A DNA stretch of 64,000 bases from NCBI GenBank assembly GCA_017432885.1, contig JAFRIE010000018.1, forward strand, positions 124,001 to 188,000, read 5' to 3'. This DNA comes from Erysipelotrichaceae bacterium. GTDB lineage: Bacteria > Bacillota_I > Bacilli_A > Erysipelotrichales > Erysipelotrichaceae. The notes beneath the pieces were generated by a model. That model searched no databases. It saw only the letters and a program-made list of their open reading frames with translations, and had not been told where the DNA came from. This document shows positions 1 through 64,000 of the stretch, piece after piece (position 1 is the stretch's first letter; every line of letters begins with the position of its first letter). The position numbers were made by a program, and so were the translations under genes.

Positions 1-1256
1 CTCATCAGAACAGCACCGAATTCAATAATATAGTCGTATCTGGTCGAAAGACCGGTCGTCTCCAGGTCAAATACAATGTACTCCTCTTCGCTCAAAAGAT
101 GATCATTCGTATTATAGACGATATTCAACTCCGGTGAAACCATGTTCATCTCGCAGCCGAAAAGCAGTTTAAAATCAGGCTTGTCGTCTTTTGCCTTTTT
201 CATGATGCTTTTATATGCAGCCTGGGCTTCATGGAAACCCTGCAGACACAGATGATCCGTGATTGCAACAGCCCTGTGACCCATGGCGTAGGCGGCATTG
301 ACGACTTCTGTCGGTGAAGATACGCCATCCATCTCAGAAAGCTTGGTATGCATATGCAGTTCGACCCGCTTTTCTTTTTCGTCATCGATCAGCGGAGAGA
401 TATCGTCGATAAATTCGATCTGATCCGGCTCAAAGAGGTAGTCGTTGGCATAACTGTCAAAACGGTAGTTGCCGTAGAACACTGCACACTGCCCTTCTTT
501 ATTTTCTTTGAGGACAGCCCTGGTGAACCGCTTTCCTTCCACCAGTTTTACGACAACTGCATTGTTCTCATCCTTTACATAAATCGTCTGGATCAGGGTT
601 CCTGTTCTGGTTTCCCTTTCATCGATCTTGAACATTTCTCCCTGGAATTTGACGTTGTAAAGCGTATCGACCATGTCGTCGATCCTGACCGGTGTATATT
701 CTTTATTCTTAGGACGGTAGTACGTCTTTTCTTTCGGTTTATTTTCTTCTTCCTTATGAACGACAGGCAGAGCTTCTCTTTCCTCCACGACCTGTTGTTC
801 CTCACGCTTCTTGAGTTTCATCGCAATGTTCTTCCGATATCCCAGATCATAGAAAAAAAGCTTTAGGTCATCGATACTGCTGTAATCCTTCTCGAATGCT
901 TCCTGTTCGGTATAAGAAAGAACAAAACCGTCTTCACTGATCAAAGGAACACAAGAAAGAAAGACATTGTTTTCTCTTCTGTACTCGTCCAGATATAGGT
1001 TGATCTCCCGGATCGGCAGATCCTGTTCCATGGCTTTCAGATACAGTTTCAAATGTTCTATTCCCTGTTCGGCAAAATAATCCAGCACATCTTTATAAAG
1101 AGAATACGGAAGCACGCAGGCGTTTTCCGCCTTGATGATCGTAAAGTTTTTGTTTTTCTGATATAAAACATCAATGATCGCAAAATGATCAAAATAAGCG
1201 GCTTTCTCCGCGTTATATCCAAATCTCTCAATGATTCCCTTTACATCAAAACTCAT
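1..1256 (-). CDS. polC: DNA polymerase III PolC-type, N-terminal part (runs off the window)
   Basis: First 418 residues of the Gram-positive replicative polymerase alpha subunit with built-in proofreading exonuclease. The N-terminal region and OB-fold are followed near residue 300 by a PHP-domain signature (HMHTKLSEMDG). Near residue 395 the exonuclease domain opens with YIVFDLETTG, the ExoI motif that splits the PHP domain in all PolC proteins. The ATG at 1256 overlaps the rnc stop (ATGA), so translation is probably coupled. PolC proteins are about 1,440 residues, so roughly 1,000 residues lie beyond position 1. The call is firm because the PHP-exonuclease order is diagnostic for PolC. Confidence 0.95.
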   Translation of the reverse strand, partial: MSFDVKGIIERFGYNAEKAAYFDHFAIIDVLYQKNKNFTIIKAENACVLPYSLYKDVLDYFAEQGIEHLKLYLKAMEQDLPIREINLYLDEYRRENNVFLSCVPLISEDGFVLSYTEQEAFEKDYSSIDDLKLFFYDLGYRKNIAMKLKKREEQQVVEEREALPVVHKEEENKPKEKTYYRPKNKEYTPVRIDDMVDTLYNVKFQGEMFKIDERETRTGTLIQTIYVKDENNAVVVKLVEGKRFTRAVLKENKEGQCAVFYGNYRFDSYANDYLFEPDQIEFIDDISPLIDDEKEKRVELHMHTKLSEMDGVSSPTEVVNAAYAMGHRAVAITDHLCLQGFHEAQAAYKSIMKKAKDDKPDFKLLFGCEMNMVSPELNIVYNTNDHLLSEEEYIVFDLETTGLSTRYDYIIEFGAVLM

Positions 1257-1933
1257 AACTGTGCCAGTTTTCTCAAAGCATCTTCTGCGGCATTCTTTTG
1301 TGCTTGTTTCTTGCTGGAAGCTTTCCCGTAACCGTAAGTCAAACCGTCGATCTTGACAGCTACTTCAAATACCGGATTATTATTCGGACCCTCTACCGAA
1401 ACCGTTTCGTAGACGATCGATTTCCGGGAATCCGCCTGAACATATTCCTGCAGTCTTGTCTTATAATCAAACGTATTCTCATCCGTTTCCCGAATGTGTT
1501 CCGCCATCAGGTCATCCAGCAGGCGGTATGCCGTTTTCTGTCCCTGATCCAGGTATACTGCACCGATAAAGGCCTCAAACATATCCGCAATAATCGAATC
1601 CCGGTTTCTTCCCCCGGTCTTCTCTTCTCCTGCTCCCAGAAGCAGAAAATCATTTAACCCGTTTTCTCTGACAATCTGTGCCAAGGCCTTCTCGGAAACG
1701 AGATTCGATCTTCTAGTCGACATCAGTCCCTCCGGCAATGCCGGCTCGATCCGGTAAAGACGTTCTGCGCTGTATACCTGCAAAACCGCATCACCCATAA
1801 ATTCCAGTCTCTCGTTATTGCCGTTTGGCGTCTTGTGTTCATTCACATAGGACGAATGAATAAAAGCCTGAGAAATCAGGTCTTTATCCTTATAAGGTAT
1901 CCCATGGAGATCCAGAAAATCAAAAACACTCAT
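1253..1933 (-). CDS. rnc: ribonuclease III
   Basis: Double-strand-specific endoribonuclease for rRNA and mRNA processing, 226 residues, the usual size. The catalytic signature NNERLEFMGDAVLQ lies near residues 40-53 and a second acidic site (DMFEAFIGAVYLD) near 117-129. The C-terminal 70 residues form a dsRNA-binding domain ending in the KKQAQKNAAEDAL helix. The start has no ribosome binding site. A TATAAT box (1945..1940) begins two bases after the recG stop and ends six bases before the ATG, which suggests a separate leaderless transcript. The gene overlaps polC by four bases. Confidence 0.96.
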   Translation of the reverse strand: MSVFDFLDLHGIPYKDKDLISQAFIHSSYVNEHKTPNGNNERLEFMGDAVLQVYSAERLYRIEPALPEGLMSTRRSNLVSEKALAQIVRENGLNDFLLLGAGEEKTGGRNRDSIIADMFEAFIGAVYLDQGQKTAYRLLDDLMAEHIRETDENTFDYKTRLQEYVQADSRKSIVYETVSVEGPNNNPVFEVAVKIDGLTYGYGKASSKKQAQKNAAEDALRKLAQL

Positions 1934-1939
1934 AAAGAT

Positions 1940-1945
1940 ATTATA
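1940..1945 (-). promoter_or_regulatory. TATAAT -10 box of rnc, leaderless spacing
   Basis: A perfect TATAAT lies two bases after the recG stop codon, with six bases (ATCTTT) between it and the rnc ATG. Transcription would start at or next to the A of the ATG. No Shine-Dalgarno sequence fits in this gap. Confidence 0.6.
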
Positions 1946-1947
1946 CC

Positions 1948-3930
1948 TTAGCTGATATAGTTTGAGGCAGCGATTTCCTCTATTTTTTCATAGTATCTGT
2001 GCAGCCTTGTATCATCCTGATTATCACAGACATAACGGGCATCCTCTCTTGCTGCATTGATGAATCTTGTATCTTCGATCAGATTGCCTAAAACAAATGT
2101 CGGTAAACCGCTTTGTCTTGTCCCAAGAATATCTCCGGGACCTCTTAGTTTAAGATCTTCGTAGGAAATCTTAAATCCGTCATTCGTCTCACACAGCACA
2201 TTCAGTCTCTTAAGAACGTTCTCATCTTTATTGTCTGTCAGAAGATAACAGCTTCCTTCAATACTGGATCTTTGTACTCTTCCTCTTAGCTGATGAAGTT
2301 GTGAAAGACCGAAACGGTCGGCATCGTATATGATCATCGTCGTGGCATTCGGTACATTGACGCCGACTTCCACGACAGTCGTCGAAATCAGGGCCTGTAT
2401 CTCGTTTCTGGAGAACTTTTCCATGATCTCGTCTTTCTCTTCACTGCTAAGCCTTCCATGCATCAGAGCTGTCTTATATGGCCTTAAAACGCTGTTTAAA
2501 GCCTGAAACAGGCCATTCACATCCTTTGCCTGATAATTCTCATTTCTTTCAATTGCTGCCGCAATAATATATACCTGTCTTCCGGAAGCGAGAACCGCTC
2601 TTATATCCTCCAGAATATCCACGATACTGTTTTTATGAATCAGAAAGGTTTTACATCCCTTTCTTCCGGATGGTATGGTGGCAATCGTGGAAATATCCAT
2701 GTCCCCATAGATGGAGGAAGCAAGTGTTCTGGGAATAGGCGTTGCCGACATCAGAATAAAGTCGCAGTTATCTCCCTTATCCTTTAAGGCTTGTCTCTGT
2801 TTTACGCCAAAACGGTGCTGCTCATCCGCGATTACCAGCCCCAGTTTCCGGTAGTTCACATCTTTTGAAAACAGAGCATGTGTTCCTACAATAATATCGA
2901 TATCGCCGTTTTCCAGCTGTTTCTTGACGATTTGTTCCTTATCCATCGATCCATACAGCAGGCCGATCCTAACGCCAAACGAAGAAAGACTTTTGTTTAA
3001 GGATTCGAAATGCTGCTTTGCCAGGATCTCGGTCGGAGCCATCAAAGCGCCCTGATATCCTGCAAGATAGTTCGCATACAGGCCGATCATCGCAACAGCC
3101 GTCTTTCCCGAACCGACTTCTCCCTGAACAAGACGGTACATTGTACTGGCTGAAGCCAGGTCATGCAGGATCTCATTCTTAGTCTGTATCTGATCTTTCG
3201 TCAGTTCATAAGGAAATGACTGAATCAACTGATTGATCTTATCTTCATCAAAACTCTTTTTTTCTTTCCTGTTTCTGGTTGTATCGTTTTTCAGGATATC
3301 CAAAGCGACATAGAACCTTAAAAACTCCTCATATTTCAGTCTGCTGAGCGACTTTGACAGAAGATCTTTGTTTTTTGGACTATGTATGTTTCGGATCGCC
3401 GTTTCATGATCGATCAGATGGTGCTTTTCTATCAGTTCTTCCGGTGTCAGATCTTCTTCGATCTTCCCTTTCTCCAATACGAACTGTATCAGTTTACGGA
3501 TATCATTCTGGGCAATCCCTTCTTTCAGTGAATAATACGGGATAATGCTTCCCAGAATATCTTTTGTATAGTAGTTGCCGGCAGTGATTTTGTTGTTTCC
3601 ATCGTATCTGCCGATGATCGTTATTTCCTCGTTCATTCCGATGTTGCGGATCCAGGGACGGTTAAAGATGGTAACGGAGAAAATCTCCTCTTCGTATAGG
3701 ACCTTGAAACGGGTAGTAGTCAGTTTTCCTTTTCGGAAAGTACTAGGAAAACTGACCAGTTCGCCCACAAAACAGATCTGGTTTCCGATCTTGAAGTCGT
3801 TCAATGCCGTTCTTTCGTACATTTCATAACGGAAGGGATAGTAACTCAAAACGTCTTCTACGGTATGCAGATTCAGTTTGTCGGCGATCTCTTTTCTTTT
3901 AGGAGTCAGTTTCAGTTCACTCAGATCCAT
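1948..3930 (-). CDS. recG: ATP-dependent DNA helicase RecG
   Basis: Branch-migrating helicase that remodels stalled forks and Holliday junctions; 660 residues, normal length. An N-terminal wedge/OB region is followed by the helicase core with Walker A GEVGSGKTAVA near residue 268, DEQHRFGVKQR (the RecG form of the DEAH motif) and the ATPIPRT motif. The C-terminal helicase half includes QLRGRVQRSS and the TRP-type motif LKLRGPGDILGTRQSG. The start lacks a clear ribosome binding site. AATAAT or TAAAAT at 3945..3937 on the minus strand could be the -10 box. The gene is divergent from tRNA-Leu. Confidence 0.96.
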   Translation of the reverse strand: MDLSELKLTPKRKEIADKLNLHTVEDVLSYYPFRYEMYERTALNDFKIGNQICFVGELVSFPSTFRKGKLTTTRFKVLYEEEIFSVTIFNRPWIRNIGMNEEITIIGRYDGNNKITAGNYYTKDILGSIIPYYSLKEGIAQNDIRKLIQFVLEKGKIEEDLTPEELIEKHHLIDHETAIRNIHSPKNKDLLSKSLSRLKYEEFLRFYVALDILKNDTTRNRKEKKSFDEDKINQLIQSFPYELTKDQIQTKNEILHDLASASTMYRLVQGEVGSGKTAVAMIGLYANYLAGYQGALMAPTEILAKQHFESLNKSLSSFGVRIGLLYGSMDKEQIVKKQLENGDIDIIVGTHALFSKDVNYRKLGLVIADEQHRFGVKQRQALKDKGDNCDFILMSATPIPRTLASSIYGDMDISTIATIPSGRKGCKTFLIHKNSIVDILEDIRAVLASGRQVYIIAAAIERNENYQAKDVNGLFQALNSVLRPYKTALMHGRLSSEEKDEIMEKFSRNEIQALISTTVVEVGVNVPNATTMIIYDADRFGLSQLHQLRGRVQRSSIEGSCYLLTDNKDENVLKRLNVLCETNDGFKISYEDLKLRGPGDILGTRQSGLPTFVLGNLIEDTRFINAAREDARYVCDNQDDTRLHRYYEKIEEIAASNYIS

Positions 3931-3942
3931 ATAAACATTATT

Positions 3943-3971
3943 TTATCAAATAGCCGGTTTTATGTTAAAAT
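3943..3971 (+). promoter_or_regulatory. promoter of tRNA-Leu
   Basis: TTATCA (3943-3948), a 17-base spacer and TAAAAT (3966-3971) lie just upstream of the tRNA. The predicted start is around 3978, a few bases before the mature 5' end. The site overlaps the divergent recG start region. Confidence 0.5.
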
Positions 3972-3981
3972 AAATAAGCAT

Positions 3982-4066
3982 CCCCGAATGGCGGAATTGG
4001 CAGACGCGCACGACTCAAAATCGTGAGGAGAAATCCGTGTCGGTTCGACCCCGACTTCGGGGACCA
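3982..4066 (+). tRNA. tRNA-Leu (anticodon CAA), CCA encoded
   Basis: An 85-nt class II tRNA. The acceptor stem CCCCGAA (3982-3988) pairs with TTCGGGG (4056-4062), followed by A and an encoded CCA. The D arm contains GGAATTGGCAGAC. The anticodon stem CACGA/TCGTG encloses the loop CTCAAAA, giving anticodon CAA, which reads UUG. A long variable arm (AGGAGAAATCCGT) is typical of leucine tRNAs, and the T arm carries GGTTCGACC. Its last eight bases, GGGGACCA, recur at 5845 and 6822, so this gene looks like an integration target. Confidence 0.96.
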
Positions 4067-4075
4067 GAGCATATG

Positions 4076-4104
4076 AAAAGTACGGCTGAGACCGTACTTT
4101 TTTG
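4076..4104 (+). terminator. intrinsic terminator of tRNA-Leu
   Basis: AAAAGTACGG (4076-4085), loop CTGAGA, then CCGTACTTTTTTT. The same stem with different loops (CTGATT, AATCAT) recurs at 5862 and 6839, each time downstream of a GGGGACCA copy. Confidence 0.85.
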
Positions 4105-4127
4105 TTTATCATTAGAATTTTTGATTT

Positions 4128-4211
4128 AAAATGTTATGCTTGACTGAATTTGCTCATGTTGATCAATCGGGAATTACACTTCCTGATTTGTCGAATATCA
4201 TAACATTTTTT
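4128..4211 (+). promoter_or_regulatory. long hairpin with T-run upstream of the lipoprotein gene
   Basis: AAAATGTTATG (4128-4138) pairs perfectly over 11 bp with CATAACATTTT (4199-4209) and is followed by further T residues. Inside, AATCGGGAA and TTCCTGATT form a second stem. It could be an attenuator of the downstream gene or the end of an earlier small RNA. The fold is directly visible; the function is unknown. Confidence 0.4.
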
Positions 4212-4253
4212 CCAATGATACAATTGAAATAGTATAAAGGGGGATTTTGAATA

Positions 4254-5294
4254 ATGAGAAGATCTATAATCATTTTGTTTTTATTCTCAATCATTATTTC
4301 GGGTTGTAGCGAAAAACCATTAGCAAGAATAATAGATGGACCGATTGAAATACATGTTAATGAAGAATTTAATCCATTTTCAGTATTCTATGACGTTCAA
4401 GATGGGGCTGATATTTCTTATGAAATAAACGAAAACGAAAGCCTCATTTCTTTTGTAGTGTGCAAAGATGATAGAGAAGAAAGATTCGATGACATTGAAG
4501 TCAAACTTATATATCCTGACCCTACGGAAACACCATATAAAGTTATGGCACTAAAGGATTTAGAAATACACGATGATCATAACACTAATGCTGGATTATA
4601 TGGATACGTTAGGAAGGATGATGTATTCGAAGTATATGAGACTTTTATAGATGGCAGCGACATTTGGTGTCGTATATCAACATTACACTGGATATGCAAT
4701 AAACAAACTTCATGTTTGAAGATTATTCCATATGATACAAATATAGAAATAATACATAATTCGATATCTTTTCCATATTTTGAGTTTGATCGGCAGGTTT
4801 TCTGGGATTTTCCTGGTTATTTTATTCTAACAAACGATCCTAAGAACAACGATGCGCTATTAAGCAAAGAGTACGATGAAAAAGGAAGATTAATCTCTGC
4901 TTATATGCATTCTCTAAGTCCTTTTTGGAAAGTTCAATACCACTATGATTCGACTGGAAGACTAGAACGTTTATCTAATGGTTATGTGGATTATATTTAC
5001 GACGATTGGGGAAGAGTAGCTAAAGAAGTATCAGGAGAAAAAAAAGACTCTTTTGTTTATCATGAATACGATATGTATAATAATCTGGTTAGAGTAATCA
5101 TTGATGGTGATTATCATTCTGAATACAAAAATGGCATCATAGTAGAATACGAATACAATGGTTCATTAAAACTAGAAATAATAGCAGAATATAATATATA
5201 CCATGTTTTCAGATATGATCTAGACGGAAATGAAGTAGAGATTTTTTACGCAAATGATAAAGATATTCGAAATCCTATAGAGCCACATGTTTAA
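4254..5294 (+). CDS. lipoprotein with YD-repeat-like C-terminal half, unknown function
   Basis: A 346-residue secreted lipoprotein. The N-terminus [18 protein letters not shown] has a hydrophobic core ending in a lipobox (ISGC), so it is probably anchored to the outer face of the membrane. Residues 25-90 look beta-rich and Ig-like. From about residue 210 there are degenerate YD/RHS-type units ([47 protein letters not shown]). The start follows a GGGGG ribosome binding site. The gene is visibly more AT-rich than its neighbours and sits inside the first tRNA-Leu cassette, so horizontal acquisition is likely. It is much shorter than true RHS toxins and has no recognisable toxin tip. Function unknown. 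Confidence 0.75.
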
Positions 5295-5440
5295 TTGCAA
5301 ACTCTTTTGTTGCCCTGCAGATCGAGATCCACAAGCAGTACCCTGTATCCCTCATCGGCCAGTCCCTTGGCCAGATTTATAGAAGTGGCAGTCTTTCCGG
5401 ATCCGCCCTTCTGGTTATTGCAGCTGATTATTTTTCCCAT
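5291..5440 (-). pseudogene. truncated ParA/Soj-type partition ATPase remnant
   Basis: A 49-residue reading frame starting at 5440 after the ribosome binding site GAAAGGTG. It begins [20 protein letters not shown], with the deviant Walker A motif of ParA (KGGxGKT), and ends soon after [10 protein letters not shown], where intact ParA proteins continue for some 200 more residues. The stop overlaps the end of the convergent lipoprotein gene. ParA genes belong to plasmids, conjugative elements and chromosomal partition loci. Here it is most likely a leftover of a mobile element that entered at the tRNA-Leu site. Confidence 0.75.
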
Positions 5441-5499
5441 GATTAAAACACCTTTCATTAATAAAACTACATCTCCATTTTCAAAATCTTGTTAATGAA

Positions 5500-5534
5500 A
5501 TCCACTACTGGATAGACAATATCCAATAGTGGAT
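5500..5534. repeat. inverted repeat upstream of the parA remnant
   Basis: The arms ATCCACTACTGGATA (5500-5514) and TATCCAATAGTGGAT (5520-5534) match with one mismatch around a 5-base spacer. The repeat lies about 60 bp upstream of the parA start on its coding side. It could be the operator or partition site of the lost element, or one end of the neighbouring structured repeat. It does not resemble the chromosomal parS consensus. Confidence 0.5.
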
Positions 5535-5553
5535 ATATATCAAAATGATTTGT

Positions 5554-5890
5554 TTTATACATGATCTTATGTGAATCGAAATCACATTCATCGGAGTCTC
5601 ACCGGCACAATATGGCTGTGCGCATTCCCTCGCAAGTATCATTATCACAGCTGCAGTATCTGGATACAGTCTTCGCAATATCTTCGTATTATTCGTCATG
5701 CGTACCTAATTGCTCTTGCATACAGACTTACAACTGATTAAGTATAATCATGTATTATGATCAAAAAACTGATATTTATCAAAGAACTTTTGTCTAAATA
5801 TCAGTGAGTACACGCTATAAAAGCGGTTCTTTTTTTGGGGTTCAGGGGACCAGGGTATATGAAAAGTACGGCTGATTCCGTACTTTTTTA
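5554..5890 (+). repeat. tRNA-Leu-associated structured repeat, copy A (putative ncRNA plus tRNA 3'-end duplicate)
   Basis: This unit of about 340 bp also occurs at 6512-6866. Conserved blocks include TTATACATGAT, a CATCGGA..TTTCACCGG-type block and CGCATTCCCTCGCAAGTATC. Small stems lie at 5570-5586 and 5605-5621. A perfect 10-bp stem (5769-5778 with 5795-5804) encloses AAAGAAC, which can pair with GTTCTTT at 5826-5832 directly before a run of seven T. That would form a pseudoknot or terminator in plus-strand RNA. Then follow GGGGACCA (5845-5852) and the tRNA-type terminator (5862-5890). No protein-coding content is credible. I do not recognise the family. Confidence 0.6.
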
Positions 5891-5935
5891 TTTATTTTGA
5901 CTCCATTCTTCTAATCGATAAATGGTTTTAATGTT

Positions 5936-6349
5936 TTATTTCCTGATAATCATTCTCATTCCGCTTCCGCTGGATTCATTCGGTACTGATTGGAAGCCAA
6001 ACTTTTTATAAAAAGTCTCTTTTCCTTTTTCCGCAATCAGTTGCACCGATACCCTTCCGTTCTCAGGCGTTTGGTTTTCCAGATATGCCAGCAAACGATT
6101 CATGATTTCTGTCCCGAGTCCCCTTCCTTGATAAGCCGGGTCAATAACAATATCGCAAATGGTATTGTAAATGCCATCTCCTACAATGCGGCCCATACCA
6201 ATTGGCTTCTCTACATCATACGCTACCAGAGAATATAGACTTCTTGACAACCCTTGTTTTATTTGTTCTGTACTGAAATTCATCCATTCAACACTCGAAC
6301 GAAGTTTGCGATAGATCTCTTCTGTTAATGCATTTTCCTTGAATTCCAT
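5936..6349 (-). CDS. GNAT family N-acetyltransferase
   Basis: A 137-residue single-domain acetyltransferase that would transfer acetyl from acetyl-CoA to an unidentified amine. The core motif A is PAYQGRGLGTEIMNRL (Q/RxxGxG type), followed by YKKFGFQSVP near the C-terminus. The start MEFKENALTEE at 6349 was chosen because AGGGAAG lies six bases upstream and homologous families begin there. A longer frame to 6439 exists, but its first codons fall inside a hairpin. This is the cargo of the second tRNA-Leu cassette, and it reads opposite to the structured repeats on either side. Confidence 0.85.
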   Translation of the reverse strand: MEFKENALTEEIYRKLRSSVEWMNFSTEQIKQGLSRSLYSLVAYDVEKPIGMGRIVGDGIYNTICDIVIDPAYQGRGLGTEIMNRLLAYLENQTPENGRVSVQLIAEKGKETFYKKFGFQSVPNESSGSGMRMIIRK

Positions 6350-6423
6350 AAAGTTCTTCCCTATGTTCAAAAACCGATTTGTCTTTCTGATTCCATTATA
6401 GATAATGTCGCTCATATTTGTTA

Positions 6424-6459
6424 GATATCCCGCCATCATTTTATAGATAGCGGGATACC
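6424..6459 (+). promoter_or_regulatory. inverted repeat, possible terminator between the GNAT gene and repeat copy B
   Basis: GATATCCCGC (6424-6433) and GCGGGATACC (6450-6459) pair at nine of ten positions, followed by TTTTATT on the plus strand. It lies upstream of the GNAT gene on that gene's own strand. It may shield the two cassette parts from each other or act as a leader hairpin. Confidence 0.35.
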
Positions 6460-6511
6460 TTTTATTGACATAAATCGTGTCAAAAACAATTCATTATTTT
6501 CCATATGTTAT

Positions 6512-6866
6512 TTATACATGATTACTGTGTAAGTCAGGAATTACACTCATCGGACTTTCACCGGTACAATCTGGCTGTACGCATTCCCTCGCAAGTATCA
6601 TTGTCACAGTACAGTATCTTCGTCATGTCATCGCAGCACTTTTGTGTTGATCGCATGCGCACGCAGCCGCTCGATGATAAAGACTTGTATCTGATTAAGT
6701 TAGTAATAATCATGTGTTATGATCAGTTAAAATCAACCTTCAGACCGATGTTTTTCAAAGAACTTTTATCGTCTAAAGGCTGATTGACTGCTATCAAAGC
6801 GGTTCTTTTTTTGAGGGGTCAGGGGACCATCGAATATGAAAAGTACGGAATCATCCGTACTTTTTT
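6512..6866 (+). repeat. tRNA-Leu-associated structured repeat, copy B (putative ncRNA plus tRNA 3'-end duplicate)
   Basis: Second copy of the unit at 5554-5890, with the same order of blocks. The stem GTGTAA/TTACAC (6527-6532 with 6541-6546) replaces the TGTGA/TCACA stem of copy A. GTACA/TGTAC (6564-6568 with 6576-6580) replaces GCACA/TGTGC. A stem of unrelated sequence (6737-6749 with 6768-6779) again presents AAAGAAC (6757-6763) to pair with GTTCTTT (6802-6808) before a T run. These paired changes favour selection on RNA structure. GGGGACCA (6822-6829) and the tRNA-type terminator (6839-6866) close the unit. No gene is visible in this stretch. Confidence 0.6.
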
Positions 6867-6891
6867 CTTGTCTGTCATGTCTGAGCTGCAC

Positions 6892-7053
6892 TTAATCGAT
6901 CCCTGTCTCCGGTATCTGATAAGAAGTGACCGGAATCCTGACAGGTTCCGCTCCAGGAGTCGGCGTCGGTGAAGATGCCTTCTTCACTGTCAAAGTCGTC
7001 TCGACTTTTCCGTCATCGAAATTGACAATATTGAAAATAACAGGACGATCGGT
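6892..7053 (-). pseudogene. fragment of a repeat-type surface protein
   Basis: A 53-codon open stretch without a start codon. It contains NFDDGKVETTLTVKKASSPT and a Pro/Thr linker, and ends in IPETGID. The first part closely matches YFDDGKAESYLTVKKPSSPT inside the large protein at 8886-13130, at both DNA and protein level. It is therefore a decayed or recombined piece of a paralogue. IPETG recalls an LPxTG-type sorting motif, but no hydrophobic segment follows before the stop. Confidence 0.55.
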
Positions 7054-7085
7054 TTACTTGCATGTATGATCATCTTAATGATCGC

Positions 7086-7769
7086 TCATTTGAAGAGAAC
7101 TTTCACCAGCAGCAGTCCGAGAAAGTTGTTGAGACAATGAGGAACATAACTGACGAGACAGTTTCCGGATCTTAGGAATGCAAGTGCATAGAAGACGGCG
7201 TCATAGAAGACTCCGAAGAGATCATAGAATACTATCGCCTGACTGCCGGTCGCAATATGCGCCAGTGCGAAGAGGGTTGCCGAGCCAATCAGACATACCG
7301 TCGTCGGAAGGATCTTGCTGCCTTTACCGAAAAGGAATCCGCGGAATGCGATCTCCTCGCCAAGGACTGTGATCACACTTGTCAGTCCCCAGGTCAGGAA
7401 ATTGCCAAGATCCATTTCTAGGCTCGTCCTTCCGATCACGTGTTCGATGTATTGCCTGTAAAAGTCTTCAAAGAAAAGCTTTCCACAGATCAAAACCGCT
7501 ATCGTGAGAACTACCGGCAGCAGGACCCACAGCAGGACCTGCGGTTTTTTCAGATCGTTCGGAAACGTCCTGAAACGCAGTCCGGATTCATCATCCGGAG
7601 TTTTTTCGAGAGCTTCCACAATAAAAAATGAAGCGATGCCGACGATAAGCGCATAGCCGGAAAACAATGATCCAGGCAGGATCAGTTTGGTCACTATCAT
7701 GACGGTCATTATGGCGATTCCGACCAGCGTGACCATCGTGCCTTTGTTTTTCAATGTTGATTTTTCCAT
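7086..7769 (-). CDS. CPBP family intramembrane metalloprotease
   Basis: A 227-residue polytopic membrane protein of the CAAX-protease/bacteriocin-processing (Abi) family. The three family motifs are present: GEEIAFRGFLFGKG (EExxxR, residues 138-143), FALAHI near 167-172, and HCLNN near 211-215. About six hydrophobic segments are visible. The start follows AAAAGGAGAG. It lies 19 bases after the TetR gene, presumably in one operon, so TetR probably controls it. Members process prenylated proteins or peptides or give bacteriocin self-immunity; the substrate here is unknown. Confidence 0.88.
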   Translation of the reverse strand: MEKSTLKNKGTMVTLVGIAIMTVMIVTKLILPGSLFSGYALIVGIASFFIVEALEKTPDDESGLRFRTFPNDLKKPQVLLWVLLPVVLTIAVLICGKLFFEDFYRQYIEHVIGRTSLEMDLGNFLTWGLTSVITVLGEEIAFRGFLFGKGSKILPTTVCLIGSATLFALAHIATGSQAIVFYDLFGVFYDAVFYALAFLRSGNCLVSYVPHCLNNFLGLLLVKVLFK

Positions 7770-7788
7770 ACAATCTCTCCTTTTATAT

Positions 7789-8331
7789 TCATAACGCTCC
7801 CATCAGCCCTCCGGCTGCCGTGTCGAGAATCTTTCTCATCGATCCTTCATTATATTCGATGGCATTGTTCGCTACGAGACTGGCATATCCGTGAACCATG
7901 GCAAACAGTATCTCGAAGCATTCCACGGCCTTCGCCTGGTCCATCTCCATGTCCCTGGCAGCTGCAGCGATTATCGAATCATCGACATTATCACGTATCA
8001 GATCGATGAGATTAAACCCGTCAAATCGTCCGGACTGAAACAGAAAGCGAAACAGCTGAGGCTCTTCATCAGCAAATCTTATATACCTCAGTCCTATCTC
8101 CATGAAGTCATCATCCGAAAGGATATATCCCGTATGAAACATATCTGCCCTTTCATATGTCAGATCCGTCAGTTCTTTCAGATTCGGAAACTGATACATG
8201 ATAGGCTGTGTTGAACAACCAAGTTCATCTGCCAGTCTTCTGACAGTCAGAGCAGACGATCCCTCCCTTCTGATCAGCTGGAAGGCTGCTTCGATCATTT
8301 CGTCTTTTGTCGTCGTCGGTTTCCTGGGCAT
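7789..8331 (-). CDS. TetR/AcrR family transcriptional regulator
   Basis: A 180-residue one-component repressor. The N-terminal helix-turn-helix is clear (ALTVRRLADELGCSTQPIMYQF, residues about 23-44) and is followed by an all-helical ligand-binding domain of unknown specificity. The start follows AGGTGAC. A palindrome at 8347-8360 overlaps its promoter and is probably the operator, so autoregulation and control of the downstream CPBP protease gene are likely. Confidence 0.9.
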   Translation of the reverse strand: MPRKPTTTKDEMIEAAFQLIRREGSSALTVRRLADELGCSTQPIMYQFPNLKELTDLTYERADMFHTGYILSDDDFMEIGLRYIRFADEEPQLFRFLFQSGRFDGFNLIDLIRDNVDDSIIAAAARDMEMDQAKAVECFEILFAMVHGYASLVANNAIEYNEGSMRKILDTAAGGLMGAL

Positions 8332-8346
8332 AATGTCACCTATACT

Positions 8347-8360
8347 ATAACATATGTTAT
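8347..8360. promoter_or_regulatory. palindromic operator candidate for the TetR regulator
   Basis: ATAACATATGTTAT is a perfect 14-bp palindrome about 15 bp upstream of the tetR ATG, embedded between TATAAT-like elements. Position and symmetry are typical of TetR autoregulatory operators. Confidence 0.55.
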
Positions 8361-8476
8361 TATATTCAATCTTTTTTAAGCTATCAAGCTGAAGTCATCA
8401 TGTTCAATCAGAGTCTGTTCTTGATAAAAAGAAAAAGCACAGTCTATGAACTGCTCTAGATAGTATTCCGCCTTTC

Positions 8477-8881
8477 CTAAAGGCATATATATCCTCTCCA
8501 TCCGCGTACCGAAAAATAAGAGTCGGCTCCGTTATGGAAAGTAAAGACTCTGCCATATCGCCGTTCACAGAACAACGCCCCTCCCTTGTCTCTTACATCC
8601 GCAGGCGTATCGATCCAGCTGGATGTTTTCAGATCAAATTCCCCGAGTTCCTGAAGCCTGTAATACATTTTCTCATCCATCAGCGAGACCCCCATCTCCT
8701 CCAGGCAGTCAAGCCATTCAAGCTTCGACGGGATAATAAAAAGGTTCTCGAAGTCTGTGCTGTATATGACATCGCTTATCCGAACCTTTCCGTTGATTGC
8801 TTCCACGATTCCGTCTATATTCTCGAAGTCCTCAAGGAACTTCGAACTGGTGTACTTTTTATAGTGAAGAAAAGAATACAT
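8477..8881 (-). CDS. DUF4256-like protein, C-terminal half joined to an unrelated N-terminus
   Basis: About 134 residues. From EEMGVSLMDEKMYYRLQ onward it matches the C-terminal half of the complete DUF4256 protein at 13221-13742, including LGEFDLKTSSWI, GGALFCERRYG, FHNGADSY and the ending VRGWRGYIC. The first 65 residues do not resemble that protein. The ATG at 8881 has no visible ribosome binding site; an upstream TTG at 8929 would overlap the preceding large gene by 44 bases. It may be a chimeric remnant of a duplication that flanks the DUF4838 gene. Function unknown. Confidence 0.55.
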   Translation of the reverse strand: MYSFLHYKKYTSSKFLEDFENIDGIVEAINGKVRISDVIYSTDFENLFIIPSKLEWLDCLEEMGVSLMDEKMYYRLQELGEFDLKTSSWIDTPADVRDKGGALFCERRYGRVFTFHNGADSYFSVRGWRGYICL

Positions 8882-8885
8882 ATTT

Positions 8886-11800
8886 TTATTGCCAAAGATT
8901 AAGCCACCACTGCAGAACTTTTGCTCCAATTGCGTAATTTACAGTCTTTGCCTTTCCCAGATCATTGACACCAATCAGTGTGACGGAGGCTTTACCCTTA
9001 TTGATATTGTTCTTGTAAGAAGAAGGATCGATTTCATAATTGGAAGGATCAATGACCTGCTTGTTGAGCTTGACGACAATGTCATCTTTGCTTAAAGTGA
9101 CAGGCTTGCCCGTATATTCTTTGGCTTGTACCGTAATGGAAGCTTTCGAGATGTCAGCTTCCGTAATCCGGTATTCACAAGACAGTTCATCGCAATAGTT
9201 CCTGATTCCCGTAACCGTTACCCTGATCCGCGTACCTGCAGGAATGATGTCATCAGGCTGCACAGCTTCCCCTTCCAGTCTTGTTAGAGATCCGTTGTTG
9301 ATAGAGGTTTCCGATACATAGGTATAGAGGATGCTGTTCTTGTCGTAATCCGTTCCTGCCGCAAGCTTCTTGCCGTAGTCCATTAGTACAGGAACAGATT
9401 TCCAGCCGTTCTTCTTCAAGGAATAAACCACATCAGGACTGTTCATGGCAATATTATCCTGAAGGGATCTTTGTACAACCTTGAAATGCTCTGCCTGTAA
9501 GACTCCCGTATAGTTTCCTTTGCCGCTTACAGTGAACGAAGGAAGCTTCTTAGGATCCGCCCCATCATTGAGCGAGGTGTTGTTTTTGAAGCTTACCGTA
9601 TAATCCGTTCCTTCCTTCAACATCTTCTCTTTATCGAAGACACAGATCACAGGTCTTCCTCCGGCTTTGGAATAAGGAGCGTCCTCATTGTGATATTCCA
9701 CAGATATCGAGTGATTCACATCTTTTCCGATATCATAAGGGACGATCTTGTAGGTTTTCTTAACTGTTCCGGTATACAGACCCTTTCCTGTTACTGCCAT
9801 AGTCGCCGTACCGGTCTCGATATTATTGACATATGTGACTTCATAATCCTTTTCAGGGTCAAGAGTCACAGCTTCAGAATTCTTCTCCTTCTGACAGGTG
9901 AGGATCATATCGTCCTGTGTCTTTTCGCTTCCGTCATAGACGAAAGAGGAGACCAGACTGTTGATCTTCACTCCGGACATCGGTATTCCTGTAATCTTGA
10001 AGGAAGTCGTTTTCGTACCGTAGAAGGACTGGATTCCTGCAATCGTCACAATGACAGCACCGATGTCGGTAGTATTCTCCGATAAGGAAAGCATATAATG
10101 AACGCCTTTGACCAGTGTTTCTTTTGTCTTTGGATCCTTTAAGACGACATCAAAACTGTTGAGGTCGACCGGTTCCCCCGTATACATGATGTCCTTAGGC
10201 TTGGCCAGGGTCATCTTGGAAATGTCTTTTACTTCCTCATCCTTGATGTCAAAGAAACAGTTCATTTCTCCCTGGAAGTTTCCAACGCCTTTGATCATGA
10301 AGCCGTAAGAACCCGGTTCCTGATAGGCTCCTTCGAAGTCCTCATTGTATTCAAGAATGTAGTCTTTACCCTGCTTCAGGGTCTTTCCGTTGAACTTGAG
10401 TACAGGCTTGGCATACTGAAGTTTTCCATTGTACCTCAGCTTAGGAATATCCAGTGTAACATCCGGATCTCCCAGAGGCTTGGCAAGAATACTGAATGAG
10501 ATCGTTTCCTTGGACCGATAGTTGTTCTTGCCGGTAACGGTAATGACAGCCTTTGAAGTATCCGTTGATACCTTCGTATTGTTGGAATACTTGACGGTAT
10601 AGTCCTTGCCTTCTTTCAGCAGTGTCTTGTGATCGTATACTCTGAACGACTTGGTGATGGCTTTCCCGGTGTAATACTCATCCGTTAAAGCGGATAAGGA
10701 ATACCAGAGACCGTCAGGTATATCGTCAGGGTTCGCAGGACAATCTTCAGGGAGGATTTCGCCATAAAGGGAGTCGTCCGCGGCCGGTGTCGGCGAAGAC
10801 GGCTTTTTTACTGTCAGGTACGACTCGGCTTTTCCGTCATCGAAATAAACGGTGACAGTATGTGTTCCTTCCAAGAGTCTGTTCAACAAAGTCGCTTTAA
10901 TCGTAACGACTGTACTACCCTTTACAACAGTATAATCTGTATCTAACGTTAATGTTTCTTCATCCAGATCGACACTCTTGAAATGTTCAAAACAATGACC
11001 ATCATCTACATTTCGCTTAACAGTCAGTACATAATCCTTGCCACTGTCTAAAGTATATGTTCCGTCTGCACCAGCCGTGACAGTGTATACAGGCCAGCTG
11101 GTTTGCCAGACGGCATAAAGCGTAATATTGGTATCTGCACTGAAACGATCTCCAGCCCGGTATTCCGGTTCAGTAGCCTCCGGGTCGCTTGACCAGCCCA
11201 GAAACTTTACATCACCGCATGTCGGTATAACGTCAGAAATCCATGCTTCATCTTTAAACCACTGGTCCTCAGGACCATTTGAGCCGCCATTTAGATTATA
11301 GTGTAGATAATCGTAATAAGCGGCATACTCCCATTCTTCGACAGGAACGAATTCGTATTCCGAGAAGTCCTCTTCAATCCAGGTCCATTCATCAATCATC
11401 TTTACGCCATGGGCGATCAAATTGTTGTATAATGTTTCTATTTCGTTTCTGTTCTCTTCAGGTGTTCCACTGAATTCTCTTAGCCCCAATACTGCTTTAA
11501 CATAACGCCAGGAAAGTTTACTGCGTCCGATGGCTTCAAGAGCATCCGGATCATCCGCAGCAGCATTTTCAGCTAAAGTCCAAAGCCGATCGATCTTCTC
11601 CGCTTCTTCCTCATCAATCGAGAAAGAATCGCCCATGCGACAAATCAGGTTCACGTGGTCTTTCACGCAGTCTGTGATCTCATCGATGATTTCCTTTACG
11701 TATGCTCCACCTTTGCCATAATAGTAGTTGCAAAATTCCAGCATCTTCTCTTCGTACTTGCAGTAAGGATCCTCCATCAGCTCTGCGATCAGGAAAGTTC

Positions 11801-13130
11801 TGAGTTCACCAAATTCCGTATCACAACGGTCGACGTAATAGTTTCCCTCTGCGTAAACCCCTTTAACTCCAAATTCGAAGAAGCACTGCATATTTTTCTG
11901 CAAAGTATGGAAATCAGGAAAGATTCCGAGTGTATAGGCATAATTGGTCGTATAGTCCCAGATATATATCCTGTTGCAGATTTCGGACCATTCCTCAAGA
12001 TCCTCTATCAGTTCTCTGTTTTGTTGACAGTTTGGATCATCCAAAGAATGGGAAAAACAGCATTCGAATGTACATAATCTAACGATAACATTATCTTCGG
12101 GCTTTACTTGAGCCGGAGCTTTGCGAGTGTACGTATAGGCAAGCGTATCAAAGGCAACATTGTCGTATTTATCGTCTGTTTCTTTTACGGCGTGGGCAAT
12201 TCTATTGACGAATGTGATCAAAGAGCCGGCATGTGATCCGTTTGTCTCGTCTAATGCCTCGCACTGTTCACATTCGCAATAATCCAGATTGTCGGCCTGA
12301 GACAGTGAAATGATCTGAAGATCTGCAGTCGGATCATGCTCTGTCTCAAGAATCTCTAATACTTCATCAAGGACAATTTCATAAACCTCGTCATTGGTCA
12401 GACAAAGCTGTCCGGGAACTCTTACACCGTCATGCAACGCAAAGTATTCCGGATGGCTTTCAAAATAGTCATTAGAAGAGCAGAAAACCGTTGAAAGTGT
12501 ATGACAACGGGTATCACCAAGATATGGGATGTTTCCTCCCTGCTCAGGGGTATAGTACTGCAGTTCTCCATTCAGTTTATGAGCATGTGAATACAAAGGC
12601 ATCCAGCCGCTGCGCCAGTCGGTATTTCGGTATTCGAAATATGGTTTGTATATGATTTTTTCTTCCGGAACTGCCATTTTATCGGAAGTCTTCACCATTG
12701 CCGGATACCAGGCATAGCATTTATAACCGCAGAAATCTTCAAGAAAAGTATGAACGCCATAGAGAGTTCCCCTACCGCCGGAACCATAAATGGCCAGACC
12801 ATTATTGAAAGGTGCGATAACATACGAATCAGCAGGCATACCCGCAATATCGGACGTATCATAAACAGAGGTTGTTCCAATGCAGAACTTGAATCCATCA
12901 AATGGCTGATCGTCTTTGATGATAGGATATTCGTTTCCATCAAGATAATACAGGTATTCTTGTAGAGTCTCTGCGGCATAGATTTCCCGATTTGAAGCAT
13001 AAGTAGAAATAATGATCGCATATTCTTCTTCATCGGCTTCTACTTCTCTATCTACACAAGACAGAATACCTGCTACGGCAATGATCATAAGCAATACAGC
13101 TATTATTGCCTTTTTGATTCCTTTCTTCAT
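8886..13130 (-). CDS. very large lipoprotein: DUF4838 domain, InlB-type repeat and seven Ig-like repeats
   Basis: 1,414 residues, exported. The signal ends in the lipobox GILSC with Cys25. Residues 35-600 are a DUF4838 region (the GH67/GH20-like fold of glycan-degrading enzymes), with a Cys-rich CECEQCEALD segment and a QADN motif. One InlB B-repeat (GDRFSADTNITLYAVW) lies near 640-680, then an X2-like domain near 690-790 and a Pro linker. Seven repeats of about 90 residues follow, of the type YTG...LKEGKDYTVKY..NN...VTGKGNYTG (MBG-like). The start follows GAGGAG. The last residues (VLQWWLNLWQ) do not look like a natural repeat end and may be a read-through at a recombination junction. Probably a cell-surface enzyme or adhesin for host or dietary glycans; substrate unknown. 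Confidence 0.8.
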   Translation of the reverse strand: MKKGIKKAIIAVLLMIIAVAGILSCVDREVEADEEEYAIIISTYASNREIYAAETLQEYLYYLDGNEYPIIKDDQPFDGFKFCIGTTSVYDTSDIAGMPADSYVIAPFNNGLAIYGSGGRGTLYGVHTFLEDFCGYKCYAWYPAMVKTSDKMAVPEEKIIYKPYFEYRNTDWRSGWMPLYSHAHKLNGELQYYTPEQGGNIPYLGDTRCHTLSTVFCSSNDYFESHPEYFALHDGVRVPGQLCLTNDEVYEIVLDEVLEILETEHDPTADLQIISLSQADNLDYCECEQCEALDETNGSHAGSLITFVNRIAHAVKETDDKYDNVAFDTLAYTYTRKAPAQVKPEDNVIVRLCTFECCFSHSLDDPNCQQNRELIEDLEEWSEICNRIYIWDYTTNYAYTLGIFPDFHTLQKNMQCFFEFGVKGVYAEGNYYVDRCDTEFGELRTFLIAELMEDPYCKYEEKMLEFCNYYYGKGGAYVKEIIDEITDCVKDHVNLICRMGDSFSIDEEEAEKIDRLWTLAENAAADDPDALEAIGRSKLSWRYVKAVLGLREFSGTPEENRNEIETLYNNLIAHGVKMIDEWTWIEEDFSEYEFVPVEEWEYAAYYDYLHYNLNGGSNGPEDQWFKDEAWISDVIPTCGDVKFLGWSSDPEATEPEYRAGDRFSADTNITLYAVWQTSWPVYTVTAGADGTYTLDSGKDYVLTVKRNVDDGHCFEHFKSVDLDEETLTLDTDYTVVKGSTVVTIKATLLNRLLEGTHTVTVYFDDGKAESYLTVKKPSSPTPAADDSLYGEILPEDCPANPDDIPDGLWYSLSALTDEYYTGKAITKSFRVYDHKTLLKEGKDYTVKYSNNTKVSTDTSKAVITVTGKNNYRSKETISFSILAKPLGDPDVTLDIPKLRYNGKLQYAKPVLKFNGKTLKQGKDYILEYNEDFEGAYQEPGSYGFMIKGVGNFQGEMNCFFDIKDEEVKDISKMTLAKPKDIMYTGEPVDLNSFDVVLKDPKTKETLVKGVHYMLSLSENTTDIGAVIVTIAGIQSFYGTKTTSFKITGIPMSGVKINSLVSSFVYDGSEKTQDDMILTCQKEKNSEAVTLDPEKDYEVTYVNNIETGTATMAVTGKGLYTGTVKKTYKIVPYDIGKDVNHSISVEYHNEDAPYSKAGGRPVICVFDKEKMLKEGTDYTVSFKNNTSLNDGADPKKLPSFTVSGKGNYTGVLQAEHFKVVQRSLQDNIAMNSPDVVYSLKKNGWKSVPVLMDYGKKLAAGTDYDKNSILYTYVSETSINNGSLTRLEGEAVQPDDIIPAGTRIRVTVTGIRNYCDELSCEYRITEADISKASITVQAKEYTGKPVTLSKDDIVVKLNKQVIDPSNYEIDPSSYKNNINKGKASVTLIGVNDLGKAKTVNYAIGAKVLQWWLNLWQ

Positions 13131-13220
13131 GGCATAATCTCCTCAATCCATCTGTATGACTGCAGATACAATACAAAAACACAAACTTTAAGATATATTA
13201 CTACTTTAACACATATCTAT

Positions 13221-13742
13221 TCAAAAACAGATATAGCCTCTCCAGCCACGGACAGAATAATATGAATCGGCACCATTATGAAAAACAAAGACGGTCCCAT
13301 AACGACGTTCGCAGAACAGCGCACCGCCTTTTTCTCTGATACTGTCCGGTGTCTTGATCCAGCTGGAAGTCTTCAGATCGAAATTGCCCAGTTCCTGCAG
13401 CCTGCGGTAAAGCGGCTCATCCATCATTTCGATGCCCATTTCCTGTGCTTGAGCCATGGCACTTCCTGCAGGAGGATTCTTGCTGCGTTTCCGTAAAGCT
13501 TCCTCATCATAACAGAAACTTCTTCGTCCGGAGGGTGTTTCTGCGCTACAGTCACAGAAGATCAGCTTTCCGGAAGCTGTTTCCTTACCAATAACATCCG
13601 GTTCTCCCCCACTCTCTTCCATACGCTTCAGAATCTCCAACATTTCCGGATGATCTGTTAAACGTTTTTCAACCTCTTCCCATTCCAGATCCAGATGGCG
13701 TTCCCTATTCTCACAAAATCTTTTCTTCAGTGTTTCAATCAT
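13221..13742 (-). CDS. DUF4256 domain-containing protein
   Basis: 173 residues, a full-length member of this small cytosolic family of unknown function. Recognisable family blocks are GGEPDVIG, FCDCSAETPSGRRSFCYD, MGIEMMDEPLYRRLQELGNF, TSSWIKTP and GGALFCERRYGTVFVFHNGA. The start MIETLKKRF at 13742 was preferred because GGGAG lies seven bases upstream; an in-frame ATG at 13781 overlaps the preceding gene. It follows a GNAT gene in the same direction. Its C-terminal half is duplicated at 8477-8881, on the other side of the DUF4838 gene. Confidence 0.8.
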   Translation of the reverse strand: MIETLKKRFCENRERHLDLEWEEVEKRLTDHPEMLEILKRMEESGGEPDVIGKETASGKLIFCDCSAETPSGRRSFCYDEEALRKRSKNPPAGSAMAQAQEMGIEMMDEPLYRRLQELGNFDLKTSSWIKTPDSIREKGGALFCERRYGTVFVFHNGADSYYSVRGWRGYICF

Positions 13743-13777
13743 ATTGTTTCTCCCATGTTTTTTCCATTGCATATCCA

Positions 13778-14599
13778 TCACGCAGGAATCATCCAGTTAA
13801 CAGTCTGCGAGTTTCTACCTTCCGCCTTCGCAAAACCCAGACTTTCATAAAGCCTGATTGCCGCTGCATTGTCTACATCGACCTGAAGCATCATCCCTTT
13901 CGGACGGTTTCCTTCAATGGCGGCTGCCAGCAGCTTTCTTCCCCATCCTTGTCCCCGGTATGCTTCCAGGACCATAATATCGTAGGGCTCATTCTCATCG
14001 AAACAGTTCGTAATATCGAGATAGCCGATGACCTTTTCATCACATACGGCCAGATAGACATCAAAACGCTCTTTCGCCTCTGCAACCTTTTCTGCTGTCC
14101 AGTAACGGTCCCTATCGTGCATGTCGATGTACTGGTCCATATATCGTTCCGATAAAGCTTCTATCCCGGAAGTATCGACATAGACTTGTCCGTCCCGTAG
14201 CAGCATCTTCTGCTGCTCCGTATCAAATGACGCTTCTTTTTCGATCAAGATACTTCTTAATAAGTTATTTTTGGGATTAAATACAAAATCCGCCTGAAAT
14301 CCCGGATAATTCATCTGAAGATAGTCGAACAACTTTTTATAAGCAGATTTCTTCTGCGAGAGACAGGCAATCATTTCCATATACTTTTCTTCTTCCTTGA
14401 TCAGAAGGAGAAACAGTCCTGTCAGTTCATCATCTTCATAAATGCCGAAGATATGATCGTCCGGCCTGTTTATCGCCTTTTGAAAAGAACTGATGAGCTC
14501 ATCGCTATTCGAATATGAAGGGTTAGAAAAAAGCGGATCTTCATTGATCTTTTTTATGTAGTCCATGTAGCAGTCAATAGAATTCAGTTCTTTAATCAT
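13778..14599 (-). CDS. GNAT family N-acetyltransferase, two-domain
   Basis: 273 residues. The C-terminal GNAT domain carries motif A (VLEAYRGQGWGRKLL) and the VDVDNAAAIRLYESLGF block that is typical of motif B. The N-terminal half (residues 1-130) looks like a second, degenerate GNAT fold. Start at ATG 14599; an in-frame TTG twelve bases upstream is less likely. The start region overlaps the terminator of the preceding gene. Substrate unknown. The downstream DUF4256 gene is very close and probably co-transcribed. Confidence 0.82.
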   Translation of the reverse strand: MIKELNSIDCYMDYIKKINEDPLFSNPSYSNSDELISSFQKAINRPDDHIFGIYEDDELTGLFLLLIKEEEKYMEMIACLSQKKSAYKKLFDYLQMNYPGFQADFVFNPKNNLLRSILIEKEASFDTEQQKMLLRDGQVYVDTSGIEALSERYMDQYIDMHDRDRYWTAEKVAEAKERFDVYLAVCDEKVIGYLDITNCFDENEPYDIMVLEAYRGQGWGRKLLAAAIEGNRPKGMMLQVDVDNAAAIRLYESLGFAKAEGRNSQTVNWMIPA

Positions 14600-14628
14600 A
14601 AATAAACACAAGGGGATCTTATCCCCTT
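14600..14628 (-). terminator. intrinsic terminator of the 14619-14957 gene
   Basis: AAGGGGAT/ATCCCCTT form an 8-bp stem around a short loop that contains the gene's own stop codon. On the minus strand GTGTTTATTT follows. It reaches almost to the next start codon at 14599. Confidence 0.6.
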
Positions 14629-14957
14629 CTCGCTTCTCTTAAAGGTTCATCCCAGAATACTCTTCCACCGTTTTCTTCGATGATCGCATCGATCATTTCC
14701 CGTAGATCCTGAAGATATGCCGCTTCCTTTTTCTTTGATCTTCTACCCTTGCCGCAATAGAGTTCTTTTTCAAAATAGGCGTCGTAAGATACCGCATAAT
14801 CTTCTTCATCGCGGTGCGGAAAGAAAGAGACCGCAGCCTTGTATTGGATCGTGCCATTCTCTGAATCGCTGATCAGCATGACTAGCGCTCCATTACGTCT
14901 GACATTCGAGAATACGGCATCCGCTTTAAAATACTGTTCGTATACGTTAATCACCAT
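14619..14957 (-). CDS. hypothetical protein (112 aa)
   Basis: Unrecognised small soluble protein. It starts MVINVYEQYFKADAVF after the ribosome binding site GAAAGGA and has alternating beta-like segments. A basic stretch (GKGRRSKKKEA) lies near residue 72, followed by an acidic helix (LQDLREMIDAIIEE). No membrane segment, signal or known motif. It lies between two acetyltransferase genes with its own terminator. Confidence 0.7.
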   Translation of the reverse strand: MVINVYEQYFKADAVFSNVRRNGALVMLISDSENGTIQYKAAVSFFPHRDEEDYAVSYDAYFEKELYCGKGRRSKKKEAAYLQDLREMIDAIIEENGGRVFWDEPLREARRG

Positions 14958-14984
14958 AAATGATCCTTTCGTAGAATACAGTCG

Positions 14985-15560
14985 TTATACCGTCGTATTA
15001 TTCATCGACTCCCAATCCTGTCTTGTCAGGATATTGGTCTCATCAGGTTCGATCGTACCGAAATGTGTTTCATATTTTCCATAGGCATAGTGCCTGAAAC
15101 CGCACTTCTCCTGTACTCTCTGCGACTGTCTGTTGCTTAGAAAATGGCCGCAGAGGATCATGTCCAGACCTGTTTCTTCAAACAGATAACGGATCGTTTC
15201 CTTTACCGCTTCCGGCATGAATCCTCTCCCCCAGTAGTCTTTAGATAGTACATATCCGATCTCCCTGCACTTTTCATCTTTCAGTTCGGGGAATTGGTTC
15301 TCATCGTATTCTTCGATTCCCAAGGAACCGATGACCTTTCCCTGATATTCCAGGGCAAACGTCCTCTTTTTCGAAATAAACGAATCCAGGATCGTCTGCG
15401 TGTCTTCTTTACTCTTGTGAGGGATCCATCCTGCCATTTGTCCAACACCGTCTACCGATGCATATGCATAAAAATCATCCAGATCATCCTGGCGCCAAGG
15501 TCTTAGGATCAGGTGTTCCGTTTCTAGAAAAGTATTGCTTATGTCGATATCCGCATTCAT
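14985..15560 (-). CDS. RimJ/RimL-type GNAT acetyltransferase
   Basis: About 191 residues. The N-terminus LETEHLILRPWRQDD is the RimJ/RimL signature. Motif A reads IGYVLSKDYWGRGFMPEAV and the C-terminus contains NRQSQRVQEKCGFR. The relatives acetylate ribosomal-protein N-termini or small amines; this substrate is unknown. The start MNADIDISNTF at 15560 follows GGTGAGG. The frame stays open to 15656, but those codons look non-homologous and abut the terminator of the upstream operon. Confidence 0.82.
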   Translation of the reverse strand: MNADIDISNTFLETEHLILRPWRQDDLDDFYAYASVDGVGQMAGWIPHKSKEDTQTILDSFISKKRTFALEYQGKVIGSLGIEEYDENQFPELKDEKCREIGYVLSKDYWGRGFMPEAVKETIRYLFEETGLDMILCGHFLSNRQSQRVQEKCGFRHYAYGKYETHFGTIEPDETNILTRQDWESMNNTTV

Positions 15561-15638
15561 TTCCGCTACCTCACCAATTGATTCTAATATACATTGAACA
15601 GCCATTTCTTTCCAGTCATTCCATTGTTTTGAGACGCT

Positions 15639-15663
15639 TAAAAACCCTTTAATCAAAGGGTTT
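15639..15663 (-). terminator. terminator of the aconitase-X operon
   Basis: On the minus strand AAACCCTTT, loop GATT, AAAGGGTTTTT, located 12 bases after the stop of the small AcnX subunit. Confidence 0.75.
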
Positions 15664-15674
15664 ATATGTATCGG

Positions 15675-16115
15675 CTAATTGACTTCAACGATTCCGTTTT
15701 CCTTGATAGTGATCTTCATTCCGTCCTTAACATAGTTCAGGAAATCATCTCCCAGTTCATCGATGACCGGCATTGAAGCGTCGGACCAGACACTGGCCAG
15801 CACGGCTCCGGCACAGGCCAGAGAATCGATCCGGTTGGCAAACAGCATGCATCCGGGATTCCGTTTCATTTCACAAGAGCAGTAAAGCACCAGTCCCCCC
15901 GTCGTTGAACCGATGGTCTGCGGAAGACATAAGGCCTTGCCGGCAATCGGCTTACCGTAAAGATCCGGGTTGTTCTGATCGGAAACCTTTGCGCTCTTGT
16001 CGCCAAACTGCAGGGCTTTCTGCAAAGAAGCCAAGGTATTGAAACCGCCGTGGCTTACTACGGCTTCACAGGTACAGGTACCCGGGGTTACGACTCTGCC
16101 TTTAAACTCTTTCAT
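15675..16115 (-). CDS. aconitase X small subunit (DUF126 swivel domain)
   Basis: 146 residues matching the small swivel subunit of bacterial and archaeal AcnX. Blocks include GKALCLPQTIGSTTGG and DSLACAGAVLASVWSD; the active-site serine-type loop LPQTIGSTTG is clear. It pairs with the large subunit encoded directly upstream (one base between the genes). The start at 16115 follows a strong AGGAGG. Known AcnX enzymes are mevalonate 5-phosphate dehydratase (archaea) or cis-3-hydroxy-L-proline dehydratase (bacteria); this operon has no other gene of either pathway. Confidence 0.88.
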   Translation of the reverse strand: MKEFKGRVVTPGTCTCEAVVSHGGFNTLASLQKALQFGDKSAKVSDQNNPDLYGKPIAGKALCLPQTIGSTTGGLVLYCSCEMKRNPGCMLFANRIDSLACAGAVLASVWSDASMPVIDELGDDFLNYVKDGMKITIKENGIVEVN

Positions 16116-16116
16116 T

Positions 16117-17391
16117 CTAGTTTCCTCCTTTGCATAGCTGCATGACGATCTCATCGTCCGTATAATATCTGGAAGAAGTATAAGTTCTCAGCTTATTGCT
16201 GGAAGTGATGACAGGCATCTTTCCACATAACGGATTGTTCATAAACATCAACGGGCAGATATACGAAAGAATGATCCCGGTCTTTTCCAGTCTTGGATAG
16301 TATTCCGTCTTCTTGAACTCCTTAATAACTGCAGGAGCGGCGGTAAATACCGTAGGAATCAGAACCTGCGCATTCTTGTATTTCTTCAGATTCTCTTCGA
16401 TCACATCGGTCCAGTCCTTCAATTGCTGCAGAGACATATGCGGACAGCCCATGAAACACAGACGCGGCTTGGCTTCCTTATTCTTCCAGATCACCGGATA
16501 GGAATCATATACTCTTTGCAGCTCGGCATCGTCGATCACGTACTCTTTTGCGTTTGCTTTAATCAAAGATCTGCCCAGTTCTTTTGCTTCCGGAGTCAGA
16601 TTATCGATATGATAGAGCCCTACGGCGCCATTGGAAGCGGTAGCCGCACCGAAGTCTTTCAGATAAGTGCAGGCCTTCTCATCCAGTTCCGTTCCCAGCC
16701 ATTGATCCAGACCGATCACGTAAGGAACATCTTCCATGACCTTCATGCCGATAGCGCTTCCCAGAAGCTGTGCTTCCGGTTTCTTCGTCGTTGCGATCCT
16801 TACGATCCAGTCAGCTTTTCTTCCTTCGTCGGTCAGCAGTCCGAAATACGGCACACAGCCGACAATCGAGCCCATGATGTCGATGATTCCGGAATTGCGG
16901 TTGCATCTGGCACCCAAAACGGAATTGGCGTAAACGACAGCGGAAGATTCCGACCAGGAAAGGACCTCCCCTTTCTTAGGCGTATTCCCCACTTCCGACA
17001 TATAACAGGTACAGGTAAAGGCGTCGTCTTCCAGCAGACCCAGCTTCTTCAGCTGTTTCTCGTAGAAGTCCTGCTTGCTGTACATAAAATGCTTAAAAAC
17101 GATATTCTGGAGGAATGTCGTCGGAACATTAGGATCCAGCGGCCTCGGGTCTACCGTAAACTTCTGTCCGGACACGACGCCTTCCTGCAGAAGCGTATCC
17201 ATCAGCCTGTAGACCGGCTCCATGACACCCAGGCCGAAAGAAGTCACCAGGTGGTTGTAGTCGGATGTCACTTCCGCCATTTCCGTGGCATCGAAAGCTT
17301 CTCCGTACATCACCAGTGTTTTCATGACTTTTGCCAGGATCTCTCCCTTTTTCCCATCAAGTATATCCTGCTGTTTCTGTGTCAGTTTCAT
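16117..17391 (-). CDS. aconitase X large (catalytic) subunit, DUF521
   Basis: 424 residues, the usual length of a split AcnX large subunit. It carries candidate iron-sulfur Cys residues in the contexts TCTCYMSEVGN, LGARCNRNSG, MGCPHMSLQQL and SYICPLMFMNNP. SESSAVVYANSVLGAR is the family hallmark. It would dehydrate a hydroxy acid with the small subunit encoded downstream. The reductase encoded nine bases upstream belongs to the same operon, which suggests dehydration coupled to reduction of the product. The true substrate cannot be told from sequence. Confidence 0.9.
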   Translation of the reverse strand: MKLTQKQQDILDGKKGEILAKVMKTLVMYGEAFDATEMAEVTSDYNHLVTSFGLGVMEPVYRLMDTLLQEGVVSGQKFTVDPRPLDPNVPTTFLQNIVFKHFMYSKQDFYEKQLKKLGLLEDDAFTCTCYMSEVGNTPKKGEVLSWSESSAVVYANSVLGARCNRNSGIIDIMGSIVGCVPYFGLLTDEGRKADWIVRIATTKKPEAQLLGSAIGMKVMEDVPYVIGLDQWLGTELDEKACTYLKDFGAATASNGAVGLYHIDNLTPEAKELGRSLIKANAKEYVIDDAELQRVYDSYPVIWKNKEAKPRLCFMGCPHMSLQQLKDWTDVIEENLKKYKNAQVLIPTVFTAAPAVIKEFKKTEYYPRLEKTGIILSYICPLMFMNNPLCGKMPVITSSNKLRTYTSSRYYTDDEIVMQLCKGGN

Positions 17392-17400
17392 AGTTTTCTC

Positions 17401-19458
17401 CTATATTTTCATAGCGACCTCATAAGCGCGCCAGATGACCGTCCTTAAGTTGCCTACAGTCTTGCAGTCGCCGACCAGTCTGATCTTTCCCGATTCTTTC
17501 GCCAACGATGCAGGAACATAACCGACGGAAGAGATGACTGTATCACACGGAACGGAAATGTCCTCTCCATTTCTTGTACAGATGACTTCCCCATCTTTTA
17601 CTTCCTTCAATGCCGTTTCCAGATAGACAGGAACTTTATGCAGTTCAAACCATTCTCTCAGATAAGACGAGTTGGCCAGACAGACGCCGGTCTGGGCGAT
17701 CAGATCGTCTTTCATCTCAATGATCGAAACATCTTTTCCTTCCAGTGCCAGTTCATAGGCGATTTCGCATCCTGTAAGACCGCCGCCGATTACTGTGACT
17801 TTCTGACCGGTCTTCTTATCCTTCAGATATTCGCAGGCTTCGATGGTCTTATCAAAACCCGGAACATTCAGTTTTCTGGCAACGGCTCCGGTCGCAATGA
17901 CGATATCCTTGCCGGCAAACCGTTCCAGATCTGTAATCTTTTCATTCAGATGGATCTCGATCTTCAGATCGTCCATTTTCTTTTTATACCATTTCAGCAG
18001 ATCTCTAAGTTTCCCTTTGTATGACTCGCTGCTGGCCGGAATGAAAGTCCCGCCAAGACGATCCGATGCTTCGTAGAGGATCGGATTATGACCCCTGAGT
18101 TTCAGAACTCTTGCACATTCCATGCCGCCGATGCCGCCGCCGATGATAATGACGTCTTTCGGCTGATCTGTCTTCCGGATGTAGTGCTTATCCGTCTGCA
18201 TCGTTTCAGCGTTTACGGCACATCTGGCCAGATGCAGGGAGTCATAAAGCTCCTGATCGTTCGGCACGCCCTTGTAGTGACACATGTTGAAGCAGCCGTT
18301 ATGGCAAAGAATACACGGACGGATATCATCCATTTCATCATTCATCAGTTTTGTGATCCACTCCTGATCCGCGAGGAACTGTCTGGCAAAACCGGCTCCA
18401 TCGATCTTTCCTTCCCGGATCGATCCGGCAGCCGTTGCGGGATCCATTCTGCCTGCCGCCACGACTGGAATATGGCAGAACTTTTTAATATGTTCAACAT
18501 CCTCCAGGTTGCAGTTTTCAGGCATATAAATCGGCGGATGGGCCCAATACCAGGCGTCGTAGGTGCCATTATCGCAGTTCAGCATGTCGTATCCGGCTTC
18601 TTCCAGGAATTTAACGGCTTCTTCGGATTCTTTCATGTCTCTTCCGACTTCGGTGTATTCTTCTCCCGGAAGAGCTCCTTTGCGGAAGTCCTTTGTTTTG
18701 GATACGACCGAATAACGGAGAGATACCGGGAAGTCTTTACCGCATTCCTTCTTGATCGCCTTGACGATTTCGGCAGCAAAACGGTAACGGTTTTCCAGTG
18801 TTCCGCCATACTCGTCCTGACGTTTGTTGACGTATTTCAGGGTAAACTGATCGAGCAGATATCCTTCATGCACGGCATGGATCTCGACGCCGTCGGCACC
18901 AGCATACTGCAGTTTTTTTGCTGTTTTCGCAAAGGCATCAATAAATTCCTGGATCTCCGCCTTTGTCATTTCTCTGGATGGCACCTTATCCGACCATCTG
19001 TTCGGACTTGCCGAAGCGCTTGCGGTAATCTTATCCAGATCCATAAAAGGTTTCGACAGAACCCTCAATGCTTTATTCGTATACAGCATCTCCATCATCT
19101 TGGAAATCGTAAAGGAACGTCCAAATCCGGCAGTAAGCTGAACAAACAGCTTCGCTCCGGTCTTGTGAAATTCCGGCATCCAGTTCTTCAGATCGTCGTA
19201 CATCCGATCGTTTTTATATAGCCATTGTCCAAACATCGGATTATAAACCGGCTGGCATCCCGGCAGTACCAGACCGCAGTTGTTTTGGGCAACCTTCAGG
19301 ATAAACTCCGCTCCTGCCTTATCAAAGTGATTGTTCTCCATCCAGCCGAGAAGATTTGTTCCACCCATTGAAGTCAGAACAAAACGGTTCTTGATCTCGA
19401 CATTCCCGATCTTCCAAGGCGTAAACAAAGGTTCATAGATTGTTTTCATTTTACCCAT
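17401..19458 (-). CDS. NADH:flavin oxidoreductase / 2-enoate reductase-like flavoprotein
   Basis: 685 residues in the three-part layout of 2,4-dienoyl-CoA reductase, BaiCD and enoate reductase. Residues 1-370 are an FMN TIM barrel with VHEGYLLDQF and NKRQDEYGGTLENR. A 4Fe-4S cluster motif follows (CILCHNGCFNMC, then a fourth Cys). Then come FAD and NAD(P) Rossmann folds (IIGGGIGGMECARVL and VIGGGLTGCEIAYEL). Start at 19458 after AAGGAG. First gene of the operon with the two AcnX subunits. Likely reduces an activated C=C double bond anaerobically in the cytosol. The electron acceptor and the relation to AcnX are inference. Confidence 0.88.
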   Translation of the reverse strand: MGKMKTIYEPLFTPWKIGNVEIKNRFVLTSMGGTNLLGWMENNHFDKAGAEFILKVAQNNCGLVLPGCQPVYNPMFGQWLYKNDRMYDDLKNWMPEFHKTGAKLFVQLTAGFGRSFTISKMMEMLYTNKALRVLSKPFMDLDKITASASASPNRWSDKVPSREMTKAEIQEFIDAFAKTAKKLQYAGADGVEIHAVHEGYLLDQFTLKYVNKRQDEYGGTLENRYRFAAEIVKAIKKECGKDFPVSLRYSVVSKTKDFRKGALPGEEYTEVGRDMKESEEAVKFLEEAGYDMLNCDNGTYDAWYWAHPPIYMPENCNLEDVEHIKKFCHIPVVAAGRMDPATAAGSIREGKIDGAGFARQFLADQEWITKLMNDEMDDIRPCILCHNGCFNMCHYKGVPNDQELYDSLHLARCAVNAETMQTDKHYIRKTDQPKDVIIIGGGIGGMECARVLKLRGHNPILYEASDRLGGTFIPASSESYKGKLRDLLKWYKKKMDDLKIEIHLNEKITDLERFAGKDIVIATGAVARKLNVPGFDKTIEACEYLKDKKTGQKVTVIGGGLTGCEIAYELALEGKDVSIIEMKDDLIAQTGVCLANSSYLREWFELHKVPVYLETALKEVKDGEVICTRNGEDISVPCDTVISSVGYVPASLAKESGKIRLVGDCKTVGNLRTVIWRAYEVAMKI

Positions 19459-19511
19459 ACGATAAAACTCCTTATATTGTGAATATTTTAACATATTTAT
19501 ACTATAAAGAA

Positions 19512-19534
19512 AACAAAAACGCCTATCGGCGTTT
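19512..19534 (-). terminator. terminator after the GyrI-like gene
   Basis: AAACGCC, loop GATA, GGCGTTT, then TTGTTTTC on the minus strand, immediately after the stop at 19535. Confidence 0.75.
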
Positions 19535-20167
19535 CTATGCTTTTCGGATCGGATGACGGATCACGGTTTTAAGTTTCTGCGGATCTGTTTTTCTGGGATC
19601 GGAAAGATAGATTTCGTGATGCATCCGCTTGTCGGTGATATCAAGGACATAACCCTGTTCTTCCATGAAGATATGCATCTTTTCTACGGTAGCCGGTTCA
19701 TCATCGTAGGTTCCGTTGTGCATGCATTGGACGCAGATCCCTTCTTCATAAGTGAAAAACTCAACGATTGAAAAATCCGTTTTCTTTTTCTTCGTCGCTT
19801 CCTTGACTGCCCAGTCAAAATCCTCTTTCTTCACAAAATCAGGCAGACGAATAACGGAATACCATTGAAAATTCTCTTTATGTGCGTAATCGATTCCCTG
19901 TACGCCTTCCTGCCACCAGAAACCTTCCAGCGGAGGAACGACATAGTCAAAGTATCCCTCAATCTGTCTGCCGCCCTTCCTGCTCATCTTGATCGTATAG
20001 ACAATACCGTAAAGCAGACTGATCGAATGCTGATATTCTCCGTTTTCTTCGTTCGGATCACCCTGCCCGCGTACCGCAAGAAAATTCATTTTCGGAATAT
20101 CGACTATGGCAGGCCGGTCTTTTGGCAGATAGAACTCTCTATACTCTTTTTTAAAATCGAACGTCAT
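19535..20167 (-). CDS. GyrI-like small-molecule-binding domain protein
   Basis: 210 residues of the stand-alone GyrI-like family (SOUL/BmrR effector-binding fold). Characteristic blocks are PKMNFLAVRGQGDPN, SLLYGIVYTIKM, PPLEGFWWQEG and YVLDITDKRMHHEIYLSDPRK. There is no DNA-binding domain. Relatives bind hydrophobic or cationic drugs, and some hydrolyse cyclopropanoid compounds. Its start lies one base after the ATP-grasp gene, so the two are co-transcribed. Ligand unknown. Confidence 0.85.
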   Translation of the reverse strand: MTFDFKKEYREFYLPKDRPAIVDIPKMNFLAVRGQGDPNEENGEYQHSISLLYGIVYTIKMSRKGGRQIEGYFDYVVPPLEGFWWQEGVQGIDYAHKENFQWYSVIRLPDFVKKEDFDWAVKEATKKKKTDFSIVEFFTYEEGICVQCMHNGTYDDEPATVEKMHIFMEEQGYVLDITDKRMHHEIYLSDPRKTDPQKLKTVIRHPIRKA

Positions 20168-20168
20168 G

Positions 20169-21176
20169 TTATGCCTCTTGATTCAGGATCTTCTCGAATT
20201 CCGGTTTCATGCCTTTGTCTTCCCCTGTTACAAAGTAGTTCTGCGGCATGTCATAACCCGGAAGCGGATTGCCTTCGACGATTACCGGTCCTTTTTCCGT
20301 AATAGCAATATCCCAACCCACATAACGGACGTGTTTCTCTACCAGAGCGGCTTTTTTGCACAGTTCCAGCGCTTCTTTGAAATAAGGAACTTCAAAACCG
20401 ATCAGTTCCATCCCGCTTAAGGGATGCCTCGTATAGGTCGAGATCGTCTTGTCTGACCAACAAGGATTAATGATTTTTCCTTCTTTTGACAATACCGTAT
20501 AGATCCCTCCTGCCCCGACATTATCGACCGGAGCTTTACTGGTTCCGATCCTTTGGATCGTGTACATGACGTGCGGGATATCCTTTTTATCAAGTAGCGT
20601 CGTAATTCTTACGGTGTTGATTGAATACGGATTGAGAAGATTCATTTGTTTATGCTGAACGATGGAATCCTCTACATATAAGTTGTTTTCCTGCAGAAAA
20701 TCATAAATTTCTTCCAGATTCGAATCGGCATCGATTTCAATGTTCCGGTAAATACCCTGACCGGAACAGGAATCGGCCGGCTTGGTAAAGAAACGGTTCT
20801 TTCCCTTACAGAAAGTCACGAAATCTGCAAAACCAGAATTACTGATGTCAAGAAATTCCCTTCCCAGGAGTTCCTTAAATATCTGATTGAATTTCAGTTT
20901 GTCATTAAACAGTTCCCGGTATTGAGGATCATTCAAAGTCTTGAATAAAGACTGGGAATAATCGAAATTCACATAGGTATCACGGTCTTTCTGAGATTTG
21001 TCTACAAAATGGAACAGATTGTATTCCATATATCCGACATGATCCTTTAAGATACACCTTGTCATATCCGCCAGGATCAGTAATACCGGTTTCCCGGAAT
21101 ACTTATGTACCTGTTTTGCGTTATTCAGCATTCTCTGAATGCTGGAGAATTCAAATCTTTCAAATATAGAAGCCAT
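20169..21176 (-). CDS. ATP-grasp protein of the sugar-transfer-associated type
   Basis: 335 residues with an ATP-grasp fold. Visible blocks are FFTKPADSCSGQGIYR (the nucleotide-binding flexible loop), VEDSIVQHKQMNLLNPYSINTVRI and the metal-binding end VGWDIAITEKGPVIVEGNPLPG. The family often occurs in surface-polysaccharide loci, but no such genes lie nearby. The ATG at 21176 has no ribosome binding site; TATAAT at 21188..21183 lies six bases upstream, so a leaderless mRNA is likely. Co-transcribed with the GyrI-like gene. Substrate unknown. Confidence 0.8.
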   Translation of the reverse strand: MASIFERFEFSSIQRMLNNAKQVHKYSGKPVLLILADMTRCILKDHVGYMEYNLFHFVDKSQKDRDTYVNFDYSQSLFKTLNDPQYRELFNDKLKFNQIFKELLGREFLDISNSGFADFVTFCKGKNRFFTKPADSCSGQGIYRNIEIDADSNLEEIYDFLQENNLYVEDSIVQHKQMNLLNPYSINTVRITTLLDKKDIPHVMYTIQRIGTSKAPVDNVGAGGIYTVLSKEGKIINPCWSDKTISTYTRHPLSGMELIGFEVPYFKEALELCKKAALVEKHVRYVGWDIAITEKGPVIVEGNPLPGYDMPQNYFVTGEDKGMKPEFEKILNQEA

Positions 21177-21182
21177 ATTACT

Positions 21183-21188
21183 ATTATA
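21183..21188 (-). promoter_or_regulatory. TATAAT -10 box of the ATP-grasp gene, leaderless spacing
   Basis: TATAAT with six bases to the ATG and no ribosome binding site between. A short AGCAT/ATGCT stem with a T run lies just upstream on the same strand. Confidence 0.55.
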
Positions 21189-21247
21189 CAAAAAAGCATC
21201 TATGAATGCTCCTCTTAGTTTATAATATACATAAGAGAGGCAAAATC

Positions 21248-21811
21248 ATGATCAATAAGTATACCCTGAGCAGAATACAGAATATCCGTTTTGTGAAAGA
21301 TCATCTGGATGTTTTCATCCGAAACAGTCTTGCTTTATCAAGATATACCGATGAAGATCCGTTAAAAGAGACTGCAAAAAAGAATTTTGTCGATGCCTAT
21401 GCTTATATTATGGAACAGCAGGATGTAGAAAACGACTACAGATGTCTGCTGAGCCTTCATGAGATGCTGATGAAAGATCTGGATAACGGCATTAAAGCGG
21501 AGCTTACAGAACAGCAGATCAGTGAATTATGTGAAATGATCAATCAGCCGGCCAAAGCCAATACCGAAATCGCAATCGATGTCATGCTCTACATTTTAGA
21601 CAAAAGGCTCTTCTCTGACGGCGATGTCAGAGCTGCCTTGATGTTTGCGAATAAGATAATGATCGACAACGGCTGCGGTTTTATAACCGTTACCGAGAAC
21701 AATAAAGACGTATTCAGAGAAAAACTGAAAGAATACAAAAACAACAAGGATTACGATATTAAAGACTGGATCTACAAATACTGTATCAAAGGTCCTAAAC
21801 TGGATCACTAA
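21248..21811 (+). CDS. degenerate Fic/Doc-fold protein
   Basis: 187 residues, all-helical. Residues 120-135 read RLFSDGDVRAALMFAN and are followed by KIMIDNGCGFITV. This aligns with the Fic core H-P-F-x-D-G-N-x-R...N-x-x-L...G. The catalytic His is replaced by Arg120, the following Pro by Leu, and the GNxR asparagine by Asp, so AMP transfer is unlikely. The start follows AGAGAGG, with TATAAT at 21221-21226 giving a leader of about 15 nt. It is divergent from the ATP-grasp gene and has its own terminator. It may bind nucleotides or act as a regulator. The family call rests on this one motif plus the helical context. Confidence 0.6.
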   Translation: MINKYTLSRIQNIRFVKDHLDVFIRNSLALSRYTDEDPLKETAKKNFVDAYAYIMEQQDVENDYRCLLSLHEMLMKDLDNGIKAELTEQQISELCEMINQPAKANTEIAIDVMLYILDKRLFSDGDVRAALMFANKIMIDNGCGFITVTENNKDVFREKLKEYKNNKDYDIKDWIYKYCIKGPKLDH

Positions 21812-21832
21812 ACCTCTGACATAGAGGTTTTT
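21810..21832 (+). terminator. terminator of the Fic-like gene
   Basis: AAACCTCT, loop GACAT, AGAGGTTTTT, starting at the stop codon. Confidence 0.8.
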
Positions 21833-21836
21833 ATAT

Positions 21837-21842
21837 TATAAT
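21837..21842 (+). promoter_or_regulatory. TATAAT -10 box of folT, leaderless spacing
   Basis: TATAAT lies seven bases before the folT ATG and directly behind the preceding terminator. There is no room for a leader or riboswitch. Confidence 0.6.
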
Positions 21843-21849
21843 TGTTAAT

Positions 21850-22377
21850 ATGAAAACCAGAAGACTGACCACAATTTCCATGCTTACAGCCCTCTATGTC
21901 GTGTTAAGCATTCTGACGCCTGTCAAGGTTGCGAATTTTAAGTTCACCTTTGAAGCTTTTCCGATCCTGGTAGCAGGACTGCTATTTGGTCCTTTGGACG
22001 GTCTGTATGTCGGAGGCATCGGTTCATTCATCTATCAGTTGTTGTTTTCCGGATACGGGATCACAGCGACGACGCCGTTGTGGATCTTGCCTCACGCCTT
22101 AAGCGGTCTGCTTATCGGATTTTATGCAAAAAAGAAGGATTTTTCTTTGAATTTCATACAGACGGTCCTGATCACAGGAATCAGTGCCCTGCTTGTTACG
22201 TCCTTGAATCTTCTGGCGCTTTACGTTGATTCAAAGCTTTTCGGTTATTATTCCGATGTTCTGGTGTTTGGCAATCTTTTCTTTAAGATCGCTGTCGGGA
22301 TCATTCTAGCCGTCATTTACAGTCTGGCTTTACCGAAGCTGCTGGCCTATTTGAAAAAGCAGCTCAACCGGGACTAA
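21850..22377 (+). CDS. folT: folate-specific ECF transporter S component
   Basis: 175-residue membrane protein with about six hydrophobic helices, the size of ECF S components. It has the N-terminal TTISMLTALYVVLSILTP (AxxxA-type contact helix) and FGPLDGLYVGGIGSFIYQ. It resembles FolT, and the context supports folate: three C1-folate enzymes follow. The energising EcfAA'T module is not in this window. No ribosome binding site precedes the ATG. Confidence 0.82.
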   Translation: MKTRRLTTISMLTALYVVLSILTPVKVANFKFTFEAFPILVAGLLFGPLDGLYVGGIGSFIYQLLFSGYGITATTPLWILPHALSGLLIGFYAKKKDFSLNFIQTVLITGISALLVTSLNLLALYVDSKLFGYYSDVLVFGNLFFKIAVGIILAVIYSLALPKLLAYLKKQLNRD

Positions 22378-22419
22378 TTCCGGTATTTATCTGTCATATT
22401 AGAAAGTGAGGATATTGCT

Positions 22420-24090
22420 TTGTTAACTGATATTGAAATTGCGCAGTCCTGCAAAAAAGAAAAAATCACCGTAATCGGAGAAAAACTCGGTATTCCGGAA
22501 GAATATCTGGAATTATATGGAAACTATAAGGCAAAGATCGACTACAGGTTGTTGAAGGATCTTGAAGAAAAGCCGAACGGAAAACTGATTCTGGTTACGG
22601 CGATTACTCCTACTCCGGCCGGAGAAGGTAAAACAACAACGACTGTAGGTCTTGCAGACGGATTAAGAAAAATCGGGAAACGATCCGTTGTAGCACTAAG
22701 GGAACCGTCTCTTGGCCCGGTTTTTGGCATTAAAGGCGGAGCGGCAGGCGGCGGATATGCGCAAGTCGTTCCAATGGAAGACATCAATCTTCATTTTACC
22801 GGTGATTTCCATGCGATCGGTGCTGCAAACAACCTTCTGGCAGCGATGCTGGACAATCACATTCAGCAGGGAAATACGCTTAATATCGATCCTAGAAGGA
22901 TCACTTGGAGAAGAGCTGTCGACATGAATGACAGGCAGCTCAGAAATATCATCGACGGTCTGGGCAACAGAACGGACGGTACACCAAGACAGGACGGATT
23001 TGACATTACCGTAGCTTCGGAAGTCATGGCTGTTCTTTGTCTGGCATCGGATATTACCGACCTCAAAGAAAGACTTTCCAGGATCGTTGTAGGCTATACC
23101 TATGACAACGAGCCGGTCACAGCCGGACAGCTAAAGGCCCAAGGAGCGATGGCGGCACTTTTAAAGGATGCATTAAAACCGAATCTGGTGCAAACTTTGG
23201 AAGGAACGCCTGCTTTCATTCACGGAGGACCGTTTGCCAATATCGCCCACGGCTGCAATTCCGTTACTGCAACAAGACTCGCCTTAAAACTAGGCGATTA
23301 CGCAGTAACCGAGGCCGGATTCGGTGCAGATCTGGGAGCGGAGAAATTCCTGGATATCAAGTGCAGGATGGCCGGTCTTAAACCGGATGCCGTCGTCATT
23401 GTTGCGACAGTTAGAGCCTTAAAACATCATGGAGGTGTTGTGAAAGATCAGCTGAGCGAAGAGAATCTGGAAGCTTTGGATAAAGGTCTCCCGAATCTGC
23501 TTCAACATGTCAGCAATATCAAGAATGTGTTCAAGTTGCCTTGCGTCGTTGCGATCAACCGTTTTCCTACTGACAGTGAAGCGGAACTGAAACGGATCGA
23601 AGACCGGTGCAATGAACTGGGCGTCAATGTCGCTCTGAGCGAAGTGTGGGCTAAAGGCGGTGAAGGCGGAATAAAGCTGGCGGAAGAAGTCGTCCGTCTT
23701 TGCGACCAGCCGAATGATTTTAGCTTTGCCTATGATCTGGATCTGCCGATCAGGGAAAAACTGGAAACCATTGCCCGAAAGATCTATCATGCCAACGGCA
23801 TCCATCTTCCTGGAAACGTTCCAAAGCAGATCAAACAGCTGGAAGATCTGGGTTTCGGTAATCTTCCGATCTGTATGGCCAAGACCCAGTATTCTTTCTC
23901 GGATGACCAGACAAAGCTGGGTGCACCAAAGGATTTCAATATCGTCATTAGAAACATCAAGGTTTCAGCAGGAGCCGGCTTCATTGTCGCCCTGACGGGA
24001 GAGATCATGACGATGCCCGGTTTACCGAAAATTCCCGCTGCGGAAAAGATCGATGTCGATGAAAACGGAATCATTACGGGGCTGTTCTGA
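22420..24090 (+). CDS. fhs: formate-tetrahydrofolate ligase
   Basis: 556 residues, standard length. It makes 10-formyl-THF from formate, THF and ATP. The P-loop [16 protein letters not shown] (residues about 62-77) and the glycine-rich block [17 protein letters not shown] are diagnostic. It starts at TTG 22420, eight bases after GTGAGG. First of three consecutive C1 genes; fchA follows two bases after its stop. Confidence 0.96.
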
Positions 24091-24092
24091 TT

Positions 24093-24710
24093 ATGGAAAA
24101 TATAACATTAAAAGAGTTTACAGAATTGGCTGCCTCCAAACAGCCCGTACCGGGCGGAGGTTCTGTTTCCGCGCTGTGCGGTTCTTTGTCTGCAGCTTTA
24201 GCGGAAATGGTTACAAATCTTACCATTGGCAAAAAGAAGTATCTGGAATATACATTTGAACTGAGCGATATCCGAAAAGAACTGGATATCCTTAGAACAA
24301 ATCTTCTCGATTGTATCCGGAAAGACCAGGAAGCGTTCAAGCCTCTGGCAGAAGTCTACGCTTTACCAAAAGACAGCGAAAACTATCAGGATAAGCTGGA
24401 ACACTGTCTTAGAAATGCCGCCGATCCCCCTTTACTGATTCTAAAATACTGCTGCCGCATCATTGAGCTGGATGAACGTCTGGCTGTAATCGGCTCCAGG
24501 ATCTCCGTATCAGATGCCGCTAGCAGCGTCATGCTGGCACAGGGAACCCTTTACGCCGCCTATGTCAATATCCTGGTTAATACCAGTCTGATGAAAGACC
24601 GGGAATATGCACAGAATATGGAGAAAGAAGCGATTGCCTTATTGGATGAGTATTCTGTTTTGGCTTTGAACATCTATGACGATATCTGTAAGAGGTTAAG
24701 CAATGGCTGA
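24093..24710 (+). CDS. fchA: cyclodeaminase/cyclohydrolase family protein (methenyl-THF cyclohydrolase)
   Basis: 205 residues of the FTCD_C/FchA family. The family mark is PVPGGGSVSALCGSLSAAL near the N-terminus; DAASSVMLAQGTLYAAYVN near residue 150 is also typical. It lies between fhs and folD. Stand-alone members act as methenyl-THF cyclohydrolase in clostridial one-carbon metabolism. Its presence fits the loss of cyclohydrolase residues in the neighbouring FolD. Overlaps folD by eight bases. Confidence 0.85.
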   Translation: MENITLKEFTELAASKQPVPGGGSVSALCGSLSAALAEMVTNLTIGKKKYLEYTFELSDIRKELDILRTNLLDCIRKDQEAFKPLAEVYALPKDSENYQDKLEHCLRNAADPPLLILKYCCRIIELDERLAVIGSRISVSDAASSVMLAQGTLYAAYVNILVNTSLMKDREYAQNMEKEAIALLDEYSVLALNIYDDICKRLSNG

Positions 24711-25563
24711 ACTATTAAAAGGAAAACCGGTAGCCGATGCGATCGATCAGGATATTATCACTGATACTGCCGGGTTAAAAGAAAAAGGCATAATTCCGAC
24801 TCTTGCCGTTTTTCGTGTAGGTAAAAGAGATGACGACCTTTCTTACGAAAGAGCGATACAGAAAAAATGTGAAATGACCGGAATCAGAATGCTATCTTAT
24901 GTCTTTGAGAATGAGGTTCCGGAAGCAGAATTCTATCAGAAACTGCAGGAAGCCAATAAAGACCCTATGATCCACGGCATTCTGGTCTTCCGACCTCTGC
25001 CAAAACGTTTCGATGACGAGATTCTTAGAAACAGTATTAATGTTGAAAAAGATGTCGATGGCTGCAGCGATCTATCTCTTGCGGGTGTATTTACCGGCAA
25101 AAGTCTTGGTTTTGCTCCATGTACGGCGCAGGCCGTCATTGAGATCCTGGACTATTATAAGATTCAGATCGATGGAAGCAATGTGGCAGTACTAGGCAGA
25201 TCGTTGGTCATTGGCAGGCCCGTTTCTATGCTTCTGATGAAACGAAACGCTACCGTCGCGATCTGTCATACCCGGACAAGAAACACTCCGGAAATCGCTG
25301 CAAAAGCCGATATACTCGTATGTGCAACAGGACAGATGGAATCTGTTACAGAAGAATATGTCCATCAGAGACAGTCCGTTATTGATGTCGGTATCGCCTG
25401 GAATGAAGAAAAGAAGAAACTGTGCGGAGATGTACTGTTTGAAACGGTTGAGCCGCTTGTCAGACAGATCACGCCTGTTCCGGGAGGGGTCGGTTCAGTC
25501 ACTGTATCCGTCCTTTGCCGACATGTAATTGAAGCATGCAAAAGAAATCAGAAACAGGAGTGA
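24703..25563 (+). CDS. folD: methylene-THF dehydrogenase, FolD family (probably dehydrogenase only)
   Basis: 286 residues with the FolD two-domain fold: DVDGCSDLSLAGVFTGKS, an NAD(P) loop VLGRSLVIGRPVSMLLMKRNATV, and PVPGGVGSVTVSVL. Compared with E. coli FolD from memory, Tyr50 is kept (Tyr48), but Lys54 aligns with Ile52 and the QLPLP motif reads FRPLP (residues 96-100), so Gln98 is Phe. Both lost residues serve the cyclohydrolase reaction. The adjacent fchA would supply that step. Confidence 0.9.
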   Translation: MAELLKGKPVADAIDQDIITDTAGLKEKGIIPTLAVFRVGKRDDDLSYERAIQKKCEMTGIRMLSYVFENEVPEAEFYQKLQEANKDPMIHGILVFRPLPKRFDDEILRNSINVEKDVDGCSDLSLAGVFTGKSLGFAPCTAQAVIEILDYYKIQIDGSNVAVLGRSLVIGRPVSMLLMKRNATVAICHTRTRNTPEIAAKADILVCATGQMESVTEEYVHQRQSVIDVGIAWNEEKKKLCGDVLFETVEPLVRQITPVPGGVGSVTVSVLCRHVIEACKRNQKQE

Positions 25564-26069
25564 TCCTGTTTTTTGATGCAAAGAAACAGATTGACCGACA
25601 GAGTTGCAAACATGATGATCAGTTCACAGATCGTATTTACCATACCCGCTTTCAGATAGAAAAGCAGAGCAGCTGCCAAAGAAAAAGTATATTTTTCTAT
25701 CAGCAGATGTTTCTGATTCTGATGCAGATTCAGATAAGTCACAGAAACCATTACGCAGAAACCGGCATAGGCAAAGAACAAATGGAAATTTCCTTGTAGA
25801 TCATAAGGATAGTGATGTGGAATAAACGAAGCCAGAAACAGGCTCCAAAAAAGCAAGACTGCATACTTTCTGTTGCCCGTCAGCATGGTTTCATAAGCCA
25901 GAACGGCACCGCATACAGTACCTGTCGCAAGTAAATATAAATAACCCCTAGTATTTAAACTAAGGGTAGAGTAGTTTTCGCTGAACAACTGTAAATTGCT
26001 TAACGGAAGCAGCAGCAATACAGCGGCAAAAGCGTTAATAAAATATAGTTGCTTAGTTTTTATCCTCAT
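25548..26069 (-). CDS. hypothetical membrane protein (173 aa)
   Basis: Unrecognised protein with five or six hydrophobic segments (for example [73 protein letters not shown]). It starts inside the last codons of udp (17-bp overlap) and is likely translated from the same mRNA. Its end overlaps convergent folD by 16 bp. No catalytic motif; a transport or membrane role is only a guess. Confidence 0.7.
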
Positions 26070-26826
26070 CGATCAGCGTTTTTAAAGCTTCAACGGCAAC
26101 CCGAATCGCGCAATCTGTATCATGAACCTGCGGATTATCCAGACCGGCTTTTGCCCTCTCCTGGTTTGCTACGACCAGGAAGCAGGAACCGACTCTGACG
26201 CGCAGATACTGTCCAACAATAAACAGCGCTGCGGATTCCATCTCTGAGACTTTACAGTCAAGTGCCAGCCAGGCTTTCCATTTTCTCAACAGTTCGTCGC
26301 CATTTGGAAGTGTTTCCGGTCTATGCTGACCATAGAAGGCATCTTTCGACTGAGTAACGCCGACATGATACGGCTGATTCAGTTTTTTGCAGGCATCGAC
26401 CAGAGCATTGGTTACATCAAGATTGGCGACAGCCGGGAATTCGATCGGAGCATATTCTCTCGTCGTTCCTTCCATACGGATCGAAGCTGTCGATACACAG
26501 ACATCACCGGATTTGATATCCAGCTGCATGCCGCCGCAAGTCCCGATGCGTATGAAAGTATGTGCACCGCAGGCTACCAGTTCTTCCAAGGCTATCGAAG
26601 CACTTGGACCGCCAATACCGGTCGAACATACGGATACCTTTGTACCATTCAGATAACCTGTATAGGTCGTATATTCTCTGTTCTGCCCGACTTTAACCGG
26701 ATTATCAAAATACTTTGCGATTTTCTCACATCTACCTGGATCACCCGGAAGGATGACATAATCGCCGATATCTTCTCTGCTTACGCCAATGTGATACTGT
26801 TTATCATTCTGCGAATAATTGATCAT
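26053..26826 (-). CDS. udp: uridine phosphorylase
   Basis: 257 residues of the nucleoside phosphorylase I family. It has [14 protein letters not shown] (phosphate/ribose loop), [29 protein letters not shown] and SEMESAALF. These blocks, and the length, fit uridine phosphorylase better than DeoD. It splits uridine with phosphate into uracil and ribose-1-phosphate for salvage. The start follows a GGGGG ribosome binding site. Confidence 0.88.
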
Positions 26827-26862
26827 AGATGATTTCCCCCTGATTCCTACAATACTATTCTA

Positions 26863-28065
26863 TTAAAATTTACAGTTAAGTACAACTTCACTCATGAAAT
26901 ACAAAGATCCGCAGATCAGGATATTTTCATATTCTTTCATTGCTTCACGGATGGCTTTATGATAATCGGGTTCTGTTTCATATTCCCGGAATTCATTCAG
27001 ATCAATCACTTCGCTGTTAGGAAAAGTGGTAATGATCAGCCGATCCGTATGCTGATGAAGCAAATCGGCCATCTTACGGTATTCTTTCCTTTTCAGAGCG
27101 GAAAAGATGATACATTTGCTTCCCGTAAACAGATCAAACGACTTAACCAGAGCTTCAATTCCATGGATATTGTGCGCCCCATCCAGAATGACCAGAGGTT
27201 TTTTTCTGACGATCTCAAAACGGCAGTGCCAGATCGTATTCTTCAGGACTTCTTTTATCTTCTGATCGTCAATAATAAAACCGCTGTCTTGAGCAATCAT
27301 TTCCAATGCCTGCAAAGCGAGTGATGCGTTGTGTTTCTGATAATCTGCATAAGAAGCAAGCTCATACTCTTTTCCTTCATATAAAAATTTTCTTTCGCCT
27401 AGATCAACATAGGCTTTTTTCTCGTAGAAAGACGCATGATGCGCAAAGGCAGTCTGCCTGACGATATTTTTACAGCTTTCATTCAGATCGCCGATCAATA
27501 TCCGAGAATCATCTTTAATGATCCCGCATTTCTCTCTGCAGATCGCTTCCAGTGTATTTCCCAGTCTTTCCATGTGATCATATCCGATCGTTGTTATGAT
27601 GGAAAGCTTCGTATCATTTACGACATTTGTACAATCCAGCCTTCCTCCCAGACCCACTTCTATCAGTGCATAATCCACCTTCTCTTCTCTGAAAAACTGG
27701 CACATGATCAGATAATCCATTTCAAACATAGACAGGGATTTTTTCATGAACAGTTCCAGGTTCTCGTTCAGGATCCTTAAGAATGTCTCTTCAGAAATGT
27801 TGATGTCGTTGATGCGGATTCGGTCCAGATGTGTCAGGTAATGAGGAGATGTAAATGTTCCTACCTTATATCCCAGTGACATCAGCATGGCTCTTAAATA
27901 ATTGACCGTAGAACCCTTTCCATCTGTCCCGGCAATATGGACCGTATAAAAACCGTCCTGGGGCTCATTAAGCTCATTACAGAGTTTTTTAAAACGTTCA
28001 AAGGAATAGTCTTTGTTTCTAATTGATGTGATCCATTTGAGTGCTTCATTGATATCGGTGAACAT
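26863..28065 (-). CDS. folC: folylpolyglutamate synthase / dihydrofolate synthase family
   Basis: About 400 residues. P-loop VHIAGTDGKGSTVNYL near residue 45, the FTSPHYLTHLDRIRIND loop, EVGLGGRLDCTNV and LDGAHNIHG are all FolC marks. It adds glutamate to folates, fitting the C1 cluster nearby. Two ATG codons stand side by side at 28068 and 28065; I chose the second because it lies seven bases from TATAAT (28078..28073), the normal distance to a transcription start. There is no ribosome binding site. Confidence 0.92.
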   Translation of the reverse strand: MFTDINEALKWITSIRNKDYSFERFKKLCNELNEPQDGFYTVHIAGTDGKGSTVNYLRAMLMSLGYKVGTFTSPHYLTHLDRIRINDINISEETFLRILNENLELFMKKSLSMFEMDYLIMCQFFREEKVDYALIEVGLGGRLDCTNVVNDTKLSIITTIGYDHMERLGNTLEAICREKCGIIKDDSRILIGDLNESCKNIVRQTAFAHHASFYEKKAYVDLGERKFLYEGKEYELASYADYQKHNASLALQALEMIAQDSGFIIDDQKIKEVLKNTIWHCRFEIVRKKPLVILDGAHNIHGIEALVKSFDLFTGSKCIIFSALKRKEYRKMADLLHQHTDRLIITTFPNSEVIDLNEFREYETEPDYHKAIREAMKEYENILICGSLYFMSEVVLNCKF

Positions 28066-28072
28066 CATAAAT

Positions 28073-28082
28073 ATTATATAAT
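28073..28082. promoter_or_regulatory. shared palindromic -10 region of folC and ung
   Basis: ATTATATAAT reads TATAAT on both strands (28077-28082 plus, 28078..28073 minus). The divergent start codons are only about 20 bp apart. Six bases separate the plus-strand box from the ung ATG, and seven the minus-strand box from the second folC ATG. Confidence 0.6.
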
Positions 28083-28088
28083 GTTTTT

Positions 28089-28757
28089 ATGAGAATTATC
28101 GGTAACGACTGGGATGATATATTAGGAAACGAGTTCGACAAACCCTATTATCAGGAACTGAGAAGTTTTCTTGACAGTGAGTATAAATCCAGAACTGTTT
28201 ATCCTCTTCCGCAGTATATCTATACAGCTTTAAGACTGACACCTTACAAGGATGTTAAGGTTGTCATACTGGGACAGGATCCCTATCATGAACCGGGTCA
28301 GGCACATGGCCTGGCTTTCTCTGTAAACAAAGGAATCGAAATTCCTCCATCGCTGGTAAACATTTATAAAGAACTGCACGATGATCTAGGATGTACGATT
28401 CCCCATCACGGCTGTCTGAACGGATGGGCAAAACAGGGTGTTCTGCTTCTGAATGCCGTATTAACGGTACAGGCTCATAGAGCAAACTCTCATAAAGGAA
28501 AAGGGTGGGAACAGCTTACCGATACGATCATTCAGAAAGTGAATGAAAAAGAAGATCCTGTCGTATTTATTCTCTGGGGAGCCAATGCCAGAAGCAAGAA
28601 ACAGTTTATTACCAGTCAGAAGCATCTGATTCTGGAATCCGTTCACCCTTCTCCGCTAAGCGCCTTCAACGGTTTCTTCGGTTCAAGACCTTTCTCAAAA
28701 ACAAACCGTTTTCTTCAAGAAAACGGTATCGAGCCAATTGACTGGCAGATCAGATGA
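28089..28757 (+). CDS. ung: uracil-DNA glycosylase
   Basis: 222 residues, family 1 UDG. The water-activating motif GQDPYHEPGQAHGLAFSV (catalytic Asp), LLLNAVLTVQ, VFILWGANAR and the DNA-minor-groove loop VHPSPLSAFNGFFGS are all present. Starts repair of uracil in DNA. No ribosome binding site; TATAAT six bases upstream suggests a leaderless transcript. Confidence 0.97.
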   Translation: MRIIGNDWDDILGNEFDKPYYQELRSFLDSEYKSRTVYPLPQYIYTALRLTPYKDVKVVILGQDPYHEPGQAHGLAFSVNKGIEIPPSLVNIYKELHDDLGCTIPHHGCLNGWAKQGVLLLNAVLTVQAHRANSHKGKGWEQLTDTIIQKVNEKEDPVVFILWGANARSKKQFITSQKHLILESVHPSPLSAFNGFFGSRPFSKTNRFLQENGIEPIDWQIR

Positions 28758-28784
28758 TTCTTAGCGTTCCGCTAAGAATTTTTT
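28757..28784 (+). terminator. ung terminator embedded in the 3' end of dus
   Basis: ATTCTTAGCG (28757-28766), loop TTC, CGCTAAGAAT and a T run. The same bases encode the last residues and stop of the convergent dus gene. Confidence 0.8.
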
Positions 28785-29735
28785 ATATTCCTGAAGGATC
28801 TGTTCCAATTCTTCGTAGGAACGGATCTGGTTCATTTTGGCTTTATAGACAGATGCATGGTACATCCCGGAAAGATAATGGGGAGCGATTCCCCGCATCT
28901 CACCAATCGCCAGTTTTTCTCCCTTAAGCCTGATGAGTTTTCGGGCGTGGGCAAGACAGCAGAAAAGTTTTTCTTCTACGGTTATTTCTTTTCTCTCTTT
29001 TCCTTCAAGCAGGTCGCTGATCTCTTTGATCAGAAAAGGATTTCCGATCAGACCCCTGCCGATCATCACCGCATCGCAGCCTGTTTCTTTTTGCATCCGG
29101 AAGAAATCCTCTGCACTGGTAACATCTCCGTTTCCTATAACAGGGATCCTGAGATTTTCTTTTAGGATACGGATATGGCTCCAGTCAGAGTGTCCCTCAT
29201 ACATCTGGGAACGTGTCCGGGCATGGAGAGCGATGGCACTTGCGCCTGCTTCTTCCAGTTTCTTTGCAAGAGAAAGATAGTTCATATGTTCCCTGTCCCA
29301 GCCAAGACGCATCTTGACAGTAACGGGTTTATTGACATTTCCAACGATCTGCTTCACGATAACGGCAGCCTCATCCTCATGCTTCATTAAAGCCGATCCG
29401 GCACCTGTCTTGACAACTTTATTCACCGGACAGCCCATATTGATGTCAATGATGTCGCAGTCTGTATGCTTATCCAGAACTTTTGCTGCATGAACCATTG
29501 TCTGGATGTCACTTCCAAAAAGCTGCATGGAAACAGGATGCGATTCTTTTGACACTTTCAGCATCTCCAGGGTCTTTTTATTCTCATAATAGATCGCCTT
29601 ATCGGAAACCATTTCCGTATAGACCAGACCTGCTCCGAATTCATAACAAAGCTGACGAAAGGCATCATTGCTGATGCCGGCCATCGGAGCAACGATGACC
29701 GGCGATGAAATGATCTTATCTTTTATCTGAAGCAT
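28761..29735 (-). CDS. dusB: tRNA-dihydrouridine synthase (DusB type)
   Basis: 324 residues, FMN TIM barrel. It has APMAGISNDAFRQL at the N-terminus, DINMGCPVNKVVKTGAGSAL with the catalytic Cys, HARTRSQMYEGHSDW, VIGNGDVTS and MIGRGLIGNPFL. It reduces specific uridines in tRNA. Its start overlaps hslO by 20 bases; a dus gene next to hslO and ftsH is common in Firmicutes. Confidence 0.94.
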   Translation of the reverse strand: MLQIKDKIISSPVIVAPMAGISNDAFRQLCYEFGAGLVYTEMVSDKAIYYENKKTLEMLKVSKESHPVSMQLFGSDIQTMVHAAKVLDKHTDCDIIDINMGCPVNKVVKTGAGSALMKHEDEAAVIVKQIVGNVNKPVTVKMRLGWDREHMNYLSLAKKLEEAGASAIALHARTRSQMYEGHSDWSHIRILKENLRIPVIGNGDVTSAEDFFRMQKETGCDAVMIGRGLIGNPFLIKEISDLLEGKERKEITVEEKLFCCLAHARKLIRLKGEKLAIGEMRGIAPHYLSGMYHASVYKAKMNQIRSYEELEQILQEYKKFLAER

Positions 29736-30591
29736 ATTTTAATACAGCCTTTATATCTTTCTCATCAAAACGATAGATCTTTTCGCAGAATTCACATTTG
29801 ATTTCGATTTTTTCATCTGCACTGATTTCTTCCAGATCCTTTTTTGGAAGTGTCAGCAGATTACGCAGAAAGCGCTCTTTTGAACAGCCACAGTGATAAA
29901 ACACTTCTCTCTCTTCCAGAACCAGTGCATCCGGGAAAAGACTGTAAAGATAACGTTTTAAATCGGGATCCTCGGCAAATACCGAGGAGATCGGTCTAAG
30001 ATCAAGGTTTTCAAGGTAGGTAACGTCACTTTCTACGTGATTTGGAAGAAGTTCGATGATCAGTGCGCCGGCCGACTTTACTGAGTCGTCCGTATCTACC
30101 AGGACACCGACGGATACGATCGTCGGGACCTGTTCCGATTCGGCAAAATAGTAGGCAAAATCGTCGCCGATCTCACCGCTTTTCAATGCAACCTGTGAAG
30201 TATAGGACTGTTTCATTTTCAGGTTTTTGCTGACTTTCAGATAACCTTCTTTTCCGACAGCCGGTCCGACTGCCAGTTTATGAGTATCGGCATATTTCTG
30301 ATATATATGTTTGTCGCCGCAGAAACCTTTCACTTCACCGTTGTTCTGAGCAACACAAAGAATCGTCCCTATCGGACCGTTTCCGTTGATCGTCACAGTT
30401 ACTGTCTCGTTTTCATCCTTCTGCATCAGTCCCATCAGAGCCGTCACAGACAGTGTTCTGCCTAAAGCCGCGCAGGATGTCGGCCAAAGATCGTGGTATT
30501 TTCTTGCCTCTTCTACGACCTGTCTTGAATTTAACAGATAGATACGGGCGTGCTCATGCAGGGCAGTTGCGATCAGTACATTCTTGTCCAT
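29716..30591 (-). CDS. hslO: Hsp33 redox-regulated holdase chaperone
   Basis: 291 residues. The C-terminal zinc switch is intact: HCGCSKERF (CxC) and CEFCEK (CxxC). The N-terminal domain has RTLSVTALMGLMQK and GNGPIG. Oxidative stress releases the zinc and activates the holdase. TATAAT (30603..30598) lies six bases before the ATG with no ribosome binding site, so the transcript is probably leaderless. Confidence 0.95.
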   Translation of the reverse strand: MDKNVLIATALHEHARIYLLNSRQVVEEARKYHDLWPTSCAALGRTLSVTALMGLMQKDENETVTVTINGNGPIGTILCVAQNNGEVKGFCGDKHIYQKYADTHKLAVGPAVGKEGYLKVSKNLKMKQSYTSQVALKSGEIGDDFAYYFAESEQVPTIVSVGVLVDTDDSVKSAGALIIELLPNHVESDVTYLENLDLRPISSVFAEDPDLKRYLYSLFPDALVLEEREVFYHCGCSKERFLRNLLTLPKKDLEEISADEKIEIKCEFCEKIYRFDEKDIKAVLKYASDKR

Positions 30592-30597
30592 ACCGTT

Positions 30598-30603
30598 ATT
30601 ATA
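30598..30603 (-). promoter_or_regulatory. extended -10 box (TGTTATAAT) of hslO, leaderless spacing
   Basis: TGTTATAAT is an extended -10 element six bases from the hslO ATG. It directly follows the ftsH terminator hairpin. Confidence 0.6.
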
Positions 30604-30639
30604 ACAAAAGAAAGTGACGCTTATTCCGTCACTTTCTTT
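30600..30639 (-). terminator. ftsH terminator overlapping its last codons
   Basis: A 13-bp stem AAAGAAAGTGACG/CGTCACTTTCTTT (30639..30627 with 30619..30607) contains the ftsH stop codon in its loop, followed by TGTTATAAT, which is also the hslO -10 box. Confidence 0.6.
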
Positions 30640-32543
30640 CTTCTTGTTTTTGGTTTTTCTTCTTTTTTGGCTTCCGCAGTGACTTTCTCTGCCACTTTAG
30701 TCATTTTGTCCCGCTTGAGCAGTTCTTCGATTTCTTCTGCCGTCAAGGTTTCTTTCACCATCAGCGTTTCAGCGATCTTGACCAGGTCGTTTTTGTTTTT
30801 TTTGATAATCGACTTGGCCTGTGCATAGCAGGAATCGATGATTTTCCTGACAGCTGTATCGATCTCATAGGCAACCTGCGAAGAAGCATTGGATGGAGAC
30901 GTGTAGTCTCTGCCCAAAAAGACCGAATCGTTGCCGCTGTTATACTGTACAGGTCCCAGTTCAGACATGCCGTAAGTCGTAACCATATCTTTGGCGATTC
31001 TCGTTGCCGCCTGTATATCACCGGATGCTCCGGTCGTGATATCATCAAAAAACAGCTCTTCGGAAGCTCTTCCTCCCATATAAGAAGTAATCGTATCAAG
31101 AAGTTCTTTCTTGGAATTCAGGATCTTTTCTTTTCTTGGAGTGATCAGGTTATATCCGCCTGCATTTCCGCGCGGAATGATCGTAACTTTCTGAACGACC
31201 GCTCCATCCGGAAGATTCAGACCGACAATCGCATGTCCTGCTTCATGGTAAGCGACCAGTTTCTTTGTATAATCGTCATATGTTCTTGATTTCTTAGCCG
31301 GACCCATCATGACTCTATCGATTGCTTCATCGATCTGTTCCAGATGGATCTCTTCCTTATTCTCTCTAACAGTCAGAATAGCCGCTTCATTCAGAACATT
31401 CTCCAGATCGGCACCGGAAAAGCCCGGTGTTCTTCTCGCCAGTGCTGCAAGATCAACATCTTCGGCAAGCTTTTTATTTCTGGCATGTACCTTTAAAATC
31501 GCTTCTCTGCCCTTCAAATCCGGCAAGGAAACCGTGATCTGACGGTCAAATCGGCCTGGTCTTAATAATGCAGGGTCCAGAACATCCGGCCTGTTGGTAG
31601 CGGCAATAACAATAATACCTACATTGTCGGCCATGCCGTCAAGTTCTACCAGCAGCTGGTTTAAGGTCTGCTCCCGCTCGTCGTGTCCGCCACCCAGACC
31701 TGCACCACGCTGTCTTCCGACGGCATCGATCTCGTCGATAAAAATCATACATGGGGCCGTCTTCTTCGCTCTGGCAAACATGTCTCTGACACGGCTGGCA
31801 CCGACACCGACAAACATCTCAACAAAGTCTGAACCGGAAATGGAATAGAATGGTACGTTTGCTTCTCCGGCTACAGCCTTTGCCAGCAGTGTCTTACCTG
31901 TACCCGGCTGTCCTACCATAATAATTCCTTTCGGAATCCTTGCTCCCATCCGTGAGAATTTTCTAGGATTTTTCAGATATTCGATGATTTCCTGCATCTC
32001 TTCTTTTTCTTCATCGCAGCCGGCTACATCATCGAACCTGACCCGAATATCATCCTCCAGATGGGCTCTGGATTTCGAAAAGTCGAAAGCCTGTTTATTT
32101 GAGTTCATTGCCCCCATCCGGTTCATCAGGAAGATGCCGACAACTACAAAAGCTATCAAGGGAATGACAGAACTCAGCAGTTCCAGAAGATAGTTGGATG
32201 CATTCGCATCGACAAATGTAACTTTGTCCAGTTTCCTTAGCTCATCGATCAGTTCGTCCGCGGCTTTCTCGGTATTTGGAATGATCGCCGTAAACTGATA
32301 TGTCGATTCCTTTTCCTTATAAATGCCGGTAATCGTCATCGTATTGTAGTCGATGGATACTTTGGCTTCTGTAATCTTATTACTGGACAGGAGTTCATTA
32401 AACTGTCTGTAATTCAGATTCGTATTTGTTGTACGGACCGGATTGGTAAATACCATCATGATCATAAAAAGACCTACGATCAGATACGGCAGCAGATTCA
32501 ATACCGGTCTATTGTTGTTTTGATTTCCGTTTTTATTACTCAT
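30621..32543 (-). CDS. ftsH: ATP-dependent zinc metalloprotease FtsH
   Basis: 640 residues, normal length. Two N-terminal transmembrane helices flank an extracellular domain. The AAA module has Walker [12 protein letters not shown], Walker B IFIDEIDA and the second region of homology ([18 protein letters not shown]). The zinc protease site is HEAGHAIVG. It degrades membrane and regulatory proteins. Four bases separate it from the upstream hpt gene, in the classic tilS-hpt-ftsH order. Confidence 0.97.
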
Positions 32544-32546
32544 TTA

Positions 32547-33086
32547 TTAACCCTCATAGCATTCTTCTTTCAATACGCCTACAAAAGGCAGATTACGGTA
32601 CTTCTGATTGAAATCCAGACCAAAGCCGATCACAAACTTGTCAGGAATCGTAAATCCCACATATTCGGCAGTAATATCCGTGATCCTGCGGCTTGGCTTA
32701 TCCAGCAAGGCAATCACCTTAACCGACGAAGCGCCTTTTGAATGAAGAAGTTCTTTTACTTTCTCCAGTGTTTTTCCTGTATCTACGATGTCTTCAACGA
32801 CCAGCACATCCCTGGAAACGATGGAACGGTCAAGATCCTTAACGATTTTGACATCTCCCATGGATTCTGTACCGCTGTAACTGGAAACGGCCATATATTC
32901 TGTTTCACAGTCGATCGTGATATTCTTCAAGAGTTCTGCCATAAAAGGAATCGATCCTTTGAGCAGTCCGATAATAACCGGAACTTTATCCTCATAATCT
33001 CTTGAGACCTCTGCTCCCAGCTGTCTGCATCTTTCGGTAATCTCTTCTTGAGAAATCAGTACTTCCTTCACATCATCAATCAACAT
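32547..33086 (-). CDS. hpt: hypoxanthine phosphoribosyltransferase
   Basis: 179 residues. PRPP motif VLVVEDIVDTGKTL, GLLKGSIPFMAELL near residue 42 and YVGFTIPDKFVIGFGLDFN are typical of HPRT. It salvages hypoxanthine and guanine. GGAGGATT precedes the ATG. Between tilS and ftsH as in most Firmicutes. Confidence 0.95.
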   Translation of the reverse strand: MLIDDVKEVLISQEEITERCRQLGAEVSRDYEDKVPVIIGLLKGSIPFMAELLKNITIDCETEYMAVSSYSGTESMGDVKIVKDLDRSIVSRDVLVVEDIVDTGKTLEKVKELLHSKGASSVKVIALLDKPSRRITDITAEYVGFTIPDKFVIGFGLDFNQKYRNLPFVGVLKEECYEG

Positions 33087-33108
33087 CGCTGAATCCTCCG
33101 TAATATTT

Positions 33109-34305
33109 TTATTCTATCACAAACAGATTTGGTTTTTCGGAATAATGATTTCTGTCACAGCCGATGCCCGGCACCAGAATAATATTCCCGTTTAGATCCG
33201 TCAGAACAGGCCAGGACATGCGTTTTCTTAGAGGCATCTTGGAATCGATAAAAAACCTTCTTATCTTCTTTGTGCCATAACGCATCCTGATCGCATCGCC
33301 TTGCCGATAGTTTCTGATGGTAATGGGAAAATCCTCTTCCTTAAGACTTATACCCTGTCTGCCGCTGCCGCTTCCTCTTAACCGAAAGAAAGGATAATCA
33401 CAGTCCTTCAGTTCTTCCATCGACGCAAAAACATAGTTGTAAGGTTCGGGAACAGCGAAAAACGAAACCGTTCCGTATTCCTTGATTAGTATTCTACCTT
33501 CCTCTTTGATCAAACAGCGTCCGCTTTCCTTAATCTGTCTTAACGTTTCGCTGACGAAAGCATCACTTTTGCCCGGAAAAAGTTTCCTGATCACAGTTTT
33601 CACATAAGGGAAAGAAAGAAACTCTTCCACAGGATGATCCTCTTTTTCAAGATATAGGGCAGCCGCTTTCTCTTCTTCCTGTTTCTTTACGTTCATTCTC
33701 TCTATCTCCGCCAGGATCCCGTCTTTCTCGGTATCGCTCATCCTTTCAACGATTCCATGTCTGATCCGGTTGCGGGTGTAGGAATCGGAAAGATTGCTTT
33801 CATCAATACCATATGGTACTTCATTTTCATTGCAATAAGTCAGGATTTCCTTACGGCTCCAGTTCAAGAGAGGACGAATCACTTTCACTCCACAGATTTC
33901 GTTTTCCGCTGACAGACCATAGCACTCAACGCCCAGTTTTCTCTCCTTCTGCATCAGATAAGTCTCAATGAGATCTTCTTTCTGATGCGCGATCAGAACG
34001 CCGTCCAGATGATTCTCCCGACACAGGCAGGCAAAAAAGCGGTATCTTTCCATTCTGGCATTAGCCTGGAAGTTGCCTTTATCGTTATTTGAAACGCTAT
34101 TCAGAAGATGAAAAGGGATCCTGTATTTTCGACAGTAGGTCCTTACCAGTTCCTCATCCCGAACGGCACTGTCCCGGCGATGATAGTTTACGTGCGCCGT
34201 TTCGACATACATGTTCTTTCTTCTGGCCATATCTAAAAGAGCCATTGAATCTGGCCCTCCGGATACTCCAATCAAATATCTTCCGTTATTAAGACGTTCC
34301 ATCAT
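33109..34305 (-). CDS. tilS: tRNA(Ile)-lysidine synthase
   Basis: 398 residues. The PP-loop ATPase motif VSGGPDSMALLD is near the N-terminus, and HVNYHRRDSAVRDEE, IAHQKEDLIETYLM and SYTRNRIRHGI are TilS blocks. The C-terminal TilS domain follows. It converts C34 of the AUA-reading tRNA-Ile to lysidine. The ATG lies just past the ychF stop, suggesting coupled translation. Confidence 0.93.
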   Translation of the reverse strand: MMERLNNGRYLIGVSGGPDSMALLDMARRKNMYVETAHVNYHRRDSAVRDEELVRTYCRKYRIPFHLLNSVSNNDKGNFQANARMERYRFFACLCRENHLDGVLIAHQKEDLIETYLMQKERKLGVECYGLSAENEICGVKVIRPLLNWSRKEILTYCNENEVPYGIDESNLSDSYTRNRIRHGIVERMSDTEKDGILAEIERMNVKKQEEEKAAALYLEKEDHPVEEFLSFPYVKTVIRKLFPGKSDAFVSETLRQIKESGRCLIKEEGRILIKEYGTVSFFAVPEPYNYVFASMEELKDCDYPFFRLRGSGSGRQGISLKEEDFPITIRNYRQGDAIRMRYGTKKIRRFFIDSKMPLRKRMSWPVLTDLNGNIILVPGIGCDRNHYSEKPNLFVIE

Positions 34306-34307
34306 TC

Positions 34308-35411
34308 TTAAACATTGAACCGGAAAAACATGATATCGCCATCTTTTGGATGATAGTCCTTACCTTCCAGACGCAGTTTTCCCGCTTCCTTCAGTTTCGC
34401 TTCGGTCTTGTACTCCATAATATCTTCATATGTATAGACCTCGGCCTTGATAAAACCTTTTTCAAAATCGGTATGGATGATGCCGGCACACTGCGGAGCG
34501 GTATAGCCGGATTTGAAGGTCCAGCCGCGGCATTCGTCTTTTCCTACCGTAAAGAAAGTTTCAAGACCCAGAGTCTTGTAGGCTTTTACGATCAAATCAT
34601 CCAGACCGCTGTGATCGATATCAAGTTCATTCAGAAATTCCAGTTTTTCTTCTTTTGAAAGATCAGAAAGTTCTTCTTCGATCTTGGCGGAAATCGCCAC
34701 GACCTGAGAGCCCTCTTTTTCAGCGTAATCCTTTACTGCACAGTAGTACCTGTTTGTATCTGGATCGTTGATCTCGTCTTCCTTGATATTGCATACATAG
34801 ATCACAGGCTTGGCGGTAAGGAAGTTGAACTGCTTCAAATATGCAGCTTCTTCTTTGGAAAAGGACAGTGAACGGATGTTCTGGTTCCTGCCTAGCGCAT
34901 CGTTGATCTTCTTAAGAAACTGATACTCGAATATCGCATCCTTATCCTTGGTGTTGAGCGCTTTCTTTTCTACTTTTCCGATCCTGTTTTCGCAAGTCGA
35001 CATATCTGCCATCTGCAGTTCGTAGTTGATGATCTCAATGTCGTCAACCGGATCGATACGGTCATAGACATGGGTAATGTCGCTGTCTTCAAAGCATCTG
35101 ACGACATGGCAGATCGCATCCACTTCCCGAATGTTCGCCAGAAACTTGTTTCCCAGACCTTCTCCGGTCGAAGCGCCTTTTACCAGACCGGCAATATCGG
35201 TAAATTCAAATGTTGTAAAAATCGTTCTTTCGGGTTCAAACAGTTTGCTTAAATTGATCAGTCTTTCATCTTTCACTTCAACTACACCGACATTCGGCTC
35301 GATCGTCGCAAAAGGATAGTTCGCCGCTTCGACCCGGGAATTGGTTATCGCATTAAACAGTGTTGATTTGCCTACATTCGGCAAGCCTACGATTCCTGCT
35401 GTTAAACTCAT
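34308..35411 (-). CDS. ychF: ribosome-binding ATPase YchF
   Basis: 367 residues, Obg-like ATPase. P-loop GLPNVGKSTLFNAIT, the switch region FEFTDIAGLVKGAS and the C-terminal TGS-type end YHPKDGDIMFFRFNV are characteristic. YchF prefers ATP over GTP and binds ribosomes. The start follows AGTGAGGTGA. Confidence 0.97.
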   Translation of the reverse strand: MSLTAGIVGLPNVGKSTLFNAITNSRVEAANYPFATIEPNVGVVEVKDERLINLSKLFEPERTIFTTFEFTDIAGLVKGASTGEGLGNKFLANIREVDAICHVVRCFEDSDITHVYDRIDPVDDIEIINYELQMADMSTCENRIGKVEKKALNTKDKDAIFEYQFLKKINDALGRNQNIRSLSFSKEEAAYLKQFNFLTAKPVIYVCNIKEDEINDPDTNRYYCAVKDYAEKEGSQVVAISAKIEEELSDLSKEEKLEFLNELDIDHSGLDDLIVKAYKTLGLETFFTVGKDECRGWTFKSGYTAPQCAGIIHTDFEKGFIKAEVYTYEDIMEYKTEAKLKEAGKLRLEGKDYHPKDGDIMFFRFNV

Positions 35412-35461
35412 ATTTTCACCTCACTTTTTAGTTTAGCACTAATGCATGTTAAAATATACCC

Positions 35462-35947
35462 ATGAAACTGATCAAGGCCGACAGGAACACGGTTCCCCTT
35501 TTATCTTCTTTTGCCAAAGAAGTTTTTATCGACTACTACAAGGATCTGATCGGCTATAATCAGTCCATTTACATGACCGGACTGTTTCTCTCGGAAGAAG
35601 TCATTCTGGATCTGATGGAACAAGGAGCCGTCTTCACGCTAATAATGCAGGAAGACAAGCCTATCGGTTTTAGCGAATACATCATTGAAGGATCAAGACT
35701 GTTTCTTTCTAAACTGTATGTAGAAAAAAGCCATAGAGGAAACGGCATTGGAAGACTACTGTTTTCCGACTGTACAGAATACGCCAAAGAAAACAGGCTA
35801 GAAGCCATCTACCTTACCGTCAACAAGCATAATACGCCGTCCTATGAAATCTACCTGCATCTCGGTTTTACCGTCATCGACGCCGTAGTAAACGACATCG
35901 GAAACGGTTATGTGATGGATGATTACATCATGGAATACAGGCTGTAA
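35462..35947 (+). CDS. GNAT family N-acetyltransferase
   Basis: 161 residues. Motif A is LYVEKSHRGNGIGRLLFSDC, followed by LTVNKHNTPSYEIYLHLGFTV. Substrate unknown; the sequence resembles general GNAT or spermidine-type acetyltransferases. No ribosome binding site; TAAAAT at 35450-35455 lies six bases before the ATG, which suggests a leaderless mRNA. Divergent from ychF, with its own terminator. Confidence 0.85.
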   Translation: MKLIKADRNTVPLLSSFAKEVFIDYYKDLIGYNQSIYMTGLFLSEEVILDLMEQGAVFTLIMQEDKPIGFSEYIIEGSRLFLSKLYVEKSHRGNGIGRLLFSDCTEYAKENRLEAIYLTVNKHNTPSYEIYLHLGFTVIDAVVNDIGNGYVMDDYIMEYRL

Positions 35948-35957
35948 AAGGATACAA

Positions 35958-35985
35958 CAGAAAAAGCCCTCCCGGGCTTTTTCTG
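35958..35985 (+). terminator. intrinsic terminator
   Basis: CAGAAAAAGCCC, loop TCCC, GGGCTTTTTCTG: a perfect 12-bp stem 11 bases after the acetyltransferase stop. Confidence 0.8.
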
Positions 35986-36067
35986 TACTGCTTATTATTG
36001 GAAGATTGTTAATGAAAAAATTATTACAATATATTTATAACATTGGGATGTGAAAAATATGTGAAAC

Positions 36068-36913
36068 TTAGAAGCGGATCATCAGCATTCTGTCTTTTCC
36101 GTTAATATCCTTAAACACATCAGTCCTTGCATCAGGAAAATAAGAACGCGCCAGATCAGTCAAAGCATCTTTCTGATCATAACCCATTTCAAAGAACGCC
36201 AGTGCATTCTCTTCTAGTATTTCTTCTGCTTTAGAAAATATTTCCCGATAGAATTTCAGTCCGTCATCCCCACCAAACAGGGCGACGTGCGGTTCAAAAT
36301 CGTAAACGGACGCTTCGATCTGTTCGACTGTCTTGATATACGGAGGGTTGGATACCAGAATATTCACCTTGATTCCTTTTTCGATGTACGGTTCCAGCAT
36401 CGAACCGGATAAGAAAGTAATATCACAGTCATTCCGACGGGCATTCTCTCTTGCTGTGGCTAGAGCTTTTTCGGAAATATCTGAAGCATATACCTGAAGA
36501 TTTGGTTCTTCTTTTTTTAACGCAATTGCAATGGCTCCTGAGCCTGTTCCGACATCACATACATTGATCTTCTTTCCGGCGAAAAACTCATCATAACGGC
36601 TTAATATGAGCCCTACAAGTTCTTCTGTTTCTGGACGAGGGATCAGAACATCCCGGTTGACGGTCATTTTATACCCGTAGAAGTAAGAATATCCCAGCAC
36701 ATAGTTCATCGGTTCATTGTTCATGAGTCTGACGATACCTTTCAAAAAGTCATTCATGACGTTCTCGTTGACTTCGGAATCGATATCCAGATAAAGATTG
36801 ATCTGATTGTCGTTGCATAACTCAAAAAGAAAAGCTTTCACCAGTTCAGGTGAAAGACCTTTATCAACAAACTGTTTTCGGTACTGATGGATCAGCTGAT
36901 TATACGTGCTCAT
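36068..36913 (-). CDS. prmC: release factor glutamine methyltransferase PrmC
   Basis: 281 residues. SAM motif CDVGTGSGAIAIAL and the catalytic SNPPYI are clear, with the N-terminal PrmC helical domain and LIPRPETEEL. It methylates the GGQ glutamine of release factors. It overlaps prfA, its substrate gene, by 14 bases. Confidence 0.95.
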   Translation of the reverse strand: MSTYNQLIHQYRKQFVDKGLSPELVKAFLFELCNDNQINLYLDIDSEVNENVMNDFLKGIVRLMNNEPMNYVLGYSYFYGYKMTVNRDVLIPRPETEELVGLILSRYDEFFAGKKINVCDVGTGSGAIAIALKKEEPNLQVYASDISEKALATARENARRNDCDITFLSGSMLEPYIEKGIKVNILVSNPPYIKTVEQIEASVYDFEPHVALFGGDDGLKFYREIFSKAEEILEENALAFFEMGYDQKDALTDLARSYFPDARTDVFKDINGKDRMLMIRF

Positions 36914-37976
36914 TCAGTAACTTCTCTCTATCGTCATTTTCCAGCAAAGCGTTAACGATATCATCCAGTTTTCCTTCCATGATCCTGTCAAGCTGATTGA
37001 TCGTTAAACCGATACGGTGATCGGACACTCTGTTCTGCGGATAATTATACGTCCGGATCTTTTCCGATCTGTCTCCTGTACCGATCTTGGATCGTCTAAT
37101 CTTGCCTTCTTCTTCTTCTTTCTTCTGTTTGTAGTATTCGTAGACCCTGGCTTTGATGATACGCATCGCCGTTTCTTTGTTGGCGATCTGATTACGGCCA
37201 TCCTGACAGTTTACAGTAATACCGGTAGGTTTGTGAACGATCCGGACAGCCGAATCGGTCTTGTTGATGTGCTGCCCTCCCGCTCCCGAAGCACGATGCG
37301 TTTCGATTTCCAGATCAGAATCCGGTATTTCAACATCTTCATCTTCGACGTCCGGGAATACAATGACCGTAGCGGTAGAAGTATGTACCCTGCCCTGCGT
37401 TTCCGTCTTTGGTACACGCTGTACACGATGTGCTCCGGATTCGAATTTGAAATGACGGTAGGCGTCCAGTCCTTTCACCATGAAACTGATCAAGGCATAA
37501 CCGCCCGCTTCGGATTCGGATGTTTCCATGACTTCCACTTTGTAACCCAGCGATTCCGCATAATAAGAATACATTCTGAAAAGATCCCCGGCAAATATGT
37601 TGCCTTCATCTCCTCCGGCTGCACCGCGGATCTCTACCAGACAGTCATAGGAATCTTCCGGATCTCTAGGAAGCAGCAGATCTTCGATGTGTTTGTTTAA
37701 CTTTTCCAGTTCAGTCTTGGCATCATCTATTTCGATCTGGGCCATTTCCCTGATTTCCGGATCTTCATCCTTCAGCATTTCCTGGTCATTTTCGATCACG
37801 GCGCTGTATTTCTTGTAATTCTGATAAGCCTCGTAGGCTCCCTTCAGTCTGGCCTGTTCCTTAGAAAGTTTCGTATACTTCTTAACATCAGAAACATTCT
37901 CATCCAGCAGCATGAGTTCACCTATTTCCAGATATTTCTTTTCGATTTCTTCCAGTTTGATTATCTTAGCATCCAT
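36900..37976 (-). CDS. prfA: peptide chain release factor 1
   Basis: 358 residues. The GGQ catalytic loop is present (HRASGAGGQHINKTDSAVRI), and the tripeptide anticodon region is PxT-like near VQRVPKTETQGRVHTS. It terminates at UAA and UAG. Followed by prmC, preceded by tdk: the common Firmicute rpmE-tdk-prfA-prmC order. Confidence 0.97.
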   Translation of the reverse strand: MDAKIIKLEEIEKKYLEIGELMLLDENVSDVKKYTKLSKEQARLKGAYEAYQNYKKYSAVIENDQEMLKDEDPEIREMAQIEIDDAKTELEKLNKHIEDLLLPRDPEDSYDCLVEIRGAAGGDEGNIFAGDLFRMYSYYAESLGYKVEVMETSESEAGGYALISFMVKGLDAYRHFKFESGAHRVQRVPKTETQGRVHTSTATVIVFPDVEDEDVEIPDSDLEIETHRASGAGGQHINKTDSAVRIVHKPTGITVNCQDGRNQIANKETAMRIIKARVYEYYKQKKEEEEGKIRRSKIGTGDRSEKIRTYNYPQNRVSDHRIGLTINQLDRIMEGKLDDIVNALLENDDREKLLNEHV

Positions 37977-37979
37977 AAT

Positions 37980-38579
37980 TTATTTTCCAAATCTGATTTT
38001 CGGTTTTCCCGGCACTTCGTGGCAATGACGGCATCTGGCTTCATAGCTTTCTGCTGCACCAACCAGGATGATCGGGTCATCATAGGAAGCGGGCTTTCCA
38101 TTGATAATCCGCTGCGTTCTGGTAGCTGGAGCGCCACATTTATTACATACAGCAGCAAGTTTTGTTACAAATTCCGCTTCGGTAATCAACTGAGGCATTG
38201 GTCCAAACGGTTCTCCCTTAAAATCTGTATCCAGTCCGGCAGCCATAACCCGGATTCCTCTGTCCGCCAGTTCATTACAAACATCACAGATATTGTCACC
38301 AAAGAACTGTGCTTCATCGATCGCCACGACCTGTGTCGTAGGTTTAATCATGTCAAGAATCTCTACTGCATCGGAAATCACATGCGACTCGACCGATGAA
38401 CCGGCATGAGATACGACTTTGGTCTCTGAATAACGGTTGTCGATTTTCGGTTTAAAAACCATGATCTCCTTCTTTGCAAATTCCAGGACCTTGATCCTTC
38501 TGATCAGTTCTTCTGTTTTTCCGGCAAACATGCAGCCGCTGATGGTCTCGATCCATCCATCTCTGTAACTCTGATACAT
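37980..38579 (-). CDS. tdk: thymidine kinase (type II, TK1-like)
   Basis: 199 residues. P-loop [20 protein letters not shown] motif and lasso-like C-terminus with zinc cysteines (CNKCGAP and CRHCHE). Salvages thymidine to dTMP. The start follows GAGGTG. Confidence 0.95.
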
Positions 38580-38630
38580 AATTACACCTCAACAATACTA
38601 TTATAACGAAAAAAATAGAGGACTTATCCT

Positions 38631-38843
38631 CTATTTCTCATTCAAACCGTACTTCTTATTGAATTTTTCAATTCTACCGGCAGATGCTGCGAATCTCTGT
38701 CTTCCGGTATAGAACGGGTGGCAGTTTGAGCAAGTATCTACCTTGATGCCATCTTTTTTCGTAGAACCGGTTTCGAATGTCGTTCCGCAACCTGCGCAGG
38801 TAACAGTAACTCTGTAATAATTTGGATGAATACCCTTTTTCAT
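38631..38843 (-). CDS. rpmE: 50S ribosomal protein L31 (zinc-binding form)
   Basis: 70 residues. Four cysteines in CAGCGTTF and [11 protein letters not shown] mark the zinc-containing C+ type; [10 protein letters not shown] is the L31 signature. Its own ribosome binding site (GGGAGAT) precedes it. Confidence 0.96.
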
Positions 38844-38937
38844 CTTCTATCTCCCTTCCGCCTTGAATATCTTTGTCAATCCAAAGTAAGTTTACGCCTA
38901 ATTATCATATCAGATCCGTTCACAATTGTAAACAGAA

Positions 38938-40182
38938 TTATTCAATTTCTGCTCCTATCTTTCGCAGTTTATCTACAATAGAATCGTAACCCCGATAAAT
39001 GTGATAAGCATTGTGGATCACAGTTTCACCCTCAGCCATTAATCCGGCAATAATCAGCGAGGCACCGCACCTTAGGTCCGTAGCGAAAATATCCGTACCA
39101 TGAAGTTCTTTTCCGCCGTGGATCGTGCTCTTTCCTGTGGTATATTCGATTTCTGCGCCCATTTTGTTGAGTTCGTTACAGTGCTTAAACCGTTCCAGAT
39201 AAATCGTTTCCTCGACATGACTATCACCTCTTACTTTTGTCAATAGAGCAGTCAAAGGCTGCTGCAGGTCGGTTGCGAATCCCGGGAATGGCTGGGTAAT
39301 GATATCGATCGGTTTCAAATCCTCTGTGCCGAATACCCGGATGTAATCCGATCCCTGTTCCAGCCTTACCCCCATTTCTTCCAGCTTGGAGGTAAGAGCT
39401 TCAATATGCTGAGGAATCACGTTGTTCACGATAACATCCTCTCCACAGGCTGCCGCGGCGATGATATATGTTCCGGCTTCGATCCTGTCCGGAATGATGT
39501 CATGGATGCAGCCTTTCAGTCTGGTAACGCCGTTGATTGTAATCTCTGAAGTTCCGGCTCCTCTGATCTGGGCTCCCATTTTGTTCAGCATGGAAGAAAT
39601 ATCAATGATTTCCGGCTCTTTTGCGGCATTTTCGATCGTTGTTCTGCCTCTGGCAAAGCAGGCTGCCAGCATAATATTGATTGTTGCGCCGACAGAGGCA
39701 AAATCCAGATAAATGTCATCTCCTTTCAGTTCATCGGCGGAGATTTCAATAATGTTGCCTTCCTGGCTGATCTTTGCGCCCAAGGCTTCAAAGCCTTTCA
39801 AATGAAGATCGATCGGTCGCGGACCCAGATTGCATCCTCCCGGAGAATACATCTTGACATGTTTAAATCTGCCCAGCAATGCACCCATAAAATAATAGGA
39901 AGCACGCAGTTTCATGACATCCTCATCCAGAAGATCAACATTGCAGATGTTGGTTGGGTCGATCGTCAGCTCATCATCCGATACTCTGACATCGATATTC
40001 AGGAGATTCAGAAGCTTGATCAGCACTTTTACGTCTTCGATCTCCGGCACGTCGTAAAGTTTCACGATTTCGCTGGCCAGAACAACGGCAGGCAGGATGG
40101 CTACTGCCGAATTCTTGCAGGATGAAACCCGTACTTCACCGTTCAGTCTTTTTTTTCCTTTGATTCTAATCAGATCATTCAT
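38938..40182 (-). CDS. murA: UDP-N-acetylglucosamine 1-carboxyvinyltransferase
   Basis: 414 residues. It carries SSCKNSAVAILPA near the N-terminus (Lys-Asn pair), SPGGCNLGPRPIDLHLKG with the fosfomycin-target Cys, and DRIEAGTYIIAAA. First committed step of peptidoglycan synthesis. Whether this is the MurAA or MurAB paralogue cannot be told from this window. Confidence 0.95.
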   Translation of the reverse strand: MNDLIRIKGKKRLNGEVRVSSCKNSAVAILPAVVLASEIVKLYDVPEIEDVKVLIKLLNLLNIDVRVSDDELTIDPTNICNVDLLDEDVMKLRASYYFMGALLGRFKHVKMYSPGGCNLGPRPIDLHLKGFEALGAKISQEGNIIEISADELKGDDIYLDFASVGATINIMLAACFARGRTTIENAAKEPEIIDISSMLNKMGAQIRGAGTSEITINGVTRLKGCIHDIIPDRIEAGTYIIAAAACGEDVIVNNVIPQHIEALTSKLEEMGVRLEQGSDYIRVFGTEDLKPIDIITQPFPGFATDLQQPLTALLTKVRGDSHVEETIYLERFKHCNELNKMGAEIEYTTGKSTIHGGKELHGTDIFATDLRCGASLIIAGLMAEGETVIHNAYHIYRGYDSIVDKLRKIGAEIE

Positions 40183-40220
40183 TGTTTCTACCCATTATAA
40201 AGCAGGTATTCGAACCTGCC

Positions 40221-40892
40221 TTAATTATTCACTTTCTTAGCGTAAGTCTCCTGCGAATTGCCTATGCAGAAATAGATGTTATCTCCGACTCTAGCATATG
40301 TATAATCCGGATCATCGGTTCCGGTAACTACTTCAAATACCTGGAACTTTTCACCGTTGTTTGCCTCGTGCTTGTTATTGAACAGTGTATCGTCATCACG
40401 GTCTCTGGTCGGTTTGGTCCTAAAAACGACCGGTCCGTCGGTGATCTCGTAGGTCATCGTACCGGCTGCTTCGTCTTTTTTGCCGGAACTGTTGTTGGCG
40501 ATCTGTTGATTCAGAGCTTCGATCGTAGCATCCTTTTCGGCCAGCTGTTTCTTGTAGGTTTCTTCATTTGCCAGAACCTGCAGATAGCTGGTATTAGCCT
40601 TAACATAGGCGGAGTGCTGTTTAAAAGCGTAGATCAGCGAAGCGACAGAAGTGATCAGAAGCAGGGCGATGATTATGAGACACAAAACCAGAGAAGTACT
40701 GCCTTTTCTTGGTCCTTTCTGTTTCGCATCACGATAATTCTCTTCATTTTCTTCTGCATCATCATAAAGTTCATCATCACTCATCTTAAAGATCGACATA
40801 TCGATGCTTTCAGAATTAGTAGATGTCCGATCTTCAACGAAATCAGGGATATCTAATGTTTCATCTTTTTCATACGGATTTTTCTCAAACAT
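40221..40892 (-). CDS. single-pass membrane protein with coiled coil and SH3-like domain
   Basis: 223 residues. An acidic cytoplasmic N-terminus (residues 1-65) is followed by one transmembrane helix (SLVLCLIIIALLLITSVASLI), a coiled coil (EETYKKQLAEKDATIEALNQ) and a C-terminal bacterial SH3-like domain (VVFRTKPTRD..GEKFQVFEVV..YARVGDNIYFC). Start at 40892 after GTGAGG. It lies directly downstream of the acidic 497-residue gene and may bind the cell wall. No named family recognised. Confidence 0.7.
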   Translation of the reverse strand: MFEKNPYEKDETLDIPDFVEDRTSTNSESIDMSIFKMSDDELYDDAEENEENYRDAKQKGPRKGSTSLVLCLIIIALLLITSVASLIYAFKQHSAYVKANTSYLQVLANEETYKKQLAEKDATIEALNQQIANNSSGKKDEAAGTMTYEITDGPVVFRTKPTRDRDDDTLFNNKHEANNGEKFQVFEVVTGTDDPDYTYARVGDNIYFCIGNSQETYAKKVNN

Positions 40893-40900
40893 ATTCAACC

Positions 40901-42394
40901 TCACTTAATATCATCTTCCGACATGATGCGATATCCTTCATATTCACCTTTCAGCAGAGCTGCCTGATTGGCTATATCGAATATCGAACTCATAATCTTT
41001 TCTTCTGTATTTGAACATTCTACCAGTGCATCTACGATCATCTTCTTTTCATCGGCATTGATCTGGTAGTTATGTTTCAGCGTGATCTCCACAAACTGTC
41101 TTAGATTCTCGACATCTTTAAACGACAGTCTATGTAAAACGATGACTTTTGATACCGTCAGATATTGATTGGCGATTACGTCTTTCATGGAACATACACC
41201 CATGATGAAGGACTCGTTCAGATATGGATAGATCTCCAGAATATGAGAGGCAGTCTCTTTCAGTTCCTGCTGCAGCGTCTCTTTTTCCTGGTCTTCTCTC
41301 ATCATCTTCATACGAAGTTCATCGATCAGATCGCTGTTATAAGTATCATCTTCTTCATCATCTTTCTCAAGCTCTTCAGCCGGTCCGGGTTCCACATCCT
41401 GTTCCGTTTCCTCTGACTGTTTATAAAGCCCAGATTCATCCTCGGATTCCACAATTTCACCGAGCAGATCCTCATCCTTAAAATAGTTGTCTCTGGATGA
41501 CTGCAGATCCTGAACCATCTTAATGATATCGTCTTTATCAATAGTGTCGTTTGAAGAAACAGGGGTTCTCTCTTCAACGGCAAAAGCATTTGGCATAGAA
41601 TTCGGATCGTTTTCGTCAAAATAACGGAACAGATCATCGATATAGGTATCTTTCTTGTCATCAGAAAGATCTGTTTCCGCCTGCTTCTTCATCTTTTCTT
41701 TTTCTTCTTCGTTTTCGGCAATGTCTTCATGTGCTAAAACTTCGGAGAAGATGGAATCCAGTTCATGTGCCTGATATTCGCTCTCGTTCTGGTTGATCGA
41801 CTCCCCGTTGTTTACTTTGTTGACGTTTTCGGTGATCTTCTGCAAAAGTTCATTATCCTCGGCAGACATCTCAAAAAGATTCTTTTCATCATCTGCATAT
41901 TCCGGAATTTCTACTTCTTCATAAGGCGCCGGTTGATATGATACTTCCTGATACAGATTTTCTTTCTTTTCCATTTCCGGATGAAGATCCGGGATCTCAT
42001 CCTGATTTTCGTTAAATACGCCATCCAGATTATAGAAGGCAAGAAGTTTATCAAGATCAGAGCCTTCGTCCTTAGGCGGCTCTTCTTTTACGTTTTCACT
42101 GTCAAAATCAACATCAAGCATTCTTTCCAGTTCTTCAGAAAGCGTTTCCGTTTTAGCGTGTGCATCGATGAACTGATCAAATACATCCCCACCGGCATTC
42201 ATCAACGAATCGACCGCGGGCTGCATTGAACCAAAAGAAAAGCCTAAACTCTCGCTTAATTCTTTTTTCAGTGACACCAGGTCAATATTCTTTAGTTCAG
42301 TTAATGTTGGATCGGACTTGTCATCCAGATGCCTGTCAAGATACTCGACCGCCCTGTTAACAAAACCCAGCAACATTATGTTTTTAGGTTTCAC
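40901..42394 (-). CDS. large acidic protein of unknown function
   Basis: 497 residues, strikingly rich in Glu and Asp from about residue 80 to 370, with no membrane segment. The N-terminal 80 residues (LGFVNRAVEYLDRHLDD, LKKELSESLGFSFGSMQ) and the C-terminal 130 residues (YPYLNESFIMGVCSMKDV, SFKDVENLRQFVEITL, MIVDALVECSNTEEK) look folded and helical, so the middle is probably a disordered spacer. It precedes the membrane/SH3 gene by nine bases, suggesting one functional unit. It overlaps the methyltransferase gene by 11 bases. Not recognised. Confidence 0.7.
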   Translation of the reverse strand: MKPKNIMLLGFVNRAVEYLDRHLDDKSDPTLTELKNIDLVSLKKELSESLGFSFGSMQPAVDSLMNAGGDVFDQFIDAHAKTETLSEELERMLDVDFDSENVKEEPPKDEGSDLDKLLAFYNLDGVFNENQDEIPDLHPEMEKKENLYQEVSYQPAPYEEVEIPEYADDEKNLFEMSAEDNELLQKITENVNKVNNGESINQNESEYQAHELDSIFSEVLAHEDIAENEEEKEKMKKQAETDLSDDKKDTYIDDLFRYFDENDPNSMPNAFAVEERTPVSSNDTIDKDDIIKMVQDLQSSRDNYFKDEDLLGEIVESEDESGLYKQSEETEQDVEPGPAEELEKDDEEDDTYNSDLIDELRMKMMREDQEKETLQQELKETASHILEIYPYLNESFIMGVCSMKDVIANQYLTVSKVIVLHRLSFKDVENLRQFVEITLKHNYQINADEKKMIVDALVECSNTEEKIMSSIFDIANQAALLKGEYEGYRIMSEDDIK

Positions 42395-42971
42395 GGTTCC
42401 TCCTAGTCAGCACAAATATTCCATCGCCGATATTATCAAACTTCATTATATCAAAACGTTCATCATTATGCACCTTTTCTCGGAATTTGATAATTTTTCT
42501 CACCAGATTTCTCAAGTTCCTTGAACGGATGTTTTCCGGGTCATAGATCAGACCATGAAAAACCATATTGTCAAAGACCATGATACCGTCACTTTTCAGA
42601 TTGTCCAGAAACATCTCCAGATATCTGCCGTACTGGGCTTTTGCGGCATCAACAAAAATGAGATCATATTCTTTATCTGTCTTAAAATCTTCAATGGCCG
42701 TTAAAAAGGGCGAAATCTGATCGGACAGACCGCTCTCAGCAATATTCCTGACCGCTTCCTGATAAAGATCTTCTCTTTTTTCCAGAGTATCGACATGGAT
42801 CTTTTTATCAAGCAAAGCCATCTGTATCGCTGAATATGCGACTGCCGTTCCCAGTTCCAGAATTTCCTTACAGCCATTTTCTTTAATCATATTTAAAAGA
42901 AAGGCAAGCCCTTCATCCTTGATGATGGGCACGCCTTCCTTTAAAGCTCTTTCTTTTAATACATCACTCAT
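42384..42971 (-). CDS. class I SAM-dependent O-methyltransferase, TrmR-like
   Basis: 195 residues of the caffeoyl-CoA O-methyltransferase-like family. The SAM-binding block is ILELGTAVAYSAIQMAL; YDLIFVDAAKAQYGRYLE and FDNMVFHGL are typical. Bacillus TrmR methylates 5-hydroxyuridine in tRNA and is the closest well-known relative, but that specificity is inference. Start at 42971, whose ATG overlaps the pgcA stop (ATGA). Confidence 0.82.
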   Translation of the reverse strand: MSDVLKERALKEGVPIIKDEGLAFLLNMIKENGCKEILELGTAVAYSAIQMALLDKKIHVDTLEKREDLYQEAVRNIAESGLSDQISPFLTAIEDFKTDKEYDLIFVDAAKAQYGRYLEMFLDNLKSDGIMVFDNMVFHGLIYDPENIRSRNLRNLVRKIIKFREKVHNDERFDIMKFDNIGDGIFVLTRRNRET

Positions 42972-44644
42972 TTCATGATCTGCTTCACATAGTCGATAAA
43001 GCCGGCACATTTTTCCTTTGCTTTGTCCATGCTTCCATCTTTCACGGAAAGATAGCACTTGCATTTCGGCTCTGTACCGGATGGCCTTATTGCTATGAAT
43101 GAACCGTCCTCCAGATAATATTTTAATACATCGGAGACATCATGTTCCGCAAATTCTTTAACCTGATCGCCTTCATAGACTTTCTGAAGCTTGTAATCCT
43201 CGATCTTCAGAGTTCTGTATCCAGGAATCTGCAACGGATTGTTTCGGACATTAGACATGATCTGCTGCAGTTTAACGGCGCCGTCAGCACCCGGAAGCAT
43301 GATCGAGAACTGGGTGTCGTAATAGTAGCCAACTTTATCGTACGCTTCATTCATGACATCCATCAGCGTTTTCCCCTGTTCCAGATAATAGGCGCAGGCT
43401 TCTGCTAGAAGCAGACAGGCCTGAGTCGCATCCTTGTCTCTGACGAACGGTTTGATCAAGGAACCGTAAGATTCCTCGTAACCAAAGACATACTCTTTTT
43501 CATGGCTTTTTTCATACTGTCTAACTTTATTGCCAATATACTTAAAACCAGTCAGTGTTCTTTCGTTGTCACAACCATGGTATCTGGCGATGGCTTCACC
43601 GATATCACTGGTTACGATCGTATTGAACATGCATGGATGTTCGACTTTGATACCTAAATCTTCATAAGAAGATAGGATATATTCCAGAAGCAGTGCACCG
43701 GTCTGGTTGCCGTTTAGAACAATGTAATCTCCATGATGAAGAATACCTACACCCATTCTGTCTCCGTCAGGGTCTGTAACCAGGAGAAGTTTTGCATCGA
43801 TCTGCTTTGCCAGTTTCAGGACTTCTTCATAGGCTCCCGGTTCTTCCGGATTCGGCGTCTTGGTTGCAGAGAATGCCGGATCGGGAACAGACTGGCTTTC
43901 AACCGCTTCTACATCGTAGCCTGCCATCTTTAACGTATCCATGACCGGCAAATAGGATGTACCGTGTTCCGGTGAGAAAGCGATCTTGAAATTCTTGTTC
44001 AGGCCTTTTCTCAGCTGAATCGATAAACAGTCGGCATAGTAGGCATCATCTACTTCTTTGTTTACGATATGAATCAGACTTTCGTCATAATTCTTCGGAG
44101 GAAGAATATCCAGGATATCACCAAGTTTACTGATCTCATCGATCACTTTAGCCGCAAGCTCCGGAATCAGCTGACAGCCCGTTTCATCATAAAGCTTATA
44201 TCCGTTATACTCTTTCGGATTATGGGAAGCCGTGATCATAATGCCACCGTCGCATTTAAAATATCTGACGGTATATGAGAGTTCCGGAGTCGGTCTCAGG
44301 GAATCAAAAATATAGGTCTCAATATTGTTTGCGGCGAGCAGTCTGGCACAGTCGAAAGCAAATTCCTTGGAGTTGTATCGGTTGTCATAGGCGATCGCTA
44401 CGGAGTGCATGCCATTCTTGTTCAGATAATTGGCAAAACCCAATGTCGCTTTCCGGATGGTATAAATGTTCAGACGGTTTGGTCCAAGTCCCATCAGACC
44501 TCTCATTCCCGCTGTACCAAATGCTACATCCGTATAGAATGCATCCTTGATCTCCTGTTCACTTAATGCCTTCAGTTCTTCTTTTGTTTCTACGCTCAGA
44601 TTCGGATGGTTCAGCCATCTCTCATAGTTTTCTCTATAGTCCAT
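42968..44644 (-). CDS. pgcA: phosphoglucomutase / phosphomannomutase
   Basis: 558 residues, alpha-D-phosphohexomutase family. The phosphoserine loop is ITASHNPKEYNGYK, the metal loop DPDGDRMGVG, the sugar loop GYEESYGS and the phosphate site RPSGTEPKCKCY. Interconverts glucose-1- and -6-phosphate for surface polymers. Start at 44644 after GAGGAG. Confidence 0.94.
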   Translation of the reverse strand: MDYRENYERWLNHPNLSVETKEELKALSEQEIKDAFYTDVAFGTAGMRGLMGLGPNRLNIYTIRKATLGFANYLNKNGMHSVAIAYDNRYNSKEFAFDCARLLAANNIETYIFDSLRPTPELSYTVRYFKCDGGIMITASHNPKEYNGYKLYDETGCQLIPELAAKVIDEISKLGDILDILPPKNYDESLIHIVNKEVDDAYYADCLSIQLRKGLNKNFKIAFSPEHGTSYLPVMDTLKMAGYDVEAVESQSVPDPAFSATKTPNPEEPGAYEEVLKLAKQIDAKLLLVTDPDGDRMGVGILHHGDYIVLNGNQTGALLLEYILSSYEDLGIKVEHPCMFNTIVTSDIGEAIARYHGCDNERTLTGFKYIGNKVRQYEKSHEKEYVFGYEESYGSLIKPFVRDKDATQACLLLAEACAYYLEQGKTLMDVMNEAYDKVGYYYDTQFSIMLPGADGAVKLQQIMSNVRNNPLQIPGYRTLKIEDYKLQKVYEGDQVKEFAEHDVSDVLKYYLEDGSFIAIRPSGTEPKCKCYLSVKDGSMDKAKEKCAGFIDYVKQIMK

Positions 44645-44660
44645 AGTTCTCCTCATGAAT

Positions 44661-44690
44661 GAAAAACAAGGGAAGAATCTCTCTTCCCTT
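44661..44690 (-). terminator. ptsH terminator
   Basis: AAGGGAAGA/TCTTCCCTT 9-bp stem followed by GTTTTTC on the minus strand, 14 bases after the ptsH stop. Confidence 0.8.
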
Positions 44691-44704
44691 TCTTTTGTTT
44701 TTGA

Positions 44705-44971
44705 TTACTCAATAACCTTTTGTGTTCTCAAGATTTCTTCGATGGCTGTAATCGCTGTGTCTTCATCTTCGCCTTCACAAGTAATGGTGATTTCAGACTG
44801 TGTAGGAATGCCAAGCGACATAACGCCCATAATGGATTTCATGTTTACAGATCTTTCCTTAAAAGAAACCTTGACATCACATTTGAATTTACTTGCAGCG
44901 TTCACAGCAACAGTTGCAGGACGAGCGTGTAAACCTACCGGATCAACAACTAATACATTGATTTCCTTCAT
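44705..44971 (-). CDS. ptsH: phosphocarrier protein HPr
   Basis: 88 residues. The active-site histidine lies in VGLHARPATVAV and the regulatory serine in VNMKSIMGVMSLGI, so it can serve both sugar transport and CcpA signalling. Start at 44971 after AGGAGGA. The gene stands alone, without ptsI. Confidence 0.96.
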   Translation of the reverse strand: MKEINVLVVDPVGLHARPATVAVNAASKFKCDVKVSFKERSVNMKSIMGVMSLGIPTQSEITITCEGEDEDTAITAIEEILRTQKVIE

Positions 44972-45015
44972 TTCGATCCTCCTTTTCTTCTGGATATACA
45001 ATATATATCATATTT

Positions 45016-45044
45016 ATTATATAAATGAAAGCGCTTTAATTCAA
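45016..45044 (-). promoter_or_regulatory. ptsH promoter with overlapping cre-like site
   Basis: TTGAAT (45044..45039), a 17-base spacer and TATAAT (45021..45016) on the minus strand. The spacer holds ATGAAAGCGCTTTAA (45025-45039), one mismatch from the CcpA cre consensus. Binding between -35 and -10 would repress ptsH. Confidence 0.55.
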
Positions 45045-45049
45045 GAGAT

Positions 45050-45508
45050 TCATTTATGATAAGTCTCATGATTCAGGATCTTAAAACAACGGTAGATCTG
45101 TTCTAAAAGTATCAGTCTTGTCATCTGGTGCAAGAAAGTCAGATCCGAGAGTTTCAGTGCTTCATCTGCCCTTCTTCTGAGCCTGTCATCCATTCCCAAA
45201 GAACCGCCGATGACAAATGTGATCTTCGGATTTCTGATAAACAGTTTATCCAGTTTATCTGCCAGCGACAAGGAATCAATCGGTTTTCCATGCAGATCTA
45301 CAAGGATGACATATTCGTCTTCTTTGATTTTTTCGAAAAGACGATCTGCCTCGATAGACAGGACAGTTTTTTCATCTGTTCCAATACTCTCATCTTTTAC
45401 TTCTATGATCTCCAGACGGTGATAACGGCTGATTCTGGATGCATAGTCGTCTATAAGGTTCTTTAGATTCTTGTCTTTTACTTTACCGACACAGAGGATC
45501 TTAATCAT
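45050..45508 (-). CDS. rlmH: 23S rRNA (pseudouridine1915-N3)-methyltransferase RlmH
   Basis: 152 residues, SPOUT fold. LVDLHGKPIDS, TFVIGGSLGMDDRLRRRADEAL and MTRLILLEQIYRCFKI with the C-terminal NHETYHK are diagnostic. It overlaps the HtrA-like gene by eight bases; the same pairing occurs in Bacillus (yyxA-rlmH). Confidence 0.96.
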   Translation of the reverse strand: MIKILCVGKVKDKNLKNLIDDYASRISRYHRLEIIEVKDESIGTDEKTVLSIEADRLFEKIKEDEYVILVDLHGKPIDSLSLADKLDKLFIRNPKITFVIGGSLGMDDRLRRRADEALKLSDLTFLHQMTRLILLEQIYRCFKILNHETYHK

Positions 45509-46544
45509 TGTTTTCGATACTTAATAACTGTGTTTCACCGTTTCTCAGTACTTCAAAAATGTATGTTTCCGCAGGAAGATATGAGACCTGCAGGTAACTG
45601 TTTAAACCCTCCAGTGCCACATCGTTGATTTTAAGGACAACATCTCCCGGCCTAACACCGGCAGCGGCCGCTAAAGAACCGTCCAGAACTTTATGTGCAT
45701 AAAGACCGGATATCGTCTGAATATCCAGGTTCAGATTGGCTTTTTCGTAGTTTGGCATCTCTTTGATATATGTGCCTTTGATTTCAAAGCTGTTCTTTAC
45801 AAGTTCCTGTGAAGCAATGATCCGGTCCGCAACGATCTTTATCTCGTTTGCGGTCATGGCAAAACTAATGCCATCATCCAGTGCCATTGTATTCATTCCG
45901 ACAACTTCACCGTTCATGTTCATGATCGGGCCTCCTGAATAACCCGGAATCAAGGCGGAAGAAAGCTCGATGACATCAAGATAATACTCATGTGTTTCAT
46001 AGTTTAAGGAAATGCTGTTTTCGACAGTCAGTCTTTCATCCGCAATCATTCCAAGCTGAACGCTGCCGGCATAATCCAAAGAAACAGGTGTTCCGATGCA
46101 GATGACGAATTCTCCCTTTTTAAGCTTTGTTGCATCTCCCATTCTGACAGGAGCGACCTGATACGGGCATTCCAGCTGTAAGACAGCCAGATCGGTAAAA
46201 ACATCATATCCCACCAGCTCGGCATCAATTGTATACGTAGAACCCAGTATAACAGAAATATTCCCGGCATCTTCAATTCCGTGATATGCGCTTAGCACAT
46301 AGACTTTTTCTTTGTCCTGCTGATAGATGATCCCGCTTAGTACAGCTCCATCCGCATTGACAGAAACGACAGAAGAACTGTTGTCTTCCACCACTTTCGT
46401 AAAATCGGTCGAAAAACCCGATACGGTATACTCGTTGATGATCTCCTGCCTGCTGACGCTGCCGCTTGGCCGGAATGAAAGAATCAGCAACCATGCTATC
46501 AAGATAAAAATCAGAACATAAATGAGACGATTATTCTTACTCAT
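45501..46544 (-). CDS. HtrA-like membrane-anchored serine protease with PDZ domain
   Basis: 347 residues. An N-terminal membrane anchor (YVLIFILIAWLLILSF) is followed by a trypsin-like domain with an intact triad: His88 (SAYHGIE), Asp118 (VFTDLAVLQL) and Ser203 (GYSGGPIMN). A C-terminal PDZ domain follows (AAAAGVRPGDVVLKINDVAL). Probably surface quality control. TAAAAT (46556..46551) follows directly on the upstream stop codon and lies six bases before the ATG; there is no ribosome binding site. Confidence 0.9.
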   Translation of the reverse strand: MSKNNRLIYVLIFILIAWLLILSFRPSGSVSRQEIINEYTVSGFSTDFTKVVEDNSSSVVSVNADGAVLSGIIYQQDKEKVYVLSAYHGIEDAGNISVILGSTYTIDAELVGYDVFTDLAVLQLECPYQVAPVRMGDATKLKKGEFVICIGTPVSLDYAGSVQLGMIADERLTVENSISLNYETHEYYLDVIELSSALIPGYSGGPIMNMNGEVVGMNTMALDDGISFAMTANEIKIVADRIIASQELVKNSFEIKGTYIKEMPNYEKANLNLDIQTISGLYAHKVLDGSLAAAAGVRPGDVVLKINDVALEGLNSYLQVSYLPAETYIFEVLRNGETQLLSIENND

Positions 46545-46550
46545 AGCAAT

Positions 46551-46556
46551 ATTTTA
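46551..46556 (-). promoter_or_regulatory. -10 box of the HtrA-like gene, leaderless spacing
   Basis: TAAAAT abuts the TGA stop of the M23 peptidase gene and lies six bases before the next ATG. Confidence 0.5.
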
Positions 46557-48068
46557 TCAGTCGATCAACTCACAAGGCAAATAGTAGCAGGCGTTTACTC
46601 TTGTTCCGTTTACTTCAAAGGTAAGATGAAGATGTACGCCTTCCGAGGTTCCGGTATTACCCATCTGACCAATGATCTGTCCTCTGCTGACATTCTCGCC
46701 TGCTTCAACATAGGCCGGAACATTCAGGTGCATATAGAATGTTCTGACACCGTTCTGGTGATTGATAATACAGAAATTACCCATGTCATAGCGGTATCCC
46801 GTACCATCAACAACACCGCTGTCTACCGCATAGACTGCGGCATATTTCTCGTATCGGTTAACGATATCTGTTCCGGTATGGCCGGGGTAGCAGCCCCAGT
46901 GACAGGTAATATGAGGGTTATCAACCGGCCAGATGTAATTTCCGGTACCTATCATGACGACCTGTTTGGTTCCTACCGCAATGACGCCGCGTTTCGGCTG
47001 TTTAATCACGTTTTCCGAAAGAGCTTTACCGGATTCCAGTACCCCATTGATCCAGGTCTCTTCATATAGAACATTCTTGATTCCCGACTCTTCCTGCACC
47101 CGTACCTCATATACACCCATTTCCAGCGTATTGTCTTCCACGTATTCAGGAGTCTGAGGCGTGATTGGCTGCTGTGAGAGACGTTCTTTTGTGACCTCAA
47201 TCGTAATTGGCGAAGTATAGTATGTAACGTTCAGTTCCATGCCCGGAACGATGATCTGGTTTTCACTGGAAAGGACTCCCGTATTCAGCATTACCAGCTG
47301 TTTCGGACTCATATCGCCAAAATAATAGCCGACACCCTGCAGAGTATCCCCTTCCTTAACCGTATAGTATTCCCTCTCCTTGTTTCTTCCATAACATAGG
47401 AAATCATAAATCTCATCAGAATTCTTAAAAATCTCATCCGGAGAAACGATTGCTTCTTTTGTCTGAATCGTTTCTTCCAGCATGGCGTTGGTTTCTACCG
47501 TTCCCAGTTCAACAGGAGATGGGATCGGAAGGTTGTTCGTAATTTTCATTAATGTCTCTTCTGAAACGAAATTCAGGAAGAAAGACTCTAGTGCAGACTG
47601 GAAGTCGGCATAGTTCTTGACATAAATAATCTCGAAAACGCCTTCTGCGGTCGAGAATTCAACTGCTGTAGTCTTAACACCAAGTAGGTTGTTCGCCACA
47701 AGATAATCCATAATCTGATCATCAATGTTTTCAAAATGGATAAAAGACTTCTCCTCGACAATATATACATCATTGCTTAAGCCGAGTTCCGTATCAGGGA
47801 AATCTTTTTCATAATCCTGATATTTCTGAAAAACAAGACCGTTTAAATAATCCAGATCAGAAATAACGCCGATCAGTTTCCCTTTATAATAGATCTTGTG
47901 ATATAAAACTTCATCCTTTCCATACGAAAGGATTCCCTGATTCACCAGTGAATTTTCATTTTCAATGTTTGCTTCGATCGGTTCCGGTTTCCCAATCAGT
48001 TTAGGAAGGAATATGACGATTCCTAAAGCCAGGATCAGAGATAAAAGTACCGTTATAAGTTTCTTCAA
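46557..48068 (-). CDS. M23 family cell-wall endopeptidase with LysM and G5 domains
   Basis: 503 residues, membrane-anchored or secreted (MKKLITVLLSLILALGIVIF). Residues 40-220 are unassigned. LysM (EYYTVKEGDTLQGVGYYFG) lies near 237-280, a G5 domain near 290-370, and the M23 metallopeptidase at the C-terminus with GHTGTDI and HLHLTFE zinc motifs. Cuts peptidoglycan cross-links. Its ATG overlaps the dnaB stop by four bases. Confidence 0.9.
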   Translation of the reverse strand: MKKLITVLLSLILALGIVIFLPKLIGKPEPIEANIENENSLVNQGILSYGKDEVLYHKIYYKGKLIGVISDLDYLNGLVFQKYQDYEKDFPDTELGLSNDVYIVEEKSFIHFENIDDQIMDYLVANNLLGVKTTAVEFSTAEGVFEIIYVKNYADFQSALESFFLNFVSEETLMKITNNLPIPSPVELGTVETNAMLEETIQTKEAIVSPDEIFKNSDEIYDFLCYGRNKEREYYTVKEGDTLQGVGYYFGDMSPKQLVMLNTGVLSSENQIIVPGMELNVTYYTSPITIEVTKERLSQQPITPQTPEYVEDNTLEMGVYEVRVQEESGIKNVLYEETWINGVLESGKALSENVIKQPKRGVIAVGTKQVVMIGTGNYIWPVDNPHITCHWGCYPGHTGTDIVNRYEKYAAVYAVDSGVVDGTGYRYDMGNFCIINHQNGVRTFYMHLNVPAYVEAGENVSRGQIIGQMGNTGTSEGVHLHLTFEVNGTRVNACYYLPCELID

Positions 48069-49411
48069 TAATTCTCCTCTATACTGTTCTTAATGCCATA
48101 GAAAGCATTGATTTCTTTTTCAAAAGCCAGAGTAACCTTGCCGGTAGGACCATTACGATGCTTAGCGATCAGCAGTTCCACATCCTCTCTCTCACTCTGT
48201 GCATTCTCTTCTCTATTATAATAAGCGTCACGATAAAGGAACAGTACCAGGTCGGCATCCTGTTCCAAGGCTCCGGATTCTCTTAAGTCCGATAGCATCG
48301 GTCTTTTATCCTGTCTGGATTCAACGCTACGGGACAGCTGCGAAACGGCAATCACAGGAACATTCAGTTCCCTTGCCATGGCTTTCAGACGACGTGATAT
48401 CTCGGATACTTCCTGCTGTCTGGAATCCGATTTACCGGTTGCCTGAATCAACTGAATATAGTCGACGATGATCATGTAAAGGCCGTTATCCTGGGCCAGT
48501 TTTCTCGCCTTGGCATACATTTCCGATACTTTAATACCCGGTGTATCATCAATAAAGAAATTCTGCCTCTTCAACTGCTGGGAAGCTTCATTGATTCTCG
48601 ACCATTCCTCATCGTTCAGATTGCCGGTCCTTAATTTCTGTATTTCTACTTTGGATTTTGCAGCTAGAATTCTCATTGCGACCTGTTCTGCCGGCATCTC
48701 TATGGAAAAAATCGCTACAGAACCGTGCGTAACAGACGCGGAATTCATCGCTATATTCAAAGCAAGGGATGTCTTGCCCATGGAGGGACGGGCTGCCACA
48801 ATGATCAGATCGCCCTTCTGAAAGCCGGCAGTCTTCTTGTCCAGATCGGCGTACAAAGAACGGATCCCGGTAATGTCGGAACCGGCTTCCTGTATCGCTT
48901 CGATATGTTTCAGATAAGCATCGAATACTTCTTCCCCGGTCTTGAAATCAGAACTCAGCTTTGATCTGGTTACTTCCGTTACTTTTCTCTCGACATTCTC
49001 CAGCATCTCATCGACGCTGATCTGTGAATTATAGGCATCATTGGAAATCTCTTCTCCAACTTTTATGACTTTTCTGGCCAGCGATTTATTCTTGATGATC
49101 GCGATATAATCTTTCGTGTTGTTTGCGGAGATCGTCGCATTCACCAGCTGCATCAAATAATCCAGACCGCCGATCCGATCGTATACCCCGAAATCCTTCA
49201 GCTTTGTCGAAAGCGAAACCGTATCGACTTGTTCCCTTTTTTCAAACATCGCCGACATGACATTGTAGATGTGCTGATGCTTTTCCAGATAAAAATCATC
49301 CGCCTTGATCTCGGCTTCCGAACACTGCCGCATCGCTTCCGGATACAGCATGATATTTCCTAAAAGAGACTCTTCCGCCTCTATGGAATACGGCATCGAT
49401 TTATTGCTCAT
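48065..49411 (-). CDS. dnaB: replicative DNA helicase DnaB
   Basis: 448 residues (called dnaC in Bacillus). N-terminal helicase domain PYSIEAEESLLGNIML, RecA-like core with Walker A ARPSMGKTSLALNIA, Walker B YMIIVDYIQLI, and SDLRESGALEQDADLV. Downstream of rplI, the classic Firmicute arrangement. Confidence 0.97.
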   Translation of the reverse strand: MSNKSMPYSIEAEESLLGNIMLYPEAMRQCSEAEIKADDFYLEKHQHIYNVMSAMFEKREQVDTVSLSTKLKDFGVYDRIGGLDYLMQLVNATISANNTKDYIAIIKNKSLARKVIKVGEEISNDAYNSQISVDEMLENVERKVTEVTRSKLSSDFKTGEEVFDAYLKHIEAIQEAGSDITGIRSLYADLDKKTAGFQKGDLIIVAARPSMGKTSLALNIAMNSASVTHGSVAIFSIEMPAEQVAMRILAAKSKVEIQKLRTGNLNDEEWSRINEASQQLKRQNFFIDDTPGIKVSEMYAKARKLAQDNGLYMIIVDYIQLIQATGKSDSRQQEVSEISRRLKAMARELNVPVIAVSQLSRSVESRQDKRPMLSDLRESGALEQDADLVLFLYRDAYYNREENAQSEREDVELLIAKHRNGPTGKVTLAFEKEINAFYGIKNSIEENY

Positions 49412-49413
49412 AT

Positions 49414-49854
49414 TTAATCCTCAACCAGTTCGACTTTGATCTTCCCGATAACATCTTTATACAGTTCGATCCTGATCTCATAAGTACCAAGTTCGTTCAA
49501 AGGCTCGTTGTCTTTGATTTTGCGCTTATCGATCGTGATCCCCTGTTTCTTTAGTTCGTCTTCGATCTGCTTGGTCGAAACGGAACCGGACACCTTCCCG
49601 TCTCTGGCCTTTACTTTAAAGCTCAGTTTCTTTTCTTCCAGAAGTTTTTTCAGTTCTATCGCTTCTTCTCTTCTCTTTTCATCCAGTTCGGCCTCTTCCT
49701 TTTTCTGCCGGTCCAGGACTTTCTTGGATCCGGAGGAAGCCATGACCGCAAGACCGCGGGCAATCAGAAAATTACGGGCATAACCATCGGAGACTTCTTT
49801 GATATCTCCTTTTTTACCTACCTTATTTACATCAGATAACAGTATTACTTTCAT
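49414..49854 (-). CDS. rplI: 50S ribosomal protein L9
   Basis: 146 residues. The N-terminal signature VNKVGKKGDIKEVSDGYARNFLI is followed by a long connecting helix and the C-terminal domain. Start overlaps the gdpP end by 23 bases, with AGGAGAAAG upstream inside gdpP. Confidence 0.97.
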   Translation of the reverse strand: MKVILLSDVNKVGKKGDIKEVSDGYARNFLIARGLAVMASSGSKKVLDRQKKEEAELDEKRREEAIELKKLLEEKKLSFKVKARDGKVSGSVSTKQIEDELKKQGITIDKRKIKDNEPLNELGTYEIRIELYKDVIGKIKVELVED

Positions 49855-51796
49855 TGCTTTCTCCTTTCATATAAGCGTCCAGTATTTCAAACAGATCAGC
49901 TTCAAGCTTCGAAACACTCACATTATTCGTCTGCATACCGGCAGCCGTCATATGACCTCCGCCGTGCATTTTTTCCATAATGACCTGAACATTGATTTTT
50001 CCTTTTGATCTCGCAGAAATCATCGCTTCTTCCTTGCCTGTATAACAGATCACGAATGCCGCTTCGATCTCTTTCGCTTTTAACATCATATCACAGGCTT
50101 GTGAAGCAAGAGAACGGCTGAAGATACCTTCATTCAAGGCGGCAATCAGAATCTCATTCTTATAGAGTTTTCCGGCATTGATGATCCTGCTTCTCTGCAT
50201 GACGTTTTCATACGGTTCTTGTGAAAGCTCATCACAAAGCATTGGATCCGCTCCGTATCTCCTCAACTGCTTTGCTACATCAAAAGTCCTGGATCCTGTT
50301 CTGACCCGGAAATGATCGGTGTCGATTAGAAGACCCAGATACATGATATTCGCCTCTTCCGGACTGACTTCGACTCTTCTGCCAAAATACGGGAAGAATT
50401 CGATTACGATTTCACAGGTCGAAGATGCCGCGGCTTCTACATAAGCCATCATCGGGATCACTTCCAGATCGGCTTTCCTTCTGTGATGGTCGATTATGAC
50501 GATTTTCTTCGCTTTTTGCAACAGATCGGAGCCGTTGGACTGGGAAAGACTATGGTGATCGACCATGATGACCAGCGATTCATCATCCAGCAGTTCCATA
50601 GCTTCCTCTTCTGTAATAAATCTATGCTTTCTTTCCAGAACATCCGCATACTTTTTCATAACATCGGCAATCATCGGTTCCATTCCCCCGCTTCTGGATA
50701 TGATAGATGTGGCTTTGTTCATACTCAAGGCAATTACCGACATGGCGATTGCGGAACCGATACAGTCGGCATCCATGTCCTTATGTCCAACAATAATCAC
50801 GTTGCGTGCCTTATCAATCAGATCCCTGATGCTGTTGGAAGCGACACGGACTTTTGTCTTGTTCTGCTTTTCTCTCGCCTCGGAATTGCCGCCAAAGAAC
50901 GTCGCATCTTCTCCGATCTTTCTTACCACGACCTGATCTCCTCCTCTGGTCTGTGCCAGAGACAAAAGAGAACGGACTGATTCATCAAGTTCCTCATAAT
51001 TGTCGCTTCCTCTGGCAAAAGCCATAGACAGGGTGACGTCCAGATTTCCTTCTTTACTGACTTTGCGGACTTTATTAAGGATCGAAAAGCGGTCATTCAT
51101 AATGCTGCGGAAGATCCGTTCATTCATGATCAGCAGCATCCGGTTGTTATTCAAAGTTTTGTATACGACCTGATAATTTTTGAAATAGTCGATTACCGGT
51201 ACTTTAATGTAGGAATTCACATAAGAAAGGTCGTCTTCCGACATCATCGATTCATCATAGTTGTCATAACTGATTAGCCCCAGAACGCAACTGTTATCGC
51301 CAAGTTTCTTATTCAGATCATATTCTGCCGTGATATTCTTGAAAATCAGAACGCTTTCTTTGTCGATCTTATATACAGAAAACTTTTCATCGTTGATGAT
51401 TACCGTTTGTGTGTTGGCTTCGTTTTTCAGCATTTCCTGAAGTTCCGGAAGCCAGTTCAACAGTTTTTCATTCAGATGATCCATGTCTCTTTTCAGGAAG
51501 AAATCAGACAGAAAATCGATCTCGTAGTTTTCATTGTATGCGAGAATGCCGATGTCGCAGTGTTCAAGAACTTCCTTGTAAGTCAGATCCAGGCTGTTTT
51601 CGATGTCTTTGTTGGTTTCAGCCCTGATGACATCCAGAGAATAGTAGATGATCAGCAAAACGATGATGAAAACGGCTGCGACGATCGCCGCCAGGACGAT
51701 ATTCTGTTTAAAAAACAGCGACAGCGCAGTTAAACTGAGAATAACGGCGGCAATTGTAAAGATTGCCAGTGATGTTACGAATGTTCTTCTTTTCAT
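49832..51796 (-). CDS. gdpP: cyclic-di-AMP phosphodiesterase GdpP
   Basis: 654 residues. Two N-terminal transmembrane helices, a PAS-like domain, a degenerate GGDEF domain, then DHH/DHHA1: HKDMDADCIGSAIAM, MVDHHSLS, IIDHHRRKAD and GGGHMTAAG are all intact, so c-di-AMP hydrolysis is expected. Overlaps yybS by four bases. Confidence 0.95.
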   Translation of the reverse strand: MKRRTFVTSLAIFTIAAVILSLTALSLFFKQNIVLAAIVAAVFIIVLLIIYYSLDVIRAETNKDIENSLDLTYKEVLEHCDIGILAYNENYEIDFLSDFFLKRDMDHLNEKLLNWLPELQEMLKNEANTQTVIINDEKFSVYKIDKESVLIFKNITAEYDLNKKLGDNSCVLGLISYDNYDESMMSEDDLSYVNSYIKVPVIDYFKNYQVVYKTLNNNRMLLIMNERIFRSIMNDRFSILNKVRKVSKEGNLDVTLSMAFARGSDNYEELDESVRSLLSLAQTRGGDQVVVRKIGEDATFFGGNSEAREKQNKTKVRVASNSIRDLIDKARNVIIVGHKDMDADCIGSAIAMSVIALSMNKATSIISRSGGMEPMIADVMKKYADVLERKHRFITEEEAMELLDDESLVIMVDHHSLSQSNGSDLLQKAKKIVIIDHHRRKADLEVIPMMAYVEAAASSTCEIVIEFFPYFGRRVEVSPEEANIMYLGLLIDTDHFRVRTGSRTFDVAKQLRRYGADPMLCDELSQEPYENVMQRSRIINAGKLYKNEILIAALNEGIFSRSLASQACDMMLKAKEIEAAFVICYTGKEEAMISARSKGKINVQVIMEKMHGGGHMTAAGMQTNNVSVSKLEADLFEILDAYMKGESNESNTVI

Positions 51797-52743
51797 GACT
51801 GTTTATTCGGGATCTTTGATTCCAGATAATTCCTGAGCGGCCCGCTTCCGTAAAGAAAACCGAGGATCACCAGGAAGATAAGCAGTACAGGCACAAAGAA
51901 TGCCAGCAGAATAAAGAAAGATCCGACATTTCTTCTCAAAACGATCACTCCATAGAGGATCACAAAGAGATAACCGTAATACATCAGGATTATGGCCCCT
52001 AACAGAGCGATCGTAATCCCGACATAGTACAGCGTCTGATTCTCGGTATAACGGTTCGCGAAAAACAGGAAGAGCGACAGGAAGCTGGCATAGGCCACTA
52101 CGGGATTCGGCTTAATGTCCCAGATGTTGACTCTGCCCAGATCGGCGATCTTGAAACGTTTCAGCAGGAAGACGCTTAAGAGATGGATCAGCACGCCTTC
52201 CATCGCTCCTATGCCGATCGTCGAGATCACAAAGAGGATGACAACGACCTTGTCAAAACTCAGTCCTGCACCCGTAAAAATCGCTTCATAGCCGATGCCA
52301 AACCTGGAGCCCATCTCCAGTACAGCTGTCTTGAACTGTTCGATCATGGTCGCTACAGGAAAACCCAGAAGCGGATAGACGATAAAGGTTGCAACGATCT
52401 CGCCTACGACATAGACTATGATGGCCATGGTGAGCAGGGTCTGTTTATCCAGCTTGCGTTTCATACCGATAGAATAGACGATCCCGGTCAGAATACCTAC
52501 CGGAACATAGATCAGATAAGTAAACTGGAAGTTACCCAGTAAGAAACTGATAAAGGTAAGACCTGTCGAGAGGATCAGGCCGTCTTTAACTGTGTGCATA
52601 GCACTATAAAGAATGACGACAACCGGAACGATCAGCACGATAAGTTCGGTAAACCAGTAGGCTGTCATCCTGTCAATCAGGATCATTGCTCCGATGATCG
52701 CCAGCATCATGGCGTCCTGAGTCATCTGTTTTGTTTTGTTCAT
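51793..52743 (-). CDS. yybS: YybS family (DUF2232) membrane protein
   Basis: 316 residues with about eight hydrophobic segments. Begins MNKTKQMTQDAMMLAIIGAM. Position between rpsR and gdpP matches Bacillus yybS. Function unknown; the fold resembles ECF S components. TATAAT (52757..52752) lies eight bases before the ATG, after the rpsR terminator. Confidence 0.85.
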   Translation of the reverse strand: MNKTKQMTQDAMMLAIIGAMILIDRMTAYWFTELIVLIVPVVVILYSAMHTVKDGLILSTGLTFISFLLGNFQFTYLIYVPVGILTGIVYSIGMKRKLDKQTLLTMAIIVYVVGEIVATFIVYPLLGFPVATMIEQFKTAVLEMGSRFGIGYEAIFTGAGLSFDKVVVILFVISTIGIGAMEGVLIHLLSVFLLKRFKIADLGRVNIWDIKPNPVVAYASFLSLFLFFANRYTENQTLYYVGITIALLGAIILMYYGYLFVILYGVIVLRRNVGSFFILLAFFVPVLLIFLVILGFLYGSGPLRNYLESKIPNKQS

Positions 52744-52757
52744 ACTCTTTTATTATA

Positions 52758-52785
52758 AATAAAAACCTCTCCAAGTGGGGAGGTC
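52758..52785 (-). terminator. terminator of the rpsF-ssb-rpsR operon
   Basis: ACCTCCCC, loop ACTT, GGAGAGGT with a short internal mismatch, then TTTTATTT on the minus strand. It separates the ribosomal-protein operon from yybS-gdpP-rplI-dnaB. Confidence 0.75.
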
Positions 52786-52794
52786 TTTATCAAA

Positions 52795-53025
52795 CTAATC
52801 GGCAATATAAGGTAATAATGCCATCTGGCGCGCTCTTTTGATCGCTGTTGACAGCATTCTCTGATACTTGGCGCTTGTGCCGGTAACACGTCTTGGAGTG
52901 ATCTTTCCATTTGGAGAGATAAACTTCTTTAACAGTTCGACATCTTTATAATCGATATATTCGATTTTGTTTTTTGTAAAGTAACAGACTTTTTTATATC
53001 CTACTCTTTGTTTTCTGAAAGCCAT
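52795..53025 (-). CDS. rpsR: 30S ribosomal protein S18
   Basis: 76 residues; [37 protein letters not shown] and [13 protein letters not shown] are the S18 signature. Downstream of ssb with 19 bases between and a GGAAA ribosome binding site. Confidence 0.97.
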
Positions 53026-53044
53026 GGTTTTTCCTTTCTAATTA

Positions 53045-53527
53045 TCAATAAAACGGCAGATCATCACTGGAAATATCCAGCGAAGGCGTATTTGAGAAAT
53101 CAAGGTCATCATCAGGATAACCGGGATCTGCTGCCGGTGTGAAAGTCTGATTCTGCGGTGCATAGGTGCTGTTCCCGGTAGATGCAGACATTCCGTTTCC
53201 TGTTCTGCTTGATATGATCTGTACGTTGTCGGCTACGACTTCTGTGACATAGACTTTACCGTTCTGTCCGTCATAGCTTCTCGTCTGTATCCTGCCTTCC
53301 ACGGATACGATCGTTCCTTTTCCTGCATAGTTGGAAAGAAAGTCGGCAGACTGTCTCCAAGCGATGCAGTTGATGAAATCGGCACTCTGTCCTCCTTGCT
53401 GCTGTGACTGGAATCTCCGGTCTACGGCAACCGTGAAGCTACATACAGAGGCGTTTGAATTGGTTTTTCTTAATTCGATGTCTTTTGTCAGACGACCAAC
53501 CAGTACGACCCGATTCAGATTGATCAT
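53045..53527 (-). CDS. ssb: single-stranded DNA-binding protein
   Basis: 160 residues. OB-fold INLNRVVLVGRLTKDIELR and INCIAWRQSADFLSNYAGKG, a Gln/Pro-rich spacer, and the acidic tip DISSDDLPFY that recruits partner proteins. Its ATG overlaps the rpsF stop by one base. Confidence 0.97.
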   Translation of the reverse strand: MINLNRVVLVGRLTKDIELRKTNSNASVCSFTVAVDRRFQSQQQGGQSADFINCIAWRQSADFLSNYAGKGTIVSVEGRIQTRSYDGQNGKVYVTEVVADNVQIISSRTGNGMSASTGNSTYAPQNQTFTPAADPGYPDDDLDFSNTPSLDISSDDLPFY

Positions 53528-53829
53528 TATTTCTGTCCTTTTTTCTCATCGGTTGAGATGGTCATCAGTCTGACGATATCGTTGTTGATACCCATTAAAC
53601 GCTTGAACTCATTTAAGCCATCCACGTCTACAGTATAAGTAACTACAACATAATATCCTTTAGACATGTGATCGATTTCATAAGCGAAATCTCTCATGCC
53701 CCAGTCGTCAACATTGTCGATCGTGCCGCCATGCTGTGTGATGATGCCATGCATCTGCTCTACTAATGCAGCTCTTGCAGCATCGTCAAGACTGGACTTG
53801 ATGATATACATAGTCTCATATTGTTTCAT
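53527..53829 (-). CDS. rpsF: 30S ribosomal protein S6
   Basis: 100 residues. YETMYIIKSSLDD at the N-terminus and DDWGMRDFAYEIDHMSKGYYVV are S6 hallmarks. First gene of rpsF-ssb-rpsR, start after AGGAGGT. Confidence 0.97.
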   Translation of the reverse strand: MKQYETMYIIKSSLDDAARAALVEQMHGIITQHGGTIDNVDDWGMRDFAYEIDHMSKGYYVVVTYTVDVDGLNEFKRLMGINNDIVRLMTISTDEKKGQK

Positions 53830-53892
53830 TCTTTTACCTCCTTCTGGACTAACGGTCTATTGCTAGACAAGGAATAGTTGTTTCTATTCGCT
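53830..53892 (-). promoter_or_regulatory. rpsF 5' leader, possible S6:S18 autoregulatory element
   Basis: The leader follows a TGTTATAAT extended -10 (53903..53898). It contains a stem-forming stretch with TCTAGCAATAGACCGTTAGTCC just before the AGGAGG. The S6:S18 complex is known to bind a CCG-bearing bulge in rpsF leaders; the position and the ACCG fit, but the fold was only judged by eye. Confidence 0.45.
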
Positions 53893-53936
53893 TGATTATT
53901 ATAACAAATATCTTAAAAAATGTGCAATAAAGATTT

Positions 53937-53942
53937 TATAAT
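53937..53942 (+). promoter_or_regulatory. TATAAT -10 box of rqcH, leaderless spacing
   Basis: TATAAT, six bases (ATTGGT), ATG. No Shine-Dalgarno sequence. Confidence 0.6.
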
Positions 53943-53948
53943 ATTGGT

Positions 53949-55574
53949 ATGGCTTTAGACGGGATCATTTTAAGCAAGATCAAAGAGGATCTGGAGACTT
54001 TCCTTCCGATCCGGATCAACCGTATTTCACAGACCAGTGCGACAGAAGTCGTTTTTAACGTACATGCGGATAATGTTAGAACGAATCTGGTTATTTCTTT
54101 GCATTCCAACTACAATCATATCTGTCTATCGAACAAGAATTATACGACCTACAATGATCCTTCCACTTTTGTCATGGTTCTTCGAAAATATCTGCTGAAC
54201 GGGATCATTTACCGGATCGAACAGCTTTATTACGACCGTTATCTGCTGCTGCATGTCAGAGCAAAAGACGAGCTTTACGATGAAAAAGAATACGTTCTTT
54301 CCGTTGAACTGATGGGCAAGTACGCCAACCTGATCCTGGTTTCAAAGGAAAACAGGATCATCGATGCCTTGAAGAAAATACCGCCGTATGAAAATACCAG
54401 AAGGACCATCCTTCCAGGTGCTGTTTTCACGCTTCCGGAAAAGCAGAACAAGCAGGATCCTTTCTATCCTTCCGGTATCGACTTTGAAGAATCTCTGGTC
54501 AAACAGATCCAGGGTTTCTCCAGACTGCTGGAGAACGAGATCCGTTTCCGGATGAATCATGAAAGTTATGAAGAGATCATGGGACAGATCCGGCAGTCCA
54601 GAAATCTATATCTAAGCAAGATCTCTGATAAATATGAATTCCATGTCATCCCATTGTCACATTTAGGCAGTGAAGCGGTATGCTGGCCGATACAGGAAGG
54701 ACTCGATGAAGTCTACTACCGGGACGATGAAAAGGAAAGAATCCGGAACATCTCCGATGATCTTTTCAAAGTCGTTAAAAGACAGATCAGACATTATGAA
54801 ACAAAGATCCAGAAACTGAATCTATCGCTGGAAGAGGCTCTGAATCTGCAGGGAGACAAAGAAAACGGAGATCTGCTTTATACTTATGAAGATCTTGAGA
54901 GAAAAGGATTGAAGGAGCTTGAACTAAGCGATTTTAACGGAGAAACGAAACGGATCTCTTTGGATCCGAAATTATCTGTTAAAGCCAATGCCGGTAAATA
55001 CTATTCCCAATATCAGAAAAAGCGAAAAGGAAAGAGCCATATCGAAGAACAGATTGCTATTGCTGAAAACGAGCTGGAATACTTTGAATCCGTCAGTGAA
55101 CAGCTTTCGATTGCCGATTACGCGGATGCCCTTGATATCAGAGAGGAACTGGCAAAATACGGCTATCTGAGAAAGAGTATCTCGAAAAACAAGAAAAAGA
55201 AAAAGGTCAATCTTTATCAGATCGAACTGGATGGACAACAGATCACGTTTGGAAAAAACAATATTCAGAATTCTTATCTGTCTTTTGAATATGCCCGGAG
55301 CAACTTTACCTGGTTTCACGCCAAACAGTTTCACGGTTCGCATGTCGTAGTCAACACCGACCATCCGGACGAGAAAACCATCCGGGTCTGCGCCAATCTG
55401 GCTGCCTATTATTCAAAAGGACGTTATTCTTCTTCTGTGCCGGTCGACTATTGTCTGGTCAGAGACTTGAAGAAAGTAAAAGGTGCGAAATCCGGTTTCG
55501 TCACCTTTAAAAACTATAAAACGATCTATATTGATCCGGTGGAAGACAAGAATCTAACGGTTCGTGTTATTTAG
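53949..55574 (+). CDS. rqcH: RqcH / Rqc2-type NFACT protein
   Basis: 541 residues. NFACT-N at the start (MALDGIILSKIKEDL), central coiled coil, and NFACT-R at the C-terminus (YARSNFTWFHAKQFHGSHVVV). RqcH adds alanine tails to peptides stuck on 50S subunits; it has also been called fibronectin-binding protein. TATAAT at 53937-53942 lies six bases before the ATG with no ribosome binding site. Confidence 0.93.
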   Translation: MALDGIILSKIKEDLETFLPIRINRISQTSATEVVFNVHADNVRTNLVISLHSNYNHICLSNKNYTTYNDPSTFVMVLRKYLLNGIIYRIEQLYYDRYLLLHVRAKDELYDEKEYVLSVELMGKYANLILVSKENRIIDALKKIPPYENTRRTILPGAVFTLPEKQNKQDPFYPSGIDFEESLVKQIQGFSRLLENEIRFRMNHESYEEIMGQIRQSRNLYLSKISDKYEFHVIPLSHLGSEAVCWPIQEGLDEVYYRDDEKERIRNISDDLFKVVKRQIRHYETKIQKLNLSLEEALNLQGDKENGDLLYTYEDLERKGLKELELSDFNGETKRISLDPKLSVKANAGKYYSQYQKKRKGKSHIEEQIAIAENELEYFESVSEQLSIADYADALDIREELAKYGYLRKSISKNKKKKKVNLYQIELDGQQITFGKNNIQNSYLSFEYARSNFTWFHAKQFHGSHVVVNTDHPDEKTIRVCANLAAYYSKGRYSSSVPVDYCLVRDLKKVKGAKSGFVTFKNYKTIYIDPVEDKNLTVRVI

Positions 55575-56279
55575 GTACTGTTTCAGTTTCTTTACTTCAT
55601 ATGGTTTCAGAAGGCGGTATTCACCGCTTTTTAAACTGCCCAGTTCAATATTCGCCTCTTTGATACGATGAAGTCTTGTGACGGTGTAACCGATCGATGC
55701 AAACATTTTTCGTATTTCCCGGTTCTTGCCTTCATGGATCGTCACTTCCAGAAAGGAAGTATAGCGGTTTTCGTTCCTTCGAAGTAGTTTTACTTGAGCC
55801 GGAGCACTTATATAGTCTTCAATTACGACTCCCTTTTGCAGTCTTTCAATTTCTTCTGTCCGAATTAAGCCGTCTATCGTTACTTCATAGGTCTTTTTAA
55901 TCTCGAATTTCGGATGGATCAGCTTCTGCATCAGTTCACCGTCATTGCTTAAAAGAAGAAGACCGCTGGAATCAAAATCCAGTCTCCCCAACGGAAACAG
56001 ACGGTATTGACATGCGATCAGATCGGTAACAGTTTTTCTTCCTCTATCGTCAGAAACCGCCGAGATCACATTCTTAGGTTTATTTAAAAGATAGACGACC
56101 TTTTCTTCTTTTTTCAGCGTTCTTCCGTCTACTTTGATCTCGTCTTCAGGATCCGCCTTAATGCCAAACTCCGTCACGATCCTGCCATTGACCGATACTT
56201 TTCCTTCCCGTATCAGTTCTTCGGCTTTTCTTCTGGAACAGATCCCGCTTCCTGCAATAATCTTCTGAAGTCTCTCCAT
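55554..56279 (-). CDS. rluB: 23S rRNA pseudouridine synthase (RluB type)
   Basis: 241 residues. N-terminal S4 domain (MERLQKIIAGSGICSRRKAE), catalytic LFPLGRLDFDSSGLLLL, and EGKNREIRKMFASIGY. Convergent with rqcH (21-bp overlap). The conserved S4 start fixes the 5' end, which leaves an unusual 67-bp overlap with the upstream glucosaminidase gene. Confidence 0.93.
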   Translation of the reverse strand: MERLQKIIAGSGICSRRKAEELIREGKVSVNGRIVTEFGIKADPEDEIKVDGRTLKKEEKVVYLLNKPKNVISAVSDDRGRKTVTDLIACQYRLFPLGRLDFDSSGLLLLSNDGELMQKLIHPKFEIKKTYEVTIDGLIRTEEIERLQKGVVIEDYISAPAQVKLLRRNENRYTSFLEVTIHEGKNREIRKMFASIGYTVTRLHRIKEANIELGSLKSGEYRLLKPYEVKKLKQYLNNTNR

Positions 56280-58891
56280 TGTTTCTTTTCCTTGTTGTCG
56301 AGAATATAGTACACAATGATGCCGATGACACCGCTGACTGAAAGGATCAGCACCGTCAGCATATCCATGTTGATTCTGTGATTGTCGTAACCCATGTTTT
56401 CGTATGACAAGTCTTCTGCCGTATCTTCAAAATCATAATGATTAAGACCCGGCATCTTTAAAATCTCATAAGCACCCGGTTCACTGACTAGAAACTGGAT
56501 ATAGTTTTCTGTCTGCGTCGTTCTGCACTTCAAAACATCTCCATCCGAATTCAAATGATAGACGGAATAAACCGTCTGTTCCTCCTTGTCTTCGATATCC
56601 AGCTGGACGATCAGCGGCCCTTGTAATTCAATATCCTGATAATTGAAGCGAAAAGAGAGGTCGATCCCGTCCACCTTTTCAAATCCGTACCCCTGTGCGA
56701 TCTGAAATATCCTATCCTCATCGGTAAAGTCGATCTTATCTACAATAATGTAATAGGTATCTTTTACCAGATGAAACGTTTTCCGATCCGGCAAAGAAAG
56801 ATCCAGACCGGAAAAAGACAGATCATAGTTCTCTGTCTGATCCTGAATGACATAGTTTCTGTCACTCTTTTCTCTTAATGCCTGATCGATCTTACGGATC
56901 TTTGCGAAAGAAAGATTCAGGTCAAGGCCTGTATTCTGCTTCTTCAGCAGTAAATAGTTTTCTTCCTTGATAGCCGTCAGGATCCGGTTTCGCTGCTCCG
57001 ACAGTTCCTTTGAGAACGTCGCTTCCCATATCGTTTCTACGCCGTTGTAGGTTACGGTAAGCTCCTGTTTCCCCGGTATGCCACTGTCATATGCTCCAAG
57101 CATGTCAGTATTCAGTGGAACTGTCTGTTCACTGCCGTCTTCATAGCAAACAGTCAGATAAACACCCTTCAGGTCAATGTCCCGGTACAGTTCAAAAACA
57201 CTTTCCTGATCATGTTTTACTTCGATCTTCTCGATCTTACGGTACTGGGCACGCAACTGCTCATCATAGCCACAGAATTCATAGCCTTCTCTAAACGGAA
57301 TGATTTCAGGCACATCATCGCTTTCCCTCAGTTTTAGATCCAGAGAATGGCTGCCGATAAATGAACCCTCTTGAAAATCATAAGCAAGTATCTTATAACT
57401 GTTTTCATGGATTTTTTCCGGATTCAGGATAATATCAAAACTTTCTTTCGAAACATAGGCCACAGATTTTTCAAAATCATAGAAACGGTTTTCATCAAAA
57501 CTGTCATCGATCTGTATTTTATAGGCATTTTCCGTTTCTTCCAGTACGGTATAAGATAGAAGCTGTATATCTCTTAACACATACAGAAGCTCATCCTGCT
57601 GTTCATCCCGATAAAAAGAAACTCTTTGCCTGTCTTTTATGATTCCGACCGCATATGCGTTCTTATCTTTTTTTCCCAGTGCCTTATCGATACGGTAATA
57701 TGCAGCTGCGCTTTTCTCTCCATAATACGGATCATAGGAATAGTTTACATTGATACCGCACAGTTTATTGCCGTAGAAAGTTCCGCTGTAAAAACTCTTT
57801 AAATGACTGGAGAATAAAGCGGAAATAAAGTGCTTCGCATGGCAGCGGATGGATGTATCGATACTATTGTAACGTTCCGTTTCTCTTTCTATTTGAGAAT
57901 CATAGGCAGCATTGTAGTACAGCTTGTTTGAAAGAAAGGACGACTCGCAACGGCCGAAAGAAGACTCGTATAAGGCCGATCCTAAAAGCATTGCCGCATT
58001 GGCACCATAGATATTCTGATACGCAACAAAACTTTCCGCACTGCCATAGAGTTGGGAAGAACTGATCTCATCGGCTGCACCGTCTCCATCTGTGTCACTG
58101 TAACGGGTCAGACGGGATCTGATTCCTAAAACGATATTCAGATAATATTCCAGTTCAGCTGCCGAATAATTACTAAGGCTGCGATGCGGAAGGAACTGAT
58201 AATAGTTGTAATAAGCTTCCTCGTTCAGAGCATTCTCTTTTTTTCCATCGCGTAAATCATCGATCATCGAAAGATAATTATCATAAAAATAATGTCCGTC
58301 ATAACTGTAATAGGTTATGCCTTCTTTCATAAAAGGTAAGGCGTCATCCAGAACGATGGAATAAGAATAGTAATCCTTGTCAAGCCGTGTTCGGATCTGA
58401 TGTACAAGCTGGCCGTTTATAAGAACATAGGAACTGAGCATTGGATCCGTTTCTTCGTATGGATGAAGTACGACTTTATCGGCAGGAACACTTCCCATGT
58501 CGTCTGAAAGTAGAAAATAGACTTCCTTACCGTCACTGCTGCTGTAAAGATAAGCCCCGTCGATCCCGTAGCAGCCGTTCAGATAGTCATCCGTGTCTTT
58601 CAATTCCGAATAATAATCAATACCCAGACTGCATGCCTTGTCCGTTAGAAATTCGACATAGCCATATTCCATATGAACGACCCGTTCGCCGTCCGTTAGA
58701 AGCAGATTGTCATATCCTTCTAAGTTTTCTTTGTAGAAGTCGTACGCCTGTACATAACTTGAAAAGGACTGATCCAGTCCGCTGTTCTTGTCTTTCACAT
58801 GATACGGCTCCTCTTGGGCATAAACAGGCATAAAGCCAAGAAAACAGAAGAAACAGATCAGTGATAGAAAAAAACTATGAAGATTCTTCAT
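56213..58891 (-). CDS. large membrane-anchored glucosaminidase-type cell-wall hydrolase
   Basis: 892 residues. Signal peptide ending near PVYAQ. A glucosaminidase/lysozyme-like domain lies near residues 290-400 (AMLLGSALYESSFGRC, with candidate catalytic Glu). A bacterial Ig-like domain (KQELTVTYNGVETIWEATF) follows near 590-630, and a C-terminal transmembrane helix (MLTVLILSVSGVIGIIVYYIL) with a charged tail. Similar to LytD-like autolysins. TAGAAT (58903..58898) lies six bases before the ATG, without a ribosome binding site. Its last 22 codons overlap rluB. Confidence 0.8.
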   Translation of the reverse strand: MKNLHSFFLSLICFFCFLGFMPVYAQEEPYHVKDKNSGLDQSFSSYVQAYDFYKENLEGYDNLLLTDGERVVHMEYGYVEFLTDKACSLGIDYYSELKDTDDYLNGCYGIDGAYLYSSSDGKEVYFLLSDDMGSVPADKVVLHPYEETDPMLSSYVLINGQLVHQIRTRLDKDYYSYSIVLDDALPFMKEGITYYSYDGHYFYDNYLSMIDDLRDGKKENALNEEAYYNYYQFLPHRSLSNYSAAELEYYLNIVLGIRSRLTRYSDTDGDGAADEISSSQLYGSAESFVAYQNIYGANAAMLLGSALYESSFGRCESSFLSNKLYYNAAYDSQIERETERYNSIDTSIRCHAKHFISALFSSHLKSFYSGTFYGNKLCGINVNYSYDPYYGEKSAAAYYRIDKALGKKDKNAYAVGIIKDRQRVSFYRDEQQDELLYVLRDIQLLSYTVLEETENAYKIQIDDSFDENRFYDFEKSVAYVSKESFDIILNPEKIHENSYKILAYDFQEGSFIGSHSLDLKLRESDDVPEIIPFREGYEFCGYDEQLRAQYRKIEKIEVKHDQESVFELYRDIDLKGVYLTVCYEDGSEQTVPLNTDMLGAYDSGIPGKQELTVTYNGVETIWEATFSKELSEQRNRILTAIKEENYLLLKKQNTGLDLNLSFAKIRKIDQALREKSDRNYVIQDQTENYDLSFSGLDLSLPDRKTFHLVKDTYYIIVDKIDFTDEDRIFQIAQGYGFEKVDGIDLSFRFNYQDIELQGPLIVQLDIEDKEEQTVYSVYHLNSDGDVLKCRTTQTENYIQFLVSEPGAYEILKMPGLNHYDFEDTAEDLSYENMGYDNHRINMDMLTVLILSVSGVIGIIVYYILDNKEKKQWRDFRRLLQEAGSVPEEKPKN

Positions 58892-58897
58892 AGTTAA

Positions 58898-58903
58898 ATT
58901 CTA
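58898..58903 (-). promoter_or_regulatory. TAGAAT -10 box of the glucosaminidase gene, leaderless spacing
   Basis: TAGAAT, six bases (TTAACT), ATG, lying between the sortase stop and the hydrolase start. Confidence 0.5.
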
Positions 58904-58917
58904 CAACAAATCACCGA

Positions 58918-59829
58918 TTAATAGTACTCAACCGAAAGTTCTTTAAACACCAGGATCTCAAACAGTTCCCCGGTATAGCCCGAGATGCAGGTCTGCAGCG
59001 TCAAGGTCTTATCAGAAGTCGTAAGTTCTACTCCCGTATCATAAAGCTGTTCTTTCTTAATGCTTTCGATGTACTTCTCATAATAACCCGCATCATAGGA
59101 ATTATTGTTATAGTCGTCATAATCATAATCGGTACGCCAGTACTGCATGTCTCTGAAGAAACGGTCCTGCGTAGCATCGAACTCATAGACGACAGCCAGA
59201 ACATATGTTCTGATTTCTTTTTCCAGGATCAGTTTTAGATAGCGGTTGGGCATGTAGTTCTTTTCTTCCAGAAACAGCTCCAAAGGTGTAAAGGCTTTTG
59301 TTCTGCTTTCATCGTTCCAAACCGAAAAATGATGTCCATAAACGATCAGATTCTGATCATAGATCGTATTACGGTAATCCATAAAAGTTGAACCGCCGTG
59401 ATCATTGTAGTCATATTCGCCGGTCTTCCAGTATGTCCAGATATAGACATCATTGCCGGTATATCCTTCCGGATCACTGACCAGTCTTCCATCTTCTGTA
59501 TAAAACCTGTAAGGTTCTCCATTTTCCTTGTATACCGATTTTGCTTGAACAAAAGAAACATCGATAATGCCTGAATCGAAGACGATATCGCCAACATAAT
59601 CTTCATTGATCTTCTTGTTTTCCTGCCATTTTTCTTTTAACAGGAGTTTCTCTGCCGCAGCTGCTTCATCTTCCGGATCCGTTTCCGGTTCTACATCTAT
59701 GACCGGCTGTGGCTGTACTGCCGGGCCTAGATCAATGATATCGAGAACGATCAATGCAAAAAAAGTCAGCAGCAGGACTGTGATGGTCGATACGATCGCA
59801 ATCAGTGTTTTCTGTTTATTCTCGTTCAT
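58918..59829 (-). CDS. class B sortase-like protein with altered catalytic Arg position
   Basis: 303 residues. N-terminal anchor (IAIVSTITVLLLTFFALIVLD), a Pro/Glu-rich linker, then the sortase domain. Catalytic His is in LIVYGHHFS (about 166) and Cys281 in LTLQTCISGYTG. In Staphylococcus SrtB the essential Arg stands ten residues after the Cys; here that residue is Glu291. No LPxTG-like or NPQTN-like substrate is evident among the neighbours. Activity is uncertain. Overlaps the VanY-like gene by four bases. Confidence 0.85.
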   Translation of the reverse strand: MNENKQKTLIAIVSTITVLLLTFFALIVLDIIDLGPAVQPQPVIDVEPETDPEDEAAAAEKLLLKEKWQENKKINEDYVGDIVFDSGIIDVSFVQAKSVYKENGEPYRFYTEDGRLVSDPEGYTGNDVYIWTYWKTGEYDYNDHGGSTFMDYRNTIYDQNLIVYGHHFSVWNDESRTKAFTPLELFLEEKNYMPNRYLKLILEKEIRTYVLAVVYEFDATQDRFFRDMQYWRTDYDYDDYNNNSYDAGYYEKYIESIKKEQLYDTGVELTTSDKTLTLQTCISGYTGELFEILVFKELSVEYY

Positions 59830-60836
59830 TCTTCAACAAAGCAGGCATAGTATTCATCATAAGTAATGCCTCGTCTGTATACATCTTCGGCAATTTGTCT
59901 GCCAAGATAGCGCAGCTGCCAAGGTTCTCCCTGATAACCGGTTATTTCCGTCTTGTCTTCAGGATAACGGATAATAAAGCCGTACTTCCAGCAGTTTTCT
60001 GCCAGCCATCGGGATGCATCCGTAAGGTAAAAATCGTCCAAAGAATAGCCTGGGATACTAACATCCAGGCATAGACCGCTCTGATGCTCTGAGTGACCGG
60101 GTCTTGCTGAATAAGTGTCTACGATCTCTCTTGGATCATAACGCAGATATTTCTCATAGAGGCCTTTCTGGTAGTCATAGGAACGGTATGCAGAGACAAC
60201 CTGTAAATTATATCCTAGATCCAATGCATCTTTATAAAGCGACTTGTAGGCTTCATAGACTTCTTCTCTAAGCATTCCTTTTCCTAATCCGGAATCGACA
60301 TAAACCAGATCATCCGGTTCATAGTCGGCAGGAAGCTGATAATACTTGTTTATCAGCATGAGATAATCTTTGGATAGATCCGTCGGCATGATATCGGAAT
60401 ACAGTTCCTTATATCTTTTTGTGTTCACGATTTCCAGAACATCCCTGACATCGGAATAAACTTCCAGATACTTCAGGTAAAGATCTTCGTTCTTTTCAAG
60501 ATAATAATCGCTGCCGTAGAGTTCTTCCAGCCTTGCTGCAAGATCTTCATTCAGTATTCCTTTGTTTACCATATCGATAATCTTTCCCGTATCAAGTCTT
60601 CCGTAATAGGAAAGATACGCATCCAGCTTTTCTTCCTGAAACCATGGGGCATTGATAAACTCCAATGCCTCATTCCCGTATTCATCATTAAGAAAACGTT
60701 CCAGATTCTCCTCTTTCAACTGCAGTATCAATTCTATTTCTTCTTCCTGATAGCCCTTGTCGGCTAGCAACTGCCGGTTGGACTTCTGGCAGGAACAAAG
60801 ATTCAGCATCAGCAATAAAATCAGTAAAAATTTCAT
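59826..60836 (-). CDS. VanY/LdcB-like M15 carboxypeptidase lipoprotein
   Basis: 336 residues. Lipobox LCSC with Cys16. A helical N-terminal half (20-170) is followed by the M15B domain: SAYRSYDYQKGLYEKY, RPGHSEHQSGLCLDVS (zinc His251 and Asp258) and EPWQLRYLG. The third zinc ligand is normally the His of EPWH but is Gln307 here. It would trim the terminal D-Ala of stem peptides if active. Neighbour of ddl and murF. Confidence 0.85.
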   Translation of the reverse strand: MKFLLILLLMLNLCSCQKSNRQLLADKGYQEEEIELILQLKEENLERFLNDEYGNEALEFINAPWFQEEKLDAYLSYYGRLDTGKIIDMVNKGILNEDLAARLEELYGSDYYLEKNEDLYLKYLEVYSDVRDVLEIVNTKRYKELYSDIMPTDLSKDYLMLINKYYQLPADYEPDDLVYVDSGLGKGMLREEVYEAYKSLYKDALDLGYNLQVVSAYRSYDYQKGLYEKYLRYDPREIVDTYSARPGHSEHQSGLCLDVSIPGYSLDDFYLTDASRWLAENCWKYGFIIRYPEDKTEITGYQGEPWQLRYLGRQIAEDVYRRGITYDEYYACFVEE

Positions 60837-60839
60837 CTG

Positions 60840-60923
60840 CTACACCGCCAGAGACAATAACGATATTACGAACATCATAACGATGATCAGGATCACAAGG
60901 AATTTCTTAAGTGATTTTCTCAT
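60840..60923 (-). CDS. 27-residue hydrophobic membrane peptide
   Basis: A short frame, MRKSLKKFLVILIIVM followed by MFVISLLSLAV: a basic N-terminus then one hydrophobic helix. Its ATG overlaps the ddl stop (ATGA) and its stop lies three bases before the vanY-like ATG, so it sits as a coupled gene in a ddl-peptide-vanY operon. No ribosome binding site of note. It could also be a chance frame serving only to couple translation. Confidence 0.45.
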   Translation of the reverse strand: MRKSLKKFLVILIIVMMFVISLLSLAV

Positions 60924-62092
60924 TTCTTATAGTTGTCCAGGATATTGGTTGAGAAGGAATAAGTCTTCTTCGTTCTCTTGGCATATCTTTGTAAAGCGTA
61001 GCTTATCAGCATGTCACATTCCTGTTCAAAGCTAATCCCGACTTCTTTCCATAAGTAGAAAGCCAAAGAACCGGGAATCGTATTGATTTCATTGCAGTAG
61101 ACGCTTCCGTCTTTCTTGTCGATCATGAAATCGATACGAACACAGCCGTAGGAGTTCAGTACTTTGAAGACTTTAAGAGCGGTTTCTTCGATGGTTTTCT
61201 TCTGAACATCAGTCACATCGGCCGGAACTTTTCTGGCTGTCGAAGCCATACCCTTAGAAGGAGTTTTGCTGCCGGAAGTCTTTGCGCCCTTCTTGCCGCC
61301 ACCCGACTGATATTTTTTGTCAAAATCAAGAAAGCCGTTTGTTACCTCTTCAATCGCACTGACTTTATAGTCCTCATCGCTGCCCATAACGGCAATGTTG
61401 ACTTCTTTCAGATCCTTGATCATCTTCTCGACAACGACTTTAAAGTCGTACTTCAGACATTCTTTGATCTTATCTTTGAATTCTTTCTGATTCTTGATAA
61501 CTTCAATACCGATGGAACTGCCCAGGTTTGCCGGTTTCGCAATCAGAGGGAAGGCAAGCTTCTTCGCCTGCGCGAGATATTCATCCGATTTCTCTTCAAA
61601 GTCTGAACCGGAAACCACAAAGAAGTCTACCATCGGAATGCCTTCCGCCTTGAATACGTCTTTCATGGCTGCCTTGTCCTGGCCAAGCGAACCTCCCAGC
61701 ACATCACAAGATGTATATGGAAGATCCAGCATCTGCAGATAGCCGGCAAGCGATCCATCTTCTACGTTTGTACCGTGAACGACCGGAAAAGCGACATCGA
61801 TCCTGCGGTCTTTCTTAAACATATTCTTTAGGGTTCTCATCTTGACGGTATTGCCGTCCTTAAAAATCATGATTTTATCCAGAGCGGAAGAAGGGTCATG
61901 AATGAACGAAGAATAATTAGCCAGATCAAAAAGTCTGTCTCCGGTATACAGATCGTTGTCTTTGGAAATATAGACAGGTAAAACTTCATACTTTTCCGGA
62001 TCCAGAGCGTGAATGACCTGATTTGCAGAGATACAGCTGATCTCATGCTCGGTGGACTTGCCGCCGAAAAATACAGCAACACAGATTTTCAT
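60920..62092 (-). CDS. ddl: D-alanine-D-alanine ligase with Ser/Lys/Gly-rich insertion
   Basis: 390 residues. ATP-grasp ligase: VAVFFGGKSTEHEIS at the N-terminus, PLIAKPANLGSSIGIEVI, and VYCNEINTIPGSL at the metal site. Near residues 255-285 the loop before the active site carries an extra Gly/Lys/Ser-rich segment (SGGGKKGAKTSGSK), longer than in common Ddl proteins. TAGAAT lies nine bases before the start. Operon with murF. Confidence 0.92.
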   Translation of the reverse strand: MKICVAVFFGGKSTEHEISCISANQVIHALDPEKYEVLPVYISKDNDLYTGDRLFDLANYSSFIHDPSSALDKIMIFKDGNTVKMRTLKNMFKKDRRIDVAFPVVHGTNVEDGSLAGYLQMLDLPYTSCDVLGGSLGQDKAAMKDVFKAEGIPMVDFFVVSGSDFEEKSDEYLAQAKKLAFPLIAKPANLGSSIGIEVIKNQKEFKDKIKECLKYDFKVVVEKMIKDLKEVNIAVMGSDEDYKVSAIEEVTNGFLDFDKKYQSGGGKKGAKTSGSKTPSKGMASTARKVPADVTDVQKKTIEETALKVFKVLNSYGCVRIDFMIDKKDGSVYCNEINTIPGSLAFYLWKEVGISFEQECDMLISYALQRYAKRTKKTYSFSTNILDNYKK

Positions 62093-62113
62093 AACATTTC
62101 CATTCTATCACTT

Positions 62114-63697
62114 TTATACATTGAAAGCATCCGGAAGATCGTTTTCCAGAAGTATTGTATCTTTTATCGTGAAATTCTTATAGACATAATCAAAAGCTTC
62201 ATTGATATTCTTACATATCGCGATATCCGATTCGTTGAAACCGGATTGTTTCAGACCTTCCAGGATCGGTTTTGTCTGTTTCTCGCCAACCAGAACTACA
62301 TGATCGGCTTTCTCCTTCATGTAAGCACCGAAATCCCGATTCAGTTCCTCTTGTTTTTCACCCAGATCGATCATGCCCGGCGTAACGATCACCCGCCTGC
62401 CGTCCATCATCGAAAGAACATCCAGAGCCATTTTGGAACCGACCGGATTGGCGTTGAAAGCGTCGTCAATGAAAGTGTATCCGTTAATCGTTTTTAACTG
62501 TAAACGATGTTCAATCTGTCTGATCGTAGCCACTTTTCTGACAATTTCTTTTATATCCAGACCTAGTTCCAACGCCAAGGCAATGCCTAGAAGAATATTG
62601 GTAATATTGTGTTTCCCTAATAAGCAGGTCGTAAACTTGTATTTCTTTTTGTTGATCTCAACTGTAAATTCACTTCCGTTCTTATTGAAACGGATGTTTT
62701 TTGCCCGGTAGTCTGCGTTCTGGTTCTCAATGCCTACCGTAACGACTTTACAGTTGTTCTGAATCTTGTAGTCTTTTATGAATTCATTATCAATGTTAAG
62801 AAAACCTACGCCGTCGGCAGGAAGCTTTTCAATTTCCTGCATCTTTTCATGGATGATGTTTTCCATGCTGGTAAAAGTGTTAAGATGCTGAGGTCCGATC
62901 GATGTTACGATTCCGTACTTCGGTTTGACAAAGTCCATCAGATAAGAGATGTCTCCTGCCTTGTCCGCGCCCATTTCACAGATGAAGACTTCATGAATCG
63001 GTTTCAGCATCTCCCGGATCGTTCTGGTAATACCCATCGGCGTATTGTAGGAAGCCGGGGTCATCAGTGTAAACAAATGATCAGAAATGATATCCGTAAC
63101 AATGTTTTTTGTTGATGTTTTCCCATAAGAACCGGTAATACCGACTTTGATGAGACGGCTGTTCTGATTCAGGATCTTTCTGGCATCGTTTTCGTAATAT
63201 TTCTTAATCAGGTATTCCAGCGGTTCTGTCAGTAAAGCCAACGGATAAATGATCAGGTAAGGAAAGAAGATCGCACAGATACCAAGAATATCAGCAGGAA
63301 GATAACGCATGCCGATCAGAATCAGAGCACATTCCAGTACTGTCATCAGAACGATCTGTCTTTTTACTCTGGCTGTCAGAACCAGATCTTTAATATATGT
63401 TTTCTTATTCTCATTTATCAGCAGATAGACTGCAAAAGCAATACTGACAAAAATACAGAAAAGAGGTCCGTAGTTCTGAAACAGCGTATTCAGGCAAAGA
63501 ACGGCAATTACATAAATAAAAGCCACGGAGAAGTGCAGATTTTTTTTATCTGTAAGCCATCTGCTGTAGCGTTTCAGCTCATAACGGTTCTGTTGGAACA
63601 TCTGCAATGCGTGTTTCGCATAAACAAAAGAAAGAGCCAGATAGACTGCCAGAAAGAGAAGTCCGATCAGGATTTCAGCGGTTTTATCATTTATCAT
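62114..63697 (-). CDS. murF: MurF-type Mur ligase with N-terminal membrane domain
   Basis: 527 residues. Residues 1-165 hold four or five transmembrane helices (ILIGLLFLAVYLALSFVYA, VAFIYVIAVLCLNTLF, CIFVSIAFAVYLLI, ILGICAIFFPYLIIYPLAL) in place of the usual soluble MurF N-domain. The Mur ligase core follows: P-loop GITGSYGKTSTKN near 188-199, GADKAGDISYLMD, LGKHNITNILLGIALA, DDAFNANPVGSK. The pairing with ddl supports addition of D-Ala-D-Ala. Start at ATG 63697 after AAGGAG. Confidence 0.88.
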   Translation of the reverse strand: MINDKTAEILIGLLFLAVYLALSFVYAKHALQMFQQNRYELKRYSRWLTDKKNLHFSVAFIYVIAVLCLNTLFQNYGPLFCIFVSIAFAVYLLINENKKTYIKDLVLTARVKRQIVLMTVLECALILIGMRYLPADILGICAIFFPYLIIYPLALLTEPLEYLIKKYYENDARKILNQNSRLIKVGITGSYGKTSTKNIVTDIISDHLFTLMTPASYNTPMGITRTIREMLKPIHEVFICEMGADKAGDISYLMDFVKPKYGIVTSIGPQHLNTFTSMENIIHEKMQEIEKLPADGVGFLNIDNEFIKDYKIQNNCKVVTVGIENQNADYRAKNIRFNKNGSEFTVEINKKKYKFTTCLLGKHNITNILLGIALALELGLDIKEIVRKVATIRQIEHRLQLKTINGYTFIDDAFNANPVGSKMALDVLSMMDGRRVIVTPGMIDLGEKQEELNRDFGAYMKEKADHVVLVGEKQTKPILEGLKQSGFNESDIAICKNINEAFDYVYKNFTIKDTILLENDLPDAFNV

Positions 63698-64000
63698 AAT
63701 CACTCCTTAGAAAAGCATCCAATACAAGATTGAATCGTCCGGCCTGATGAATGTAAGCATAGTGATCATCGTTTTCAAAGATGACCAGAGCGGCATCAGG
63801 CATGAGTTTTTCCATCAGTTTACCTTTTTCCACCGGTGTTGCTTCGTCTTTTTCCCCGAATACCAGCAGGGTCTCGGTCCTGATTTCGCTTAAAATAGGC
63901 GTTATATCTTCGTTTACAACCTTTACCAGTGTTCCACGCATGACTCCGCTGGCGTTGCGGTAATCTTCGCTTCCGGCATTTTTCTTAATGGTATCAGCGT
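63687..64000 (-). CDS. alpha/beta hydrolase, C-terminal part (runs off the window)
   Basis: The visible 104 residues are the C-terminal end of an alpha/beta hydrolase. TLLVFGEKDEATPVEKG carries the acid residue and FENDDHYAYIHQAGRFN the catalytic His. The nucleophile lies beyond 64000. The stop overlaps the murF start region. Substrate unknown. Confidence 0.8.
   Translation of the reverse strand, partial: ADTIKKNAGSEDYRNASGVMRGTLVKVVNEDITPILSEIRTETLLVFGEKDEATPVEKGKLMEKLMPDAALVIFENDDHYAYIHQAGRFNLVLDAFLRSDYDK

Follow-up and report, generated by a model that had tools for sequence, protein, structure and literature searches.

Two diverged minus-strand RNAs of the pemK/canT class, probable processive antiterminators, in small cassettes behind a tRNA-Leu gene

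The 64,000-nt stretch of Erysipelotrichaceae DNA analyzed here (the window) carries two diverged copies of one RNA element, around 5.55–5.81 kb (copy A) and 6.51–6.79 kb (copy B), which share a 71-nt core with 89% identity and further matching blocks in the repeat comparison. The element is a conserved structured RNA and no protein gene, and it is linked to small mobile cassettes. The two copies are diverged canT/pemK RNAs and, by analogy, probably processive antiterminators. The explanation that we hold with considerable confidence is that each copy belongs to the pemK-RNA/canT class and is a leader RNA on the minus strand that makes RNA polymerase pass terminators. The original prediction for this locus had described two diverged copies, compensatory changes, a third hairpin with a variable stem and a constant loop, and, in place of a protein gene, a structured RNA connected with small mobile cassettes, all of which are borne out below; it had also placed the RNA on the plus strand, with a loop-to-tail pairing and a terminator of its own, and these parts did not stand. 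The parts of the two RNAs are the following.

5559–5753, minus strand: copy A, structured domain closed by the P1 helix ACATGAT/ATCATGT (14-copy same-genus alignment, covariation counts, and fold z)
5588–5645, minus strand: copy A, pemK RNA motif RF02913 (cmscan, 36.2 bits, gathering threshold 34.8)
5768–5805, minus strand: copy A, hairpin with a boxA-like loop, core GTTCTTTGA at 5787–5779 (sequence, alignment, and boxA statistics)
6517–6715, minus strand: copy B, P1-closed structured domain (alignment and covariation counts)
6547–6604, minus strand: copy B, pemK RNA motif (cmscan, 33.8 bits, E 0.0012, just under the gathering threshold)
6730–6786, minus strand: copy B, hairpin with a boxA-like loop, core GTTCTTTGA at 6763–6755 (sequence and alignment)

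The Rfam scan places a known element, the pemK RNA motif RF02913, on the strand opposite to the one predicted, and both copies cover the whole 61-position model there. The original prediction had itself named such a match as an outcome that would refute it. Copy A passes the gathering threshold of 34.8 bits, and copy B, about 1 bit short of it, is nevertheless homologous to copy A. Apart from tRNA or part of it, no other Rfam family was found in the window copies up to an E-value of 5, and no riboswitch model.

The consensus fold comes from 14 same-genus copies aligned in the minus orientation and is composed of the closing helix, a long arm, the pemK helices, and a last hairpin. Its 52 pairs are 96.8% standard, and 15 of the 52 are changed on both sides, with two-sided changes in helices 2, 3, 4, 7, and 9 on the minus strand and most of the compensatory changes in the long arm. 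Counted by alignment cell, the two-sided changes number 53 versus 17.1 in shuffles, none of 500 shuffles reaching 53, and the covariation signal collapses when partners are slid by one to three columns. Because the single-sequence folds of the minus strand beat shuffled sequences only moderately at most (z of −2.3 for copy A, 5554–5806, and −0.8 for copy B), the case for an RNA rests on covariation and not on stability. The RNAalifold consensus energy is −74.6 for the minus strand versus −60.6 for the plus strand. The minus-derived fold holds 86 G-U and 8 A-C cells, and in the plus-derived fold 21 cells are G-U on the plus strand; these counts are biased toward the strand used to derive the fold in question but are concordant with Rfam and the gene direction. 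RF02913, the consensus fold, the G-U pairs, and the direction of the genes agree in favoring an RNA that runs on the minus strand.

In the same-genus copies, the P1 domain is preceded, upstream on the minus strand, by a hairpin whose stem varies and whose loop is constantly GTTCTTTGA. BoxA is the antitermination signal of rRNA operons, and this loop is what we take to be the core of the Gram-positive boxA, going by the E. coli and B. subtilis forms. The constant loop is best read as a minus-strand boxA. When 84,980 genomes were scanned with a pattern for the pemK motif, at least 119 stretches were returned, the named records among the matches listed being Bacillota, and viral contigs added 36 further stretches. 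From the matches listed, 133 unique Bacillota loci had sufficient upstream sequence to be counted, and 116 of these carry a 19-nt boxA-like site (consensus TTG[TA][AT]C[CT]TTGACAACTGAATA, up to five mismatches to GTTCTTTGACAACTGAATA being allowed) at a median distance of 188 nt upstream of the motif, with 2, 3, and 1 such sites in the antisense, downstream, and far-upstream control stretches, respectively. Two further elements, GCNATGA and GAGCGA, stand between the boxA and the motif in 81/116 and 89/116 loci in the sense direction and in none in antisense. When 40 whole genomes were searched for GNNCNTTGANAACTGAATA, the matches with readable context fell just before 16S rRNA, in the 16S–23S spacer, or in pemK-type leaders, the last standing 150–230 nt ahead of a pemK-like motif; the remainder are one leader that lacks the motif (L261) and a few matches at contig ends. 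Two genomes (G041 and G046) each have boxA copies with no detected pemK motif. In the L261 leader (1500–1520; G001:C1:65175), which belongs to an XRE-type repressor gene, a TATAAT-like box precedes a perfect boxA, GTTCTTTGAAAACTGAATA; no pemK motif was detected in this leader, and it is perhaps another boxA-bearing mobile-element leader.

A promoter reading of the 19-nt box, with TTGACA as the −35 element, was rejected, as no −10 element follows at +23 to +30 and there is no excess of sigma-70 signals upstream. Sigma-70 promoters are not enriched upstream of boxA and no promoter was found there. Literature searches on boxA with ICEs and the pemK motif found no relevant publication, and the matches for boxA with Tn916 are, judging by their titles, apparently papers on antibiotic resistance.

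The two RNAs stand at the ends of the following cassettes.

3982–4066, plus strand: tRNA-Leu (CAA), the integration target (ARAGORN)
4044–4106: repeat copy 1, tRNA-Leu 3′ end plus terminator, the attachment site (repeat family D2; empty site in L280)
4107–5892: cassette 1, with copy A, a parA stub, and an RHS-like lipoprotein gene on the plus strand (missing from the L280 empty site)
5291–5458, minus strand: parA stub of 55 aa, downstream of copy A (Pfam AAA_31, 9e-17, 45/177 positions)
5830–5892: repeat copy 2, end of cassette 1 (repeat family; att-like site at 5845)
5893–6869: cassette 2, with copy B and a GNAT gene (missing from the L280 empty site)
5936–6439, minus strand: GNAT acetyltransferase, first gene downstream of copy B (Pfam Acetyltransf_10, 2e-17)
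6807–6869: repeat copy 3, end of cassette 2 (repeat family; att-like site at 6822)

The three direct repeats and the empty site of a relative indicate that these are elements integrated at the 3′ end of the tRNA gene. In the empty site (L280), the equivalent of window positions 3902–4106 is joined straight to that of 6870 onward, the latter matching at 95.7% identity. Comparison of open reading frames with Pfam recognized no integrase gene in either cassette of the window. The sequence that follows cassette 2 resembles the remnant of a gene related to that of a 1414-aa protein encoded at 8886–13130, and a 62-nt repeat, 81% identical, is shared between 6961–7022 and 10785–10846. The 1414-aa gene is flanked by a 222-nt repeat (8479–8700 and 13223–13444, 73% identical) that encodes a pair of related small proteins (KTSSWI...GGALFCERRYG...GADSY-SVRGWRGYIC).

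The RNA of same-genus relatives is located 170–250 nt ahead of parA-parB-rep operons, on the operon strand, and its neighbors are tmRNA, tRNA-Gly, or tRNA-Thr. A third copy in the genome of the window (G000:C1:82405–82463; L001, L031) lies beside tmRNA, before a complete parA and parB, and the parA region of L031 matches the stub next to copy A at 95.6% identity. In an intact element (G006), about 20 kb of mostly codirectional genes extend from the RNA to a large serine recombinase; a short-word search did not find the direct-repeat end of this element. Cassettes of the kind seen in the window occupy the same tRNA-Leu in three other genomes (G003, G018, and G032) and differ in what they carry: a PTS operon, a beta-lactamase-family protein with a GNAT protein, an AlbA_2 protein with a DUF4379 protein, and a NUP-family protein. 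In one such locus (L052, 6650–8365 and 5565–6614), the cargo includes a protein in which the DUF4379 zinc finger is repeated six times, and an AlbA_2 protein that weakly matches PDC-S19, a PADLOC candidate defense family. No integrase was found among the cassette genes examined in the window and the relatives. The tRNA-Leu array of G003 (G003:C44 2395–21828; L343, L050) is headed by a phage-like element with a tyrosine integrase, followed by an RNA with the PTS operon and then by an RNA with the beta-lactamase-family and GNAT genes; since this phage-like element has an integrase at the same tRNA-Leu, movement of the cassettes in trans is possible. A leader peptide starting at the motif AUG behind GGUGA was considered and rejected, the frames having a median length of only 13 aa and barely exceeding those of frame +2.

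The functional reading draws on canT of Tn916, a cis-acting, orientation-specific, processive antiterminator located between orf8 and xis that is most likely an RNA (Wirachman and Grossman, PMC11658703). It serves the transfer genes after circularization and acts processively on foreign terminators; canT mutants excise normally, no interpretable structure was reported, and boxA, NusB, and Rfam are absent from the text (PMC11658703). It is inactivated by a 162-bp deletion from +229 to +390 and by a 3-base change at +283, a 400-nt fragment is active even with the 3-base change, and an active 452-nt fragment starts at +126 (PMC11658703). In the Tn916-family element on pCF10 (L342), we found, counting from the stop codon of orf8, the pemK RNA at +283 to +383 (55.0 bits, E 6e-9) and a perfect boxA, GTTCTTTGAAAACTGAATA, at +121 to +139. 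The three bases at +283 are ATA in this copy, in agreement with the publication, and they are those with which the pemK model begins; copy A has AUAAUGAUAC as this conserved start, and copy B has ACAAUGAUAC. Mapped on the pCF10 copy, the published deletion takes out the entire motif. Because one inactivating mutation alters it and the other removes it, the pemK motif is required in canT, in the intact element and in the 452-nt reporter. The 452-nt fragment has its first base at position 6 of the 19-nt boxA and lacks the five preceding bases, GTTCT; a strict need for the boxA 5′ end is therefore not supported, and at least this five-base part may be dispensable in the canT reporter.

By analogy with canT, we propose that the two window copies act as follows. 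The transcript would enter each cassette from its att end and expose the boxA in the hairpin loop first, and NusB–S10 would bind it as in rRNA operons. Folding of the P1 domain, long arm and pemK motif included, would come next, and the boxA and the folded domain would convert RNA polymerase into a terminator-passing form. The genes beyond would then be transcribed, namely the GNAT gene here and a parA-parB-rep-conjugation-recombinase operon of roughly 20 kb in full relatives. Each insertion into the array duplicates the tRNA-Leu terminator, of which copies lie at about 4077–4102 and 5862–5886, and a polymerase modified at copy B or copy A could read past these duplicates. No promoter was found, and the distance from the att core to the boxA is only about 60 nt, so the transcript may come in over the junction of an excised circle; such an entry would, speculatively, couple expression to excision as in Tn916. 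Of the three roles first suggested for the RNA, to guide, to regulate, or to be required for cassette movement, regulation is the best supported, and none of the analyses shows guiding or a requirement for movement. Counted against the antiterminator explanation are the activity of the 452-nt canT fragment with its truncated boxA and of the 400-nt fragment with the 3-base change, the score of copy B below the gathering threshold, the missing boxA tail in the window copies, the lack of sigma-70 enrichment upstream of boxA, the terminator-like hairpins that are no commoner between motif and gene than in controls, and the small size of a 1-kb cassette, for which the need for antitermination is hardly obvious.

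Inactive relics are an unlikely alternative: the RNAs would be remnants of the ends of larger conjugative elements, retained only through their adjacency to the att site. The 55-aa parA stub that is all cassette 1 has beside copy A, the unrelated cargo across cassettes, and the degenerate state of some copies (L323) would fit such an origin, but two-sided changes maintain the helices, those of cassette copies included, and the boxA core is intact in both window copies while the stems around it have diverged. It is quite improbable that the RNA is an attenuator that senses a ligand or a protein from the 5′ leader of a single gene, pemK for example, the role implied by the Rfam label Cis-reg. 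The first genes, which lie 150–350 nt behind the RNA and include PemK toxins, are diverse (serine recombinases, Xis-Int, ParA, PemK) and thus share no common metabolic theme. A strong terminator-like hairpin follows the motif in some loci, as an attenuator would have it, but between motif and gene such hairpins show no enrichment over controls (28/130 sense, 41 antisense), so that a general terminator at this place was rejected, and the Tn916 member acts processively on foreign terminators (PMC11658703). A site acting as DNA in recombination or transfer, be it a folded single strand or integrase arm sites, would account for the position of the copies next to attachment sites and for the abundance of inverted sequences; we give it very little weight, as the excess of G-U over A-C cells in the minus structure fits RNA, the motif lies inside the element, upstream of the recombinase gene, in many ICEs, and canT mutants excise normally (PMC11658703). 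Virtually no credence is left for the plus-strand pseudoknotted RNA with its own terminator, for which AAAGAAC and GTTCTTT are complementary in both window copies, since the pairing (AAAGAAC in the minus sense) occurs in 6/13 copies and is absent or broken in the rest, its tail and the T run fall in the att duplication of the tRNA-Leu 3′ end and not in conserved RNA, the nearby hairpin terminator copies the one behind tRNA-Leu, the plus consensus folds worse, and Rfam and the gene context point to the minus strand.

The antiterminator reading joins an Rfam motif labeled as cis-regulatory and named after a toxin gene to the experimentally proven antiterminator of Tn916, two things apparently unconnected before; neither the link between canT and pemK RNA nor the boxA of Tn916 was found in the searchable literature. 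To canT, whose structure its authors could not interpret, our alignment offers a covariation-supported fold and a minimal motif, together with candidate host partners, the boxA-binding Nus factors. The activation of long operons in conjugative elements of gut and pathogenic Bacillota thereby becomes directly testable, and the cassettes suggest that antiterminators can travel with cargo genes. A wider proposal, on which our confidence is evenly divided, is that pemK RNA is the essential core of Bacillota-wide antiterminators of conjugative elements that borrow the boxA machinery of host rRNA operons, and that in this genus it also heads integrase-less cassettes stacked behind tRNA-Leu, where polymerase would read through the host terminators duplicated by insertion.

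Set against known systems, the window copies share with the pemK RNA of RF02913 the conserved AUAAUGAUACUU (ACAAUGAUACUU in copy B) and GGUGARA-UCC-AUGA; they score at the edge of that family (36.2 and 33.8 bits), and whereas its model comprises 61 nt alone, the conserved RNA here extends over about 200–250 nt with P1, the long arm, and the boxA hairpin. With canT they share the pemK motif, which lies in its essential part, the upstream boxA, the location at an element end, and the strand of the genes served. They differ from it in being far diverged in overall sequence and in their position: canT lies between orf8 and xis, whereas the window copies adjoin the att site of small cassettes without conjugation genes. 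The boxA of rRNA operons, which acts with NusB–S10 and partners, recurs as an identical 19-nt sequence in the rRNA leaders or spacers of relatives and in related ICE leaders; unlike it, the window copies keep the 5′ core GTTCTTTGA without the ACTGAATA tail. The put RNA of phage HK022, EAR of the B. subtilis eps operon, and conAn of pLS20 also head long operons and achieve processive antitermination by or with an RNA (PMC11658703, PMC8955417, the latter not mentioning boxA). The likeness to these three is one of description and not of sequence, and conAn also needs a protein.
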